Assembly: GCA_030426355.1 (NCBI GenBank) | Contig: JAUHYQ010000002.1 | Coordinates: 496,001-560,000 of the forward strand | Length of the DNA stretch: 64,000 nucleotides | Reading direction: 5' to 3' | From: Gammaproteobacteria bacterium | GTDB lineage: Bacteria > Pseudomonadota > Gammaproteobacteria > Steroidobacterales > GCA-2729495 | Shown here: piece by piece, positions 1 to 64,000 of the stretch | Numbering within the stretch: the stretch's first letter is position 1 | Layout of the letters: every line of letters starts with the position of its first letter | The notes under the pieces: generated by a model | Seen by the model: the letters and a program-made list of their open reading frames with translations, nothing else | What the model was told of the DNA's origin: nothing | Databases searched by the model: none | Made by a program: the position numbers and the translations under genes

Positions 1-1536
1 CTCCTCTGGCATTATCTTGCCCCGGACCAAATAACCGGTGAGTAGCGGGGCAACGGTCACGGCCAGTACGGCCGCAGCGGCCATGGAGTAGCTACTGGTA
101 AACGCCAGAGGCTTAAACAAGCGACCTTCCTGCGCTTCGAGCGTAAAGATCGCGAAATAGGAAACCACAATTATCAATAGCGCAAAAAACAAAGCCGGTC
201 CGACCTCGCGGGCGGCTGCGCCGATGGCAGTCCAGCGTTCCGTGGCGCTTAGTTCGGCACCTTTCGCAGCGCGAGCCATTGCTAAATGCTTGTGCGCGTT
301 TTCAGTGAGTACAATAGGGCCGTCGACCATGGCTCCGATAGCAATAGCGATCCCGCCGAGCGACATGATATTGGCATTTATGCCCTGCAACCGCATCGCG
401 ATGAGTGCGATAAGGACACCCAAGGGCAGCACAATTATGGTTACCAGAGCGGATCGCATGTGCAAAAGAAAAAGCGCGCAGATCAGTGCGACCAGAGCAA
501 ATTCAATCAACAGCGTCTTGCTCAAGTTATCAACGGCACTCTCGATAAGCGTTCCGCGGTCATAAACCGGTACAATCTCAACGCCTTCGGGCAGGCCGGT
601 TTTGAGTTCCTCAAGCCGGTGCCTGATCCGCTTTATGGTCGACAACGCATTGTCACCATAGCGCATGATTACTATACCGCCGACCACCTCCCCAGTGCCG
701 TCGAGTTCGGCTAGCCCCCGGCGCAATTCCGGTCCAATTTGGATGTTGGCGATGTCCTTTAAGCGGATCGGTGTGCCACGTGTGTCGACGCCAACCGTGA
801 CGTGCTCGAGGTCTTCCAGCGACTGTATGTACCCCAAGCCTCGCACCATGTATTCGGTTTCAGCCATTTCAATCAGGCGGCCACCGATATCACTGTTTGA
901 TCTTGCAATAGCCTGACGCACTTTGCCGATCGGAATGTTGTAGGCCGATAGCATGTTGGGGTCGACTTCCACCTGATACTGTTTGACATAGCCGCCGATG
1001 GATGCGACCTCGGCCACACCCGGGACCGTTTGTAACGGGTAGCGCAAATACCAGTCCTGAATCGTCCGCAATTCAGCTAGATCGTGCTGCCCGGTGCGAT
1101 CAACCAGTGCGTACTCGTAAACCCATCCCACCCCGGTAGCATCAGGGCCAAGACTTGGCGTCACTCCATCCGGCAATCGCCCGCTGACGAAATTCAGGTA
1201 TTCCAGCACGCGTGAACGTGCCCAATACATGTCAGTACCGTCTTCAAAAATAATGTAGACAAATGAAAAACCAAAGAACGAATAACCCCGCACGACTTGC
1301 GCATACGGAACCGCCAGCATAGCGGTTGTTAATGGGTAAGTGATCTGATCTTCCACAACCTGCGGTGCCTGACCCGGGTACTCTGTGAATATGATCACCT
1401 GCACATCCGAAAGGTCTGGTATCGCATCCAGTGGCATGGTGCGCACTGTCCACAACCCGGCTCCTACGATCAGTGCGGCTCCGAGAACGACCAGGAAGCG
1501 GTTCTGCAGGCACGCGTCAATAATGCGTTCAATCAC
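1..1536 (-). CDS. cusA: CusA/CzcA-family heavy-metal efflux RND transporter, N-terminal part (C-terminus outside window)
   Basis: Reverse-strand reading frame open to the window edge. It starts [69 protein letters not shown] and contains [25 protein letters not shown], typical of CusA/CzcA. Adjacent to CusB/CusC-like genes. Confidence 0.93.
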
Positions 1537-2818
1537 TGGAAGTCTCCCGCATTTTTGCCGTCGCCTCGCGTAGCTTGGACTCGGAGTCGATCAGAAACTG
1601 AGCGGATACGACGACTTCCTCGCCTGGTGTTAGTCCGCTCTTGACTTCAGTCCATCCCTCGCTGCTTACGCCGAGCGTTACGTCACGAGGCTCAAATTTC
1701 CCAGCTGCGCGTTGCACAAAAACCTGTTCGCGGGTGCCCGAGCGGATGACGGCTTCCGAAGGAATTGCTGTTGCCTCAATGACGGTTCCAGCATCGATGG
1801 TGACGTTGGCAAACATGTCGGGTTTCAATAGTAAATTCGGGTTATCGAACTCCATACGCACCTTGATCGTCCGCGTCTGGCTCTCTGCATAGGGATACAC
1901 GTAACTGATTGCGCCCTTAAAGCTTTGTCCGGGGACTGCCGCAACTCGAATTTCGGCGGTATCGCCTACTGAAACCCAAGGCAGCTCCTCCTCATAAATG
2001 TCCACAAAAACCCAGACTTTTGAAAGGTCGGCTATTGTGTAGAGCCGGGTCTGTGGCGTTACATACTGGCCCTCGCGGGCACCGATGCTTGTGACGATTC
2101 CCTTTGCTGGCGAGTGTATGTGGAGGCCTTTATTTACTGCGAGTGTTTTTTGCAAATTTGCTATCTGGTGTTCCGGTACATCCAAAAAACGCAGCCTTTC
2201 CAGAGAAGTGGCTACCAGTTCTTCCGCGCCACGTCTGACATCCTCGAAAGCGCTGTTTTTCAGCGTCTCCAGGTTTTTTAGCGCCAGCACATACTCTTGC
2301 TGGGTTGATACCAGTTGCGGTGAATAAAGGTTTAGCAGGACGGTATCTTTTTCTACGGCTTCGCCGGTAGTGTCGACATAGAGTTCCTCTATCCAACCGT
2401 CTACCTTCAGATTCAGTTCAGCGAGTCTCTGCTCATCATAATCAACCCGACCAACCGTTTCGATTGAACGGGACATGCGTCGACTTTCGGCAATAGCTGT
2501 GCGAACGCCAATCGACTGCACGGTTACGGGGTCGATACGGACTGTCCCAGCAATCCCGGATTCGTCCGTATCCCCATATACCGGCACGTAATCCATTCCC
2601 ATGGCGTCTTTCGCGGGTATCGGGGAGGTGACCTCGGGGTTCATGGGGTTGCGGTAGAACAGGGGTTGTTTTTGGCTCGCCAAATTTGGCATGGCTGTAT
2701 CGGCATGCCCAGAATCACCACTTGGGCCGCCGTTGTTGGCAAGCCAGTAACCCACAGCACCACCGATTGCGATCGATAAAGCGGCTGTTGCCGCGACCAA
2801 AGAAGACTGACTATTCAT
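1529..2818 (-). CDS. cusB: CusB-like efflux RND transporter periplasmic adaptor subunit with an N-terminal heavy-metal-binding motif
   Basis: Contains [29 protein letters not shown] (metal-binding motif of CusB proteins) and a membrane-fusion-protein core. Overlaps cusA. Confidence 0.9.
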
Positions 2819-4118
2819 ATACATTCTCCAAGCCAACCGCCGCAGCAAGCAGGGCGAGTGATTGTTTTGCTTTGCTAAGTGCTTCCCAGTAGCTGATTTG
2901 CGCGTTGTAGAGCGCCAACTCCGCGTTAATTACGTTGAGGAAATCGACCTTGTTGACCTGGTAGCCAGACAGCATCGCTGAAACGGTTTGTTGAGCCTGC
3001 GGAATGATTGCTGAGCCATAAAGTTCAACCTGATCTCGCGATGCGTTGTACTGCGCGTGGTAACGAGAGACGTCTGACTCAACGGTGCGAAGGGTTTCAC
3101 TGTAGCGATATTTACTGGCGAAAAAACTACTGCTCCGTTGTTCAATTTCTTTGTCCTGCTTGGAGCTTGAGTAGATCGGAAGGCTGAAGCCTAGACGGAA
3201 GCTCACCAAATCAGGCAAATTCCGTCCTGTTGGGTCCGTTGCGTCTCTGAAGCCATATGCAGCGCCGACTGTGATATTGGGGTAGGACTTTTTCCTTGCC
3301 ACATCGATGCGCAACTTGGCCGCATCCACTCTGTTTCGTTCCATATCAAGCACCGGGCGATTTGCCAGGGCCTGTTCCAAAAGTGCTCCCATCTGCGGTA
3401 GCTGCGAAAGGTCCAAGTTAGCGGTGTCTGTGTCGATTGTGATGGATTCTCCCTGCGGCCGGTCCATCAACGCATTCAGGTCTGCCTCTGCAGCATCTCG
3501 CATGCTTTCAAGAGGCAACTGACGGTTAAGCAGTTTCGATAGTTCCAGTTGTGCAAGCAGCACGTCTTGCTGCAGGCCCTTGCCAACTTTGTATTTTGTT
3601 TGCGCTATCTCGATAAAGTCGCGCATCAGCGCCTGATTTTGTTTAACGATCTCAATGGCACGATCCAAGTAGGCCAAATGCCACCAAGTACCTCGGACTT
3701 TTGCCGCGATCTGCAGTCGCTTCTCATTCACTCTATTTGAGGCTGCCAGTGCATCTTTACTGGCCGCTTCGTTCTGCAGCCTACGCTGGCCGGGCCAGGG
3801 AAAGTTCTGACTCAGCGAAACCTGCATCTGGGTCATCGGCTCTTGATCCAAGTCAAACGTATCGATCGGGAGGTTGAGCGCATTGAGGCTGAGCATAGGA
3901 TCCGGTAATGCGCCTCGTTGTGAGGGCAATGCAGCTAACGCCTCAGCTTCAGAGCGCAGTTGGGCGAGTCCCTGATTGTTCTTTAGGGCGTTATCCAGTG
4001 CGGCCCGCAGCGTAAGAGCGGTCTTTATGGAGGTGCTTTCTGCGTGGGCAGACTGCTGCACGAACAGACAGCACGTCACGATAATAGTGACAAATATAGC
4101 GTTCATATCTATGTCCAA
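2811..4118 (-). CDS. CusC/TolC-family outer membrane efflux protein
   Basis: Signal peptide and two OEP repeats (TLRAALDNALKNNQGLAQLRSEAEAL...; SLSQNFPWPGQRRLQNEA). Operonic with cusBA. Confidence 0.9.
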   Translation of the reverse strand: MDIDMNAIFVTIIVTCCLFVQQSAHAESTSIKTALTLRAALDNALKNNQGLAQLRSEAEALAALPSQRGALPDPMLSLNALNLPIDTFDLDQEPMTQMQVSLSQNFPWPGQRRLQNEAASKDALAASNRVNEKRLQIAAKVRGTWWHLAYLDRAIEIVKQNQALMRDFIEIAQTKYKVGKGLQQDVLLAQLELSKLLNRQLPLESMRDAAEADLNALMDRPQGESITIDTDTANLDLSQLPQMGALLEQALANRPVLDMERNRVDAAKLRIDVARKKSYPNITVGAAYGFRDATDPTGRNLPDLVSFRLGFSLPIYSSSKQDKEIEQRSSSFFASKYRYSETLRTVESDVSRYHAQYNASRDQVELYGSAIIPQAQQTVSAMLSGYQVNKVDFLNVINAELALYNAQISYWEALSKAKQSLALLAAAVGLENVYE

Positions 4119-4230
4119 TAGATGACGTAATCGGCACGTCGCTCTGCTTACGACGCTCGCAAATATGCAAGGCGTTACAAGTTAGCGAAACGAGAATTGC
4201 GGTCAGTACAGACCGCGCGAGGACATAGCG

Positions 4231-4659
4231 CTATTTCAGAAACACGCAATTTAACAAATGAATGGGCGGCGCCTGATAGGATTGCCGACCATTAACACAA
4301 TCCGCATAAGATGGCTGGGAAACCATGCTTGGGATATGCGGAATTTTTGTGATTAGAGCAGGGCTCAGTTCATCGACTTTAGCGTGCGAAGTAGTTGCCT
4401 TCGTTGCTGCAGCAGCATCGGCGTCGAACATGTCAACGCAATGGGTGATTTCGATGTCGGGGCAGTCGGTGCAGATTGAAAATGCTAGTGCACAAGCCGC
4501 TGAAGCCACGTTGCTCAGTATCAGAAGCATGACCGTGACGATCACGTAACTGAAAAGACTGTGTGATTTTTGCTTAATCATTGCGATGCTCAAGGAGGAG
4601 TGTAAATCGCGCGGGCAATTATTGGAATCGTTATAACTACTTAGTACTGCAGTGCTCAA
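4231..4659 (-). CDS. Small secreted Cys-containing protein associated with the heavy-metal efflux operon
   Basis: Hydrophobic leader then CALAFSICTDCPDIEITHC and C-terminal APPIHLLNCVFLK. Same strand and directly upstream of cusCBA. Confidence 0.55.
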   Translation of the reverse strand: MSTAVLSSYNDSNNCPRDLHSSLSIAMIKQKSHSLFSYVIVTVMLLILSNVASAACALAFSICTDCPDIEITHCVDMFDADAAAATKATTSHAKVDELSPALITKIPHIPSMVSQPSYADCVNGRQSYQAPPIHLLNCVFLK

Positions 4660-4781
4660 TCTGACTCAGCTATGCCCGGCGACGGTTGCTCAGTACCCCC
4701 TGGCCGCGGGTTCTAAGAACCATGCACTCTGTTTGGCTGCATGGTTGACCACTCTGTGGCGGGGGCGGATACTGTCCCGCA

Positions 4782-5666
4782 ATGAACAGCGATCAGCCTA
4801 AATTGAGCAATTCATTCTGGGTCCGACGACCGGTTATCGGCTTAATCGCTGTGACGGCCGGCCTGCTCGGACAGTGGTTGCGGCATGCCATATTTCCCGT
4901 CGTCGAGAGTTTGCTGGGCCACAACTACTACTGGGGGTTGCTGGCAATCGGTTTGGCCGGTTTCTGGCTTGTTGCTGCTAATCTTCACAAAGCAGAGTTG
5001 CGGGCCAGCGTTGCGGGCTATACCGGAGGTCTGCTGATCTGGATTGGCTGGTTTGAATTTACTTTTCACTACTTTGCGGAGCGGTTTGCTATCGCGCCAT
5101 TTCAGGCGTCGGAGCGATTGATTTCATCACCCGACCTCAACCTGGTGCAGGCCAGTTTCCCGATTCTAATTGCCGTATTGCTTCTGTATGGTTTTGCCAA
5201 CCAGCACACGAAATGTAACTTTATGCGCTGGTTTCACCGCAACACCGGACTGAGTCCCGGGATGCCTTCCGGCGACTTGCGGCGAAGTATCGCGCGCATC
5301 ACCGCGATGGAAACATTGTTTGTGGTTTGGTTCTGTTATGCGTTATGGCTCATCATTACTTACTTTAGCGCTTCAATCTATGTGATCGGCGGCGCGTATC
5401 TGCTCTGGACCGGTTGGTTTATATACCTGGTTGCGAGATTGCTAAAAATTGGCAGGCCCGGCTACGCGTTTCGTTACGGGATCCCGGTAGGGATCATTGG
5501 TTGGGTGATTGTCGTTACGCCTTCTCACATGGGGTTTTATCCTGTTATTTGGCTGAAGCCGTTTGACTACCCTTTGTCTTCAATTACGGCATTGGTGGTT
5601 TTTGTGGCAACGCTGTGGCTCGTGGCCAGCGCGCGTTCGCAAGGCGAGGGGGCTACGGATGAGTAA
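4782..5666 (+). CDS. Integral membrane protein of unknown function
   Basis: 294 aa ORF with multiple hydrophobic segments. No family recognised. Confidence 0.65.
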   Translation: MNSDQPKLSNSFWVRRPVIGLIAVTAGLLGQWLRHAIFPVVESLLGHNYYWGLLAIGLAGFWLVAANLHKAELRASVAGYTGGLLIWIGWFEFTFHYFAERFAIAPFQASERLISSPDLNLVQASFPILIAVLLLYGFANQHTKCNFMRWFHRNTGLSPGMPSGDLRRSIARITAMETLFVVWFCYALWLIITYFSASIYVIGGAYLLWTGWFIYLVARLLKIGRPGYAFRYGIPVGIIGWVIVVTPSHMGFYPVIWLKPFDYPLSSITALVVFVATLWLVASARSQGEGATDE

Positions 5667-6069
5667 GTCCGACTGGAGTGTAACTGCAGCACTGTTGCTG
5701 GCGCTGGCGAGTATTGTTGTAACCCGGGCGCTGAAAGCCTTTTCGGTTGCGGAAGTGCTAGCGCTGCTGGCATTTCTCTCAGGCTTGACGCTGTGGTGGT
5801 TGAATCGGGATTCGGCTGATCCAGCGAAAAAGCCGTGGCCACAGCGACTGATCATCGCTGGTTCAGTGGTCGGTTTGTCCGGTGTAATGGTGAAGCTGGT
5901 GTTCGTCGCGCTAGGAATCGGTACCGGCGATCATGACATGGCAAACCACGATGCCAGTCCCAATCCGCTGTTGCAGCATATTCATCATCTGTTTTTTAAT
6001 GTTGGTTTTGTGCTGTTTTTGGTGGCCGCGGCTGGCATGCTGGTGCGGCGATTACGTCGCGGTAACTGA
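5659..6069 (+). CDS. Small integral membrane protein of unknown function
   Basis: ATG at 5659 overlaps the end of the previous ORF (translational coupling). Several predicted TM segments. Confidence 0.6.
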   Translation: MSKSDWSVTAALLLALASIVVTRALKAFSVAEVLALLAFLSGLTLWWLNRDSADPAKKPWPQRLIIAGSVVGLSGVMVKLVFVALGIGTGDHDMANHDASPNPLLQHIHHLFFNVGFVLFLVAAAGMLVRRLRRGN

Positions 6070-6086
6070 TTTCTGGTGTTGGGAAA

Positions 6087-6896
6087 ATGCAGTTGTACAA
6101 AAAGATAGTTCTAGTTCTAGTTGTGTTGGTCGGCGTGGCGACTTCGCCCATTTACGCAGCGGATTCTTCGACTGTTCTAGTCACGGGCGCGAACCGCGGA
6201 TTGGGGTTGGTGTGGGTTGAAAAGTATGTAGAACGTGGTTGGAACGTTATCGCCACTGCACGCAAGCCGGCAGCAGCTGTCGAGCTCAAGGCGTTAGCAG
6301 AGCGCACAGGCAGGGTCAGGATTGAACGGTTGGATGTCACCGACGCTAAGTCGGTCGCAGCATTGGCGCGCGAACTAGATGGGGTGCCGGTGGACGTGCT
6401 GATCAACAACGTTGGCATGCTGGGCGACGAAGCTGGACAGAAATTTGGGGCGCTGGACCCGCAGCAGTTCGATACCTTTATGCGGGTGAATGCGCTGGGG
6501 GCGCTGCTGGTAACCGAGGCATTGATGCCGAATCTGCGTGCTGGCAAACAAAAGAAAGTAGCAGGCATAAGCGCGGTGGTGGCGTCATTCGATGTATACC
6601 CACGGATTCACCACGGACTTTATTATTACAAGGCCAGCAAAGTTGCGCTCAATATGATTCTGCGCAACATCGCGCTGGACGGTGAGCCCGATGGCATCGC
6701 GGTTGCCGTGTTATCGCCGGGCGTAGTGAACACGTCCGGCGCGCCCGAGAACCGTGATCGGATGTCGCCGGAAATGCGGCGCAGCATGATTGATATCGAT
6801 ACCAGTATTAACGGCATGATTGACGTTATGGATAACTTGACGATTGAAGGATCTGGTAAGTGGTATCGCTACGACGGCAGCATTATTCCTTGGTAG
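6087..6896 (+). CDS. Short-chain dehydrogenase/reductase (SDR) with N-terminal signal-like sequence
   Basis: VLVTGANRGLG dinucleotide-binding motif, NNVG and YYYKASK active-site motif, preceded by hydrophobic leader MQLYKKIVLVLVVLVGVATSPIYAA. Confidence 0.85.
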   Translation: MQLYKKIVLVLVVLVGVATSPIYAADSSTVLVTGANRGLGLVWVEKYVERGWNVIATARKPAAAVELKALAERTGRVRIERLDVTDAKSVAALARELDGVPVDVLINNVGMLGDEAGQKFGALDPQQFDTFMRVNALGALLVTEALMPNLRAGKQKKVAGISAVVASFDVYPRIHHGLYYYKASKVALNMILRNIALDGEPDGIAVAVLSPGVVNTSGAPENRDRMSPEMRRSMIDIDTSINGMIDVMDNLTIEGSGKWYRYDGSIIPW

Positions 6897-6932
6897 AGAA
6901 TTGGCAGCAGCGGGCTGGTGTGCGCCAGCGTG

Positions 6933-8552
6933 TTATTTGCGCGTTAACTGCAGGCTAAAACTTTCTTTATCGAAGTCGGTAATCAACGCATCGACTTTGA
7001 TCTCCCAGGTGCCAGGAAGAGTTATCGGAGGCTCGACAGAAAAGCGGCCTTCATCTGCGACTTTGACCACCGCTGGCATTGCCTCAATGCCAGCCACGGG
7101 AATGCCCACTTTAACGCTGATGTCCAACGGTTCGATTACGTTACCGCCGAGGTCGCGCACAGTTAGTTGCCAGACCGATGCCAACGCATTTTCTGTCTGT
7201 AGCGTCAGGATATAAGCACCTGTCAGGCTCGGGGTTTCGACTGCTGTAATTGCTGCTGTACTCGCTGTTTCCGCTGTTGCGTTGCGCGGCGGATCTTCCG
7301 GCGCAGTGCTCGCGACGTTGACCGATATCAAGAGAACCAACGTCATGATAATTGCTTCGATGACGATACTGATGCGCAGCGTGCGCAACGCGCGCCTGTC
7401 TCCCGCCTCAATACGAGGGCTCAGCCGGAGTTTGTGCCAAGCCGCAAGGCCTAGAAGAACACTGAACCACGTGGTTTTCATGATCAGCAGTTGCCCGTAC
7501 CAGGTGCCGAGTAACGCAGACGGCGTGGCCAGATGTACCAGCGCCATGAGTAGACCAGCGCACGCCAGGGTAGCCACAGCGATCATGGCCGCGCTTGAAA
7601 ATTCGCGTAACACTTTGGCCGCGTCCGCCACGGGTAACCGCTTGAGTGACATATACAGGGGTCGCAATGAACCGTACCAGTAAGCGGCGCAGGCTACGTG
7701 CAGGGCCATTGCCGGAATTAGCAACCAGCCGGGATCGCGGGAGGCGGGATGTCCGGTTAAGGCGCGACTGCCCGCAAGCAGCACTATGCTGGCAATCAGC
7801 AGAGCGGCATGGCGCGCTCGCGCGGCGATAATCATCATCAAACCGATCGCGGCCAGCCCAAGGCTGGTGCCGAGTGATGAGGTGGCCGCTACTTTGAGGG
7901 CCGCGATATCGGGGAGCGAAGTGCTGCCCAGCATGGCCGCGCCGCTGGCTTGCAGATAAAACAGCGCGGCAAGCAAGGCCAGACTGGCCAGCCGAGTCAC
8001 ACCGGTGCGGAGCTCGGCTTGAATCGCCGTGGCGGAGGGCACCAGCAACAGAAACAGACCGCCGCCCATACACAGTAATAAAGTCAGCATATAAATGGCG
8101 CGCGCGATGATGACCACGCGCGACCAGTCTGACTCGGCCGTTGCTAACGGCGTGGCGGCAGTTGGTGGAGCCTTGCTGCCCGCCGCGCCCGCAACGGTAA
8201 AACTAAAGCTCGCCGCAATCGGGTGCGCGTCACCAGACAGCACCCGGTAACTGACAACGTATTTGCCAGTTGTCGCGGGTGTCGCGAATTTCAATACGAT
8301 GTCGTTATCGATGCTGACGGCGTCGCTGTCTGCGGCGAGGTCATGACCGCTGGCGTCGATCACCTTCAGGCTAACCGGTTGCACCGGTTCATTGAACGCT
8401 AGCACCACCTGATTCGGCGCGCTGACGACACTGCTGTTCGGCGCGGGTGATGCGGTTACAAAGCGTGCGTGTGCCCAGCTTGTGCCGGGCAGCAACAAGG
8501 CGCAGAGCAGGAGAGTCTGAGCGCTGCGCCAGCCAAACGAGATCGCTGTCAC
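6933..8552 (-). CDS. CopC-CopD fusion copper resistance protein
   Basis: CopC domain after the signal peptide (HARFVTASPAPNSSVVSAPNQVVLAFNEPV), then a multi-TM CopD region and a C-terminal YtkA-like region. Confidence 0.88.
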   Translation of the reverse strand: MTAISFGWRSAQTLLLCALLLPGTSWAHARFVTASPAPNSSVVSAPNQVVLAFNEPVQPVSLKVIDASGHDLAADSDAVSIDNDIVLKFATPATTGKYVVSYRVLSGDAHPIAASFSFTVAGAAGSKAPPTAATPLATAESDWSRVVIIARAIYMLTLLLCMGGGLFLLLVPSATAIQAELRTGVTRLASLALLAALFYLQASGAAMLGSTSLPDIAALKVAATSSLGTSLGLAAIGLMMIIAARARHAALLIASIVLLAGSRALTGHPASRDPGWLLIPAMALHVACAAYWYGSLRPLYMSLKRLPVADAAKVLREFSSAAMIAVATLACAGLLMALVHLATPSALLGTWYGQLLIMKTTWFSVLLGLAAWHKLRLSPRIEAGDRRALRTLRISIVIEAIIMTLVLLISVNVASTAPEDPPRNATAETASTAAITAVETPSLTGAYILTLQTENALASVWQLTVRDLGGNVIEPLDISVKVGIPVAGIEAMPAVVKVADEGRFSVEPPITLPGTWEIKVDALITDFDKESFSLQLTRK

Positions 8553-8559
8553 CCCCGTA

Positions 8560-9087
8560 TCAGCGTTTCAGAAGCTTTACGAATGGCGCTGGTTCCGGTA
8601 GCTCATAGGGGTTTTGTCCCGCCGCGGGGACCTCGATCCAGCGAATTGAGCCGTCCGGGCAATTCTGGATAGTCTTAAACCAAAGTGTTGTGCCGGGCGC
8701 ATCCGGCATGAGGACCCGCAACTGAAATTCGCCGTAGTAACCATCGGGCAACTCGCCGCCTTTCCAGACAATTTCATCGACGGTTTCAGTAACCATTTGC
8801 CCAACCTCATTGGCGTAGGGTTCGGGAAGTTTACGCATGCGCTTTTCGACGAGCCAGCCTGCCTCAAACCGGGGTGATACACGGGTGACCCCATCGGGAA
8901 TTTTTACCCGCACTTCGGTGCTGGGTTGGCCATCACAGCCATGTGTTATGCGCATGGTGACAAATGCGAATTCTCCGGCATAAGCTTCGGTTTCATTGAT
9001 AACAGCGTGACCGGACGCTATGCCGGTTATCAGAGCGGCGCACAGTGCGGCTAGAACCGCTGAGTGATGGGGTTTCTTCATTGGCAT
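8560..9087 (-). CDS. YcnI-like DUF1775 copper-associated protein
   Basis: Signal peptide then HAVINETEAYAGEFAFVTMRITHGCDGQPSTEVRVKIPDGV...; adjacent to copCD. Start chosen at MPMKKPHH rather than the longer ORF start. Confidence 0.87.
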   Translation of the reverse strand: MPMKKPHHSAVLAALCAALITGIASGHAVINETEAYAGEFAFVTMRITHGCDGQPSTEVRVKIPDGVTRVSPRFEAGWLVEKRMRKLPEPYANEVGQMVTETVDEIVWKGGELPDGYYGEFQLRVLMPDAPGTTLWFKTIQNCPDGSIRWIEVPAAGQNPYELPEPAPFVKLLKR

Positions 9088-9175
9088 GGTCCTGTTTCCA
9101 GACTTGCTATCATGCTTGGCAGACTCAAATCGAGCAAGCGTAGTGACGATAGCGAATTGAGCGGAGTCAAAGAGA

Positions 9176-9400
9176 TTGAGCGTATTCAAATTCAAGATGG
9201 ATTCGGGGCAGGCAATCGCGTACATGACATTGCTGCTTTCTCTCGTCAGCGCTGTATCCGCACACACGGATAATGTCGACAAACAGCGCAACACGGCGGT
9301 TGAGCTTAGCGAAGCACAGCAGGCTGTCGTTGCGGTGCTGGAGGGCTGCGCCAATGCTTATGCAGCAGCTGATGTTGAAGGTATTGCGGCACTTAAATAG
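9176..9400 (+). pseudogene. Possible truncated N-terminal remnant of a SnoaL/DUF4440-like secreted protein
   Basis: 74 aa ORF with a signal-like segment, then AVVAVLEGCANAYAAADVEGIAALK, resembling the first helix of NTF2-like proteins, followed immediately by a stop. Confidence 0.35.
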
Positions 9401-9415
9401 ACCCGCAAATCGGAC

Positions 9416-9628
9416 ATGCCAAGTATCGTATTAGAATCTGAGATTACATGTCCGAGCTGCAGCTATCGCAAGCTTGAGCAAATGGCGGCTGATTCCTGTC
9501 TGGTCTGCTATGAATGCACATCGTGTCACGAGCTGCTGAAGCCAAAAGCGGGCGATTGCTGTGTGTTTTGCTCCTATGGCAGCGTCAAGTGCCCGCCGAA
9601 TCAACAGGGCGACAAATACTGTGACTAG
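9416..9628 (+). CDS. GDCCVxC-motif small protein (Cys version)
   Basis: MPSIVLESEITCPSCSYRKLEQMAADSCLVCYECTSCHELLKPKAGDCCVFCSYGSVKCPP; GDCCVFCSYGSVKCPP is diagnostic. Confidence 0.85.
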   Translation: MPSIVLESEITCPSCSYRKLEQMAADSCLVCYECTSCHELLKPKAGDCCVFCSYGSVKCPPNQQGDKYCD

Positions 9629-9701
9629 GGCATAATTCTAGAGAAATTCTAGAGAAATGCGTTTGTGATCCGGTTGACCGCAACTATCTCTTTGAAAAGA
9701 T

Positions 9702-9776
9702 TGGCGCTCCCTACGGGAATCGAACCCGTGTTTCAGCCTTGAGAGGGCCGCGTCCTTACCGCTAGACGAAGGGAGC
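9702..9776 (-). tRNA. tRNA-Glu (CTC anticodon)
   Basis: Reverse complement GCTCCCTTCGTCTAGCGGTAAGGACGCGGCCCTCTCAAGGCTGAAACACGGGTTCGATTCCCGTAGGGAGCGCCA folds as a cloverleaf. Anticodon loop CTCTCAA; CCA encoded. Confidence 0.95.
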
Positions 9777-9843
9777 ACACAGCCTGTTATCATACGCGGC
9801 TTTACGCACCTGCCTAGCCCTCCTGACAACGTTGGTTTAATTC

Positions 9844-11181
9844 TTGGCCGCTCCTTCCCACTCTTCTGAATCCGTCCCGCTGCTTGTGCCACGGTCGGAG
9901 CACAATATCAGTCGCGCCAATATTTCCAGCGCGGCGCTCAAAGTGCTCTATCGCCTGCGCGAAGGCGGCTTTGAGGCCTATCTGGTCGGCGGCAGCGTCC
10001 GCGATCTGCTGTTGGGCGGGCATCCGAAGGATTTCGACATTGCAACCGATGCAACGCCGGAGCAGGTTCACGGATTATTCAACAATTCGCGCCTTATAGG
10101 GCGTCGTTTCCGCCTGGTGCACGTGCGTTTTGGCCGGGAAATTATTGAAGTGGCGACTTTTCGCGCGGCGGCCGGTCATGATGATGATGATCATGAAATC
10201 GCCGAAGGCAGCGGTCGGGTGTTGCGCGATAACGTATGGGGAACCCTCGAAGACGATGCCTTGCGGCGCGACTTTACGGTGAACTCGCTGTACTACGGCA
10301 TCGGGGATTTCGCGATTAGGGATTACGCCGGGGGTGTAGCGGACATAGCCGCGCGCCAACTGCGCCTGATCGGTGATCCAGAGCAGAGGTATCGAGAGGA
10401 TCCGGTGCGCATGCTGCGCGCGGCTCGGTTTGCGGCCAAACTGGATTTCGAGATCGAAGCCGATACCGCGGCCCCGATAGAAAGGCTGGCCGGCTTGCTG
10501 GACAATATTCCGGCGGCACGCCTGTTCGATGAATTTGGCAAATTATTCCAGTCGGGCCATGCCTATGCGTCCTGGCAGCAATTGCAGAAATACGACCTGA
10601 CCCGCCACCTGCTCCCGCTGACCCATATGTGGCTGAACAACGATCCGGAGGGTTCACGCCGGCGTTTTATAGAGCAGGCGCTGCGCAACACCGATGAGCG
10701 CGTGGCCACCGACAAACCCATAACACCCATGTTTTTATTCGCAATTTTTCTGTGGGGGCCGGTGTCGGGCCGGGCGCGGCAGCTTACAGAAGAGGAGCAA
10801 ATGTCTGACGTGCAGGCACTGGCGCTCGCGGGTGCCGAGTTAATGGCGATGCAGTGCCAGCGCATTGCCGTTCCCAAGCGCTTTTCATTGCCGATGCGCG
10901 AGATTATCCAGATGCAGCCACGCTTCGCCCGCCGCACCGGGAAGCGCGTACAGTCGTTTCTTGGCCATCGGCGTTTTCGTGCCGCTTATGACCTGTATGT
11001 GCTGCGCGGGTTGCTCGGCGAAGTCAGTGACGAAGAGTTGGCCTGGTGGACCGAAGTGCAGCAGGGCGTGGCTGTGGGTGAAGGCGATGGCGGCGACGAC
11101 GACACTTTCGGACGGGGCAAAAAAAGGTCGAAAAAGACTGTCAGAAAGCGCCCCCGTAAGCGCAGTAAAAAGAAAGAATAG
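9844..11181 (+). CDS. pcnB: Poly(A) polymerase I
   Basis: VLYRLREGGFEAYLVGGSVRDLLLGGHPKDFDIATDATPEQV nucleotidyltransferase signature; basic C-terminal tail. Confidence 0.95.
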   Translation: MAAPSHSSESVPLLVPRSEHNISRANISSAALKVLYRLREGGFEAYLVGGSVRDLLLGGHPKDFDIATDATPEQVHGLFNNSRLIGRRFRLVHVRFGREIIEVATFRAAAGHDDDDHEIAEGSGRVLRDNVWGTLEDDALRRDFTVNSLYYGIGDFAIRDYAGGVADIAARQLRLIGDPEQRYREDPVRMLRAARFAAKLDFEIEADTAAPIERLAGLLDNIPAARLFDEFGKLFQSGHAYASWQQLQKYDLTRHLLPLTHMWLNNDPEGSRRRFIEQALRNTDERVATDKPITPMFLFAIFLWGPVSGRARQLTEEEQMSDVQALALAGAELMAMQCQRIAVPKRFSLPMREIIQMQPRFARRTGKRVQSFLGHRRFRAAYDLYVLRGLLGEVSDEELAWWTEVQQGVAVGEGDGGDDDTFGRGKKRSKKTVRKRPRKRSKKKE

Positions 11182-11235
11182 TATTAATTTCAATAACTAA
11201 AAAACCATTTTTAACTAGTATTCTGGATAATATTC

Positions 11236-11748
11236 ATGGCAGAGCGACCGGTTTGGATACCGGCTTACATCGGCGTGGGCAGCAATCTTCATGACCCGGC
11301 GGCACAGGTGGCTCGGGCATGCGAGGCACTGGCTGACCTGCCGCAGACACGCCTGATGGCGTTGTCCCCCAGCTACAGCAATCCGCCGATGGGCCCACAG
11401 GACCAACCCGATTACGTGAATGCAGTCGCGGGGCTGCTGACCCGGCTGCCGGCGCGCACTTTGCTCCTCGAATTGCAGAAACTGGAGGCAGCGCTGGGGC
11501 GGATGCGCAAGGCGGGCGATCGCTGGGGGCCGCGCGTGATTGACCTTGATTTGCTGATGCACGGCTTTAGCCGCGAGGCCACGACTGAATTAACGTTGCC
11601 GCATCCGGGCATTTCGGAACGAAATTTTGTATTGTTTCCGCTGTGCGACATTGCGCCAATGCTGGTTGTGCCGGGGCAGGGTACGGTGGCAAGGTTGGCG
11701 GCGGCAGCCGACCACAGTGGTTTGATTGCATTGAGTCCGACGGGTTAG
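11236..11748 (+). CDS. folK: 2-amino-4-hydroxy-6-hydroxymethyldihydropteridine diphosphokinase
   Basis: AYIGVGSNLHDP..., RWGPRVIDLDLLMHG, LPHPGISERNFVLFPL motifs. Confidence 0.95.
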   Translation: MAERPVWIPAYIGVGSNLHDPAAQVARACEALADLPQTRLMALSPSYSNPPMGPQDQPDYVNAVAGLLTRLPARTLLLELQKLEAALGRMRKAGDRWGPRVIDLDLLMHGFSREATTELTLPHPGISERNFVLFPLCDIAPMLVVPGQGTVARLAAAADHSGLIALSPTG

Positions 11749-11806
11749 CGGCCAGAGCGGCGCGTACTCGGTTTCAACAAGAACAAAACAAGAAAATAAC
11801 TGAAAC

Positions 11807-12454
11807 ATGGCTAATTCCCGTTACATAGCGATTGAAGGGCCGATCGGGGTCGGAAAGACCAGTCTGGCGCAACGACTTGCCAGGGAGCTGGACGGCGAAC
11901 TGGTGCTGGAAGAAGCGGGTGCTAACCCTTTTCTTGAGCGTTTTTATGCAGATCCGCGCGGTGCAGCCCTGCCGGCGCAGCTGTTTTTTCTGTTTCAGCG
12001 GGCCCGCCAGCTTGATCAACTTGCTCAGGCGGACATGTTCAGCGATCTGCGCGTCGCGGATTTCCTGATGGCCAAGGATCGCCTGTTTGCGCAAATAACG
12101 CTGGACCGGGACGAACTCGATTTGTACGAGAAAATATATGCGGCAACGGAATTCAAGGCGCCAGTGCCGGATCTGGTGGTGTATTTGCAGGCGCCGGTCG
12201 ACACGCTGCTGTTCAGAATCGCCCGCCGAGGCATACACTATGAGCAGTCGATAGGGCGGCGTTATCTGGAGCGTCTCACCGACGCGTACTCGCAGTACTT
12301 TCATCAATACGACGAGTCGCCGTTACTGATCGTGAACGCGGCCACAATTGACCCCGTTAACAACCAGCTGCATTTTGAATTGCTGCTGGACGAGATCAAT
12401 AGTGCGCGCAGCGGCCGGCAGTTCTTTAATCCGCTGGTGTCTGCGTTCGCCTGA
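11807..12454 (+). CDS. Deoxynucleoside kinase family protein
   Basis: RYIAIEGPIGVGKTSLAQRLA P-loop; DLVVYLQAPVDTLLFRIARRG; located between folK and panB. Confidence 0.88.
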   Translation: MANSRYIAIEGPIGVGKTSLAQRLARELDGELVLEEAGANPFLERFYADPRGAALPAQLFFLFQRARQLDQLAQADMFSDLRVADFLMAKDRLFAQITLDRDELDLYEKIYAATEFKAPVPDLVVYLQAPVDTLLFRIARRGIHYEQSIGRRYLERLTDAYSQYFHQYDESPLLIVNAATIDPVNNQLHFELLLDEINSARSGRQFFNPLVSAFA

Positions 12455-12482
12455 TCAAATCTTGCACCGCTAGAGTTCACTT

Positions 12483-13313
12483 ATGTATGCACAACTTCAA
12501 CAACGCGGTATGGATCGTCCACCGGTCAATGTATCGACGTTGCGGCAAATGAAAGCCGACAAACAGCCTATCGCCTGCCTCACGGCGTACGACGCCAGTT
12601 TCGCCTGGCTGGTTGATCAGGCCGGTACGGATCTGGTGCTGGTCGGCGATTCGCTCGGCATGGTGGTGCAGGGGCATGACACGACCGTGCCGGTGACGGT
12701 GGACGATATGATCTACCACACCCAGCTCGTTTCCCGCGGATTGTCACGTGCTTTTCTCGTTGCCGATATGCCGTTCATGAGTTACACCAGTCCGCAGCAG
12801 GCGCTGGAGAACTCCGTGCGGTTGATGCAGGAAGGGGCCGCGATGATGGTGAAACTGGAAGGCGGTTCCAGTCAGATACGGATTGTCGAATACCTCGCGC
12901 TGCACGACATCCCGGTATGCGCGCATCTGGGTTTGAAGCCGCAGTCAGTTCACAAGATTGGCGGTTTCAAGGTTCAGGGCCGGGACGCAACGCAGGCCCG
13001 GCAAATGGCTGCGGATGCAAAAGCGTTGCAGGATGCAGGCGCAGACATTGTGCTGCTGGAGTGTGTGCCAAGTGAAGTTGGCAAGCAGGTTACGGAGTCA
13101 CTCGACGTGCCGGTCATCGGTATTGGCGCGGGCCCGGAAGTGGACGGTCAGATACTGGTGCTCTATGACATTCTGGGGATTACCCAGGGGCGGATGCCGC
13201 GGTTTGTGCATAACTACATGAACGAAACCGGTGACATCAGCGGCGCTATTGCCGCCTATGTCGAGGCAGTAAAAGCGCGTACTTATCCTGCGCCCGAGCA
13301 CTGTTTTTCCTGA
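12483..13313 (+). CDS. panB: 3-methyl-2-oxobutanoate hydroxymethyltransferase
   Basis: LTAYDASFAWLVDQAGTDLVLVGDSLGMVVQGHDTT; followed by panC. Confidence 0.96.
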   Translation: MYAQLQQRGMDRPPVNVSTLRQMKADKQPIACLTAYDASFAWLVDQAGTDLVLVGDSLGMVVQGHDTTVPVTVDDMIYHTQLVSRGLSRAFLVADMPFMSYTSPQQALENSVRLMQEGAAMMVKLEGGSSQIRIVEYLALHDIPVCAHLGLKPQSVHKIGGFKVQGRDATQARQMAADAKALQDAGADIVLLECVPSEVGKQVTESLDVPVIGIGAGPEVDGQILVLYDILGITQGRMPRFVHNYMNETGDISGAIAAYVEAVKARTYPAPEHCFS

Positions 13314-13370
13314 TTTGTCCGTCTCTCTGCTGCGTGCAGAATATATTTCAGCGCTACCCGGAAGCAGATT

Positions 13371-14225
13371 TTGCAAAACATTAAAACCGTCACGAAGATG
13401 CGCGCGCATTTGGCCGCCTGGCGCGAGGCGGGCGACTCAATCGCCTTCGTTCCGACCATGGGCAATCTGCACGCCGGCCACATGAGTTTGGTCGAGCTTG
13501 CTTCGCAGCATGCCGAGCACGTGGTTGTCAGCATTTTTGTTAACCCGACTCAGTTTGGTCCGGGCGAGGATTTTGCTCGCTATCCGCGCACCCCTGAAAG
13601 TGACGTGCGGCGACTGAAACGTGCGGGGGTTGACGCGCTGTTTATTCCGTCCGATGCGGAGATGTACCCGAACGGTATAGATGCGGCGACGCAGGTTAAC
13701 GTGCCCGCTGTGTCGGAAATCCTTGAGGGCGAGCATCGGCCCGGGCATTTCGCAGGCGTCGCTTCAGTCGTTTGCCGATTGTTAAATATCTGCCAGCCGG
13801 ATGTTGCCGTGTTCGGTCAGAAGGATTATCAGCAACTGGTGGTATTGCGGCAGATGGTGCGAGATCTCCACATGCCGGTTAAGGTGCTGGCCGGTCCCAC
13901 CAAGCGTGCAGAAAACGGTTTGGCATTAAGCTCGCGCAACCAATATCTGAACGCGCGACAAAAAGATCAGGCCGGAGCGATTTACGGGGCGTTGTCAGCG
14001 GTGGGCAGCGCCATCGAAAAGGGCCGTTCGGATTGGGCGGAACTTGAGGCGGAAGGGTGGCGGCAACTCGAATCTGCCGGCCTTCACCCGGAGTATTTTG
14101 CGGTGCGCCGGGCGGTCAACTTGTCGAAGGTTGAGACTGTTCATCAGAATTTGGTGGTGCTGGCCGCAGTGCGGCTGGGCGACGTGCGCCTGATCGATAA
14201 TTTACTTGTCGCGCGCCCGGCTTAA
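13371..14225 (+). CDS. panC: Pantoate-beta-alanine ligase
   Basis: FVPTMGNLHAGHMSLVELA; FVNPTQFGPGEDFARYPRT; VFGQKDYQQL. Confidence 0.96.
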   Translation: MQNIKTVTKMRAHLAAWREAGDSIAFVPTMGNLHAGHMSLVELASQHAEHVVVSIFVNPTQFGPGEDFARYPRTPESDVRRLKRAGVDALFIPSDAEMYPNGIDAATQVNVPAVSEILEGEHRPGHFAGVASVVCRLLNICQPDVAVFGQKDYQQLVVLRQMVRDLHMPVKVLAGPTKRAENGLALSSRNQYLNARQKDQAGAIYGALSAVGSAIEKGRSDWAELEAEGWRQLESAGLHPEYFAVRRAVNLSKVETVHQNLVVLAAVRLGDVRLIDNLLVARPA

Positions 14226-15310
14226 GCAGCGCCGTGTTCTGCAAGCGCCCAGGCCACGTGCTCGCGCACCAGTGCTGAGGGGTCGTCGGCGCGCTGGCGC
14301 AAAGCCGCTACCGTGTCGGGGGAGGTGGGTGCGTTGCCCAGCGCTACTGCTATGTTGCGCAGCCAGCGTTCGTAGCCGATGCGTCGAATAGCGCTGCCGG
14401 CGGTTTTTTTCAACCAGTGTGCTTCGCTCCATTCGAACAAGGTGGTCAGTTGCACATTGTCCAGCCCGTGCCGGGGGGCGAAGTCTTTTTCTGCAGTTGG
14501 CCGGGCAAATTTATTCCACGGGCAATACAACTGACAGTCATCGCAGCCGTAAATGCGATTGCCGATGGCTTTGCGAAATTCCATCGGTATGGCGCCCTTT
14601 AGCTCAATGGTCAGATACGAAATGCAACGGCGCGCGTCCAGCTCAAAGGGCGCGACGATAGCCTGTGTCGGACAGACATCAATGCAGGTGCGGCAAGTGC
14701 CGCAGTGTTCTGCGGCAGCCTGGTCGGCGTGCAAAGGTAAATCGGTGTAAATCTCACCGAGAAAAAACCACGAGCCCGCATTCTTGTTAATCACGTTGGT
14801 GTGTTTGCCGATCCAGCCGAGCCCGGCATTTCTGGCCAGGGGTTTTTCCAGGACCGGCGCACTGTCGCTGAAAACCCGGTAGCCGTATTCACCCACTGCC
14901 GCATGGATACGATCCGCCAGTTTTTGCAGGCGGTTACGCACGACTTTGTGGTAATCGCGACCGAGGGCATACCGGGAGATGTAGGCCATTTCGGGTTGTT
15001 CCAGCAGTGCCTCGGGCTGTTGGGTTTCGGCGGGCAGGTAGTCCATGCGCACCGAGATCACACTGACTGTGCCGCCGACCAGATCGGCGGGGCGGCTCCG
15101 GCGGGTGCCATGCCGCTCCATGTACTGCATTTCACCGTGACGCTGGCGCTTTAGCCATGCGAGCAAGTGCTGTTCATCGCGGGCGAGCTCTATGCCGGCA
15201 ATACCCGCTTGCTGAAATCCGAGCTCGGCTGCCCAGACCTTGATCTGTTCGGCAAAGGCCGGGCGGCTCAACGATTCTTTATGGTTCATAATCGGGCATA
15301 AAAGCGTCAC
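14222..15310 (-). CDS. queG: Epoxyqueuosine reductase
   Basis: CGTCRTCIDVCPTQAI and CDDCQLYCPWNKFA Fe-S motifs; MDYLPAE; HEAT-like C-terminus. Confidence 0.94.
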   Translation of the reverse strand: MTLLCPIMNHKESLSRPAFAEQIKVWAAELGFQQAGIAGIELARDEQHLLAWLKRQRHGEMQYMERHGTRRSRPADLVGGTVSVISVRMDYLPAETQQPEALLEQPEMAYISRYALGRDYHKVVRNRLQKLADRIHAAVGEYGYRVFSDSAPVLEKPLARNAGLGWIGKHTNVINKNAGSWFFLGEIYTDLPLHADQAAAEHCGTCRTCIDVCPTQAIVAPFELDARRCISYLTIELKGAIPMEFRKAIGNRIYGCDDCQLYCPWNKFARPTAEKDFAPRHGLDNVQLTTLFEWSEAHWLKKTAGSAIRRIGYERWLRNIAVALGNAPTSPDTVAALRQRADDPSALVREHVAWALAEHGAA

Positions 15311-15312
15311 GG

Positions 15313-16818
15313 ATGCTCAGTATAATCGCCCGCATGGATGCAAACGGACAATGGGTCTACACACCGGATAAGGTACGCGAACTCGATCGCATTGCCATCG
15401 AGGAGCAGGGCATCGCCGGTTATACATTAATGCGGCGAGCCGGCCAGTTCGCATTCGATACTATCCGCGAGCGCAACCCGGCGGCGCATCATTGGATTAT
15501 TTACTGCGGCAGTGGAAACAATGCCGGTGACGGCTACGTCATCGGTCGTCTGGCATTGGAAAGTGAACTCCACGTTGTAGTCGTTGCCGTTGGCGAACCG
15601 GACCGTCTCGGCGGAGATGCTGCCCGCGCCTGTCAGGATTACATCGCGGCGGGCGGCAAAGTACAGAGCTTCAGCGAGGTAGCGCCCGCGGCAGGCGATC
15701 TGGTGATCGATGCGTTGCTGGGAACCGGACTCCAGCGGCCGCTGCAGGGTGTTTATGCCGAGGCCGTATCTGCCATTAATGCGTCTGGGCTGCCGGTTGT
15801 GGCGGTCGACATTCCTACAGGCCTGAACGGCACCGACGGTCAGGTGATGGGTGACTGCGTGCATGCTGCGCTCACCGTCACTTTCGTCGGTTTGAAGCAG
15901 GGGCTTTTTTTAGGGGCGGGTCCGTCCGTGTGCGGTGAACTGTGTTTCAGTGACCTGCGCATTGCGCCAGTTGCCGCAGACCGAGTTGGTCCGGTGCTGC
16001 GCTGCGTGGGCGACCGTGAACGCCGCCGTCATCTGCCGGGGCGCAACCGCGCCGCCCACAAAGGCGATTTCGGTCACGTGCTGGTGGTGGGTGGCAACCA
16101 CGGTATGGGTGGTGCAGTGAGGCTTGCAGGCAGCGCCGCTTTGCGCACCGGGGCAGGTCTGGTAAGCGTTGCGACGCGCGCCGACAACGTTAGCGCCGTT
16201 ATTGCCGGCAGGCCCGAATTGATGTGTCGCGGTGTGCCCGATGCTGACGGTTTAAATGATCTGCTGGCGCGCGCCAGCGTAGTCGCTATCGGGCCCGGGC
16301 TGGGTCAGGATAGCTGGGCCAGCGACTTATTGGCGCGGGTACTGGCCAGCGACTTGCCTCTGGTGCTAGACGCGGATGCGCTCAACCTGCTGGCTATCAA
16401 CCCGCACCGGCGCGAAAACTGGGTACTGACACCGCACCCGGGCGAAGCAGGCCGGTTGCTGGGTATCTCAACTCAGGCCGTTCAGGTGGACCGTGTCGGG
16501 GCGCTACTCGAGTTGCAACGGCGCTATGGCGGTGTGGTGTTGTTAAAGGGTGCGGGAACACTGGTGACGGGCCAACCGGTGCCGTGGTTAATTACCGCCG
16601 GCAACCCCGGCATGTCCAGTGCCGGTATGGGCGACGTGTTGACCGGCGTTACAGCGGCGGTTTTGGCTCAATGTTCCGGTAAAGACCCTGCGACACTGGT
16701 CGCATTGGCCGCGTGGCTGCATGCAAGCGCCGGTGATCGCGCGGCGCGAGCTGGCGAACGTGGGCTGCTGGCCGGTGATGTGGTGCAGGAGTTGCGCGCT
16801 TGTCTGAACGGAAAGTAA
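15313..16818 (+). CDS. nnr: Bifunctional NAD(P)H-hydrate repair enzyme (epimerase + ADP/ATP-dependent dehydratase)
   Basis: YjeF N-domain (IYCGSGNNAGDGYVIGRLA) plus carbohydrate-kinase-like C-domain (TPHPGEAGRLL, GNPGMSSAGMGDVLTG). Confidence 0.93.
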   Translation: MLSIIARMDANGQWVYTPDKVRELDRIAIEEQGIAGYTLMRRAGQFAFDTIRERNPAAHHWIIYCGSGNNAGDGYVIGRLALESELHVVVVAVGEPDRLGGDAARACQDYIAAGGKVQSFSEVAPAAGDLVIDALLGTGLQRPLQGVYAEAVSAINASGLPVVAVDIPTGLNGTDGQVMGDCVHAALTVTFVGLKQGLFLGAGPSVCGELCFSDLRIAPVAADRVGPVLRCVGDRERRRHLPGRNRAAHKGDFGHVLVVGGNHGMGGAVRLAGSAALRTGAGLVSVATRADNVSAVIAGRPELMCRGVPDADGLNDLLARASVVAIGPGLGQDSWASDLLARVLASDLPLVLDADALNLLAINPHRRENWVLTPHPGEAGRLLGISTQAVQVDRVGALLELQRRYGGVVLLKGAGTLVTGQPVPWLITAGNPGMSSAGMGDVLTGVTAAVLAQCSGKDPATLVALAAWLHASAGDRAARAGERGLLAGDVVQELRACLNGK

Positions 16819-17276
16819 TCACGGTCATGCTCACCTCGGCAGCAGCAACCGAGGCGGCCGGCGCGGCGCTTGCCCGCGCGGTGGTGAACGCCGAGCAGGC
16901 CTGCATATATCTGCGCGGCGAGCTGGGAGCCGGGAAAACAACCTTTGCGCGCGGCTTTCTCGCCGGTCTTGGTCACGCAGGTCGGGTGCCGAGTCCGACG
17001 TACACCCTCGTCGAACCCTACGACGTCGCCGGGCGGCGCGTGTGGCACCTGGATTTATACCGCCTCGGCGACGGTGCGGAGCTGGAGTATCTGGGGCTGG
17101 ATGAAATGGCGGGGCCCGGCGGCTTGCTGCTGATTGAGTGGCCTGAGCGTGGCTTAAACTATTTGCCTGGCGATGACTTATTAATAGAACTTAAAGTGAT
17201 CCCTGAAGGGCGATCGCTGGCCATTACGCCCCGCAGCGGCGTCGGCAAGGCCATTCTGAGGGCGCTGGATATTTAG
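16800..17276 (+). CDS. tsaE: tRNA (adenosine(37)-N6)-threonylcarbamoyltransferase complex ATPase TsaE
   Basis: YLRGELGAGKTTFARGFLAGLGHAGRVPSPTYTLVEPY; overlaps nnr. Confidence 0.94.
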   Translation: MSERKVITVMLTSAAATEAAGAALARAVVNAEQACIYLRGELGAGKTTFARGFLAGLGHAGRVPSPTYTLVEPYDVAGRRVWHLDLYRLGDGAELEYLGLDEMAGPGGLLLIEWPERGLNYLPGDDLLIELKVIPEGRSLAITPRSGVGKAILRALDI

Positions 17277-17407
17277 TGCCGATGCCCGGGCGAGCACTTA
17301 TAAACAAAGGGTTTCAGGGGCTTTATGCCTATCGCATCTAGCAAAGGGCGCTATCTTGCTAATTTAATGGTAATTACTGACGCCAATTTCTTGGATATTT
17401 TGTCAAA

Positions 17408-18778
17408 TTGCGTATACTTCTGGGCATCGCCTTGGGGGACGAAGGGATGCGTAGCTTCAGGATGACCGTCGGATTGTATGCGCTGCTGCTGGCGTCGACG
17501 CTGGCTGCCCAGCCGGTTCAGGTTAAAGATGTGCGCATCGCGCATACCGGTGATCGCACGCGTATTGTGCTGGATCTCGACAGCGCGGCCGACCATAACC
17601 TCTTTACGCTGGCCAATCCCAACCGCGTGGTCGTGGATATCGCCAGCGCCCGCTTTTCCGGCAACGGCACAACATTGCCAACCGCCATAGGTCTGGTGGG
17701 CAATATTCGGGCTGCGAATCGCGACAACGGAATAGCCCGCCTGGTGCTGGATCTTGACGAGGCAGTGCGGCCCAAGAGCTTTGATTTGCAGCCGGGTGCC
17801 GGCTACGGGCATCGCCTGGTGGTGGATTTGTACGCGCTGGATGCCCAGCCTGCTGCTGTAAAAACGTCACCGCGCAAATCGCAGGTGCGCGATTTGGTGG
17901 TGGCGATTGATGCGGGTCACGGGGGTAAGGATCCCGGTGCTCGCGGTAGTGGCGGGCTGCTCGAGAAGGATGCAGTGCTGGACATCAGTAAGCGGCTTGC
18001 CAGTCTGATCGAGGCCGAGCCGGGCATGCGACCGTATCTGACGCGCAAGGGCGACAGCTTCCTGAAGCTCGGTGAGCGCATGCGACGCGCACAAAATGCT
18101 GGCGCGGATTTATTCATTTCCATACATGCCGATGCTTTTAGCGACCGGAACGTGCGCGGCGCCTCAGTGTATGTGCTATCCAATAAGGGAGCCTCGGACG
18201 AGGCTGCTCACCTGCTGGCGGCGCGCGAGAACGCTGCCGATACTGTGGGCGGTGTAACGCTCAATGATAAGGACGATACGCTCGCCGCGGTGCTGGTGGA
18301 TTTGTCGCAAAACGCCTCGCTGGAGGCCAGTATTGAGGTAGGCGATTTGCTGATCGGTGAGTTGTCACGCGTTGGCAAAGTGCGCAGGCCCACGGTTCAA
18401 AAGGCCGGCTTTAAAGTGCTGAAGTCAGCCGATATTCCCTCGGTACTGATCGAAACTGCGTTTATTTCCAACGCGCATGACGAAAGCAATCTGCGCAGCG
18501 TGCAATACCAGCAGCGGCTGGCGAGCGCGATGCACAACGGCATACGTAACTATTTTTATGCCAATCCCCCCGAGGGCACCCGCGTGGCGGTGCTGGCGCG
18601 CCAGCAAAAACAGAGTCGTGAGCACATCATCCGTCAAGGGGATACGCTAAGCGGCATTGCGCAACGCTACAACGTGAGCGTATCGGGGCTGCGCGCAGCC
18701 AATCAGCTGAACACCAGCAATATTCGTATCGGGCAGGTATTGCGCATACCGCCGGCGCAAGGTGCCCGCGGCATCTGA
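17408..18778 (+). CDS. N-acetylmuramoyl-L-alanine amidase with AMIN and LysM domains
   Basis: AMIN domain, VVAIDAGHGGKDPGARG amidase_3 motif, C-terminal LysM (HIIRQGDTLSGIAQRYNVSVSGLRAANQL). Confidence 0.93.
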   Translation: MRILLGIALGDEGMRSFRMTVGLYALLLASTLAAQPVQVKDVRIAHTGDRTRIVLDLDSAADHNLFTLANPNRVVVDIASARFSGNGTTLPTAIGLVGNIRAANRDNGIARLVLDLDEAVRPKSFDLQPGAGYGHRLVVDLYALDAQPAAVKTSPRKSQVRDLVVAIDAGHGGKDPGARGSGGLLEKDAVLDISKRLASLIEAEPGMRPYLTRKGDSFLKLGERMRRAQNAGADLFISIHADAFSDRNVRGASVYVLSNKGASDEAAHLLAARENAADTVGGVTLNDKDDTLAAVLVDLSQNASLEASIEVGDLLIGELSRVGKVRRPTVQKAGFKVLKSADIPSVLIETAFISNAHDESNLRSVQYQQRLASAMHNGIRNYFYANPPEGTRVAVLARQQKQSREHIIRQGDTLSGIAQRYNVSVSGLRAANQLNTSNIRIGQVLRIPPAQGARGI

Positions 18779-18854
18779 CCGGGCGGAAGTTTGCAACCGG
18801 TGTATTCATGCCCGGGGCATTCAATTAGCGCGGTGATTCTGCAAGAATCGCCGC

Positions 18855-20651
18855 ATGCCTATTACTCAGCTTCCTCCGCAACTTATTAATCAGATCGCTG
18901 CCGGCGAAGTGGTGGAGCGGCCCGCTTCCGTGCTCAAAGAGTTATTGGAGAACAGTCTCGATGCCGGTGCGACCCGGGTCGACGTCGATGTCGAAGAGGG
19001 TGGCATAAAGCTTTGCCGGGTGCGCGATAACGGCATCGGGATACCCGGCAATGAGTTGTCGCTGGCCTTGTCGCGGCATGCCACCAGCAAAATTGCGACG
19101 CTGGATGATCTCGAGCACGTGGCTTCGCTGGGGTTTCGCGGCGAAGCGTTGCCGAGTATTGCATCAGTTTCCAGGCTGACGCTGATTTCCCGGCATCGCG
19201 GTCAGGACACGGGCTGGTCGGTGCAGGGTGACGGTTCGGATGCGGCGGAAACCCCGGTGCCGGCACCCGCGCAGGAAGGCACCTCGGTCGAGGTGCGTGA
19301 CTTGTTTTACAACACACCTGCGCGGCGGCGTTTTCTGCGCACCGCGCGCACGGAATACCAACATGTCGATAAAGTGGCGCGCCAGATTGCACTGAGTCGT
19401 TTCGGCGTCGCGTTTCGGCTCAATCACAATGGCAAGACCATTTTGAATTTACCCGCGGCGGATTCGATCGAACTCGAAGAACAGCGGTTGGCCGCAATTC
19501 TGGGCACAGAGTTTATGGCGCATGCGCTGTATATAGAGCATGTGCACAATGGCATGACCTTGCGCGGCTGGGCCGCGCGGCCGACTTTTTCGCGCAGTCA
19601 GCCCGATTTGCAGCATTTCTTTCTGAACGGCAGGGCCGTGCGTGACAAGGTGATTGTCAGTGCGGTGCGTCAGGCTTATAGAGACGTGCTGTTCCACGGT
19701 CGTCAGCCTGCCTATGTGCTGTACCTCGAAATCGACCCGGCGCTGGTGGACGTAAACGCACACCCGGCGAAACACGAAGTGCGGTTTCGTGACAGTCGCC
19801 CGGTGCATGATTTTGTGCGCCGCACGATTGAGGCGGCACTGGCCGAAACGCGACCCTCGGGTGAGGGTGTGTCCTCATCAGCGCCTGCGGCAATGGGTTT
19901 TGAGGCTGCGCCGGCGGCATACCCCCAGTCATCGCTGCGATTCGGGTCGGGCGGCACTGCCCATACTTATCGCGGGGTTGCAGATTCCCGGGGTGCGGAG
20001 CAACTGGCGCAATTGGCCGCGGAATCATCGGCCGTTTTGCCTGACGGCGACGAGGATGATGTGCCACCACTTGGTTTCGCTATCGCTCATTTGCACGGCG
20101 TTTATATATTGGCGCGTAACCGCGACGGTCTGGTGATTGTCGACGCGCATGCGGCGCATGAGCGGGTGACTTACGAACAACTCAAGCAGGCTGTTGATGA
20201 CGGGCATGGGGTGCAGCGACAACCGCTGCTGATTCCGATGCGCATGAATGTTGCGGAAGCCGAGGCCGACAAGGCCGAAGCGTGCGCAGCGGAGCTGGAA
20301 TCGGTCGGCCTGGTGGTTGATCGCAGTGGCCCCGATCAGCTGACCGTGCGCGAACTTCCAGTACTGCTCGGTCAGGCCGATGCTGAAGGCTTGTTGCGTG
20401 ATGTGCTGAGCGATATGAGTGACGATGATGGTTCGGCCGAACGCGTGGCGGAAGTCCGCAATGAGTTGCTTGCCACCATGGCGTGTCATGGCTCGGTGCG
20501 CGCCAATCGTGCCCTCAGTATTCCCGAGATGAATGCGCTGCTGCGCGCGATGGAGGCGACCGACCGCGCCGACCAGTGCAATCACGGACGGCCAACCTGG
20601 ACGCAGCTCAGCATGCAGGAACTGGATCGCCTGTTTGCTCGCGGACGTTAA
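18855..20651 (+). CDS. mutL: DNA mismatch repair endonuclease MutL
   Basis: QLPPQLINQIAAGEVVERPASVLKELLENSLDAGAT; C-terminal HGRPTW. Confidence 0.97.
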   Translation: MPITQLPPQLINQIAAGEVVERPASVLKELLENSLDAGATRVDVDVEEGGIKLCRVRDNGIGIPGNELSLALSRHATSKIATLDDLEHVASLGFRGEALPSIASVSRLTLISRHRGQDTGWSVQGDGSDAAETPVPAPAQEGTSVEVRDLFYNTPARRRFLRTARTEYQHVDKVARQIALSRFGVAFRLNHNGKTILNLPAADSIELEEQRLAAILGTEFMAHALYIEHVHNGMTLRGWAARPTFSRSQPDLQHFFLNGRAVRDKVIVSAVRQAYRDVLFHGRQPAYVLYLEIDPALVDVNAHPAKHEVRFRDSRPVHDFVRRTIEAALAETRPSGEGVSSSAPAAMGFEAAPAAYPQSSLRFGSGGTAHTYRGVADSRGAEQLAQLAAESSAVLPDGDEDDVPPLGFAIAHLHGVYILARNRDGLVIVDAHAAHERVTYEQLKQAVDDGHGVQRQPLLIPMRMNVAEAEADKAEACAAELESVGLVVDRSGPDQLTVRELPVLLGQADAEGLLRDVLSDMSDDDGSAERVAEVRNELLATMACHGSVRANRALSIPEMNALLRAMEATDRADQCNHGRPTWTQLSMQELDRLFARGR

Positions 20652-20661
20652 TGTTGCCACC

Positions 20662-21603
20662 GTGAATACGCGTTCAGCCGGCCAACCGCGAGTGGTCTGC
20701 CTCATGGGCCCTACCGCGGCGGGCAAGACCGAAACCGTCATGGCCCTGGCGGACAAATTTGCTATTGAGGTTGTCAGCGTTGATTCCGCGCTCGTTTATC
20801 GTGGCATGGATATTGGCACTGCCAAACCATCTGCCGACGAGCAGGCCCGCGTGCCCCATCGGTTGATCAACATGCTTGAGCCGCACGAAGTGTATTCGGC
20901 CGGTGCCTTTTGCCGGGATGCTGCCGACGCGATTGCCGAAATTTCCGCAGCCGGTCGTATGCCGGTGCTGGCGGGCGGCACGATGCTGTACTTTCAGGCA
21001 TTGCAGCAAGGGTTGGCCAAACTGCCGTCTGCGGACCCGGCATTGCGCGCCGAGATTGATGCCCGCGCTGCGCAAGCAGGCTGGCCGGCGGTGCACGCTG
21101 AGCTCGCGCGACTCGACCCCGCGAGCGCGGAGCGCATTCGGCCGAACGATTCGCAGCGAATTCAGCGGGCGGTGGAGGTCTGTCTGCTTTCTGACGAGCC
21201 TTTGTCGGTATTGCAGCAACAATCCGATCCGGCGTTGCCGGCAGATTACCTGAACATCGGCCTTATCCCGTCTGATCGGAGCGCGCTGCACCGGCGGATT
21301 GAAAAGCGATTTGCCGCCATGCTGGACGCGGGTTTTGTTGCGGAGGTCGAGCGTATTGCCGCGCTGCCCGGCGTCGGCGCCAATTCGCCATCAATGCGGG
21401 CGGTGGGTTATCGGCAGGTCATGCAGTATTTGCTCGGCGAACTCAGCCTGGACGAGGCCAAAGCCAGAGCCGTGATTGCGACGCGCCAGTTGGCGAAGCG
21501 TCAAATGACCTGGCTGCGATCCTGGCCGGATTTGCACGTTATAGACAGTCTAAATGGCGACAGCGCGCGGCGTGTCGAGCAACTGGTTCGGGAATGGTTA
21601 TAA
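20662..21603 (+). CDS. miaA: tRNA dimethylallyltransferase
   Basis: VVCLMGPTAAGKTETVMALADKFAIEVVSVDSALVYRGMDIGTAKP. GTG start at 20662 chosen; the supplied ORF extends upstream into mutL. Confidence 0.95.
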   Translation: MNTRSAGQPRVVCLMGPTAAGKTETVMALADKFAIEVVSVDSALVYRGMDIGTAKPSADEQARVPHRLINMLEPHEVYSAGAFCRDAADAIAEISAAGRMPVLAGGTMLYFQALQQGLAKLPSADPALRAEIDARAAQAGWPAVHAELARLDPASAERIRPNDSQRIQRAVEVCLLSDEPLSVLQQQSDPALPADYLNIGLIPSDRSALHRRIEKRFAAMLDAGFVAEVERIAALPGVGANSPSMRAVGYRQVMQYLLGELSLDEAKARAVIATRQLAKRQMTWLRSWPDLHVIDSLNGDSARRVEQLVREWL

Positions 21604-21746
21604 GGCGATCGCTAAAGGGTCGTGCAACCTAAACAATATGTGGTTAGAATCACCGCAGCGTTGCGATGTGCGCATCGCCGCTGTCATACAGCCGTTAAAT
21701 AAATAAGAACAATAATAAAACCAAAAAACGACTTTGGGAGTCGACG

Positions 21747-21983
21747 ATGGCCAAAGGGCAAACCTTGCAGGATCCTTTTCTGAATACCTTGCGTAAGGAA
21801 AAGGTGCCGGTGTCTATTTATCTGGTGAACGGGATCAAGTTACAGGGGACGATAGATTCCTTTGATCAGTTCGTTGTGCTGCTGAACAACAGCGTTAGCC
21901 AAATGGTTTACAAGCACGCAATTTCGACTGTCGTACCGTCGCGCGCTATCAGCGTATCGGCAGACAGCGGCGGAGACGAGTGA
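21747..21983 (+). CDS. hfq: RNA chaperone Hfq
   Basis: [46 protein letters not shown]...[12 protein letters not shown]. Confidence 0.98.
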
Positions 21984-21989
21984 CGCCAG

Positions 21990-23294
21990 TTGTTTGAACG
22001 TCCGGGGCACGGCGAAAGGGCGGTGCTGTTGCATGTTGCGCTGGGTCAGCGTGTTTCCGCCGACGATCGACAGGAGTTTTGCGCGCTCGCCGTTTCAGCG
22101 GGAGCGACGGTTGCCGGTGAGCTGACCGCCTCCCTGCCGGTCGCCAATCCGCGCTATTTAATTGGTACCGGCAAACTGGACGAATTGCGCGAGCTTATGG
22201 ATTCCAGCGACGCCGAGCTGTTGCTTGTGGATCATGAGCTGAGTCCCCGGCAAGAAAAGAACCTCGAAGCGGCCTTAAAGCGACGGGTTGTTGATCGCAC
22301 CGGTTTGATCCTCGATATTTTTGCGCTGCGCGCGCGCACTCACGAAGGCAAATTACAGGTTGAGTTGGCGCAGCTGCGGCATTTGTCCACGCGACTGGTG
22401 CGCGGCTGGACCCACCTTGAGCGCCAAAAGGGCGGCATTGGCTTGCGCGGGCCGGGCGAGACCCAGCTCGAAAGTGATCGCCGCATGATAGGGCAGGCCA
22501 TTAAACGCTTATTGGCGCGGCTGGAGCGGGTCGATAAGCGACGTCAGCAAGGCCGGCAGAAGCGGCACAAACAGGAAATCCCCACGGTATCGCTGGTGGG
22601 CTACACCAATGCCGGCAAGTCCACGCTGTTTAATCGGTTAGCCGGGGCCACTGTGGATGCTGCTGACCAGCTATTTGCGACCCTGGACCCTACCTTGCGC
22701 AAGCTCACTATCCCGGACCACGGAGATGTGGTGCTGGCGGATACCGTGGGCTTTATCCGTGATCTGCCCCACGAGCTGATCGCGGCATTCAAATCCACCC
22801 TGGAGGAAACGCGCGATGCCCGCTTGCTGCTGCATGTCGTGGATTGCGCGGATCCGGCTCACGACGAGCGTATTAAGCACGTGAACGAAGTGCTGGAGGC
22901 GATTGATGCCGACGGGTTGCCTGTGATTCACGTCTACAACAAGGCTGATATACTCGGTCTTCCGCCGCGCCTGGATCGCGCCGAGACGGGGATGCCGCAG
23001 CGTGTCTGGGTCTCGGCACAAACGGGTGCCGGCATGGAATTGTTGCTAGCCGCGATCGCGGAGTTTCTGTTTCAGGAACGCGTGCGGGGTCTGGTTCGGC
23101 TGGGTGTCGGTCAGGCACGGCTGCGGGCCTTGCTGTTCGATAAAGGCAAGATCTGGCAAGAGAGCTGCCTCAGCGAGGGCGGCTGGGAAATTGACGTTGA
23201 ACTGGACCAGCGGGATTTTAATCAGCTGGTGGCGCACGAAAAATTAAGTTGGTACGAGAGGAATCACCCTGATGGCCTGGAACGACTCGGGTAA
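21990..23294 (+). CDS. hflX: GTPase HflX
   Basis: GPGETQLESDRRMI; VGYTNAGKSTLFNRL; follows hfq. Confidence 0.96.
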   Translation: MFERPGHGERAVLLHVALGQRVSADDRQEFCALAVSAGATVAGELTASLPVANPRYLIGTGKLDELRELMDSSDAELLLVDHELSPRQEKNLEAALKRRVVDRTGLILDIFALRARTHEGKLQVELAQLRHLSTRLVRGWTHLERQKGGIGLRGPGETQLESDRRMIGQAIKRLLARLERVDKRRQQGRQKRHKQEIPTVSLVGYTNAGKSTLFNRLAGATVDAADQLFATLDPTLRKLTIPDHGDVVLADTVGFIRDLPHELIAAFKSTLEETRDARLLLHVVDCADPAHDERIKHVNEVLEAIDADGLPVIHVYNKADILGLPPRLDRAETGMPQRVWVSAQTGAGMELLLAAIAEFLFQERVRGLVRLGVGQARLRALLFDKGKIWQESCLSEGGWEIDVELDQRDFNQLVAHEKLSWYERNHPDGLERLG

Positions 23295-24408
23295 CGGCAA
23301 AAATCCCTGGGACAGGAATTCGCGACAAGACGGTCCGCCGGATTTGGACAAATTGGTGCGCGACCTGCAGAAAAAATTCTCTGGCCTGTTTGGTTCCGGC
23401 GGCTCGGGTGGCTCCGGTTCCCGCAGCGACGGCGGAGCGCCGCTGATTGGCGTACTGGTGCTAGTGCTTATCGGCTGGGCGGCAACCGGCTTTTACCGTG
23501 TGGATGAAGCGGAACGCGGCGTGGTGCAGCGTTTCGGCGCTTATGTGGAAACCACTCAGCCGGGTTTGCGTTGGCATCTGCCCTGGCCTTTCGAGGTCGT
23601 GGATCGCGTAAACACGTTGCAAATAAGTGATTTTCCGCAGACCACCAGCATGCTGACATCGGACGAGAATATCGTGATCGTGGACATGGTGGTGCAGTAT
23701 CGCAACGCCGACCCGATGAAGTTCCTGTTTGATGTGGAAGATCCACTGGGCACGTTGGCCGATGCCAGTGAAAGTGCTATCCGTGAAGTCGTCGGCAAGA
23801 ACAACATGGATTTTATTCTGGGCGGCGGGCGTGAAGAGATTGCCGAACAGACGCAACAGACCATCCAGCATGCGATGGATGAATACAGCACCGGCATCGT
23901 TATTACTAAAGTGAACTTGAAGGACGTGAATTTCCCCGCGCAGGTGGAAGCAGCCGTGCAAGATGCGATTAAGGCCCGCGAAGACAAGCAGCGATTTGCG
24001 TTGGAAGCCGAAACTTACGCCAACGATATTCTGCCCAAGGCCCGCGGTGCGGCCGTTCGGGAAATACAGGATGCCGAGGCCTATCGCGAGCGCGTGATTG
24101 CGGACGCGCAGGGTGAGGCAGCGCGTTTTGAGGCTTTATTGACTGAATATCTAAAGGCGCCTGAAGTGACTCGGGAGCGCTTATATATAGAGGCGATGGA
24201 AGCGGTGTATTCCAACTCCAACAAGGTGCTGCTGGACGCAGAAGGCAGCGGCAACCTGCTATACCTGCCCGTGGACCAGTTGATCAATAAGGCTGGCAAG
24301 GCTGCGCCCGAGACCGCTGATGGCGGGCAATCGATGCGGAATTCAAATCAGAATGTGCGGATCAGTCGCCCTGACCGCGATGACACGCGCTCGCGGGGGA
24401 CTCGCTAA
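23272..24408 (+). CDS. hflK: FtsH protease activity modulator HflK
   Basis: N-terminal MAWNDSGNGKNPWDR...; SPFH domain; followed by hflC. Confidence 0.95.
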   Translation: MAWNDSGNGKNPWDRNSRQDGPPDLDKLVRDLQKKFSGLFGSGGSGGSGSRSDGGAPLIGVLVLVLIGWAATGFYRVDEAERGVVQRFGAYVETTQPGLRWHLPWPFEVVDRVNTLQISDFPQTTSMLTSDENIVIVDMVVQYRNADPMKFLFDVEDPLGTLADASESAIREVVGKNNMDFILGGGREEIAEQTQQTIQHAMDEYSTGIVITKVNLKDVNFPAQVEAAVQDAIKAREDKQRFALEAETYANDILPKARGAAVREIQDAEAYRERVIADAQGEAARFEALLTEYLKAPEVTRERLYIEAMEAVYSNSNKVLLDAEGSGNLLYLPVDQLINKAGKAAPETADGGQSMRNSNQNVRISRPDRDDTRSRGTR

Positions 24409-25277
24409 TGAAAATTTCCTCTACTACCGTGGTTGTGCTGGTTGTTCTGACCGGGCTCGTTCTCTACGGATCGTTGTTTACCGTTAATGAGCGAGAGCTC
24501 GCCGTCAAACTGCAGGTTGGCGAAATAATCAAGGCGGACTATGAAGCGGGCCTGCATTTCAAGATACCTTTATACAACAACGTCAGAAAGTATCCGCGGC
24601 GTTTGCTCACGATCAATAATCCTAAAGAGAACTTTCTAACGGAAGAAAAGAAAAATTTGCTCGTCGATTTCTTCGTCAAGTGGAAGATTACCGATGTAGT
24701 TCAGTTTTACCGGGCCAGTGGCGGCGAGCCAATTAACGCCGCTCAGCGCTTGCTGGAAATCGTGAAAGACGGCATCCGCGCCGAGTTTGCCAAACGAACT
24801 GTGCCAGAGGTGGTCTCGGCCGAGCGTCGGGAGATCATGGACGCCATGCTAAGCAAAGTCCGGGCTGATGCGCGCGAGCTTGGGGTCGAAGTGGTCGACG
24901 TGCGGGTCAAGCGTATTGAGTTCTCGGATGAAGTCAGCGAGTCGGTATTCCGGCGTATGCGCGAAGAACGTTTCCGTGCCGCATCCGAATTGCGTGCACA
25001 AGGTGCCGAGAATGCGGAAACTATACGTGCCGAAGCGGACCGTGCGCGCACGGTGATATTGGCTGAGGCGTATCGCGATGCTGAAATTTTGCGCGGCACG
25101 GGCGATGCGACAGCGGCGGAAACGTATGCTAAAGCGTACGACCGTGATCGGGACTTTTACGCCTTTTATCGCAGCATTCAGGCTTACCGGAATTCATTGG
25201 GTAACGAGGGCGATCTGCTCGTGATCGGCCCGGACAGCGATTTCCTGCGTTTCCTGAATCAGTCGGACGGCAAATAG
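24408..25277 (+). CDS. hflC: Protease modulator HflC
   Basis: SPFH protein (TVNERELAVKLQVGEIIKADYEAGLHFKIPLYNNVRKYPRRLLTI); overlaps hflK stop. Confidence 0.95.
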   Translation: MKISSTTVVVLVVLTGLVLYGSLFTVNERELAVKLQVGEIIKADYEAGLHFKIPLYNNVRKYPRRLLTINNPKENFLTEEKKNLLVDFFVKWKITDVVQFYRASGGEPINAAQRLLEIVKDGIRAEFAKRTVPEVVSAERREIMDAMLSKVRADARELGVEVVDVRVKRIEFSDEVSESVFRRMREERFRAASELRAQGAENAETIRAEADRARTVILAEAYRDAEILRGTGDATAAETYAKAYDRDRDFYAFYRSIQAYRNSLGNEGDLLVIGPDSDFLRFLNQSDGK

Positions 25278-25318
25278 CCTGCCGTCTGTATAGCTCGATC
25301 GGCTGACTACTTCCTGAC

Positions 25319-25510
25319 ATGGACTGGAGTGACCTGCTGGCAGCTTTTGCCCTTTATCTGGTGATTGAGGGATTGCTGCCATTTGTGAGTCCCCGCAACT
25401 GGAAGCAAAGCGTGGCAATGATCGCGCAGCTCAGCGATAAGCAGCTGCGTATATTCGGTTTGGTAAGCATGCTGGCAGGCTTAATGCTGCTGGCCTTTGT
25501 TCGTGGATGA
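25319..25510 (+). CDS. DUF2065 small membrane protein
   Basis: 63 aa; LYLVIEGLLPFVSPRNWKQ...; typical hflC-purA intergenic gene. Confidence 0.85.
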   Translation: MDWSDLLAAFALYLVIEGLLPFVSPRNWKQSVAMIAQLSDKQLRIFGLVSMLAGLMLLAFVRG

Positions 25511-25522
25511 CAGGGTTATTGA

Positions 25523-26815
<1,293 letters not shown>

Positions 26816-26824
26816 TCGATCACG

Positions 26825-27706
26825 GTGGCAACAGTCGTGCGCAGGCGGCCTGATACCTTGAGCGGTTGTAAAGTAATGCTGGCGATATGCGCTGCGTTAT
26901 TTTTAACCAGCTGCAGCACCGGCTTTTTGTACAGCAAGCTCGACACCTTTATCGTCTGGCAGGTCGGGGATTACGTCAGCCTCACAGACGCGCAGAAGAG
27001 AGCACTCAAGTCAGACGTGCAGGCGCAACTCGAATACGTCCGCCGTAATGAGATGCCACGCGCTGCTGCCATTTTTGAGCAAAGTGCGCGTGATCTCGAC
27101 GCGAACCGGGTGACCGCGGAGTTGCTGGATCGCCGTTATGACGAGTCACTTCTGGTTTATGACGATTTGATTGGCGGCATCGTGCCGCTTTCCGAGCGGC
27201 TGCTGCGTTCGCTCGACGAAGAGCAGATAGCCGAGTTTTTTGCGAACCTCGAAGACGCCAACGATGAAATGTATGAAGAGTTCTCAGGGCGCACGCCTGA
27301 AACCCGTGAAAAGAATCGCAATAAGTCCGCCATCAAGAGTATCCAGGAGTTTACGGGTCGTTTAAGTAAAGAGCAGCGCTTGCTGGTGACCGATGCGCTG
27401 TCCCGCATGCAAGATGCCAGTGAAGAGTGGATCGATTATCAGCGCCTGTGGCGATTGAAATTTCGTGAGCTTGTCGAGTCGCGTCCGCCGGAAGACGAGT
27501 ATCTGCGAGTGCTGACCGAGCTGTTCGTGTATCCGCGCAAACTGCATTCCGAAGAATATCGGCAACGTGTGCATGACAATCGCATGATTCTCAACGACAT
27601 GCTGGAGGAGCTGCTGGCAGGCCTATCCGACCGCCAACGCGGGCGTGCCGTGCGCAAACTGGATGGTTATGCCGAAATGCTGCGGGAGCTGGCAGCGGCG
27701 CAATGA
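26825..27706 (+). CDS. DUF6279-like lipoprotein
   Basis: Lipobox LTSCSTGFLYSKLDTFIVWQVGDYVSLTDAQK; helical body. Confidence 0.7.
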   Translation: MATVVRRRPDTLSGCKVMLAICAALFLTSCSTGFLYSKLDTFIVWQVGDYVSLTDAQKRALKSDVQAQLEYVRRNEMPRAAAIFEQSARDLDANRVTAELLDRRYDESLLVYDDLIGGIVPLSERLLRSLDEEQIAEFFANLEDANDEMYEEFSGRTPETREKNRNKSAIKSIQEFTGRLSKEQRLLVTDALSRMQDASEEWIDYQRLWRLKFRELVESRPPEDEYLRVLTELFVYPRKLHSEEYRQRVHDNRMILNDMLEELLAGLSDRQRGRAVRKLDGYAEMLRELAAAQ

Positions 27707-29319
27707 GTGAAGATAACCAGCTGCAGTTATTGCGGAATGAGGTTGCGCGGCGCCGCACTTTCGCCATTATCTCGCACCCGGATGCGGGCAAGACAACACT
27801 GACTGAAAAATTATTGCTCTATGGTGGGGCCATTCAGGAAGCTGGCGCCGTAAAAGCGCGCCGTGCCACCCGACACGCCACATCAGACTGGCTGGAGATC
27901 GAAAAGCAGCGCGGTATTTCGGTCAGCAGTTCGGTGATGCAATTCGAATATAACGACCATGTCATTAACTTGCTGGATACCCCGGGTCACCAGGATTTTT
28001 CGGAGGACACCTACCGGGTTTTGACTGCAGTGGATGCCGCAGTCATGGTTATTGATGCCGCGAAGGGCGTGGAAGCGCAGACCATCAAGTTGCTTGAGGT
28101 CTGTAGGCTCAGGAATACGCCCATTATTACCTTTGTGAACAAGTTCGATCGCGAGGTGCGTGGTCCACTGGACATACTCGAAGAGATTGAGCAAACCCTC
28201 AAAATTGAATGCGCACCTGTAAGTTGGCCCATCGGCATGGGCAAGTCATTTCGCGGCGTTTTCGATTTGCTGACCGACCGGCTGCTGCGTTTTCGCGGCG
28301 GCGAGGAACGCCGCTCATCCGATGAGGAAATCATTCAGGGGCTTAACAACCCGCGTCTGGATGAACTCTTTCCGGGTGAAGTCGAGACATTGCGTGAGGA
28401 AGTGGACTTATTGCGTGAAGCCAGCGAACCGTTTGATCGTGAGCGTTTTCTCGAGGGCATGCAGACCCCTGTTTTTTTTGGTTCGGGCATCAATAATTTT
28501 GGTGTGCAGGAAGTGCTGCACGCATTGATCGACTGGGCGCCAGAGCCTCAGGCAAGATGTGCTGCTGAACGTGAAGTGCGACCAGAAGAGCAACCCCTGA
28601 CCGGCTTCGTGTTCAAGATTCAGGCCAACATGGATCCCAAGCACCGTGATCGGATTGCCTTTTTCAGAGTGTGTTCCGGGCGTTATCAGCCTGGCATCAA
28701 GCTGAAGCATCTGCGCTCGGGCCGCGAAATGCGTATCGCCAATGCTCAAACCTTCATGGCGAACACGCGCAAGGCCAGTGACGAGGCGTTTGCCGGAGAT
28801 ATTCTCGGTATTCATAATCACGGCCAGTTGCAGATTGGCGATACGCTTACCGAGGGCGAGACCCTCGGGTATCGAGGCATCCCGTACTTTGCTCCGGAGT
28901 TATTTTGTAAAGCGCGGCCGCTAGACCCTCTGAAGGCCAAACAACTGCAGAAGGGCCTCACGGAATTGGGTGAAGAGGGCGCTATACAAGTGTTTACCGA
29001 CAGCATGGGCCGGAAATTGCTGGGCGCGGTGGGGCAATTGCAGTTTGACATTGTTGCGCACCGGCTGCAGGGCGAATATAACGTGGATGCGCAATACGAA
29101 CCGGCTGATATTTATACTGCGCGATGGCTGAACTTCCCCGACAAGGATGTGCGTAAGCAGTTTTTGCAACGCGAATCGGCGTCGGTAGCCGAAGATGTCG
29201 ACGGCAACCCGGTCTATCTGGCGCCGAGTCGCTATAAATTGCAGATTACGCAGGAACGGTTTCCCAACGTCGGGTTTCACACCACGCGCGAGCACGGCGA
29301 GGTTTTGGAACAAGGTTAG
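27703..29319 (+). CDS. prfC: Peptide chain release factor 3
   Basis: RRTFAIISHPDAGKTTLTEKLLLYGGAIQEAGAVKARR; LLDTPGHQDFSEDTYR. Confidence 0.96.
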   Translation: MSEDNQLQLLRNEVARRRTFAIISHPDAGKTTLTEKLLLYGGAIQEAGAVKARRATRHATSDWLEIEKQRGISVSSSVMQFEYNDHVINLLDTPGHQDFSEDTYRVLTAVDAAVMVIDAAKGVEAQTIKLLEVCRLRNTPIITFVNKFDREVRGPLDILEEIEQTLKIECAPVSWPIGMGKSFRGVFDLLTDRLLRFRGGEERRSSDEEIIQGLNNPRLDELFPGEVETLREEVDLLREASEPFDRERFLEGMQTPVFFGSGINNFGVQEVLHALIDWAPEPQARCAAEREVRPEEQPLTGFVFKIQANMDPKHRDRIAFFRVCSGRYQPGIKLKHLRSGREMRIANAQTFMANTRKASDEAFAGDILGIHNHGQLQIGDTLTEGETLGYRGIPYFAPELFCKARPLDPLKAKQLQKGLTELGEEGAIQVFTDSMGRKLLGAVGQLQFDIVAHRLQGEYNVDAQYEPADIYTARWLNFPDKDVRKQFLQRESASVAEDVDGNPVYLAPSRYKLQITQERFPNVGFHTTREHGEVLEQG

Positions 29320-29345
29320 GGTTCCGATTGTCATAGCCTTCAATA

Positions 29346-30584
29346 ATGAAAATTCTTTTTTTTACTGACAATTTCCCCCCCGAATCGAATGCACCAGCCA
29401 TTCGGACTTTCGAGCACACGCGCGAATGGGTAAAAGCCGGTCACGAGGTTACGGTGATTACATGTGCGCCGAACTTCCCGATGGGCAAGGTCTATGCCGG
29501 CTATAGCAACAGCTTTTACCAGACTGAAACCATTGAAGGCATCAAGGTGGTGCGGGTCTGGACATATATTGTGGCCAATGTGGGTTCTACCAAACGAATT
29601 CTGGACTACATCAGTTTTATGGTGAGTGCCAGTATCGCGGCGCTGTTTCTGCCGCGGCCTGACGTTGTCATTGGTACTTCCCCGCAGCTGTTTGCGACGG
29701 TAGCGGCCTGGGTGACATCTAAAATCAAGCGTCGCCCGTTCGTGTTTGAGCTCCGCGATCTATGGCCAGAGTCCATTCTCGCCGTGGGGGCAATGAAAAA
29801 GAAAAATTTTGCACTGCGCTGGCTCGAGCGTTTCGTCAGTTTTCTTTACCGGCAGGCCGATCTGCTTGTGCCCGTAACCTATTCTTTTGCCCGCACTGTC
29901 GAGAAAGAGGGCGTTGACCCCGACAAAATCGTGGTCGTGACCAACGGCATAGAGCCGGGGACCCACAAACTGACGGCCACCCGTGAAGAAATCCGCAAAA
30001 AGTGGGGTATACCGCAGGATGCTTTTGTCGGCGGTTTTATTGGCACTTTGGGCATGGCTCACGGTGTTAGCACCATTCTCGAGGCAGCCCAAAAAACCCG
30101 GGACGATGCGAGTCTGCATTACGTCATCATGGGGAACGGTGCCGATAAAGAACAGATCAAGTCACTCGCCAGAGAAAAGCAGCTTGCGAATGTCACCCTG
30201 ATTGACGGACAGCCTCGGCAGGACGCGTTAAACGTGCTGGGCGCCGTGGATGTGTCGCTGGTATTGCTGAAGAACACGCCACTGTTCGAAACCGTTATTC
30301 CATCGAAGATTTTCGAAGCCATGGAGTTTGAGAAGCCCATCGTCCTCGGAGTGCGTGGCGAGAGTCGGGATATTGTGGTTGAAAAAACTCATAGCGGCGT
30401 AGCGTTTACACCTGAGGCAGCTGACGAAATGATCGATGTACTGCGAACCCTGCGCGATGACCCTGAGCAATGTGCGCGCTACGGTGCAAACGGGCGTGCG
30501 GCCGTCGAAAGTCAGTTCCGACGCACCGAGCTGGCCGCGCGTATGCTTGCCGCTATTGAGCGGGTAGTGTCTGATACAGATTAA
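29346..30584 (+). CDS. Glycosyltransferase family 4 (WbuB-like)
   Basis: ILFFTDNFPPESNAPAIRTFEHTREWVKAGHEVTVIT; FELRDLWPESI; VVTNGIEPG. Confidence 0.88.
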   Translation: MKILFFTDNFPPESNAPAIRTFEHTREWVKAGHEVTVITCAPNFPMGKVYAGYSNSFYQTETIEGIKVVRVWTYIVANVGSTKRILDYISFMVSASIAALFLPRPDVVIGTSPQLFATVAAWVTSKIKRRPFVFELRDLWPESILAVGAMKKKNFALRWLERFVSFLYRQADLLVPVTYSFARTVEKEGVDPDKIVVVTNGIEPGTHKLTATREEIRKKWGIPQDAFVGGFIGTLGMAHGVSTILEAAQKTRDDASLHYVIMGNGADKEQIKSLAREKQLANVTLIDGQPRQDALNVLGAVDVSLVLLKNTPLFETVIPSKIFEAMEFEKPIVLGVRGESRDIVVEKTHSGVAFTPEAADEMIDVLRTLRDDPEQCARYGANGRAAVESQFRRTELAARMLAAIERVVSDTD

Positions 30585-30585
30585 G

Positions 30586-31272
30586 TTGATATTGGGTAGA
30601 GACGATAAAATGACGATGCGAAGATGTTACATGTGTCTGGCTCTAGCGATGGCACTGTTGCCGCCGGCAGGCCATGCCGAAACCGAAGACGACAAGGTCT
30701 TTTATTATCTGGGCACGGCGATTAGCCGCAGCCTTGACGGGTTGCAGTTGTCGGCGCAAGAGTCCGAACTGGTGCTAAAGGGTCTGACCGAAAGTCTGGC
30801 AGGCGAAGCAGAGCCCATGGACGACAGTGTCTACGGTCCGAAAATACAGCAACTCGGCCAGCAGCGCGCAGCTTTGGCGGCCCAGCGGGAGTTGGGTGAA
30901 AGTCAGGCCTATGTTGATCGCATGGCCGCCGAAAAAGGCGCAATTCGCACTGCCAGTGGCCTAGTCTATCAGGAGATTCAGCCTGGCACGGGTGCGCAAC
31001 CTGAGCCGACCTCAACAATTTCAGCCCATTACCACGGCACTTTGCGTGACGGCAGCGTGTTTGACAGTTCGCGCCGGCGTGGCGAACCGCTGACCATCGG
31101 TCTGAATCAGGTTATTCCCTGCTGGACGGAAGGCATTGCCATGATGAAAGTCGGTGGTAAAGCCAAGCTTACTTGTCCGGCAAATATCGCGTACGGCCCT
31201 CAGGGGCAGGGCGGTATTCCCGGGAACGCCGCCCTGACGTTTGAAGTTGAATTGCTGGACGTGCTGCCCTAA
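30586..31272 (+). CDS. FKBP-type peptidyl-prolyl cis-trans isomerase (exported)
   Basis: Signal peptide; VSAHYHGTLRDGSVFDSS-like motif; CPANIAYGPQGQGGIPGNAALTFEVELLDV. Confidence 0.92.
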   Translation: MILGRDDKMTMRRCYMCLALAMALLPPAGHAETEDDKVFYYLGTAISRSLDGLQLSAQESELVLKGLTESLAGEAEPMDDSVYGPKIQQLGQQRAALAAQRELGESQAYVDRMAAEKGAIRTASGLVYQEIQPGTGAQPEPTSTISAHYHGTLRDGSVFDSSRRRGEPLTIGLNQVIPCWTEGIAMMKVGGKAKLTCPANIAYGPQGQGGIPGNAALTFEVELLDVLP

Positions 31273-32282
31273 TTCGCGGCGGCCGCGATCTGGTCATCAA
31301 TCCAGGTGCTGAACAATGGATTGTCGAGCACGCCTTCGATGACCAGCTCGTAGTCCAGCCCCGCTAGGTCGCGACGAATTTTGTCGTGCACTGCGCCTTC
31401 GAACAGCAGCGTAGTCAGTACAATAACGCGCTGCTTTCTATCGGTTGCCTGCCGCACCCAGTCGCGCAAACGTTGCACGTTTGCGGCGCGCACCGCGGAC
31501 GGTGCATCGTCCTGCAATGTAAACCCCTGTGCATCGGCAAATCGGCCCTGTTCCTTAATGAAGGTGGCGTGGTCGGCGAGGATATTCAATTCGAGTTGAT
31601 TTGCGGCATCGTTATCCGGGCCGTGGGCGACCAGCGCAACGACTTCGGAGGCCGGGTTATCGCTGTAATGTTTTGCATTATCGAGCAGGATGGCGGAAAT
31701 TTTCGGGTTCGTGGTGGGCGTTGGTGTCATGACGATGCGCGCATCACTTTGCACTTGCGGTACCGACATCCACGGCGCTTCTTCTTGAACATCGAATATG
31801 TAACGCCACTGTCCTGTTAATCCGCCATCGCGCAGAGTGGTTACCGGCAGTACCAGAATGGTTTCGGCGCCCGCTGCGGTGAGGTCGTCAATTGCTGTTT
31901 GCACATGTTCCGATGTCATCATGGCCATGCCAAGAGCCATGGCGGTCGGGTATTTATCCGCGGTGGGTTTAAATGCAGCTGCAAACTTCGCATTGCCATC
32001 CGGTTTGTAGCCGTGTCCCAGTGCCAGCACACCGATGTTATTACTTAGCCCGGAGTCGCTGAGGTACTCGCGAAAATTGGGCCCCATGCGCTGCATGTTG
32101 GCAATGATTTGCTCGTCCGAGTATTCCTGGTACAGCGGCACTTTCTGGCGCAACTCCGCGAATTGCTCGGGGGTCATTTGGTGATGACTATGATCCTGCG
32201 CGATGGCCGGGCCCCACGCAAGCATTGAGATGATCGCACCCGTGGCGGTCAGGTGGCAGGCAGCGGTTTTCATTTGCGGCAC
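31269..32282 (-). CDS. Secreted CbiX/SirB-like chelatase-fold protein (paralog A)
   Basis: Signal peptide, DHSHHQM, LALGHGY, VVALVAHGPDNDAANQLEL, TLQDDAPSAVRAANVQRLR; aligns by eye along its length with 32525..33640. Confidence 0.6.
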   Translation of the reverse strand: MPQMKTAACHLTATGAIISMLAWGPAIAQDHSHHQMTPEQFAELRQKVPLYQEYSDEQIIANMQRMGPNFREYLSDSGLSNNIGVLALGHGYKPDGNAKFAAAFKPTADKYPTAMALGMAMMTSEHVQTAIDDLTAAGAETILVLPVTTLRDGGLTGQWRYIFDVQEEAPWMSVPQVQSDARIVMTPTPTTNPKISAILLDNAKHYSDNPASEVVALVAHGPDNDAANQLELNILADHATFIKEQGRFADAQGFTLQDDAPSAVRAANVQRLRDWVRQATDRKQRVIVLTTLLFEGAVHDKIRRDLAGLDYELVIEGVLDNPLFSTWIDDQIAAAAN

Positions 32283-32524
32283 TTTGGATTCCCCTGGCAG
32301 ATAAGCAGCATTTGCTCTCTTTTAGCTCAAAGCCGGTGAATATGCCACCAGCGGGAGCCTGGAGTTTTCGGGCAGCGGCCGGCGCCCTTGCCCGCCAGTC
32401 GAACAAATCGTCTTTGTTAACACTCTGTTAACAGAATTTGTCCCCGCAGGCCGCAACCCTCGGTATATTGGCCTGTCAAACGTCCTGATTATGACTTTTA
32501 CAAGCAAGAGGCTCCGTTTTTACT

Positions 32525-33640
32525 ATGTCTAAATTTACGCCCATCCTGTCTGTCTCCCTGGCGCTGTTGGCCGCTCCGTTGTCGTATGCCGGAGGTCACA
32601 CCGCAGCTGAACCCGCCAAACCTGCCGCGATGGATCACAGCGGTCACAACATGGGCGGCATGAACCACAGCACTGAACCCGATGAGCTCGGTCGTCGGTT
32701 GTTTGGCATGGAGCACAACATGGAGCCTGAACTCGTTGAAGAGCTCCGCGAGAAGGTGCCGTTGTTTGCAAACTACAGCGATGCCGAAATCGGGTTGAGC
32801 ATGAAGATGATGGGTTCAAGCTATGCCTGGTATCTGAGTGACAAAGGCATGAAAGGCAAGCAGGGCGTGTTGCTCTTATTGCACGGCTTCCGCGACGGTG
32901 ACCCGCTTTTCAAGCAGGAAGTTGAAATGTATTCGACTATCTTCCCGACTGCCATGGCGCCGGGCATGGCCATGATGATGTCTGATCACATACAGCTTGC
33001 TATCGATGATCTTGAAGCAGCCGGCGCAGAGCAGATTGCGGTTATTCCGATTTTGTCCACGGGTGTTAACACCATGATGCGCCAGTGGGAATATATTTTC
33101 GGTATGCGCGAAGAGGCAACTTACGGCAGCGTCAAGCGTGTTAAATCCAATGCCAAAATTCTGATGGGGCACCCGCCAGGGGACGATCCGCTGGTTGCAG
33201 AAATGCTGATCGATCATGCGCTGGAGATCAGCGAAGACCCGGCCAAAGAAGTCGTCATCATCGCAGCACACGGGCCGACCTTTCCGGAGGACAACGAAAT
33301 GGTCCTTAAAGAGTTGGCGAATATTGCCCGGGTGATGCGCGAGGACAGCGATTTTTCCGACGTTATGGGCATTACCCTGCAAGACGACGCCCCGCCAGAG
33401 ATTCGTGACGCGAACGTGGCAAAGTTGCGCAAGATGGCTTCGGACGCGATCGCTGACGGCAAGTCAGTGCTGGTGGTGACCAACCTGATCGGTACGCGCA
33501 GCGTGCAGTCGAAGCTGCGCAAGGATCTCAAGGGCATTGACTACAAATTCAACAAAAAGGGCATTGCCGAACATCCTAATTTCGTTGAAGAGTGGATGGG
33601 TGAGTCCATCCGAGAACTCTTTGAGGACGCGGAATCCTAG
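32525..33640 (+). CDS. Secreted CbiX/SirB-like chelatase-fold protein (paralog B) with His/Met-rich N-terminus
   Basis: Signal peptide; DHSGHNMGGMNHS; VVIIAAHGPTFPEDNEMVLKEL; TLQDDAPPEIRDANVAKLR. Confidence 0.6.
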   Translation: MSKFTPILSVSLALLAAPLSYAGGHTAAEPAKPAAMDHSGHNMGGMNHSTEPDELGRRLFGMEHNMEPELVEELREKVPLFANYSDAEIGLSMKMMGSSYAWYLSDKGMKGKQGVLLLLHGFRDGDPLFKQEVEMYSTIFPTAMAPGMAMMMSDHIQLAIDDLEAAGAEQIAVIPILSTGVNTMMRQWEYIFGMREEATYGSVKRVKSNAKILMGHPPGDDPLVAEMLIDHALEISEDPAKEVVIIAAHGPTFPEDNEMVLKELANIARVMREDSDFSDVMGITLQDDAPPEIRDANVAKLRKMASDAIADGKSVLVVTNLIGTRSVQSKLRKDLKGIDYKFNKKGIAEHPNFVEEWMGESIRELFEDAES

Positions 33641-33765
33641 TACTGGCGCCAAAAATCGATCCGAAATTTGTTTAACTGCCCGAAGTAACTTGTTAAAGTA
33701 GCGCCGGTTTCGCGCAATAATAACGAGGTTGGTGCAGCCCTGAGGGCGCGCCCATAAGATCGCGC

Positions 33766-34203
33766 ATGAGAATATTTTTGACTGAGTGTGTCTCGGCTGC
33801 TGCCTTGGCGTGCCAGGTTGTGCTGCTTGCAGCCTGCACCGTCGCTGCGCCGGAACCTGTTCTGGAGGAACCGGCACCCGCTGCGGTCGAAATGCCCTCG
33901 ATATCCGCCGTGCCGGAGGCGGTTGCAGAGCCGCAAATCGAGGTGATCGAGCCGTCCGAGCCGCAGCCGGTCGAAAAAGTGGGCACTGTCGCCCCGCCAC
34001 CCAAAGTTTTGTATCAGCGCGAGGATGTGCTGTGGATTCAGCAGCGGCTGCAGGAGTTGGGCTACTACAGCGGCCGAATTGATGGTGCCGTGGGTGCGGC
34101 GACCCGTGACGCGGTAAAAGCCTATCAGCGCGATCAAGACATACGCGATGACGGTCGACCGACGGCCGAACTCCGTGAGTTCATGTGGCGCAACGGCGGT
34201 TAA
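33766..34203 (+). CDS. Lipoprotein with C-terminal peptidoglycan-binding (PG_binding_1) domain
   Basis: Cys in leader; DVLWIQQRLQELGYYSGRIDGAVGAATRDAVKAYQRDQ. Confidence 0.85.
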   Translation: MRIFLTECVSAAALACQVVLLAACTVAAPEPVLEEPAPAAVEMPSISAVPEAVAEPQIEVIEPSEPQPVEKVGTVAPPPKVLYQREDVLWIQQRLQELGYYSGRIDGAVGAATRDAVKAYQRDQDIRDDGRPTAELREFMWRNGG

Positions 34204-34236
34204 CGCCGAGCCATTTGCGGAATAGCAGGTTACGCT

Positions 34237-35469
34237 TTGTTTGCGGGTGAATTATTCGCGGAAGTTCCGCTCGAGGTCGCTCTCACCGTGATCTTGTGGT
34301 GCATACTGGTCAGCTATTTCATTATTGAGTTCGTATTGCACGCGCGCTTGCTCAAGCGCATACCCATTCGCATACACGTGAACGGCACGCGCGGCAAGAC
34401 CAGCGTGGCGCGGCTCATCGCGGCCGGACTGCGCGCCGGCAATAAGCGAGTGTTTGCCAAAACCAGCGGAACGCTGGCATCGGTCACCGATGAAAATGGC
34501 CACGAGTTCCCGGTGTTTCGTTTTTCTCAACCGAACATTATTGAGCAGATGCGGGTCATGCGGCGGGTGGCGAAGATGAAGCCGGATGCTGTTGTGTTTG
34601 AGTGTATGGCACTGCAGCCGCGTTTCCAGTCGTTAACCGAAACGCACATGATCCGCTCTACCCATGGCGTTATTACCAATGCCCGCCGTGACCACCTGGA
34701 TGTAATGGGGCCCACCGGCCGGCATGTGGCGATTGCTCTTGCGGGCAGTACACCTATAAAGGGCGACGTTTTTACCGGGGAGCGCAAGCACTTTGATGTA
34801 TTTCAGGCTGCCGCGGCCGACCGTGGGTCGCGGATACATCAGATAACCGACGAACAGACTGCTGCGGTGACCGAAGCCGATCTCGCAGATTTTAAATATC
34901 GGGAACATGCCGAGAACGTGGCGCTTTCGCTGGCGGTGTGCGAGGCGCTCGGCGTGGGTCGGGATATTGCGCTTAAAGGCATGGCGGCACTTGAGCCGGA
35001 GCCTGGCGCGACGCAGGTTTGCAAGCTGTTTTTTCATGGTCGCGAGCTGATTTTTGTAAACGCTTTTGCGGCCAATGATCCCGAGTCCACCGGGCGCATC
35101 TGGGAACGTATCGCCAAGCGCTACGGCCCGGAGAACGGATACCGGCGCATAGCCATTGTCAATTGTCGCTCCGATCGTCCACAGCGATCCCATGAAATTG
35201 CTGTGGCAGCGGCCAAGTGGAGTCCAACCGACCATTTCGTCGTTATTGGCAGCGGCACCATTATTTTTCTCCGGGAGGCGCTCAAGCAGGGCATCCCGGC
35301 CGAGCGCATCACCGTAGAAGAGGGCGTCGCCTTGCGCGATATCATCGAAAGCATTCTTGAACTCAGTGGTAAACGTGCAGCCATTGTTGGCATGGCTAAT
35401 ATCAAAGGCGGTGGCGGCGAAATTGCGCGTTATTTTGGTAACCGTGCGGAGCAACTGGAGCCCCTATGA
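34237..35469 (+). CDS. pgsB: Poly-gamma-glutamate synthase PgsB/CapB
   Basis: IPIRIHVNGTRGKTSVARLIAAGLRAGNKRVFAKTSGT; VFECMALQP; followed by pgsC. Confidence 0.92.
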   Translation: MFAGELFAEVPLEVALTVILWCILVSYFIIEFVLHARLLKRIPIRIHVNGTRGKTSVARLIAAGLRAGNKRVFAKTSGTLASVTDENGHEFPVFRFSQPNIIEQMRVMRRVAKMKPDAVVFECMALQPRFQSLTETHMIRSTHGVITNARRDHLDVMGPTGRHVAIALAGSTPIKGDVFTGERKHFDVFQAAAADRGSRIHQITDEQTAAVTEADLADFKYREHAENVALSLAVCEALGVGRDIALKGMAALEPEPGATQVCKLFFHGRELIFVNAFAANDPESTGRIWERIAKRYGPENGYRRIAIVNCRSDRPQRSHEIAVAAAKWSPTDHFVVIGSGTIIFLREALKQGIPAERITVEEGVALRDIIESILELSGKRAAIVGMANIKGGGGEIARYFGNRAEQLEPL

Positions 35470-36077
35470 TTACTCTTAATCTGCTTGCGCTGGCGATTGG
35501 CGTGGGCTTGATGGTAACGCTGCTGGTTACCGAGGCTTTCGGCATCGCTGCCGGTGGCCTGGTGGTTCCCGGGTATATGGCATTGCGCCTGATGCAGCCG
35601 GTCAACTTCGCTCTAACTATTCTGGTGGCATTGGCTACCTTTGCGATTATTCGCGTCCTGTCTTCATTCATGGTGATTTATGGCCGCCGCATGACGGGGC
35701 TTACGATCCTGACCGGCTATTTGCTGGGCGCATTGCTTGAGCTGGCGCTTGGTGGCGGCGTGGCTTTTGATGTCAGTGCAACGGATCTGGCTTTAATGAC
35801 GGGCGACACCGAGTACGACAGCCTCAATCAGACGGCTGACCCGGTGTTCGTTGAGCTTGGCGTTATCGGCTACATCATTCCGGGGCTCATAGCGCTGTGG
35901 TTCAACCGGCAGGGCGTGACGCACACGCTGGCAGCACTCGTTATTACATCGGTACTGGTGCGGCTGGTGCTGATTGTGTTGATTCCGGATTTGATGATTG
36001 CCTATGACAGCAGCGAGATCTCTTTTATGGAGTTGCTCGGTCGTCTGATAACCAACGACGCTGGCATGGCGCCGTAA
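35466..36077 (+). CDS. pgsC: Poly-gamma-glutamate biosynthesis protein PgsC/CapC
   Basis: TEAFGIAAGGLVVPGYMALRL; small multi-TM protein overlapping pgsB. Confidence 0.9.
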   Translation: MITLNLLALAIGVGLMVTLLVTEAFGIAAGGLVVPGYMALRLMQPVNFALTILVALATFAIIRVLSSFMVIYGRRMTGLTILTGYLLGALLELALGGGVAFDVSATDLALMTGDTEYDSLNQTADPVFVELGVIGYIIPGLIALWFNRQGVTHTLAALVITSVLVRLVLIVLIPDLMIAYDSSEISFMELLGRLITNDAGMAP

Positions 36078-36092
36078 CTGCAGGAAGAATAA

Positions 36093-37235
36093 ATGGCCTA
36101 CACAAAAGTCTATTGGCGCCCGAGTCAGGTTTCGTCCGGAGCCATCGTGGTGCTGGCGATCATTTCGTTTGCGGGGCTGCTAATGGTGGAGACCATGCGC
36201 CGCCAGGACACCAAAGCCGACTTCGGCAAAATGGCTGCGGCCGCCCAACAGGCTGAGCAGGCGATGGATTACATTGGTGAACTGCGCCGCCGAATTCAGC
36301 GGATTGATGCGGACGTTGACCCGCAGGAGTCTGGGCTGATTGGTTTGTCGTCCAGTCCGGTGACATCGCTTAGCGGGCACTTACCCGCCAAGCAAACAAC
36401 CATCAACCCCAACTGGGCTGCGGTTATTTTTCGCATGCTGCGTGAAGCGGGAGTCAATCAGGGCGATGTGGTTGCGGTTGCCGTGTCGGGGTCCTTTCCT
36501 GCGCTCAATGTGGCGACCTATGCGGCTATCGAGCAGCTCGGTGCGAGGCCGATTGTTATTTTGTCGGGTTCGGCATCCCAGTGGGGTGCGAATGTGCCCG
36601 GACTGACGTGGGTGGACATGTCGCGCGAACTGCGCAAGGCTGGTCTGATTGACACGCAGGAGGCCGCTGCATCGCTGGGCGGTGCAGAAGATCGCGGTAT
36701 CGGCGTGTCGGAACGCGGTCGGGATATCATTCGCACCGCGATCAAGCGTGCCGACCTGAAGCTGCTATTACCGGCCAGCCTCGAGGAATCCGTAACCAAA
36801 CGTATAGGCCTCTACACCAGACTTGCCGACGGCAGCCCCATACGCGCGTACGTCAATATCGGCGGCGGCAGCGCCAGTACGGGCCCTGCATCCATCGACC
36901 AGTATTTTGAATCAGGTGTGATTCGTTCCGCTCAGCCTAAAGCGTTCGCCGTCGACTCCGTGATGGGGCATTTTCTGAAAGAAGACGTGCCGGCATTGAA
37001 CATTTCCGGCATCGCGACCCTTGCACGTCGTTATGGATTGCCACTGGCGCCCCTGGCGAAACAACCAATAGGGTCGGGTGGGGTTTACAGCACGGCCAGC
37101 TACCGCCGGTGGCTGGCCGGTTTCTGGGTCATCCTCATCCTGGCACTGACCTACTTTGTCACGCGCATCTCCGGTGTTATGAGTTCATTCGACAAGGGGC
37201 ACAACTCCGGCTCTCCGGTCAGGCCGTCAATTTAG
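36093..37235 (+). CDS. pgsW: Poly-gamma-glutamate system protein (PgsW-like)
   Basis: Single TM at each end; GVNQGDVVAVAVSGSFPALNVATYAAIEQLGARPIVILSGSASQWGAN; directly downstream of pgsC. Confidence 0.8.
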   Translation: MAYTKVYWRPSQVSSGAIVVLAIISFAGLLMVETMRRQDTKADFGKMAAAAQQAEQAMDYIGELRRRIQRIDADVDPQESGLIGLSSSPVTSLSGHLPAKQTTINPNWAAVIFRMLREAGVNQGDVVAVAVSGSFPALNVATYAAIEQLGARPIVILSGSASQWGANVPGLTWVDMSRELRKAGLIDTQEAAASLGGAEDRGIGVSERGRDIIRTAIKRADLKLLLPASLEESVTKRIGLYTRLADGSPIRAYVNIGGGSASTGPASIDQYFESGVIRSAQPKAFAVDSVMGHFLKEDVPALNISGIATLARRYGLPLAPLAKQPIGSGGVYSTASYRRWLAGFWVILILALTYFVTRISGVMSSFDKGHNSGSPVRPSI

Positions 37236-37250
37236 TCGCGCGGATATCGC

Positions 37251-38873
37251 ATGGCTTTCATAAGCGCGCAAAATTTTCGGGGTGATGTGTTTGGAGGTGT
37301 CACGGCCGCCGTTGTTGCGCTGCCGCTGGCGCTCGCGTTTGGTGTAGCCTCCGGACTAGGCCCCCTGGCAGGTTTATACGGAGCTGTCGCGGTCGGATTT
37401 TTCGCGGCAGTTTTTGGCGGAACTCCTGCGCAGGTGTCCGGCCCGACCGGCCCGATGACAGTGGTGATGGCATCGATTGTTGCGTTGTATGCGCAGGATC
37501 TCGCAACCGCGTTTGCAATTGTGTGTCTCGGTGGTTTGATCCAGGTATCTTTCGGGCTAATGCGCATTGGGCGGTACGTGTCGTACACACCCTATTCGGT
37601 GATGTCCGGTTTCATGTCCGGCATAGGCGTAATCATTATTCTGCTGCAGTCGCTGCCCGTGCTGGGCGCTCCGGCGGTTGCCGGCGGACCCTTCGGTGCG
37701 TTGACTGCGTTGCCGGATGCGCTCTTGCATATCAACTTGGATGCTGCGGCCATCGGATTAGCAGCATTGCTGATTATGATTTTCTGGCCCGCGAAATTGC
37801 GTGTTTATTTGCCACCGCCGCTGGCTGCATTATTGATCGGCACATTGGTGGGGCAGTTTTTCGCAGACAGTGCGCCCGTTATCGGTGCCGTGCCGACCGG
37901 CTTGCCGAGCATCCGGGTGCCGCACTTTTCAATCGACAACATTACGAGCATGATTCAACCGGCCTTCGTCCTCGCGTTGCTCGGGTCCATCGACAGCCTG
38001 CTAACTTCGCTCGTGGCTGATTCTGCAACGCGCACGCACCATGACTCGGACAAAGAGCTTATCGGTCAGGGTCTGGGCAACATCGCTGCCGGTCTGCTGG
38101 GTGCTTTACCCGGCGCAGGCGCGACCATGCGCACGCTGGTCAACATTCGGGCGGGCGGCCGCACACCGCTATCGGGTGCCTTGCACGCAGTCATATTGCT
38201 GTCTTTGTTGCTTGGGCTAGGGCCACTTGTCGAAATCATTCCGCACGCGGCACTCGCTGGTATCCTGTTAAAAGTGGGCTGGGACATTATTGACTGGGGT
38301 TACCTGAAACGCATCCGGCAGGCTCCGCGCGAGAAGGTGATCGTCATGTTTATCACGCTGGGTCTGACAGTATTCGTTGATTTAGTAACAGCGGTCGCCA
38401 TCGGTTTGATTATTGCGGGCTTTGTGACCGCTCGCTGGATGGAAACGGAAGAGCTCAAAGGCGTGAGCGCAGTGGCGTTATCTGAAGACGGGGTGCTTAC
38501 TGAGGAAGAGCGCGAGGCGTTGCAGGCGCATCGACAGGACATACTGATTTTTTCGATGCGGGGGCGTTTTTCATATGCCTCAGCCAGACAATTGACGCGG
38601 CGAGCGAGCGCAGCTGCGGGTAACGCCTACAAGGTTGTCATTCTGGACTTTAGCGATGCGGCCCATATTGACACCAGTGCCGGTATGGCGATACGAGAAA
38701 TTATCGAATCGCTGGGCAAACAGGGCGTTACCTGTATCGCGGCTGGTTTGGTTGGGCAGGCGCTGGCAAGTCTGGACGATCTGGGTGTGCTTGAGCTATT
38801 GCCAGAGGCGCAACGTTGCGAAACAAAAGCGCGCGCCATTGAAGCGGCAGTTGGTGCTTTGAGCGGTCAGTAA
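37251..38873 (+). CDS. SulP family inorganic anion transporter with STAS domain
   Basis: DVFGGVTAAVVALPLALAFGVASGLGPLAGLYGAVAVGF; C-terminal STAS (VVILDFSDAAHIDTSAGMAI). Confidence 0.92.
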   Translation: MAFISAQNFRGDVFGGVTAAVVALPLALAFGVASGLGPLAGLYGAVAVGFFAAVFGGTPAQVSGPTGPMTVVMASIVALYAQDLATAFAIVCLGGLIQVSFGLMRIGRYVSYTPYSVMSGFMSGIGVIIILLQSLPVLGAPAVAGGPFGALTALPDALLHINLDAAAIGLAALLIMIFWPAKLRVYLPPPLAALLIGTLVGQFFADSAPVIGAVPTGLPSIRVPHFSIDNITSMIQPAFVLALLGSIDSLLTSLVADSATRTHHDSDKELIGQGLGNIAAGLLGALPGAGATMRTLVNIRAGGRTPLSGALHAVILLSLLLGLGPLVEIIPHAALAGILLKVGWDIIDWGYLKRIRQAPREKVIVMFITLGLTVFVDLVTAVAIGLIIAGFVTARWMETEELKGVSAVALSEDGVLTEEEREALQAHRQDILIFSMRGRFSYASARQLTRRASAAAGNAYKVVILDFSDAAHIDTSAGMAIREIIESLGKQGVTCIAAGLVGQALASLDDLGVLELLPEAQRCETKARAIEAAVGALSGQ

Positions 38874-38942
38874 TAGTGTCCGGATTAGGCTCTTGATTGG
38901 CTGCGAAATCCTGAAAGTGCTAATTGGCAGGCGGGAATTAGT

Positions 38943-40547
38943 GTGATGAGAATGGCCTGGTCTGGAGTGTTTGGAAAGATCCGTGCTCTTGAAATAATTG
39001 TTTTTGCCATAACCGTATTAGGGCTGCCTGCCTGTGCCAGCCTCCCTGATAACGACCATCTAACGCCGAGTTATGCCATTGCGGATACGGGCGAAACCAC
39101 CTGGGCCAAGGGTATTGAGGTGCGCAGGAAGAGCGACGGCATTGATAGTGCTATGTCGGGTATGTTGTTACTGGGTGATGGTGTCGACGCCTTTGTCGCC
39201 AGGGTCGCGTTGGCGCGTCTCGCTGAGCAGAGTCTCGATGTCCAGTACTACCTCTATCACAGCGATTTGTCCGGGCGCTTGCTGACCGCTGAATTATGGA
39301 AGGCCGCCGAGCGCGGAGTGCGTGTGCGGGTGCTCTTAGATGATATGGATATGGGTGGAAAAGACCGGGACTTGGCGATACTCGATGCCCACGAAAATAT
39401 TGAAATCCGTCTGTTTAACCCTTTTATTCGGGGGAAATCCCGCGCCAGCCAGCTAATTACACGGTTTGGCTCAGTCACCCGGCGGGCGCACAACAAGGCG
39501 ATGATCGCCGATAACGCTGTTGCGATTGTGGGTGGGCGCAATGTGGGCGACGAGTATTTCGGCGCCAGTGCCGATCTGGCTTTTGGTGATCTCGATGTGG
39601 CGATTACCAGTCCCGCCGCGCAGGAAGTCTCTGGGGCCTTTGACCTTTACTGGAACAGCGCATTGGCCTATCCGGTGAAAGGGCTGGTTAAGGCACAGCC
39701 AAGCGCAGCTGAACTGAGAAGTGTCGAGAGTAGAATCCAGGAGTTCTATGAAGCGAACAAGGACGCGGAATACATTACCCGGCTGGAACACAGCGAAATC
39801 CTGCAGCGCGCGCGCGATGGCACAACTCGTTATTACTGGGGAAAAGTGACGATACTCTATGATAATCCCGAGAAAATATCCTCCGATCGCGAGCGTACCG
39901 AGTTTCACCTGGCACCCAAGCTCATCCCGTTTATTGATGCTGCCGAAAAAGAGTTGTTGGTAATCTCCCCGTATTTTGTGCCCGGCAAAGCCGGCGTAGA
40001 ATTTTTTGCCGCGCTTGAGCGACGTGGTGTGAATGTCAAAGTGGTGACCAATTCACTGATGTCCAATGATGTGCCGATTGTGCATGCCGGCTATGCAAAG
40101 TATCGCAAGGAACTGCTGGAGAATGGCATCGAACTCTACGAGCTGGATAAGGAAGCCTTGGGTGATAGCTACCAGCGTGAAAAGAGCCGAAAAACCCGGG
40201 AGGGCCTGACAGGATCAAAGGCCAGCTTACATGCAAAGTACTTTGTGGTGGATCGGAAGTCCGCTTTTATCGGCTCGCTTAACCTGGATCCGCGTTCTTT
40301 TATTGAAAATACAGAGATCGGCGCGGTTATCTCAAGCGCACGTCTCGCCGGCGAGTTAGCGGATCATTTTGATAAGCGCATACGGGACATTGCATTCGAG
40401 GTAAAACTTTTTGATGGGGATCTTAGCTGGGATCGCTACCTTACGGACGGCACTGTCCGCCATTTTGACAAAGAACCCCACAGCAGCTGGTGGGACCGGT
40501 TCAGTGTGGGGTTTATGAAGCTGTTGCCGGCGGAGTCGCAGTTATAG
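38943..40547 (+). CDS. Phospholipase D family (cardiolipin synthase C-like) lipoprotein
   Basis: Two HKD motifs: RRAHNKAMIADNAVAIVGGRNVGDEYF and SLHAKYFVVDRKSAFIGSLNLDPRS; lipobox LPACASL. Confidence 0.9.
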   Translation: MMRMAWSGVFGKIRALEIIVFAITVLGLPACASLPDNDHLTPSYAIADTGETTWAKGIEVRRKSDGIDSAMSGMLLLGDGVDAFVARVALARLAEQSLDVQYYLYHSDLSGRLLTAELWKAAERGVRVRVLLDDMDMGGKDRDLAILDAHENIEIRLFNPFIRGKSRASQLITRFGSVTRRAHNKAMIADNAVAIVGGRNVGDEYFGASADLAFGDLDVAITSPAAQEVSGAFDLYWNSALAYPVKGLVKAQPSAAELRSVESRIQEFYEANKDAEYITRLEHSEILQRARDGTTRYYWGKVTILYDNPEKISSDRERTEFHLAPKLIPFIDAAEKELLVISPYFVPGKAGVEFFAALERRGVNVKVVTNSLMSNDVPIVHAGYAKYRKELLENGIELYELDKEALGDSYQREKSRKTREGLTGSKASLHAKYFVVDRKSAFIGSLNLDPRSFIENTEIGAVISSARLAGELADHFDKRIRDIAFEVKLFDGDLSWDRYLTDGTVRHFDKEPHSSWWDRFSVGFMKLLPAESQL

Positions 40548-40563
40548 GGAGCTGCTGTGTTAA

Positions 40564-40587
40564 TGGTGCCCAGGAGAGGACTTGAAC
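40564..40587 (+). repeat. Direct repeat of the tRNA-Leu(CAG) 3' end; putative distal attachment site
   Basis: TGGTGCCCAGGAGAGGACTTGAAC is identical over 24 nt to the 3' end of tRNA-Leu at 55668. No remaining tRNA body follows. Confidence 0.8.
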
Positions 40588-40677
40588 TTTCATACCTAAG
40601 CTTTCCGCTAAGAGGGGGCTGTCGCATTACCCGCAAAGGCAACTCCGGCTGACTGCTTCTTTACTAAATTTTCAATA

Positions 40678-40696
40678 TGTGCGTCACCGTACAGAC
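40678..40696 (+). promoter_or_regulatory. Putative Crp/Fnr-type operator (site 1), upstream of the GlsB-like gene
   Basis: TGTGCGTCACCGTACAGAC; dyad TGTGC-N6-GTACA followed by GAC. Confidence 0.6.
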
Positions 40697-40751
40697 CTGA
40701 TCTGCGGCCGCAGCTATGTTATGCGAACTGCAATCACCGAGGTGCGAACTC

Positions 40752-41021
40752 ATGAACATCATTATCTGGCTGGTCATCGGCGGGCTTATCGGATGGGTTG
40801 CAAGCATGGTCATGGGCACCGATGGTCGGCAGGGAATTATTCTCAACGTAGTCGTCGGCATCGTCGGCGCTTTTCTCGGCGGACTGCTGTTCGGTGGTGT
40901 TTTTGGCACCTCCACTATTAATGAGGGTAACCTGAGTTTTAGCGCGTTACTGGTGTCGTTGCTGGGAGCGGTGATCCTGATAGCGATCGTGAAGTTCATT
41001 CGTGGTACTTCCGCCCGGTGA
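40752..41021 (+). CDS. GlsB/YeaQ/YmgE family stress-response membrane protein
   Basis: MNIIIWLVIGGLIGWVASMVMGTDGRQGIILNVVVGIVGAFLGGLLFG. Confidence 0.9.
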   Translation: MNIIIWLVIGGLIGWVASMVMGTDGRQGIILNVVVGIVGAFLGGLLFGGVFGTSTINEGNLSFSALLVSLLGAVILIAIVKFIRGTSAR

Positions 41022-41210
41022 CCCGAAATGTCGTGGATATCACAAACGACATCAGACAAAAAAGTAATACGGGCCGCGCGCGCGTATGTTCGGCGATTGA
41101 AATACCGTCGGTATGCTGCCGCACAGAGAGTTTACTACTCATAACAATAAATCAACTTTCCGGGCCCCTACCGTCTGCGCTCAGACCCCCATCAGGCGCA
41201 GGCTTTCGGT

Positions 41211-41233
41211 CCCCGGGGCAGATTGCCCCGGGG
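41211..41233. terminator. Strong GC-rich hairpin, possible terminator
   Basis: CCCCGGGGCA-GAT-TGCCCCGGGG, perfect 10-bp stem followed by a short T-rich stretch (GATTCTTTC). Confidence 0.45.
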
Positions 41234-41355
41234 GATTCTTTCGCATTTGCGTATTCCGAACGCTCCGATGTGCTGGATCAGTTGACAGACTCGATTGCAC
41301 AATGCGTCTGGGAAGACGAGGGTGGGTCAATCAATCCTGCAAAACGTGAGACAAA

Positions 41356-42111
41356 TTAAATTTTGCCGTGCAGCCAGAAATTCAATGTTGGCAAGACGTC
41401 GGATCCATCGCGACGGGCAACGGTTTTACTGAACATGGAGCGATCAGCGAGCTGCATTAGATGCGCAAAGTGCTGTCCGTCACCGGGATAGAATGCCACG
41501 CCATTCCTCACGGTGAGCCGGATTGAATAGCCGTCAAATACGTACGGTGCAGCCACTAGTTCACGGGCCGCTTTCAATGCCTTGACCGCTTGCTTGCGAT
41601 AATCAATTTCGGTCAACAGGACGACAAATTCGTCGTCGCCATAGCGACATACAGTGTCAGATTCTCGGAAAGCACCCGACAGTCGTTTGCCGACCTCCTG
41701 CAACAGCTTGTCTCCGGTTGTGCGGCCAAATCTGTCGTTAACGCGCTTGAAGCCGGACATGTCGAAAAACAGCAGTGCCAGTTGCTGGTGATGTCGGGTA
41801 GCGAGAGCTGCAGCCTGAATGAACCGTTCACGCAGGAGCTGACGGTCGGGCAGCCCGGTAAGCAAATCGTGGCGCGCAAGCTGACGGGCGCTTGCCAGCG
41901 TGAGTTCGAGCGAGGACACCGTTTCGGTGAGTGAATAACACTGTTGAAGCAGATCGGAATTTATTTGCAAGCTTTCCGCCAGTTCATGACGAGCGGCGTG
42001 CAACGCGGGAGGAAACTCCTCGGAGGCAACGATACTATCCACCTGTGTCTTAGTATGGCGCGCTATTTCGCCTGCGCCTGTGATAGACGGATTGCGCTCT
42101 GATGCCGACAT
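41356..42111 (-). CDS. GGDEF domain diguanylate cyclase-like protein
   Basis: ARHDLLTGLPDRQLLRERFIQA; LLFFDMSGFKRVNDRFGRTTGDKLLQEV; CRYGDDEFVVLL (GDDEF variant). Confidence 0.88.
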   Translation of the reverse strand: MSASERNPSITGAGEIARHTKTQVDSIVASEEFPPALHAARHELAESLQINSDLLQQCYSLTETVSSLELTLASARQLARHDLLTGLPDRQLLRERFIQAAALATRHHQQLALLFFDMSGFKRVNDRFGRTTGDKLLQEVGKRLSGAFRESDTVCRYGDDEFVVLLTEIDYRKQAVKALKAARELVAAPYVFDGYSIRLTVRNGVAFYPGDGQHFAHLMQLADRSMFSKTVARRDGSDVLPTLNFWLHGKI

Positions 42112-42163
42112 AGATTTCCCCTTGCGTAATGAACGAACCCTAGGGTCGGGCAGATGGTGTGTC

Positions 42164-42182
42164 TGTGCGGCAACGTACAGAC
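42164..42182 (+). promoter_or_regulatory. Putative Crp/Fnr-type operator (site 2), between GGDEF (-) and the PA2779-like gene (+)
   Basis: TGTGCGGCAACGTACAGAC. Confidence 0.6.
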
Positions 42183-42272
42183 GGCCTGGTGACTAGCTAG
42201 GAAAGTGCGGTCATGCAAAAGCCAATCGTTGGCTATTCATTTAACAAACCTAAAACTACAAGGGGTACTTCA

Positions 42273-42656
42273 ATGCGCTCAACCATGTTACAAAATTTCG
42301 TCGTCAGACTGGTCTCGCTCTCGCTTTTGAGTCTAGGCCTGCTGCAGACGTCCGGCGCTGCAATGATTGGCACTCAGCAAGGCATACAAAGCGGGGCGCA
42401 GGCTGCGCGTATCGTGCGTATAGAGACTATTCTCGCACGAGATGATGTTGCCCGGCAGTTGGTCGCGTTTGGCGTAGACCCGCTGGCAGTTCAATCGCGA
42501 GTTGCCAACCTTACAGATGCCGAATTGCTTGTGCTGGAAGGTAAGCTTGACAAGCAAGTTGCCGGCGCAGGCGTGATCGGTGTCATCGGTGTCGTATTCC
42601 TGGTGTTGATTATTCTGGAATTCGTGGGCGTTACGGACATATTTAAAAGAGTGTAA
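42273..42656 (+). CDS. PA2779 family small membrane protein
   Basis: Signal-like N-terminus; RIVRIETILARDDVARQLVAFGVDPLAVQSRVANLTDAELLVLEGKLD; C-terminal TM. Confidence 0.8.
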   Translation: MRSTMLQNFVVRLVSLSLLSLGLLQTSGAAMIGTQQGIQSGAQAARIVRIETILARDDVARQLVAFGVDPLAVQSRVANLTDAELLVLEGKLDKQVAGAGVIGVIGVVFLVLIILEFVGVTDIFKRV

Positions 42657-43636
42657 TGGCAGTCGGTGCCTCGCAGTTGACCAACTATTCAAAAAGGTTT
42701 GCGCAAATAGCGGCTCTTTTAATTTTTTTAATTCTGACGGGGTGCAGCATTATACCGCCAGTGCTCAGTGACTATGGGCCATCACCCAGCCCGCTCGAAC
42801 TGGTTGATACGCCCTTTTATTCGCAGCAGGAATTCCAGTGTGGGCCCGCGGCCTTGATGACCGTATTAACGGCGAGTGGGGTTGAGACTACGCTGGCTGA
42901 CGTGTCGAGGCAGGTCTATCTTCCAGCGCGTCAGGGCAGTTTACAAAGCGAAATGCTCGCGGCCTCACGGGCGGCTGAGCGAGTCCCCTATGTGCTTGTG
43001 CCCACGCTGTCCTCAATAACCGGCGAACTGGCGACGGGGCGACCTGTGCTGGTGTTGCTAAATCTGGGCGTTAGTTGGCTGCCTCGCTGGCACTATGCGG
43101 TAGTCGTCGGCGCGGATGCGGATCGCGAGCAAATCATTCTCCGTTCCGGTACCGATGAACGGCGAGTAATGGATGCATCCGTGTTTCTGCGTACCTGGAG
43201 GCGCAGCGATTTCTGGGCTGTGTCACTACTCAGGCCCGGAGAATTGCCCGCCAACCCCGACCGAAGCCGCTATATCGAAGCCGTCGCCGGGCTTGAACAA
43301 ACCGGGCATCCGCAGGCGGCGCGCGACGCCTGGCAGGCGGGGCTATCAATATGGCCCGATAACGCTGTCCTCATTTTTGGTCTGGCGAACGCGCAATACG
43401 CGCTCGGCAATCTCTCCGCTGCTGAGCTGCTTTATCTCGACATGCTGCGGGGCGATGCCGCATCCCTCATCGCGCGCAACAATCTGGCCATGACCTTGGT
43501 GGCGCAGGGTCGAAACAGGGACGCGCTTGAGCAAATCGATTCTGCATTGGAGCTTGCGGACGGCTCGCCGCTGCTGGAAGAGTTGCTGGACACGCAGCGC
43601 ATCATTCTGAGCGCGGTCAATGGCGCGTCGAACTAG
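42656..43636 (+). CDS. PA2778 family C39-like cysteine peptidase with TPR region
   Basis: LVDTPFYSQQEFQCGPAALMTVLTASGV (Gln/Cys motif), WHYAVVVG; TPR-like C-terminus; lipobox LTGCS. Confidence 0.85.
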   Translation: MAVGASQLTNYSKRFAQIAALLIFLILTGCSIIPPVLSDYGPSPSPLELVDTPFYSQQEFQCGPAALMTVLTASGVETTLADVSRQVYLPARQGSLQSEMLAASRAAERVPYVLVPTLSSITGELATGRPVLVLLNLGVSWLPRWHYAVVVGADADREQIILRSGTDERRVMDASVFLRTWRRSDFWAVSLLRPGELPANPDRSRYIEAVAGLEQTGHPQAARDAWQAGLSIWPDNAVLIFGLANAQYALGNLSAAELLYLDMLRGDAASLIARNNLAMTLVAQGRNRDALEQIDSALELADGSPLLEELLDTQRIILSAVNGASN

Positions 43637-43661
43637 AGGGGATCAATGTTGCATCTATATC

Positions 43662-43680
43662 TGTGCGTCAGCGTACAGAC
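43662..43680 (+). promoter_or_regulatory. Putative Crp/Fnr-type operator (site 3), upstream of a small lipoprotein
   Basis: TGTGCGTCAGCGTACAGAC. Confidence 0.6.
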
Positions 43681-43754
43681 TGTGCCTTGGCACAAATTGT
43701 AAATTTGCCAAAGTTAATGAAGAGAGGGTGACGCCTCACATAAGGACAAAAAAT

Positions 43755-43946
43755 ATGAAATGGCTGATGATAATACCGATAGCATTCCTCCTTCTGGCGT
43801 GTGAGCAGCAGGGGCCTCTGGAGCAAATCGGCGAAGAAATTGACGAGGCTGCCGAAGACATCAAGGCAGGCGGCGAAACAACCGGCAACAAGATCGATGA
43901 CGCATTTGACGACGTCCGAAAGAACGTCGAAGAGGCGGCTGACTAA
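43755..43946 (+). CDS. Small acidic lipoprotein
   Basis: MKWLMIIPIAFLLLACEQQGPLEQIGEEIDEAAEDIKAGGETTGNKIDDAFDDVRKNVEEAAD. Confidence 0.75.
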   Translation: MKWLMIIPIAFLLLACEQQGPLEQIGEEIDEAAEDIKAGGETTGNKIDDAFDDVRKNVEEAAD

Positions 43947-44013
43947 GCCGGTTTGATTTACCCTCGTGCGCTCCCCACCCCCACTTTTCACCCACAATGA
44001 GAGCGCACGGTTT

Positions 44014-44049
44014 AAAGCCCCCGGGATAGGATGTCCCGGGGGCTTTTTT
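44014..44049 (+). terminator. Rho-independent terminator
   Basis: AAAGCCCCCGGGA-taggatg-TCCCGGGGGCTTTTTT; long perfect stem with T tract, between convergent genes. Confidence 0.9.
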
Positions 44050-44097
44050 GTAAGGAACTTCATAAGTTTTTTGTGTGCGGCGATCTAAATCCGCGTG

Positions 44098-44784
44098 CTA
44101 TCCGAGTGTTCGATCGTACAATGCCTTGGAGGCCTGGTAGCAACTGCAGGAGGCTTTCTCCAGGCGGGTGCGATCCAGTATCTGGATTTCACCTCGGCTA
44201 TAGGCGAGGATTTTTCGCTGCTGCAATCGTCCCGCAGCATTGGTGATGCCCACGCGGCGGACGCCCAGCATTTGCGCCAGAAACTTGTGGGTGAGATGAA
44301 AGTCCCTGAAGTCTGCCCGGTCATGCGTCATGAGCAGCCAGCGGGCGAGCCTCAAGTCTATCGAGTGAAAGCTGATACAAGCGGCTGTGATCGCCAGCTG
44401 CCCTTGTAACACAAACACATAACGGTTCAATTGCTTTCGCCATGCGGGAAGGCGTTCGAGTTCGCGACGAAACGTTGCTGCGCTCATTTGCAGTGCGGTG
44501 CCAGGACCCTGCACCAGTGCCTCCATTGTAGGCGTGCGTACGTCAAGTAGCAGCGGCGTGCCCAGCATACCCTCATGCCCGATCAGTGCGAGCTCAAGAT
44601 TCGCATGGGGATCAACGGGCACTAGCTGGGATATAAAACAATCGAGCGGAAAGTAGACGTGCCGGATGCGTTGCTGCGGTTCATACAGCACGTCACCCAT
44701 GAGCAATTCGACTTCCCGACAGGCCGCACGCAGCTGACGCTGATTGCTGCTACTCAGTGTGTTTAACAATCGATTTCTTTGCAT
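44098..44784 (-). CDS. Crp/Fnr family transcriptional regulator (copy 1)
   Basis: RHVYFPLDCFISQLVPV; C-terminal HTH LTHKFLAQMLGVRRVGITNAAGRLQQRKILAYSRGEIQILDR. Confidence 0.87.
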   Translation of the reverse strand: MQRNRLLNTLSSSNQRQLRAACREVELLMGDVLYEPQQRIRHVYFPLDCFISQLVPVDPHANLELALIGHEGMLGTPLLLDVRTPTMEALVQGPGTALQMSAATFRRELERLPAWRKQLNRYVFVLQGQLAITAACISFHSIDLRLARWLLMTHDRADFRDFHLTHKFLAQMLGVRRVGITNAAGRLQQRKILAYSRGEIQILDRTRLEKASCSCYQASKALYDRTLG

Positions 44785-44911
44785 GACCCGATTTTCGGAC
44801 TTTTGCCGGAAAAGTCGGTGCTTTGGCGAACATATGGCGAAATCAGTGTGCTCGCCGATGCGCGCTCTGCACATGTCCTCGGTCGCTTAGGAAAGAAACC
44901 TCGTGATTAAA

Positions 44912-45637
44912 CTAAAGTTTGGTCTTTGGGATATCCATAAGTAGCCGGTCAAACTCCCGCTTGACCACGCTGTAGCATTCGCACACATGTGCCTCGAGTT
45001 TATGCCGGTCGAGCACTTTAATACGTCCTCGGCTGTATTCGATAATCCCTGATTTCTTCAAATTGCCAGCAGCCTCCGTGACCCCTTCGCGCCGCACGCC
45101 GAGCATATTGGCAATCAACTCCTGCGTCATGGTTAATTCATTGGATGGCAGGCGGTCGAGACTCAGGAGTAACCAGCGGCACAGCTGCTGATCCACGGAA
45201 TGATGTCTATTGCACACAGCGGTTTGTGACATCTGAGTGATCAGCGCCTGGGTGTACCGCAGCAACAGATGCATCGTGGGTCCGTAGCGATTGAATTCCT
45301 GTTTCAATTGCTGTGCCGGCAATCGGTAGCTAAACCCCTGACTCTGAACGACCGCACGGCTTGGTGTGGTCTCGCCGCCCATGAAAAGCGAAATGCCCAG
45401 AACTCCTTCGTTGCCAACAACGGCAATTTCCGCCGATGCGCCATCTTGCATGACGTACAAGAGCGATACGATGGAATCAGTCGGGAAGTAGACATGTTGC
45501 AGGTGCCCACCAGATTCGTAGAGCACTTGTCCGAGTTTCAATGGTGTCAGTTTCAGATGCGGGCTTATGCGCTCATAGTCGCTTGCAGGAAGGGCCGCCA
45601 GCAGGAGGTTTTGTTTAGGATCGGGCGGGTTTGCCAT
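44912..45637 (-). CDS. Crp/Fnr family transcriptional regulator (copy 2)
   Basis: QHVYFPTDSIVSLLYVMQDG; HTH MTQELIANMLGVRREGVTEAAGNLKKSGIIEYSRGRIKVLDR. Confidence 0.88.
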   Translation of the reverse strand: MANPPDPKQNLLLAALPASDYERISPHLKLTPLKLGQVLYESGGHLQHVYFPTDSIVSLLYVMQDGASAEIAVVGNEGVLGISLFMGGETTPSRAVVQSQGFSYRLPAQQLKQEFNRYGPTMHLLLRYTQALITQMSQTAVCNRHHSVDQQLCRWLLLSLDRLPSNELTMTQELIANMLGVRREGVTEAAGNLKKSGIIEYSRGRIKVLDRHKLEAHVCECYSVVKREFDRLLMDIPKTKL

Positions 45638-45737
45638 TTATGTGAACACCATGGTGAAAAAATGGCCTGAGCGGATTGGAATGATCGGGCTGCATCTGCC
45701 GCTCGGGTTGACTGTTGCGGTTTCAGTATAGGCCGAA

Positions 45738-45754
45738 GTGTGCGGTACCGCACC
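45738..45754. promoter_or_regulatory. Palindromic element in the divergent intergenic region (possible extra Crp/Fnr-type site)
   Basis: GTGCGGTACCGCAC (45740-45753) is a perfect 14-nt palindrome; reads as TGTGC-GGTACC-GCACC. Confidence 0.4.
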
Positions 45755-45784
45755 AAGTATGTGGCTTGACGGTTTACCAAGCAA

Positions 45785-45803
45785 AGTGCGCTGGCGTACA
45801 GAC
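45785..45803 (+). promoter_or_regulatory. Putative Crp/Fnr-type operator (site 4), upstream of the DUF4398 gene
   Basis: AGTGCGCTGGCGTACAGAC. Confidence 0.55.
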
Positions 45804-45865
45804 GGGCGTCGACTTCATGCGGACAATGTCCCTTTACAGATAACTGCTCACTCTGGAGTGCTGCA

Positions 45866-46267
45866 ATGCTTATATCGTTATTAATAAACCCGCGCCATCG
45901 ACTGTATGTGACAGCGGCTTGTACCGCGGTCATGTTGTTTTTGGCTGGCTGCGCAACCATGCCGACGGCGCCCACGGCCTCGCTTGAGGAGGCGAAAAGC
46001 GCAATTCGATCGGCTGAAAAAGAAGACGCGAGCCGCTATGCCATCGCGGAGTTGGATGAAGCGCGGCAGAAACTCATTCTGGCTGATAAGGCCGTTGTGT
46101 CTGAAGACATGATTCTGGCTGAGCGGCTTGCCCAAGAGTCCATCGTAACTGCGCAGCTTGCCGCCGCGAGGACCGAGGCGAAAAAAGCCGAAGCGGTTAA
46201 CGAAGAAATGAGTCGGGGTGCGGATGCCCTGATTGAAGAAATGCAACGGGTCGGAGATCAGCAATGA
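45866..46267 (+). CDS. DUF4398 domain lipoprotein
   Basis: LFLAGCATMPTAPTASLEEAKSAIRSAEKEDASRYAIAELDEARQKL. Confidence 0.82.
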   Translation: MLISLLINPRHRLYVTAACTAVMLFLAGCATMPTAPTASLEEAKSAIRSAEKEDASRYAIAELDEARQKLILADKAVVSEDMILAERLAQESIVTAQLAAARTEAKKAEAVNEEMSRGADALIEEMQRVGDQQ

Positions 46268-47184
46268 ACACAATTACTATCAAATATGCTCGCGAATGTT
46301 ATCGCGTCGCTGGAGTCATCGTCATTGCGGTAGTCGCTGCGTTCGCGGTTGCCAGCTGTGTAACAACGCCAAAGATGGCATCCGGCGCGGCTGAAGCGCG
46401 CGACAAACTGACGGTACTGCAATCAAATTCGAAGCTGGCCGATATGGCTCCCGTCGAGATCAGAGAAGCCGAGGCTTCCGTTTTGATTGCCGAGCAGCCG
46501 GTTGGCACCGATGCTGCATTGAGCAAGCACCGTGTGTACATGGCCGACCGCAAGGTTGAAATCGCGATGGCCAACGCGGCGACGCGCTACGCTGAAAGCC
46601 AACGCGCGGTCCTGAGTCAGAAGCGTGACCAGGTCCGTCTGGATGCCCGCACACGCGAGGCGGATAGAGCGAAGCGGCAAGCCGCAGAGTCAAAACTTGC
46701 GACCGAGGCCGCGCGCGTTGGAGCCGCCGCCGCGGCAGCCGATGCGGCAAGCAACAAGGCGGAAATGCAGCGGCAGATTGATCTGCTAAAGGCTGAAGCC
46801 ACAGACCGCGGTCTGGTGCTGACGCTTGGCGACGTGCTTTTTGCCACCGGTCGATCTGATCTGAAGTCGGGCGGAAACGGCACGCTCGACAAGCTCGTGG
46901 CGTTTCTTAACGAGTATCCCGATCGCAACGTTGCCATTGAAGGTCATACGGACGATGTAGGCAGCCTTGAAATGAACCAGACCTTGTCACAGCAGCGTGC
47001 AGATTCGGTCAAGAACTATTTATTGCAACAGGGTATCCAGCCCAGGCGATTGCTCGCTTCAGGCATGGGTGAGACCCAACCGATTGCGGACAACCTGTCC
47101 GCGAGTGGACGGCAGCAAAATCGTCGCGTTGAAGTGATCATTAAGAACCCGCCGTCGACTATTCCGACGGCCTCAACAAAATAA
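46264..47184 (+). CDS. OmpA family protein with DUF4398-like N-terminus
   Basis: GLVLTLGDVLFATGRSDL...NVAIEGHTDDVGSLEMNQTLSQQRADSVKNYLLQQGI. Confidence 0.9.
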   Translation: MNTITIKYARECYRVAGVIVIAVVAAFAVASCVTTPKMASGAAEARDKLTVLQSNSKLADMAPVEIREAEASVLIAEQPVGTDAALSKHRVYMADRKVEIAMANAATRYAESQRAVLSQKRDQVRLDARTREADRAKRQAAESKLATEAARVGAAAAAADAASNKAEMQRQIDLLKAEATDRGLVLTLGDVLFATGRSDLKSGGNGTLDKLVAFLNEYPDRNVAIEGHTDDVGSLEMNQTLSQQRADSVKNYLLQQGIQPRRLLASGMGETQPIADNLSASGRQQNRRVEVIIKNPPSTIPTASTK

Positions 47185-47209
47185 TCAGAAGGGCTGACGG
47201 GTACAAACC

Positions 47210-47737
47210 ATGATAAGCAAACAACTTGTAATCGGCGGTATTGTTGGCGCAATAGCGGTCACCGCTATTGGTGCGACGGCCGGCTACCGAATGCTCGATT
47301 CGGCGACCTACGCAGAAGTATTGTCCGCAAAGCCTGTGAACAAAACAGTGTTCGTTCCGCGTGAGGAGTGTCGTGACCAGGTCGTTTCTGTGCAGCGTCC
47401 AACCCAGGATCCCAATCAAATCGCCGGGACAATAGCAGGCGCTGTCGTTGGCGGCATTGTCGGCAGCAAGGTTGGCGGCGGTGACGGCAAGAAGGTCGCC
47501 ACGGTAGGTGGCGCTGTTGCGGGTGGTTATGCGGGCAAGAAGGTTCAGGAAGGCATGCAAGACAGGAATGTCGACCAGGTAAGTGAGCGCGTTTGCGAGA
47601 CGATGCAGGACAGCCGGCAGGAGCAGGTTGGTTACGACGTAACCTATCTGCTCGATGGGCAGCAAAGCACGATTCGCATGACCGACGATCCAGGCAGGCG
47701 CATCCGTATCGAGAACGGCAAGCCGGTTATCGAGTAA
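47210..47737 (+). CDS. Glycine-zipper 2TM domain protein
   Basis: IAGTIAGAVVGGIVGSKVGGGDGKKVATVGGAVAGGYAGKKVQ. Confidence 0.85.
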   Translation: MISKQLVIGGIVGAIAVTAIGATAGYRMLDSATYAEVLSAKPVNKTVFVPREECRDQVVSVQRPTQDPNQIAGTIAGAVVGGIVGSKVGGGDGKKVATVGGAVAGGYAGKKVQEGMQDRNVDQVSERVCETMQDSRQEQVGYDVTYLLDGQQSTIRMTDDPGRRIRIENGKPVIE

Positions 47738-47827
47738 AGCCTATTTAGGAAATAGCAAACCCAAATGATGTCAGGTCGCATGTGACGAGCTGAAGATTTC
47801 AGAGTATTTACATTGGAGTTAAACAAA

Positions 47828-48382
47828 ATGTACAACAAGAATAGAATGATCGTTCAATCCGCAGTCATAGCAATCGTTGTGATGAGTTCGCTAAATTTCG
47901 CGAACGCGGCGACCTCGGACGACCTCGACAAAGATTCCAGCCAGGCGCTGCAGACCCTTTATAAGACGCAGTCTATGGCCGAGACTCTTTCAAAGACTGC
48001 AAAGGCCGTGCTCGTGTTTCCGAATATTGTCAAGGCAGGTTTTGTCTTTGGCGGCAGTTATGGTGAAGGCGAATTGATCCAAAGCATGAAAGTCGTCGAT
48101 TACTACAACACCGTTGGTGGGTCCTGGGGCCTTCAGGCGGGCGCGCAGTCATACGGCTACGCGATTTTTCTTATGACGGACGAAGCGGTGTCCTACCTGA
48201 GAGAGTCCAAGGGCTGGGAAATCGGTGTCGGTCCGACAGTAGTCGTGGTGGACGAGGGTGTGGCAAAGAACCTATCGACATCTTCACTTCAGGAAGATGC
48301 CTATGCGTTTATTTTTAGTCAGCAAGGGTTAATGGCGGGCATAAGCATCGAAGGAACGAAGGTTTCAAAGATCGAACGTTAA
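47828..48382 (+). CDS. SYLF/YSC84 domain lipid-binding protein
   Basis: SKTAKAVLVFPNIVKAGFVFGGSYGEGEL...GSWGLQAGAQSYGYAIFLMTDEA. Confidence 0.88.
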   Translation: MYNKNRMIVQSAVIAIVVMSSLNFANAATSDDLDKDSSQALQTLYKTQSMAETLSKTAKAVLVFPNIVKAGFVFGGSYGEGELIQSMKVVDYYNTVGGSWGLQAGAQSYGYAIFLMTDEAVSYLRESKGWEIGVGPTVVVVDEGVAKNLSTSSLQEDAYAFIFSQQGLMAGISIEGTKVSKIER

Positions 48383-48464
48383 AAAAACCAATTTAGTTGA
48401 ACAGACATTAATACGCAGTCATTTAACTGCGAGAAATTTGCGGAATTATTTCAAGGGAAAGTTT

Positions 48465-48788
48465 ATGGAAACTCAAGCAACAGGTCCCGTCGTTGATGGT
48501 AACGGATTACAAGACGCCAAGACGCAGCGATCTATTACACAAAGGGTTGCAAGCTCTGCGCACGAATCTATTGATAGTGCATCAGGAAAAGCTGAGGAAA
48601 TTGAATCACAACTGCGTGCGGGCGCTGTAAAAGCAGGTGCAAAGCTCGAGGAATCGCAGGAGGCGACAATCGCGCAGGTTGAGGAGTCGCTCACAAAGCT
48701 TGGTTCTTTTGTTAAGGGCAGGCCCATTGCCGCGGCCGGTATTGCGTTCGCGGCGGGTGTGCTGGCGACGGTGTTACTGCGTCGATAA
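48465..48788 (+). CDS. YqjD/ElaB-like DUF883 membrane-anchored protein
   Basis: Helical N-terminus, C-terminal RPIAAAGIAFAAGVLATVLLRR anchor. Confidence 0.78.
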   Translation: METQATGPVVDGNGLQDAKTQRSITQRVASSAHESIDSASGKAEEIESQLRAGAVKAGAKLEESQEATIAQVEESLTKLGSFVKGRPIAAAGIAFAAGVLATVLLRR

Positions 48789-48804
48789 TTGATATAACCG
48801 ACTC

Positions 48805-49233
48805 ATGCATGCAACTACGGCAGCTAAGCCCGGTACAGCGAGTGACCAGGCGAGCATAGCGACACTCGTCGCCACTTGGATATCGGCGACGAGTGCGCGT
48901 ATTCGGATAACGACCGAGCTTGCGTTCGCTGAAGCCCGACTTGCGGCCATCAGCCTGACGCTGATGGTCCTGCTGGGAATGCTGTCCGCACTATTCCTGC
49001 TAGGCGCCTGGGCGCTTGTCGTGGCAGGGCTTGCAGCGGCAGTCGTTAAGCTCGGCGTTTCTTTATGGATCACTCTTTTGTCGCTGAGCCTGGTTCATGC
49101 GATCGGCGCATGGCTTTTGTGGCGCGGAGCAGTGCGGCTTAGCCGTTATCTCGAATTCGCGGCAACACGACAGCAATTCCAGCATGCGCAGGAGGCGGAT
49201 AATGACGTGGACAGCACAGCGACGTCTCGTTAA
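48805..49233 (+). CDS. Phage holin-like (YqjE-like, DUF1469) membrane protein
   Basis: Two TM hairpins (LTLMVLLGMLSALFLLGAWALVVAGLAAAVVKLGVSLWITLLSL); downstream of the YqjD-like gene. Confidence 0.72.
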   Translation: MHATTAAKPGTASDQASIATLVATWISATSARIRITTELAFAEARLAAISLTLMVLLGMLSALFLLGAWALVVAGLAAAVVKLGVSLWITLLSLSLVHAIGAWLLWRGAVRLSRYLEFAATRQQFQHAQEADNDVDSTATSR

Positions 49234-49489
49234 TTTGCTATCGGAACAGGCACACGATCAAAAACGTGAAGCCAAGCGTGTTCGCAATGCGCTGCACGAA
49301 TGGATGAGCAGCTATCTGGGCAGTCGTGAGGCACTGGTCTGGCTCTTCGCCATCGGCGCCTTGTCTGCCGCCGGTCGTTCTTCTGCGGCCGACAGCAGCA
49401 GCGCGCGACGTTTGTTAATTGCAGCCATCAATACGTCATTGCTGGCGTGGCAGCTGGTAAACCGCCAGTTTGTATTGAATAAAGTCTAA
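49202..49489 (+). CDS. YqjK-like small protein
   Basis: ATG at 49202 overlaps the upstream ORF; position after the YqjD/YqjE-like genes. Confidence 0.5.
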   Translation: MTWTAQRRLVNLLSEQAHDQKREAKRVRNALHEWMSSYLGSREALVWLFAIGALSAAGRSSAADSSSARRLLIAAINTSLLAWQLVNRQFVLNKV

Positions 49490-49586
49490 AAAAGGCTCCT
49501 TGAGTAGCTTCTTCGTCGGTTATTCGAGAGGTGCGGTGTTGTCGTCTGCCTGAGTCATGGATTAGTAAAGCATGATCCTCAAGTAT

Positions 49587-50153
49587 TTATACAGAATTCG
49601 CTGCTTCTTTAACGGCTTGTATATCTTCGGCTATCATCATTGCCTGTTCTGAACGCTTAATCGCTACAGAGGAATATCGGGCAGCAATGTCGGACACTTT
49701 TGCATGATCGATTGCGGCAAGTGCGCGAAGCGCTTTCTGTAAGCGAATAGCAACTTCGACGCACGAAGCCCCGTCGCGGGCAATTGACTGAAAGGCATCG
49801 CAAAACATGTCATCCAGCGATAGTTCAGGAACGCCTACGCGATCAAACTGAACATCGGTTTCGGCAGTACTAGCCGAAGGCGACAGCCAAAGGCTAAAAA
49901 GCCGCACGAGAACGCCAATAATCATGATCGCCGTACCCGGATCGTTGACACTCGTCGATAGAGCACGAGAACCTATTTCTGCCAACGCGATTAGGCCGAA
50001 CCGCGGGTCTTCGTCAAATGTTCGACTGCGACCAATTACAAACGCGGACGCGATAGCCGCTGAGTCGAGTTCAGCAGGGTCCCCGTCAACGCAACTTTCG
50101 AGACCAACGGCAGCGCCACCAAGGTGACGACCACCTTCGATGCCGAAGATCAA
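49587..50153 (-). pseudogene. 5'-truncated DUF2254-like protein (C-terminal part only)
   Basis: AFVIGRSRTFDEDPRFGLIALAEIGSRALSTSVNDPGTAIMIIGVL resembles the DUF2254 C-terminal half; the N-terminal TM half is missing and replaced by sequence antisense to another gene fragment. Confidence 0.6.
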
Positions 50154-50225
50154 AATTCAATCGAGATGCAGCGGGATGGCAGGCAGGCGATTCTGAATAA
50201 TCTTAAGAGCTATGTCGAAGGATAG
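50064..50225 (+). pseudogene. C-terminal fragment of an SRPBCC/AHSA1-like protein
   Basis: Frame ending at TAG 50223-50225 reads FSRVPVNATFETNGSATKVTTTFDAEDQNSIEMQRDGRQAILNNLKSYVEG*; in-frame TGA at 50061 just upstream. Confidence 0.5.
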
Positions 50226-50268
50226 CGCCTAACTTTGCTGCCCACGACTTTATTGCGTCGGCGTGCGA

Positions 50269-50290
50269 TGGTGCCCAGGAGAGGACTTGA
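50269..50290 (+). repeat. Direct repeat of the tRNA-Leu(CAG) 3' end; putative internal attachment site
   Basis: TGGTGCCCAGGAGAGGACTTGA, 22 nt identical to 55668-55689 and to 40564-40585. Confidence 0.8.
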
Positions 50291-50604
50291 GCCCACACGC
50301 TTCCCAGCTTCGCTGAGCGCCTGTAACCCTTTGATTTAAAAGGGTTTGAAATTTCCTGTTAGTTCAGGAAGTTACCTGAGTGTACCACCTGTTTGTTACC
50401 GAGCCGAGTCTTGGGTTTAGCTATACGTACAACGCCAAATTGGCTCAAGAGAACCCAATTACGCAAGATCTGCCCCAGAAATTCTAATTTCAATCAGTGA
50501 CTTGTCGATTGTTTGGAACATAACATGATATATACTCAACGGCAGTCGCAGGCAAAGTCTAGAAGAAATAATAAACGGACGCCTCATCGACAAATTCCCG
50601 TATT

Positions 50605-51969
50605 TTGCTGCGGCTTCTTTGCCGTCAGAAGAAGCTTGGGGGGAGAATGCGTTTCAGACAGTTCGTGAAGCCAGTCATATCTTTATGCTTAGTTTTAACT
50701 TTGCAGTCTGTATATGCGAATGGTTTCTATATTCACGACAAAGGGGCTATTGCGACGGGCTTGAGTAACGCCGGCGTCACAGCACGTGCTGGCGACGGCA
50801 GCACGCTTTATTTCAACCCGGCAGGCATGACTAGGCTGCCTGCAATGCTGCAAATCGGAATCGATACGACATTCCCACGCGTAGATAGCGACAACGCGGG
50901 TTCTACTGCCGCGACACCCGGTACCGGTAACGCGGATGTCGCTTTTGCGGGTGGTTCCAGTAGTAATCCGATCGATCCGACACCCATACCTCACGTCTAC
51001 GCTGTTTACCCCGTATCGAATTCTAATCTTTGGCTAGGCTTGGCAATCACTGCGCCATTCGGCCTGGCCGTTGAATACGATGATGATTGGTTTGGGCGTT
51101 ACGACAGTATTGAGTCAAAACTGACAACAATTGATATTGCCCCGACATTGGCCTGGCGTATTTCAGATCAGTGGTCCGTAGGTGGAGCAATCAATGTCCA
51201 GTATGCCGATGGCAAGTTGACGACAGCCTTGCCCGACCCGCTCAATCTTGGTGGGCCAACACCGCAGACGGATGGGCGGAGTAAGTTGGAAGGGGATGAC
51301 TGGGGGCTTGGCTTTACTGTCGGTGTCCTGTGGCAACCGATGCCATCAGTAAGGGTCGGTGCAAGTTACCGGTCGCAGATCGATCATACGCTCGACGGTG
51401 ATCTGGAAATCACCGGATTAACCGGTCCACTCGATGGTTTTAACGGAAAACAAGGCGGGTCGACCGACATCGATTTGCCCGCAATCGCCTCGCTCGCCAT
51501 TGCTTACGAATGGTCCGATAAACTCACCAGTTACCTGGAAGGTAACTGGTACGGGTGGAGTAGCTTCGAGGAGATACGCGCAACCGTCGATTCTGGCGAT
51601 ACGGCTTTTGTTCGACCGCAAGATTACTCAGATACCTGGGGCGTAGCTGCTGGGCTCGAATACAAGCTAAATGAAACATGGGAATTGCGGAGCGGCATTC
51701 GATATGACGACACTCCAACGCAAGACGAATTTCGTAACACCGCTATTCCCGACGAGCAGTCTGTTATAGCTGCTATAGGGTTCTCTGCTGCCGTGACCGA
51801 GCGTTTCTATGTTGATGGGGCTTATCAGCATTTTTTCTATGCCGATGCCAGCGTTTCTGTTACGGAAGAGTTTTATAGCGGAACGCCACTGCAATCTGCT
51901 GTAACAACAAGAGCAGATGTCGAGTCTTACTCGAATGTCATTTCGATCGATTTGCGATATGAATTCTAG
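50605..51969 (+). CDS. OmpP1/FadL-like outer membrane transporter
   Basis: NGFYIHDKGAIATGLSNAGVTARAGDGSTLYFNPAGMTRLP; beta-barrel ending in aromatic residue (IDLRYEF). Confidence 0.9.
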   Translation: MLRLLCRQKKLGGRMRFRQFVKPVISLCLVLTLQSVYANGFYIHDKGAIATGLSNAGVTARAGDGSTLYFNPAGMTRLPAMLQIGIDTTFPRVDSDNAGSTAATPGTGNADVAFAGGSSSNPIDPTPIPHVYAVYPVSNSNLWLGLAITAPFGLAVEYDDDWFGRYDSIESKLTTIDIAPTLAWRISDQWSVGGAINVQYADGKLTTALPDPLNLGGPTPQTDGRSKLEGDDWGLGFTVGVLWQPMPSVRVGASYRSQIDHTLDGDLEITGLTGPLDGFNGKQGGSTDIDLPAIASLAIAYEWSDKLTSYLEGNWYGWSSFEEIRATVDSGDTAFVRPQDYSDTWGVAAGLEYKLNETWELRSGIRYDDTPTQDEFRNTAIPDEQSVIAAIGFSAAVTERFYVDGAYQHFFYADASVSVTEEFYSGTPLQSAVTTRADVESYSNVISIDLRYEF

Positions 51970-52035
51970 GCTTTCAATTCTTGAAGACCGGATGATGAGT
52001 CTGGGGAATAGGGGTGCAACCGCGGGAGTCTCAGT

Positions 52036-52794
52036 ATGACTGTAGGCTACATCGTAACGCTGATATTGCTTGCAATTATCAATTTCCCCTTCGTTATTGC
52101 AGTTGATTGGTACGTAAGACGTCCGAATACAAAGTTCGTTTACAAGGTGGAGCCCGAGCCTGGGCAAGTTTCAAGGGAAAAGCGCAGTGCCGTTATTACA
52201 ACGCCTGTCCACGCTCTTTTGCTTGGTGGGTTCTTTCTCTCCGGTTGGCTGGTGCCTGCGCCCGAAACCCTGCCGACAATCGCTTCTACTTTCTTAATTG
52301 TCTTTTTCTGGACCGAGATTTGGCACTATGTCTCGCATATCGCGATGCACACTAAACCGTTGCATTTCATTCATCGTGAGCATCATAAATCGATGCTAAC
52401 GAACCCTTGGACGTCGGTGTCTTTTTCTTTTCTTGAGAAATTCATTTTCTCCGCGGGGATCATAGGTTTTGTTGCTATCTTGTCCCATTGGATGCCGATA
52501 TCTTTCTACGGTATAGCCGCCTACTATGTCCTTTATTTCTATACCAATACGCTTGGGCACGCGAATTTCGAGTTTCGCAAGCCGCATTATTATGAGTCCT
52601 GGTTAGGAAAGCTTTTTAACTCTCCGTCATTCCATGCGATGCATCACGCCCGCTACACAAAGAACTACGGGCTTTTGACTCCTTGGTTAGATATTTTATT
52701 CGGCACTGCCTGGGAGGACTTCTCCCAGGTGCAGACACGAGCCGCAGAATCCAAGCCGTTAACTCGTCTTCGCGAAAAGGCCACTCCGATATGA
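52036..52794 (+). CDS. Sterol desaturase/fatty acid hydroxylase superfamily membrane enzyme
   Basis: His-box motifs HYVSHIAMHTKPLHFIHREHHKS and FHAMHHARYTKNYG; multiple TM segments. Confidence 0.9.
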   Translation: MTVGYIVTLILLAIINFPFVIAVDWYVRRPNTKFVYKVEPEPGQVSREKRSAVITTPVHALLLGGFFLSGWLVPAPETLPTIASTFLIVFFWTEIWHYVSHIAMHTKPLHFIHREHHKSMLTNPWTSVSFSFLEKFIFSAGIIGFVAILSHWMPISFYGIAAYYVLYFYTNTLGHANFEFRKPHYYESWLGKLFNSPSFHAMHHARYTKNYGLLTPWLDILFGTAWEDFSQVQTRAAESKPLTRLREKATPI

Positions 52795-53471
52795 GCGATA
52801 ACGGAGATTCATATAACGCGCCATTTTCGCCGTCGCTTGGGACTCGTGTGCAAGATTTGTTGGACCGGACCGAGTACAGACGCATTTGCGACGCGGGAGA
52901 GGCTCGGGAAATCTATCAGCTTCGCTATAATGCATACTTCTCAGAGGGGGCAATACAGCCAAATGGGGTCGAGTACCTGAAAGATGAGTACGACGATGCT
53001 CAAAACGCTTATCTTATTGGCGTTTTTATCGATGGAGACTTGGCGGGTTCGATTCGGCTGCATTTAATCGATTCCCAATCTGAAAGCTCTCCGGCTATGA
53101 GTACCTACGATGACGTTTTGGGAGAGCTGCGTACTTCGTCTACAAAAATTCTTGATCCAAACCGATTTGTTGCAAACCAAAGAGTAAGCAGAAAGTGCCC
53201 CGAATTGCCTTTTGTGACCCTCCGTATCCCTTTTATGGCTGCAGAATACTTCAATGTTAATTATGCGACTGCGACGGCTCGCAGGGAGCATATGCCTTTC
53301 TACAAGAAGTATCTTCGATATAAAAAAATAACTGACCCGCGTCCTTATCCAACGCTAACGAAGCCGTTAGGCTTGATGCTTGTTTCTTTCCAGGAGGAAC
53401 GAGAAGCTGTAGTTAGTAAATATCCATTTTTCGCGGGTAGGCCTGGCGAAGCGGAATCTCTATTGGGCTAG
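52791..53471 (+). CDS. FeeM-type N-acyl amino acid synthase (GNAT/autoinducer-synthase-like fold)
   Basis: EIYQLRYNAYFSEGAIQPNGVEYLKDEYDDAQNAYLIGVFIDGDLAGSIRLHLI...ILDPNRFVANQ...LPFVTLRIPFMAAEYFN...PRPYPTLTKPLGLM; ATGA overlap with the upstream hydroxylase gene. Confidence 0.75.
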   Translation: MSDNGDSYNAPFSPSLGTRVQDLLDRTEYRRICDAGEAREIYQLRYNAYFSEGAIQPNGVEYLKDEYDDAQNAYLIGVFIDGDLAGSIRLHLIDSQSESSPAMSTYDDVLGELRTSSTKILDPNRFVANQRVSRKCPELPFVTLRIPFMAAEYFNVNYATATARREHMPFYKKYLRYKKITDPRPYPTLTKPLGLMLVSFQEEREAVVSKYPFFAGRPGEAESLLG

Positions 53472-53521
53472 GGTTTCCAAAATTTAACCAATTCTTCAAT
53501 CTCCGGTTGTATCGTAAAGAT

Positions 53522-53821
53522 ATGGCAAAAACCCGCGATTGGAGCCTTCACGATTACTGGAATCGGCTGTTGCCGAACAAGGGGCGATTCGCGCTAGATT
53601 TTGCGCAGGCGGCTAAAGTCTCGGATCCAGACGTTGAAGTTACCGATGATCTGCTGGCGGAGTGCTACGTCACCGCTGCCAGGCTCGTCGAGGCCCACGG
53701 CGAAGTCTATTTACCCTTGTTCGAGAGATTGCATGCCGAGATAGGGCTCCGCCGCAGGCAGCACGATCTGCTGGTTAAGGCCCGTTCAGTCGCTCGTAAC
53801 GTCGAAACAAATCTTCTCTAG
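53522..53821 (+). CDS. Hypothetical protein convergent with the integrase
   Basis: ~100 aa ORF MAKTRDWSLHDYWNRLLPNKGRFALDFAQAAKVSDPDVEVTDDLLAECYV...; overlaps the integrase 3' end. Confidence 0.5.
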   Translation: MAKTRDWSLHDYWNRLLPNKGRFALDFAQAAKVSDPDVEVTDDLLAECYVTAARLVEAHGEVYLPLFERLHAEIGLRRRQHDLLVKARSVARNVETNLL

Positions 53822-55567
53822 CCAGTTCTTCTTTTGTTCGAGCGTCGGCCCGTCCCCATAGCGTTCCCGTTCGTACTTGTGACCCATTAGCATGGCCTGG
53901 ATCTTTTCGGGCGGTTCTACGGCTGTCAGTCGATCCTCAAAGCTGTGCCTCAGGCTATAAACGCAGTGTTGTTTGGTCGGAAGAAGATCATGAGTACGTA
54001 GGTATTTATTCAATGTCGCCGATAGGGCGTCTGGACGGCCCCTGTAGTGCTCGAAACCGTTGGGCAGGTTCCGGAAGGCATATAGCGCAGAGCCCACGAG
54101 CGGCAGGCTACGCCTGCTGTGCGGCGTTTTTAGCTGTCGAATGCTATTTGGGCGGATGTGACCGTTGCCGCGTTTGTCGAGCCGTGAGAACCAGTGCGAC
54201 ACGGTCTTGGCGAGCCGTCCCTGTTTGTTGCGCTTCAGTTTGAACAGGCTCGTGTCCTGCTTGTCCTTGCGCCGTTGAGCAACAAAGTCCAGAAAGCCAA
54301 TCTCAAGCAGAGTGGTGTGGAGCGGAATTGGCCGCACCGAGCTTTTGGTCTTGGTGCGTTTTTTCGCACCGTCGGCCGCCGTGCCGCGATCGTCGATGTT
54401 CATGTACACAATGCCGGTGTCCGGACAGGTGTGAATGTCCTTCACCGTGAGTTGCCCGAGCTCTTCGAGACGCGCGCCGGAGAATGCGGCGAGCAACGGA
54501 AACCAGAACTTGGTGTCCTGGTCGAGCCCGCCGCGATTGACGCCAAAGTCGACGCCGTAGTCGCTGCCGGGGAATATCTTTCTGAAATCCTCGGTGGAGA
54601 AGGGCAGCCGTTCGATTGAGCGGCTTTGCTTGGTGTTTGGGACTTCAATGCGGTCCGACAGCTTTTGCTCAATGAAGCCGCAGTCATAGGCGTATTCGAG
54701 CACGCCTTTTAACTGGCCCAGATACTCGGCTCGCGTTTTGTCGGAAATAATCGCATGATCGCTGTCTAGGTCCTTTGCCTGGCGCACCGCCTGCGCGGTC
54801 GTTAAACCTTGCTTGGCAAAGTTGACCGGCAGGCGTGCGAGCCACAGCTGCACGTCACTGAGTTCGTGCGGCGTGATCTCGTGAATGTTCCGCTCGCCAA
54901 AATGGTCCTGCCAGAATTCCAGCCGACCTTGATAGTTTTGCAGCGTGCGCTCGGACAGTCGCTTGCCGCGACGGCCCTGGATTTCGAGCTTGTTGATATA
55001 CGCGCTGACGACACCGGAAAACGGCTTGGTTTGGCTCGGCGTCGATGGGGTCTGGCCGCTGAGCTTGTTATTGATCTGCACCAGCAGCTCTAAAACGGCG
55101 GGGTTGTCTTCGTAGTGTTTGAGCAACTCGGCGGCATTGCGCTGCAAGGCGAGCGCCGCTTGCAGCTCGCCTTCGGGATTATCAAGATCAATGCGGTGGG
55201 TGCGGCCGAAGACATCGGTTGTTTCGATGATGTGCGCGATATCGTCGCCGTGTCGCGATCGAATAATCTCTTCTTCGCTGCGTTTTTTGACCATCGCGCC
55301 CCGTGCCTTTAACCAGGCGCGAAACTCGGTGCCTGCCGCAAACCGTGGAGCACGGTGCGGAGCCATTTGAAGCGCCTTAAAACCGTCCTGACATTCTACC
55401 CAAAACCGCAACGCTCGGCCTTTGGCCTGTTTAACGTCCGCGGTCTTTAGGCTGCAGCGGATTTCCCGTTGGCCGTGAAAGTGTCGGCGGACGGATTGGG
55501 GGATGACGATCCGGGCGTACCAGATATTCTGGTGCCGGTTACGCACTAAAAATTGAGCTTTCGCCAT
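53786..55567 (-). CDS. Tyrosine-type site-specific integrase
   Basis: Catalytic elements FSGARLEELGQL (R), YSLRHSFEDRL (HxxR), LMGHKYERERYGDGP (H...Y); adjacent to the tRNA-Leu att site. Confidence 0.92.
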   Translation of the reverse strand: MAKAQFLVRNRHQNIWYARIVIPQSVRRHFHGQREIRCSLKTADVKQAKGRALRFWVECQDGFKALQMAPHRAPRFAAGTEFRAWLKARGAMVKKRSEEEIIRSRHGDDIAHIIETTDVFGRTHRIDLDNPEGELQAALALQRNAAELLKHYEDNPAVLELLVQINNKLSGQTPSTPSQTKPFSGVVSAYINKLEIQGRRGKRLSERTLQNYQGRLEFWQDHFGERNIHEITPHELSDVQLWLARLPVNFAKQGLTTAQAVRQAKDLDSDHAIISDKTRAEYLGQLKGVLEYAYDCGFIEQKLSDRIEVPNTKQSRSIERLPFSTEDFRKIFPGSDYGVDFGVNRGGLDQDTKFWFPLLAAFSGARLEELGQLTVKDIHTCPDTGIVYMNIDDRGTAADGAKKRTKTKSSVRPIPLHTTLLEIGFLDFVAQRRKDKQDTSLFKLKRNKQGRLAKTVSHWFSRLDKRGNGHIRPNSIRQLKTPHSRRSLPLVGSALYAFRNLPNGFEHYRGRPDALSATLNKYLRTHDLLPTKQHCVYSLRHSFEDRLTAVEPPEKIQAMLMGHKYERERYGDGPTLEQKKNWLEKICFDVTSD

Positions 55568-55667
55568 GGCTCACCTCGCTTCGGTGTACCACCCTGGTGT
55601 GTGACCAGGGATAAACCATGCTTAGCGAAGTGAAAATTCCTTAACCGGCGAGGGGTTAAGAAGATTG

Positions 55668-55754
55668 TGGTGCCCAGGAGAGGACTTGAACCTCCACGAC
55701 CTTTCGATCACTAGCACCTGAAGCTAGCGCGTCTACCAATTCCGCCACCTGGGC
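55668..55754 (-). tRNA. tRNA-Leu (CAG anticodon)
   Basis: Reverse complement GCCCAGGTGGCGGAATTGGTAGACGCGCTAGCTTCAGGTGCTAGTGATCGAAAGGTCGTGGAGGTTCAAGTCCTCTCCTGGGCACCA; class II variable arm; anticodon loop TTCAGGT. Confidence 0.96.
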
Positions 55755-55848
55755 AGGTTGCGTGGCCGGTCCGCGCAGGCGGCGGACGGCGAGGCCGAGA
55801 ATCTACAGACAGGCTTTATCCTTGTCAACGCGTTATGCTTGCGCACTT

Positions 55849-57981
55849 ATGAAACAACCTTATAAGCACGGCGTTCCCGGCCCCGCCGATATCATGGCCG
55901 AAATGGAGCGCATTGGCGTCCCGCAGGATTTCAAAGCGCTGGTGGCGGCGTTTAAGCTCAAGGGCGAGCCGCAGCGGCAAACGTTGCAGAAACAGCTCAA
56001 AAAGCTGGTGCGCACTGGCCAGTTGTTGCTGAACCGGCGCAACGAATACTGCCTGTTAAAGAAAATAGACGCGGTGGTCGGCAAGGTGGCCGCGCACCGC
56101 GACGGCTTTGGGTTTCTGATTCCGGACGCGGGCGGTGACGATGTCTTTTTGCCGCCGCATGAAATGCGCCAGTTGCTCGACGGTGATCGTATTGCCGTGG
56201 CGCTGGCCGGGACCGACCGGAAAGGCCGGCCCAAAGGTTCGCTGGTGGAGATCCTTGAACGTGGCAAAAGTACTGCTGTCGGGCGGTTTATTGCCGAGCG
56301 TGGATTGTGTTACGTGGTTGAAACTGCATCGCGCTCACAGGATCGCTATGTGATAGCCGCGAACGATACGGGCGGCGCCAAAGACGGTCAGATGGTCAAG
56401 GTCGAGATCATCGCCTACCCAACCAACCGGCTCGAAGCGCAGGCAAAAGTCATCGATGTGCTGGGTGACGTTGATGACCCGGGCATGCTGACCACGATGG
56501 CTATTGAAAGTTTCGGTTTGCGTGACGGCTGGTCGGAAAAGCTATTGGCAGCGGCCGGCCGACACGGTGCGGAGGTTTCCGCAAAGGATAAGCAGGGGCG
56601 CACGGACTTGCGCGATCTGCCGCTGGTCACGATTGATGGCGCCGACGCCCGCGATTTTGATGATGCGGTTTACGCCGAGCCGGCCGGCGAGCAGTGGCGA
56701 CTGCTCGTGGCTATTGCCGATGTATCGCACTATGTGCACAAAGACGATGCACTTGATGTTGAAGCGCGTAAACGCGGCACCTCAACATATTTTCCGGATC
56801 GGGTGGTGCCCATGTTGCCGGAAGCCATTTCGAACGGATTGTGTTCGCTGAACCCTGACGTAGACCGGTTGTGCGTGGTCTGCGATATGCGGGTTACCGC
56901 GGCGGGCAAAGTCGAGAGCGCCAAATTTTACAAAGCGGTAATGCGCTCCCACGCCCGCCTGACCTACGATGAGGTCCACGCAGCTATCGGTGAGGGCAAT
57001 AAACAGACGCGCGATAAATTGGGGTCGGTGTTACCGCACCTGCAAAGTCTTTACAAGGTTTACGGCGTATTGGCCAAGGCGCGCGCGCGACGCGGTGCTC
57101 TTGACCTCGAGTTGCCCGAGGTGGTGATCAGCATGGGCGACGATCACAGTGTTGCCGATGTTGCCCCGCGACACCGCAACGACGCGCATCGGCTGATTGA
57201 AGAATGCATGATTGCTGCCAACGTCGAAGCGGCCAAGCACCTGCGTAAACAAAAAGTGCCCACCCTGTACCGCGTTCACCCTCAGCCGGAGCTGGATCGT
57301 TTCGAAGAACTGCGCGTAATGCTCCAGGAACTGGGTTTCAAGGTCACCAAGGAAGCACGCACGACGCCGCGCGTGCTGAACAAAATACTGGCACAGCTCA
57401 GCGCGCGCCCGGATTACCCGGTGCTGGCGACGTCGGTTTTGCGCACCTTGTCTCAGGCGCTATATCAGCCTGCCAACGAGGGGCATTACGGCCTTGCCCT
57501 GGAGGCCTATGCGCACTTTACTTCGCCGATTCGACGCTATCCGGATTTGCTGGTGCACCGTGCCATCACACATCTGGCCGACGGCGGCAAACCGGGTGCG
57601 TTCGCGTACCGAATGTCAGACATGGAAGAGCTGGGCCGTTCCTGCTCGCGCCTGGAGCGGCAGGCGGAAGCCGCCAGTCGCCATGTCGAAGCGCGCTACA
57701 AGTGCATCTATATCAGTAAGCACGTGGGTGACGAATTCACCGGTGTGGTCACTGCCGTCAAGCATTTCGGTTTGTTTGTGATGCTGGAAGGTTTGTTTGT
57801 CGAAGGCTTGGTGCACGTAACCAACTTGCGCAACGATTATTATCACGCCGAGCACGGCGGCTTGCGGTTGCGCGGCGAGCGCACCGGTCATAGCTACGGC
57901 CTGGGCGACGAGTTGCAGGTGCGAGTGACACGCGTTGATGTCGAAGAAGCGCGGGTTGATTTGCAGCTAGTAACGCCATGA
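55849..57981 (+). CDS. rnr: Ribonuclease R
   Basis: RNB domain (TIDGADARDFDDAVYAEPAGEQWRLLVAIADVSHYV), S1 C-terminus; start at MKQPYKHG chosen. Confidence 0.95.
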   Translation: MKQPYKHGVPGPADIMAEMERIGVPQDFKALVAAFKLKGEPQRQTLQKQLKKLVRTGQLLLNRRNEYCLLKKIDAVVGKVAAHRDGFGFLIPDAGGDDVFLPPHEMRQLLDGDRIAVALAGTDRKGRPKGSLVEILERGKSTAVGRFIAERGLCYVVETASRSQDRYVIAANDTGGAKDGQMVKVEIIAYPTNRLEAQAKVIDVLGDVDDPGMLTTMAIESFGLRDGWSEKLLAAAGRHGAEVSAKDKQGRTDLRDLPLVTIDGADARDFDDAVYAEPAGEQWRLLVAIADVSHYVHKDDALDVEARKRGTSTYFPDRVVPMLPEAISNGLCSLNPDVDRLCVVCDMRVTAAGKVESAKFYKAVMRSHARLTYDEVHAAIGEGNKQTRDKLGSVLPHLQSLYKVYGVLAKARARRGALDLELPEVVISMGDDHSVADVAPRHRNDAHRLIEECMIAANVEAAKHLRKQKVPTLYRVHPQPELDRFEELRVMLQELGFKVTKEARTTPRVLNKILAQLSARPDYPVLATSVLRTLSQALYQPANEGHYGLALEAYAHFTSPIRRYPDLLVHRAITHLADGGKPGAFAYRMSDMEELGRSCSRLERQAEAASRHVEARYKCIYISKHVGDEFTGVVTAVKHFGLFVMLEGLFVEGLVHVTNLRNDYYHAEHGGLRLRGERTGHSYGLGDELQVRVTRVDVEEARVDLQLVTP

Positions 57982-58712
57982 GCGAACGGGTTATTTACGG
58001 CATCAACACCGTTGTGAAGGCGCTGGAGCGTCAGCCGGAGCAGTTGCTGCGTGTCTATTTGCAGGACGGTATTGGCGGCAAACGGGTCGGCCGTCTGCGC
58101 GATGTATTGAATCGGGGTCGGGTGAGTGTTGAGCGGATCAGCGACGCGGAATTGCAGCGGCTCACCGGCACAGCCAAACACCAGGGCGTGGCAGCCGCGC
58201 TAGCCAGTAGCGGGCCGCTCGACGACCAACAGGCACTGGCGTTAATCGCCGCGACGAAGGATCCGCTGATCCTGGTGCTCGACAGTGTGGAAGATCCACG
58301 CAATCTGGGGGCTTGCCTGCGCACCGCCGATGCGGCGGGCGCCACTCTGGTGGTGATGGGGCGCAGCCGCGGAGTTGACATAACGCCGGCAGTCAGCAAG
58401 GTGGCCAGTGGTGCCGCCGAGGCGCAGCCTGTTGCCCGCGTGGCCAATCTCGCCCGTTTTCTGAAGGCGCTGCAAGACTTGAATGTGTGGATCGTTGGCA
58501 CGGATGAGTCAGGCCCTGTCGCGGTATTCGATGCCAATCTGACCGGTCCGCTGGCGCTGGTCATGGGCGCCGAGGGCAAGGGTTTGCGGCGGCTTACCCG
58601 CGAGCACTGCGACGTGCTGGTGCACCTGCCGATGAAGGGCGTGGTGGAAAGCCTCAACGTCTCCGTCGCCGCGGGCGTCTGTTTGTACGAATGTTTGCGC
58701 CAGCGGCGCTAA
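57978..58712 (+). CDS. rlmB: 23S rRNA (guanosine(2251)-2'-O)-methyltransferase
   Basis: VIYGINTVVKALE; LDSVEDPRNLGACLRTADAAG; overlaps rnr stop. Confidence 0.95.
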   Translation: MSERVIYGINTVVKALERQPEQLLRVYLQDGIGGKRVGRLRDVLNRGRVSVERISDAELQRLTGTAKHQGVAAALASSGPLDDQQALALIAATKDPLILVLDSVEDPRNLGACLRTADAAGATLVVMGRSRGVDITPAVSKVASGAAEAQPVARVANLARFLKALQDLNVWIVGTDESGPVAVFDANLTGPLALVMGAEGKGLRRLTREHCDVLVHLPMKGVVESLNVSVAAGVCLYECLRQRR

Positions 58713-58810
58713 GTCGTTAATATTCCCGCCCCTTTCAAGGGCTTCATAACCCGCGAAAGCCTCCTTGCCACACCGGAAAGCCGGGTGGCATTTACCCGTA
58801 AGGAGTCACA

Positions 58811-59296
58811 ATGAGACATTACGAGATCGTATTTCTGATCCATCCGGATCAGAGTGAGCAAGTGCCTGCCATGGTGGAAAAATACCAGGGCATGGTGGCC
58901 GAATGTGGTGGTCAGGTTCATCGCCTGGAAGACTGGGGCCGACGTCAGCTGGCTCACACCATCAATAAGATTCATAAAGCCCATTACGTGTTGATGAACA
59001 TCGAGTGCACGCAGGCCGTGCTGGATGAGATTCAGAGTGCGTTCAAGTTCAACGATGCGGTACTTCGCCATATGGTGATTCGCCGCGACGAGGCTGTTAC
59101 CGAGGCGTCGCCGTTGGCCCGGTCGGAAGAAGAAATCAGAGAGAAAGAAGCGCGTCAGGCCGCAGCCAGCGAAGCTGCTGAGTCTTCAGCTGATGACGAC
59201 TCCGATGATGACTCTGATGACGATAATTCAGACGACGAATCCGTGGAGCTGGACAGCGCTACCGATGACGACGAGCCTAAACAGGCCGCCGGCTAA
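58811..59296 (+). CDS. rpsF: 30S ribosomal protein S6 with long acidic C-terminal tail
   Basis: [25 protein letters not shown]; tail [28 protein letters not shown]. Confidence 0.95.
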
Positions 59297-59323
59297 CACC
59301 ACCGAATATAAAGAGAGAACGTA

Positions 59324-59548
59324 ATGAGCAGATTTTTTCGCCGCCGTCGTTATTGTCGGTTTACTGCAGAAGGTGTGAAGGAGATTGACTACAAAGATCT
59401 CGATACCTTGCGCAACTACATTACCGAGACAGGCAAGATTGTTCCCAGTCGGATTACCGGCACCAAGGCTAACTATCAGCGTCAGCTGGCGACTGCCGTA
59501 AAGCGCGCACGTTATCTGGCGTTGCTGCCTTACACCGACAGTCACTAG
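59324..59548 (+). CDS. rpsR: 30S ribosomal protein S18
   Basis: [69 protein letters not shown]. Confidence 0.97.
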
Positions 59549-59570
59549 CGGACAGGGCATCCCTGCGCTC

Positions 59571-60479
59571 ATGTCCGGTTTCGCGACATGGCTGGCGGGG
59601 CATCGAATCCGGCGCGTCGTCATCATAGCCGGTTTGTTTCCGTTGCCTCTGCTGGGTCTTTTGAGTGCCGCAACCGTGGTCATGAGCGCCAGTTTGCGCG
59701 GCCCTCGAGAGATTTTGCTGGATTGCCTGATGGCGCTGGCATTGCTGGTGGCCCTCAGCCTTTTGTCGGGCATGGACACGGTGACACTGGCTACGACAGC
59801 AGCTGTCAGTTGGGTCGTTTGGGGTGCGCTGGGATGTCTGGCAGGCCGCAGCGGCTCACTGGCGCTAACTTCCCAGGTTGCCGTGCTGCTGGCGCTGGTT
59901 GGGTTGACGGTGTTTGCTTTGGTGACCGGTGATCCGGTCGATTACTGGTTACCGGTGATTCAAAGCTGGTATGCCGAATTGGGCGTCGAATTGAGTGGCC
60001 AAGGGCTGACTATTCCGGCCGATCTGGAAGGGCAGGCCCAAATTCTGGAAGGGCAGGCCCGAATTATGAGCGGCGGGCTGTTCGCAATTTTGCTGTCCGG
60101 CTCGATGCTGTCGTTGTTGCTGGGCTTGTCGTGGTCGTTTGGTCTGACCGGACGTCGCGTCAGCGACAGCTTCAGAGTATTGCGCCTGGGCTACGTGATT
60201 GGTGGTCTGGCTGCGGTGGCCGGCGTATTGGGTCTGGCAGGAATGCAGTTGCACGGGGCATTGCTGGTTTTCGGTGCTGCCTTCACCTATCAGGGTGTCG
60301 CGGTCGTGATGTGGTGGGCCAGAGAGCGAAATTGGCCCCACAGCTGGTGGCTGGCGCTGGTAATACCGCCGCTGCTGTTTTTCGGCTTGCTGGTCGTCGA
60401 GTTGGCGATGCTGGCGGCCATAGGTTTTGTCGACAACTGGTTCAGCCTGCGTCGCAGCGTGGCCCGACCAGGGGTTTGA
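59571..60479 (+). CDS. DUF2232-like integral membrane protein
   Basis: Multi-TM protein between rpsR and rplI, the usual position for DUF2232 proteins. Confidence 0.8.
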   Translation: MSGFATWLAGHRIRRVVIIAGLFPLPLLGLLSAATVVMSASLRGPREILLDCLMALALLVALSLLSGMDTVTLATTAAVSWVVWGALGCLAGRSGSLALTSQVAVLLALVGLTVFALVTGDPVDYWLPVIQSWYAELGVELSGQGLTIPADLEGQAQILEGQARIMSGGLFAILLSGSMLSLLLGLSWSFGLTGRRVSDSFRVLRLGYVIGGLAAVAGVLGLAGMQLHGALLVFGAAFTYQGVAVVMWWARERNWPHSWWLALVIPPLLFFGLLVVELAMLAAIGFVDNWFSLRRSVARPGV

Positions 60480-60575
60480 AAGGCACAGGATTTGCACAGG
60501 TTATGCTCTTGCGGGAGCCGTGACCGAGTTGTTTTAATTGATGAAGGTCGGAGCAACGGCCACAGGAGATAAGCG

Positions 60576-61070
60576 ATGGATGTCATACTGCTTGAGAAGG
60601 TTGAAAACCTCGGCAATATCGGCGATCAGGTAAACGTCAAAGCGGGTTACGGTCGTAACTTTCTGCTGCCCAAAGGCAAAGCAACGCTTGCCACCCCTGA
60701 GAATATTGAGATTTTCGAAAAACGCCGCGCTGAGCTCGAGGCCAAGCAGGGCGAAGAATTGGCCGCTGCCAATGCACGTGCTGCCAGTCTGGAAGGTCTG
60801 GTGCTGCAGATCAGTGCGAACGTGGGTGAAGAAGGCAAATTATTCGGTTCTGTCGGCACGGTGGATATTGTTGAAGCCGCCGCTGCGGTTGGCAAGGAAA
60901 TTGAGCGCGCCGAAGTGCGGTTGCCTGAAGGCCCGCTGCGCGTGACCGGCGAGCACGCGGTTGAGATCCACCTGCACAGCGACGTCAATGTCACTATTCA
61001 AGTGGTTGTCACGGGCGATGCCACAGCCGTTGTGGATGATGAGTCGGGCGAAGCCAGCGATTCAGATTAA
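60576..61070 (+). CDS. rplI: 50S ribosomal protein L9
   Basis: [36 protein letters not shown]. Confidence 0.97.
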
Positions 61071-61135
61071 GAATCGTTCTGGAAGCAGTTCCAGATAGCG
61101 TTAGTCCAGAGAATGTTATTTGAGGGAGCGTGTAA

Positions 61136-62551
61136 ATGGTGCAATCGGTTGGACATTCAGAGTACGAGTTGTCGCTGACTGATCACATCAATACGTTGCC
61201 CCATAACATCGAGGCGGAGCGGGCACTGCTCGGTGGCCTGATGCTGACTACCCGGGCGTGGGACACCATTTCCGGCCGCGTTTCCGCCGGCGATTTCTAC
61301 CGTCCCGATCATCGCCTGATATTCGAGGCGTTGAGTGTGCTCGCCGAGCGCAATCAACCCCTCGATGCTGTCACCGTTGACGATTACCTCAGTAGTATTG
61401 GTAAAAGCGCAGATGCAGGCGGGCTTAGCTACATAAGCGGCCTGGTGTCAGGCACCCCAAGCGCTGCCAATATCACGACATATGCGGATATTGTGCGCGA
61501 GCGATCGTTGATGCGCAGCCTCAAGGAAGTGGGCGACGACATTGTTCGCAGTGTTTTCAACCCTGAGGGTCGCAGCGGACAGGAACTGGTCGGCGAAGCT
61601 GAGCAGCGCGTGTTTGATATAGCCGAAAAGGGTGTGCGGGGTCGCCGCGACTTCGTGCCTTTGCATGATGTCTGCAATGACATGGTGGACAAGCTGGATA
61701 GCCTGCACCGTGCCGGCGCTGATATTACCGGGCTGTCGACGGGGTATACGAAGTTCGACGACCTGACGCAGGGTTTGCAAAAGGGTGACCTGATCATTCT
61801 GGCCGGCAGACCTTCCATGGGTAAAACGACGCTGGCATTGAATATAGCCGAGTATGCAGCTTTCAAGGGTGACAACCCCAGGGGCGTGGCGATATTCAGT
61901 ATGGAAATGTCCACCGAGCAACTCGCGTTGCGTTTTGTTTCATCGCTGGGCGGGGTTGCGCAGGGGCACTTAAGGAACGGTAAATTTTCCGATGGTGACT
62001 GGCCAAAAATTACCAGCGCGCTTGAGATGATGTCGCAGGCGCCGGTTTATATTGATGACACGCCGGCACTTAGTCCGGGTGATCTGCGTTCCAGAGCGCG
62101 GCGGTTGCAGCGGCAGTACGGCAACATCGGCTTGATCGTTATCGACTACATGCAGTTGATGCAGGTTCCGGGCACCAGCGAGAACCGCACAACCGAGATG
62201 TCCGAGATTTCTCGCGGCCTTAAAGCGTTGGCCCGGGAGCTGGAAGTGCCGGTTATCGCACTGTCACAGCTTAATCGCAGTGTGGAACAGCGCACTGAGA
62301 AAATTCCGGTGATGTCCGATTTGCGCGAATCGGGCGCTATTGAGCAGGATGCTGACCTCATTATCTTTATTTATCGTGAAGAGGTATATAAGAAGGAAAC
62401 CTCCAAGAAAGGCCAGGCGGACATTATTATCGCCAAGCACCGAAACGGTGAGATCGGAGATTTTGCACTGACTTTTCGCGGTCAGTTTTCGCGCTTCGAG
62501 AATTTCGTGCCGGAATTTTCCATTCCACCGATTGATCGGGGCTTCCAGTGA
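61136..62551 (+). CDS. dnaB: Replicative DNA helicase
   Basis: PHNIEAERALLGGLML; LIILAGRPSMGKTTLALNIAEYAA. Confidence 0.97.
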   Translation: MVQSVGHSEYELSLTDHINTLPHNIEAERALLGGLMLTTRAWDTISGRVSAGDFYRPDHRLIFEALSVLAERNQPLDAVTVDDYLSSIGKSADAGGLSYISGLVSGTPSAANITTYADIVRERSLMRSLKEVGDDIVRSVFNPEGRSGQELVGEAEQRVFDIAEKGVRGRRDFVPLHDVCNDMVDKLDSLHRAGADITGLSTGYTKFDDLTQGLQKGDLIILAGRPSMGKTTLALNIAEYAAFKGDNPRGVAIFSMEMSTEQLALRFVSSLGGVAQGHLRNGKFSDGDWPKITSALEMMSQAPVYIDDTPALSPGDLRSRARRLQRQYGNIGLIVIDYMQLMQVPGTSENRTTEMSEISRGLKALARELEVPVIALSQLNRSVEQRTEKIPVMSDLRESGAIEQDADLIIFIYREEVYKKETSKKGQADIIIAKHRNGEIGDFALTFRGQFSRFENFVPEFSIPPIDRGFQ

Positions 62552-63702
62552 CCGAAACAGCTGTCGCGGTCGTTGATGCCGCTGCTATAAAAAAGAATTT
62601 CCGCCGCTTGAAGCGCGCCGCTGCGGGTTGTCGGGTGATGGCTGTTATCAAGGCCAATGCATACGGTCACGGTCAGGAATACATTGCCAGACTGCTGCCC
62701 GATGCTGATGCGCTCGCGGTAGCGCGGGTTTCCGAAGGATTGCGGCTGCGTGCTGCGGGTATTACGCAGCCCATCGTGGTGCTGGAAGGCTGCAGTGACG
62801 CCGACGAAGTGAGTGCGTCCATTAAGCACAATCTCGAAATTGTTATTCACGATGCGGCTCATTTCGAATTATTGGGCAGTGCTTCGGGCATGGAATCGAG
62901 CGCCGGCGTTTTACGCGGCTGGCTGAAAATAGACAGCGGCATGGGGCGGCTGGGGTTCGAGCCCGAGGATGCCGTTGAATGTCTGCGCCGCTTGGCCACG
63001 TTGCCGGTGCTGCGCGACGATATTGGTGTGATGACCCACCTGGCCTGTGCTGATGATCCGGATAGTCCGGTAACGATGGAGCAAGTTCGGCGTTTTGGCG
63101 GTGCTATCGGGCGTTTTGCAGGCGACGTGAGCGTTGCGAATTCTGCTGGCGTGCTGTTATGGCCGCAGACTTTCGAACGCTCTCTGGATTTGGACTACAC
63201 CGGCAGCAATTGGGTGCGCCCGGGTCTGGCGCTCTTTGGAGCATCGCCCGTGCGCGGCAAAAGCGCGCGTGATCTGGATCTGACCCCCGCCATGCGGTTT
63301 GAGTCGCGGCTGATCTCGGTAAAAACCGTAAAGCGCGGCACCCGTGTCGGGTACGGTGGTACGTGGCGAGCCGAGCGCGACACTGTGGTTGGCGTTGCCG
63401 CTGTCGGCTATGGTGATGGCTATCCGCGACACTTAAAGTCAGGCACGCCAGTACTCGTAAATGGCAGGCGGGTTGCGCTGGTTGGTACCGTTTCCATGGA
63501 TATGATCAATCTTGATTTGACCGATGTGCCAGTGGCTGCGGTGGGTGATCCCGTTGTACTGTGGGGCGGGCATCTGCCCATCGAGGAGATTGCCACGCGC
63601 GCCGAAACGATTCCCTACGAGCTGATGTGTGGCATAGCGGAGCGTGTCGAATATCGCTATGTCGAAGACGATGCCCAAACTACATTGGCGGCAATTGACT
63701 AA
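62548..63702 (+). CDS. alr: Alanine racemase
   Basis: MAVIKANAYGHG PLP-Lys motif; GYGDGYPR; overlaps dnaB. Confidence 0.96.
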   Translation: MTETAVAVVDAAAIKKNFRRLKRAAAGCRVMAVIKANAYGHGQEYIARLLPDADALAVARVSEGLRLRAAGITQPIVVLEGCSDADEVSASIKHNLEIVIHDAAHFELLGSASGMESSAGVLRGWLKIDSGMGRLGFEPEDAVECLRRLATLPVLRDDIGVMTHLACADDPDSPVTMEQVRRFGGAIGRFAGDVSVANSAGVLLWPQTFERSLDLDYTGSNWVRPGLALFGASPVRGKSARDLDLTPAMRFESRLISVKTVKRGTRVGYGGTWRAERDTVVGVAAVGYGDGYPRHLKSGTPVLVNGRRVALVGTVSMDMINLDLTDVPVAAVGDPVVLWGGHLPIEEIATRAETIPYELMCGIAERVEYRYVEDDAQTTLAAID

Positions 63703-63763
63703 CTGACAATGCGTGACTGCACCGATAGCCGATCAGTGGCGAGCCAGCAGGTGCGTTAGTCGC

Positions 63764-64000
63764 TTAGTCAGCGAAAAAACCCATTTTAATACCGATCAGC
63801 TCGACGATATCGTTGTCCCGCAGCAGTCGAGCCTGCGAACCCAGCTGTTCACCGTTGATCTTCGGCGGGTTATCCGGCTTTTTGTTTTCAACCAGAACCA
63901 CATAATAGCCTTCGCTGCGCTTGGTTACCGCAATGACCTGCGCTCCCGGGCTGCCAAGCGTTGTCAGTGCCTTGTTGAGCTCAACCTCGCGCCCGGCAAA
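63764..64000 (-). CDS. FHA domain-containing protein (C-terminal part; 5' end outside window)
   Basis: Reverse frame reads FAGREVELNKALTTLGSPGAQVIAVTKRSEGYYVVLVENKKPDNPPKINGEQLGSQARLLRDNDIVELIGIKMGFFAD*. Confidence 0.7.
   Translation of the reverse strand, partial: FAGREVELNKALTTLGSPGAQVIAVTKRSEGYYVVLVENKKPDNPPKINGEQLGSQARLLRDNDIVELIGIKMGFFAD

Follow-up and report, generated by a model that had tools for sequence, protein, structure and literature searches.

The window, by which we mean the whole 64,000-nucleotide stretch analysed, contains a 5.4-kb att-bounded element (50269-55667) with an operon of FadL, hydroxylase and acyltransferase genes in its interior (Table 1). The element comprises five ORFs: these three genes, all intact and co-directional, a 99-aa ORF and an integrase. 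Perfect 22-nt copies of the tRNA-Leu 3' end occur at 40564, 50269 and 55668, with a chance expectation of 0.00 (100 shuffles), and ARAGORN detects no tRNA gene at the 50269 copy. The integrase and the flanking direct repeats of a tRNA 3' end thus identify an integrative element at a tRNA gene, and the sequence-only reading, which had placed the operon between tRNA-Leu att repeats with an integrase, is borne out by the repeats, the tRNA-Leu (CAG) gene and the integrase domains. None of the five ORFs is a relaxase, conjugation or replication gene, which leaves the element outside the ICE/IME class; 50269-55667 is a minimal non-conjugative integrative element inserted in the 3' end of tRNA-Leu (CAG). 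The proposal that the pathway may be transferable therefore stands for an att-bounded integrase element that would be excisable and passively carried, and is not supported in the sense of self-transmission. The 99-aa ORF between the operon and the integrase has no known family or relative in Pfam and homologue searches, and is possibly an accessory protein of the element.

Table 1. Features of the integrative element and its surroundings, in window coordinates
Feature	Coordinates	Strand	Evidence
Third, outermost tRNA-Leu 3'-end repeat (att scar), left end of second tandem island	40564..40585		perfect 22-nt match
att repeat, distal end of 5.4-kb element (displaced tRNA-Leu 3' end)	50269..50290		perfect 22-nt match
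FadL-type outer membrane transporter, 440 aa, signal peptide, NPA hatch motif	50647..51969	+	PF03349 E 7e-85
Membrane fatty-acid-hydroxylase-superfamily enzyme, 252 aa, nine conserved His	52036..52794	+	PF04116 E 1e-19
FeeM-like N-acyltransferase, 226 aa, start overlaps hydroxylase stop (ATGA), Asp122	52791..53471	+	PF21926 E 4e-38
Small ORF, 99 aa, 3' end overlaps integrase 3' end	53522..53821	+	ORF call + Pfam
Tyrosine integrase, DUF6538 N-terminal domain, tRNA-proximal	53786..55567	-	PF20172 E 1e-13, PF02899, PF00589
Intact tRNA-Leu (CAG), integration target; 3' end 55668-55689 = proximal att copy	55668..55754	-	ARAGORN + repeat match

Four congeners retain the tRNA-Leu-rnr pair with different sequence next to it, and no integrase homologue was found in these four genomes. 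Outside the element, the outer pair of the same 22-bp tRNA-Leu repeat delimits a second tandem island of 9.7 kb (40564-50269), whose cargo includes a GGDEF protein, two Crp-type regulators, OmpA/DUF4398, Ysc84 and other stress or envelope genes; no integrase is seen within it. The repeat at 40564, its left end, is an addition to the sequence-only reading. A truncated DUF2254 gene (49587-50153, minus strand), retaining only the last ~118 of 368 profile positions, adjoins the inner att copy, and a longer DUF2254-like gene adjoins the same tRNA-Leu in one congener (G001, L132 494-1753), with 45% identity over the common part. PADLOC returned no match, and a defence role was rejected.

The three genes of the operon were each assigned by Pfam, in agreement with the earlier description of a co-directional FadL, His-box hydroxylase and FeeM-like gene, and the acyltransferase ATG does lie in an overlap with the hydroxylase TGA, as had been noted. 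The FadL and hydroxylase genes are separated by 66 bp. GC3 is 0.51 in the FadL gene, 0.545 in the hydroxylase gene and 0.46 in the acyltransferase gene, values beneath those of all other long ORFs in the window (n = 41; mean 0.64, sd 0.037, minimum 0.557), while the integrase, at 0.69, is not low. The trio therefore seems to share a history apart from that of the integrase. Promoter and terminator scans gave matches no better than those in shuffled sequence.

The transporter belongs to the FadL/TodX family (PF03349, 285 bits against a cut-off of 29.7) and shares with the FadL long-chain fatty acid transporters a signal peptide and an NPA motif, both located by sequence inspection. Its start is the ATG at 50647, which is preceded by GGGGGAGA and opens the signal peptide, making the earlier TTG start at 50605 less likely. 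Among solved structures, a probable outer membrane protein (3DWO) and E. coli FadL come closest to it; its closest plasmid homologues share ~30-33% identity with it, and, as a point of difference from the family, this FadL is carried on a mobile element. Profile searches detect one PF03349 protein in the 99.7% complete host genome, the element's own; none turned up in four congeners. The host thus owes its sole FadL to the element. In Sinorhizobium fredii, FadL takes up long-chain AHLs (PMC9938287). Because FadL proteins conduct inward in the cases tested, export is a less likely form of the transport first proposed for the element's protein than uptake or re-uptake.

The hydroxylase scores 71.7 bits against PF04116 (cut-off 31) and carries the boxes H101xxxH105, H113xxHH117 and H200xxHH204 together with H175, nine His residues that are invariant in an alignment of 12 relatives. 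The earlier view of a complete His-box hydroxylase is retained, with one correction: the HYVSH motif cited for it overlaps the first box (H101xxxH105) by a single His. All nine conserved His of the FA_hydroxylase superfamily are present, but the enzyme falls in a subfamily of its own. A fold search with its model gave no solved structure below E 2, a profile search of the PDB found nothing, and there is no NCBIfam match. Three further hydroxylase matches (L150-L152, E about 1e-23) have no FeeM neighbour, look like generic family members and were set aside.

The acyltransferase passes the FeeM family profile PF21926 with 131 bits against a cut-off of 27. Its AlphaFold model (pLDDT 95) retrieves six chains of FeeM (2G0B) at the top of a Foldseek search of the PDB, with E down to 3e-12 and a TM-score of 0.82 by target, and AHL synthases further down with much weaker scores, confirming the FeeM-like fold proposed from sequence. 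A phmmer search against the PDB yielded chance ribosomal-protein matches only, and a profile search found FeeM. On shared Pfam family and fold, long-chain acyl transfer is expected, although identity to 2G0B in the fold alignment is 16-18% and the active site differs: the profile alignment places Asp122 at the position of the FeeM catalytic Glu95. This Glu is essential in Nas354, where E103A kills the enzyme (PMC4897644). Among 89 aligned sequences, 78 have Asp at the catalytic position and 3 have Glu, which indicates that the Glu-to-Asp exchange is a clade trait and not decay. D65xxD68, R89 and D122xxR125 are conserved in the acyltransferase clade. Judging by an alignment to MesI (6WNS), these residues may be the counterpart of the acidic/basic cluster (DxxD, R, E/DxxR) of LuxI. 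The DxxD and DxxR elements, which resemble those of AHL synthases, set the enzyme apart from FeeM, as do its partners, a hydroxylase and a FadL. Because of Asp122 in place of Glu95 and the AHL-synthase-like cluster, we describe the enzyme as FeeM-like and refrain from classing it as a strict type I NAS.

The PF21926 cut-off is exceeded in one of 40 genomes of the family, the host; at class level 69 of the 369 genomes sampled pass it, most of these matches being remote. The acyltransferase of L005, a genome of the same class, is identical to that of a named Granulosicoccaceae contig (L107), from which the host is probably a gammaproteobacterium; no FeeM protein over the cut-off was found in the four congeners. 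Its absence, at this cut-off, from the 39 other family genomes is among the points that bear out the sequence-only reading. The nearest relatives, from an alignment-based contig scan, are 80 loci, almost all alphaproteobacterial, at 32-40% identity. In the tree, the window acyltransferase stands by itself on a long branch, with a roseobacter clade on one side and a Phyllobacteriaceae-dominated clade on the other, its exact place unsure. Most members of the alphaproteobacterial PF21926 clade (~30-40% identity) share Asp at the catalytic position and the same LDPxRF and EHxxFY motifs, but their neighbours are a SAM methyltransferase and a sensor kinase, or a GGDEF-EAL protein, and the loci searched include no case of a hydroxylase or FadL among these neighbours. 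By tblastn, phmmer and profile search, neither partner occurs within 7 kb, or to the contig end, of the ~80 nearest relatives; conservation of the trio elsewhere, which the sequence-only reading had set as a test of the operon, is thus not observed, and the full trio appears nowhere else among the loci searched. Searches of viral contigs and phage records gave no match to the acyltransferase, and plasmids hold relatives of 25-35% identity only, five of them in annotated neighbourhoods with neither hydroxylase nor FadL; the Loktanella plasmid relatives are annotated as AHL synthase.

Near the relatives, a GGDEF-EAL protein is found in 47 cases, a sensor kinase in 24 and a SAM methyltransferase in 21. 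The GGDEF-EAL pairing (L053 4471-7705 and 46 similar loci, mostly in Phyllobacteriaceae) recalls Nas354, which has a c-di-GMP (PilZ) domain (PMC4897644), and trzAS, which has c-di-GMP genes next to it (PMC12856293). The methyltransferase-linked relatives, including Roseovarius and Loktanella, lie inside one well-supported clade. R. tolerans DSM 11457 has two methyltransferase-acyltransferase pairs (L057 6106-7690, with a gap of ~10 bp, and L063), with which we group L050 and L042 as one side observation. Roseovarius and Loktanella make N-acyl amino acid methyl esters, and a 2024 paper states that a candidate gene for the synthase had yet to be found (PMC11580390); from its gene context, the acyltransferase clade offers a candidate for this synthase. 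The context of these relatives also suggests a small neutral amino acid as the possible substrate of the window acyltransferase.

A close hydroxylase homologue turned up in one of roughly 1,200 genomes sampled from the phylum, G655 (E 5e-56, 41-44% identity). There, as in the window, the gene that follows begins within the stop codon of the hydroxylase (ATGA; L144 7405-9146). That gene (L144 7405-8382) specifies a fusion of a cNMP-binding and a PF21926 domain (E 3e-12). The two loci are alike in the hydroxylase and in the stop-start overlap with a PF21926 acyltransferase gene, but the G655 acyltransferase is another subtype, only 15% identical to that of the window when aligned over its full length with the additional cNMP domain counted in, and no FadL or integrase homologue was found near the pair in 18 kb. 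Because the two partner acyltransferases are so different, the hydroxylase has become paired with a FeeM-type enzyme in two contexts that diverge from each other. Recurrence of the stop-start-coupled pair in a distant genome, a single case, supports a joint pathway and is the best evidence for one. Against a shared pathway, the acidic residue at the catalytic position appears to be missing from the G655 acyltransferase.

The lack of a FadL beside the G655 pair makes the place of FadL the weakest link in the pathway, and its role there a weak assignment. It also favours the foremost, though unlikely, alternative, that FadL is unrelated and the pathway consists of the hydroxylase-acyltransferase pair only, or that the three genes came together by chance as cargo. 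Unrelated genes frequently accumulate in small islets, and the trio is not seen elsewhere. The low GC3 common to all three genes, their single direction, their short spacing and the lack of other cargo argue against this, as does the recurrence of the hydroxylase-acyltransferase pair with the same overlap.

Also improbable, and ranked behind a passenger FadL, is a membrane-lipid or salvage function, in which FadL would import a fatty acid or lipophile, the hydroxylase would oxidise its chain and the acyltransferase would cap it or build a hydroxylated aminolipid of the ornithine-lipid type. FadL is first in the operon, long-chain fatty acid transporters are among the closest of its relatives with a solved structure, the host genus is otherwise devoid of FadL, and OlsE, placed in the same superfamily by the sequence-only reading, is a hydroxylase that modifies aminolipids (PMC11631085). 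However, the element lacks the second (O-)acyltransferase of a two-step aminolipid pathway, and the loci examined show the acyltransferase relatives beside regulators and methyltransferases. Least probable of all is that the acyltransferase acylates a SAM-like or activated acceptor to give an AHL-type or AHL-mimicking signal, which the hydroxylase would decorate and FadL re-import: a weak PF00765 match (E 5e-4), a residue cluster common to AHL synthases in the MesI alignment and partly missing in FeeM, the annotation of the Loktanella plasmid relatives and AHL uptake by the Sinorhizobium FadL speak for it, but the structure search puts FeeM far ahead of any AHL synthase, PF00765 reaches 20.2 bits against a 24-bit cut-off and far below PF21926, and no LuxR-type gene is among the five ORFs.

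We favour an element-borne pathway of FeeM-like enzyme, hydroxylase and FadL with inward transport, which as a whole we hold at even chances. The element has its integrase at the tRNA end and, as cargo, a three-gene operon of foreign composition. The FeeM-like enzyme would acylate an amino acid, probably a small neutral one, with a long-chain group drawn, by analogy, from acyl-ACP, and the translationally coupled membrane di-iron hydroxylase would hydroxylate the N-acyl product or its acyl precursor. The FadL barrel, the only one of the host, would carry the amphiphile, or the fatty acid that feeds it, inward across the outer membrane; with such inward transport, we propose the compound as a shared or re-imported signal or surfactant. 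Weighing against this reading are the Glu-to-Asp exchange, the divergence of the G655 acyltransferase and its apparent want of the acidic residue, the lack of the exact trio in the other loci searched, the 66 bp between FadL and hydroxylase genes, the missing FadL in G655 and a hydroxylase that matches no solved structure. The interpretation is partly supported, by the enzyme families and the hydroxylase-acyltransferase link; substrates, order of reactions, FadL role and biological purpose are what we infer. Of the operon as first read, the FeeM-like fold, the His-box hydroxylase, the integrase element and the pair backed by G655 are retained; the trio is not conserved elsewhere in the loci searched.

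A literature search found no paper that joins the FadL, hydroxylase and FeeM-type families. With partial support, the locus adds a variant, carried by a minimal integrative element, to the known N-acyl amino acid synthase loci, its products being predicted. If this reading is true, the hydroxylase-acyltransferase pair would represent an unrecorded tailoring route for N-acyl amino acids, and a complete small-molecule function, to make, tailor and take up a compound, would move between bacteria in less than 5.5 kb.
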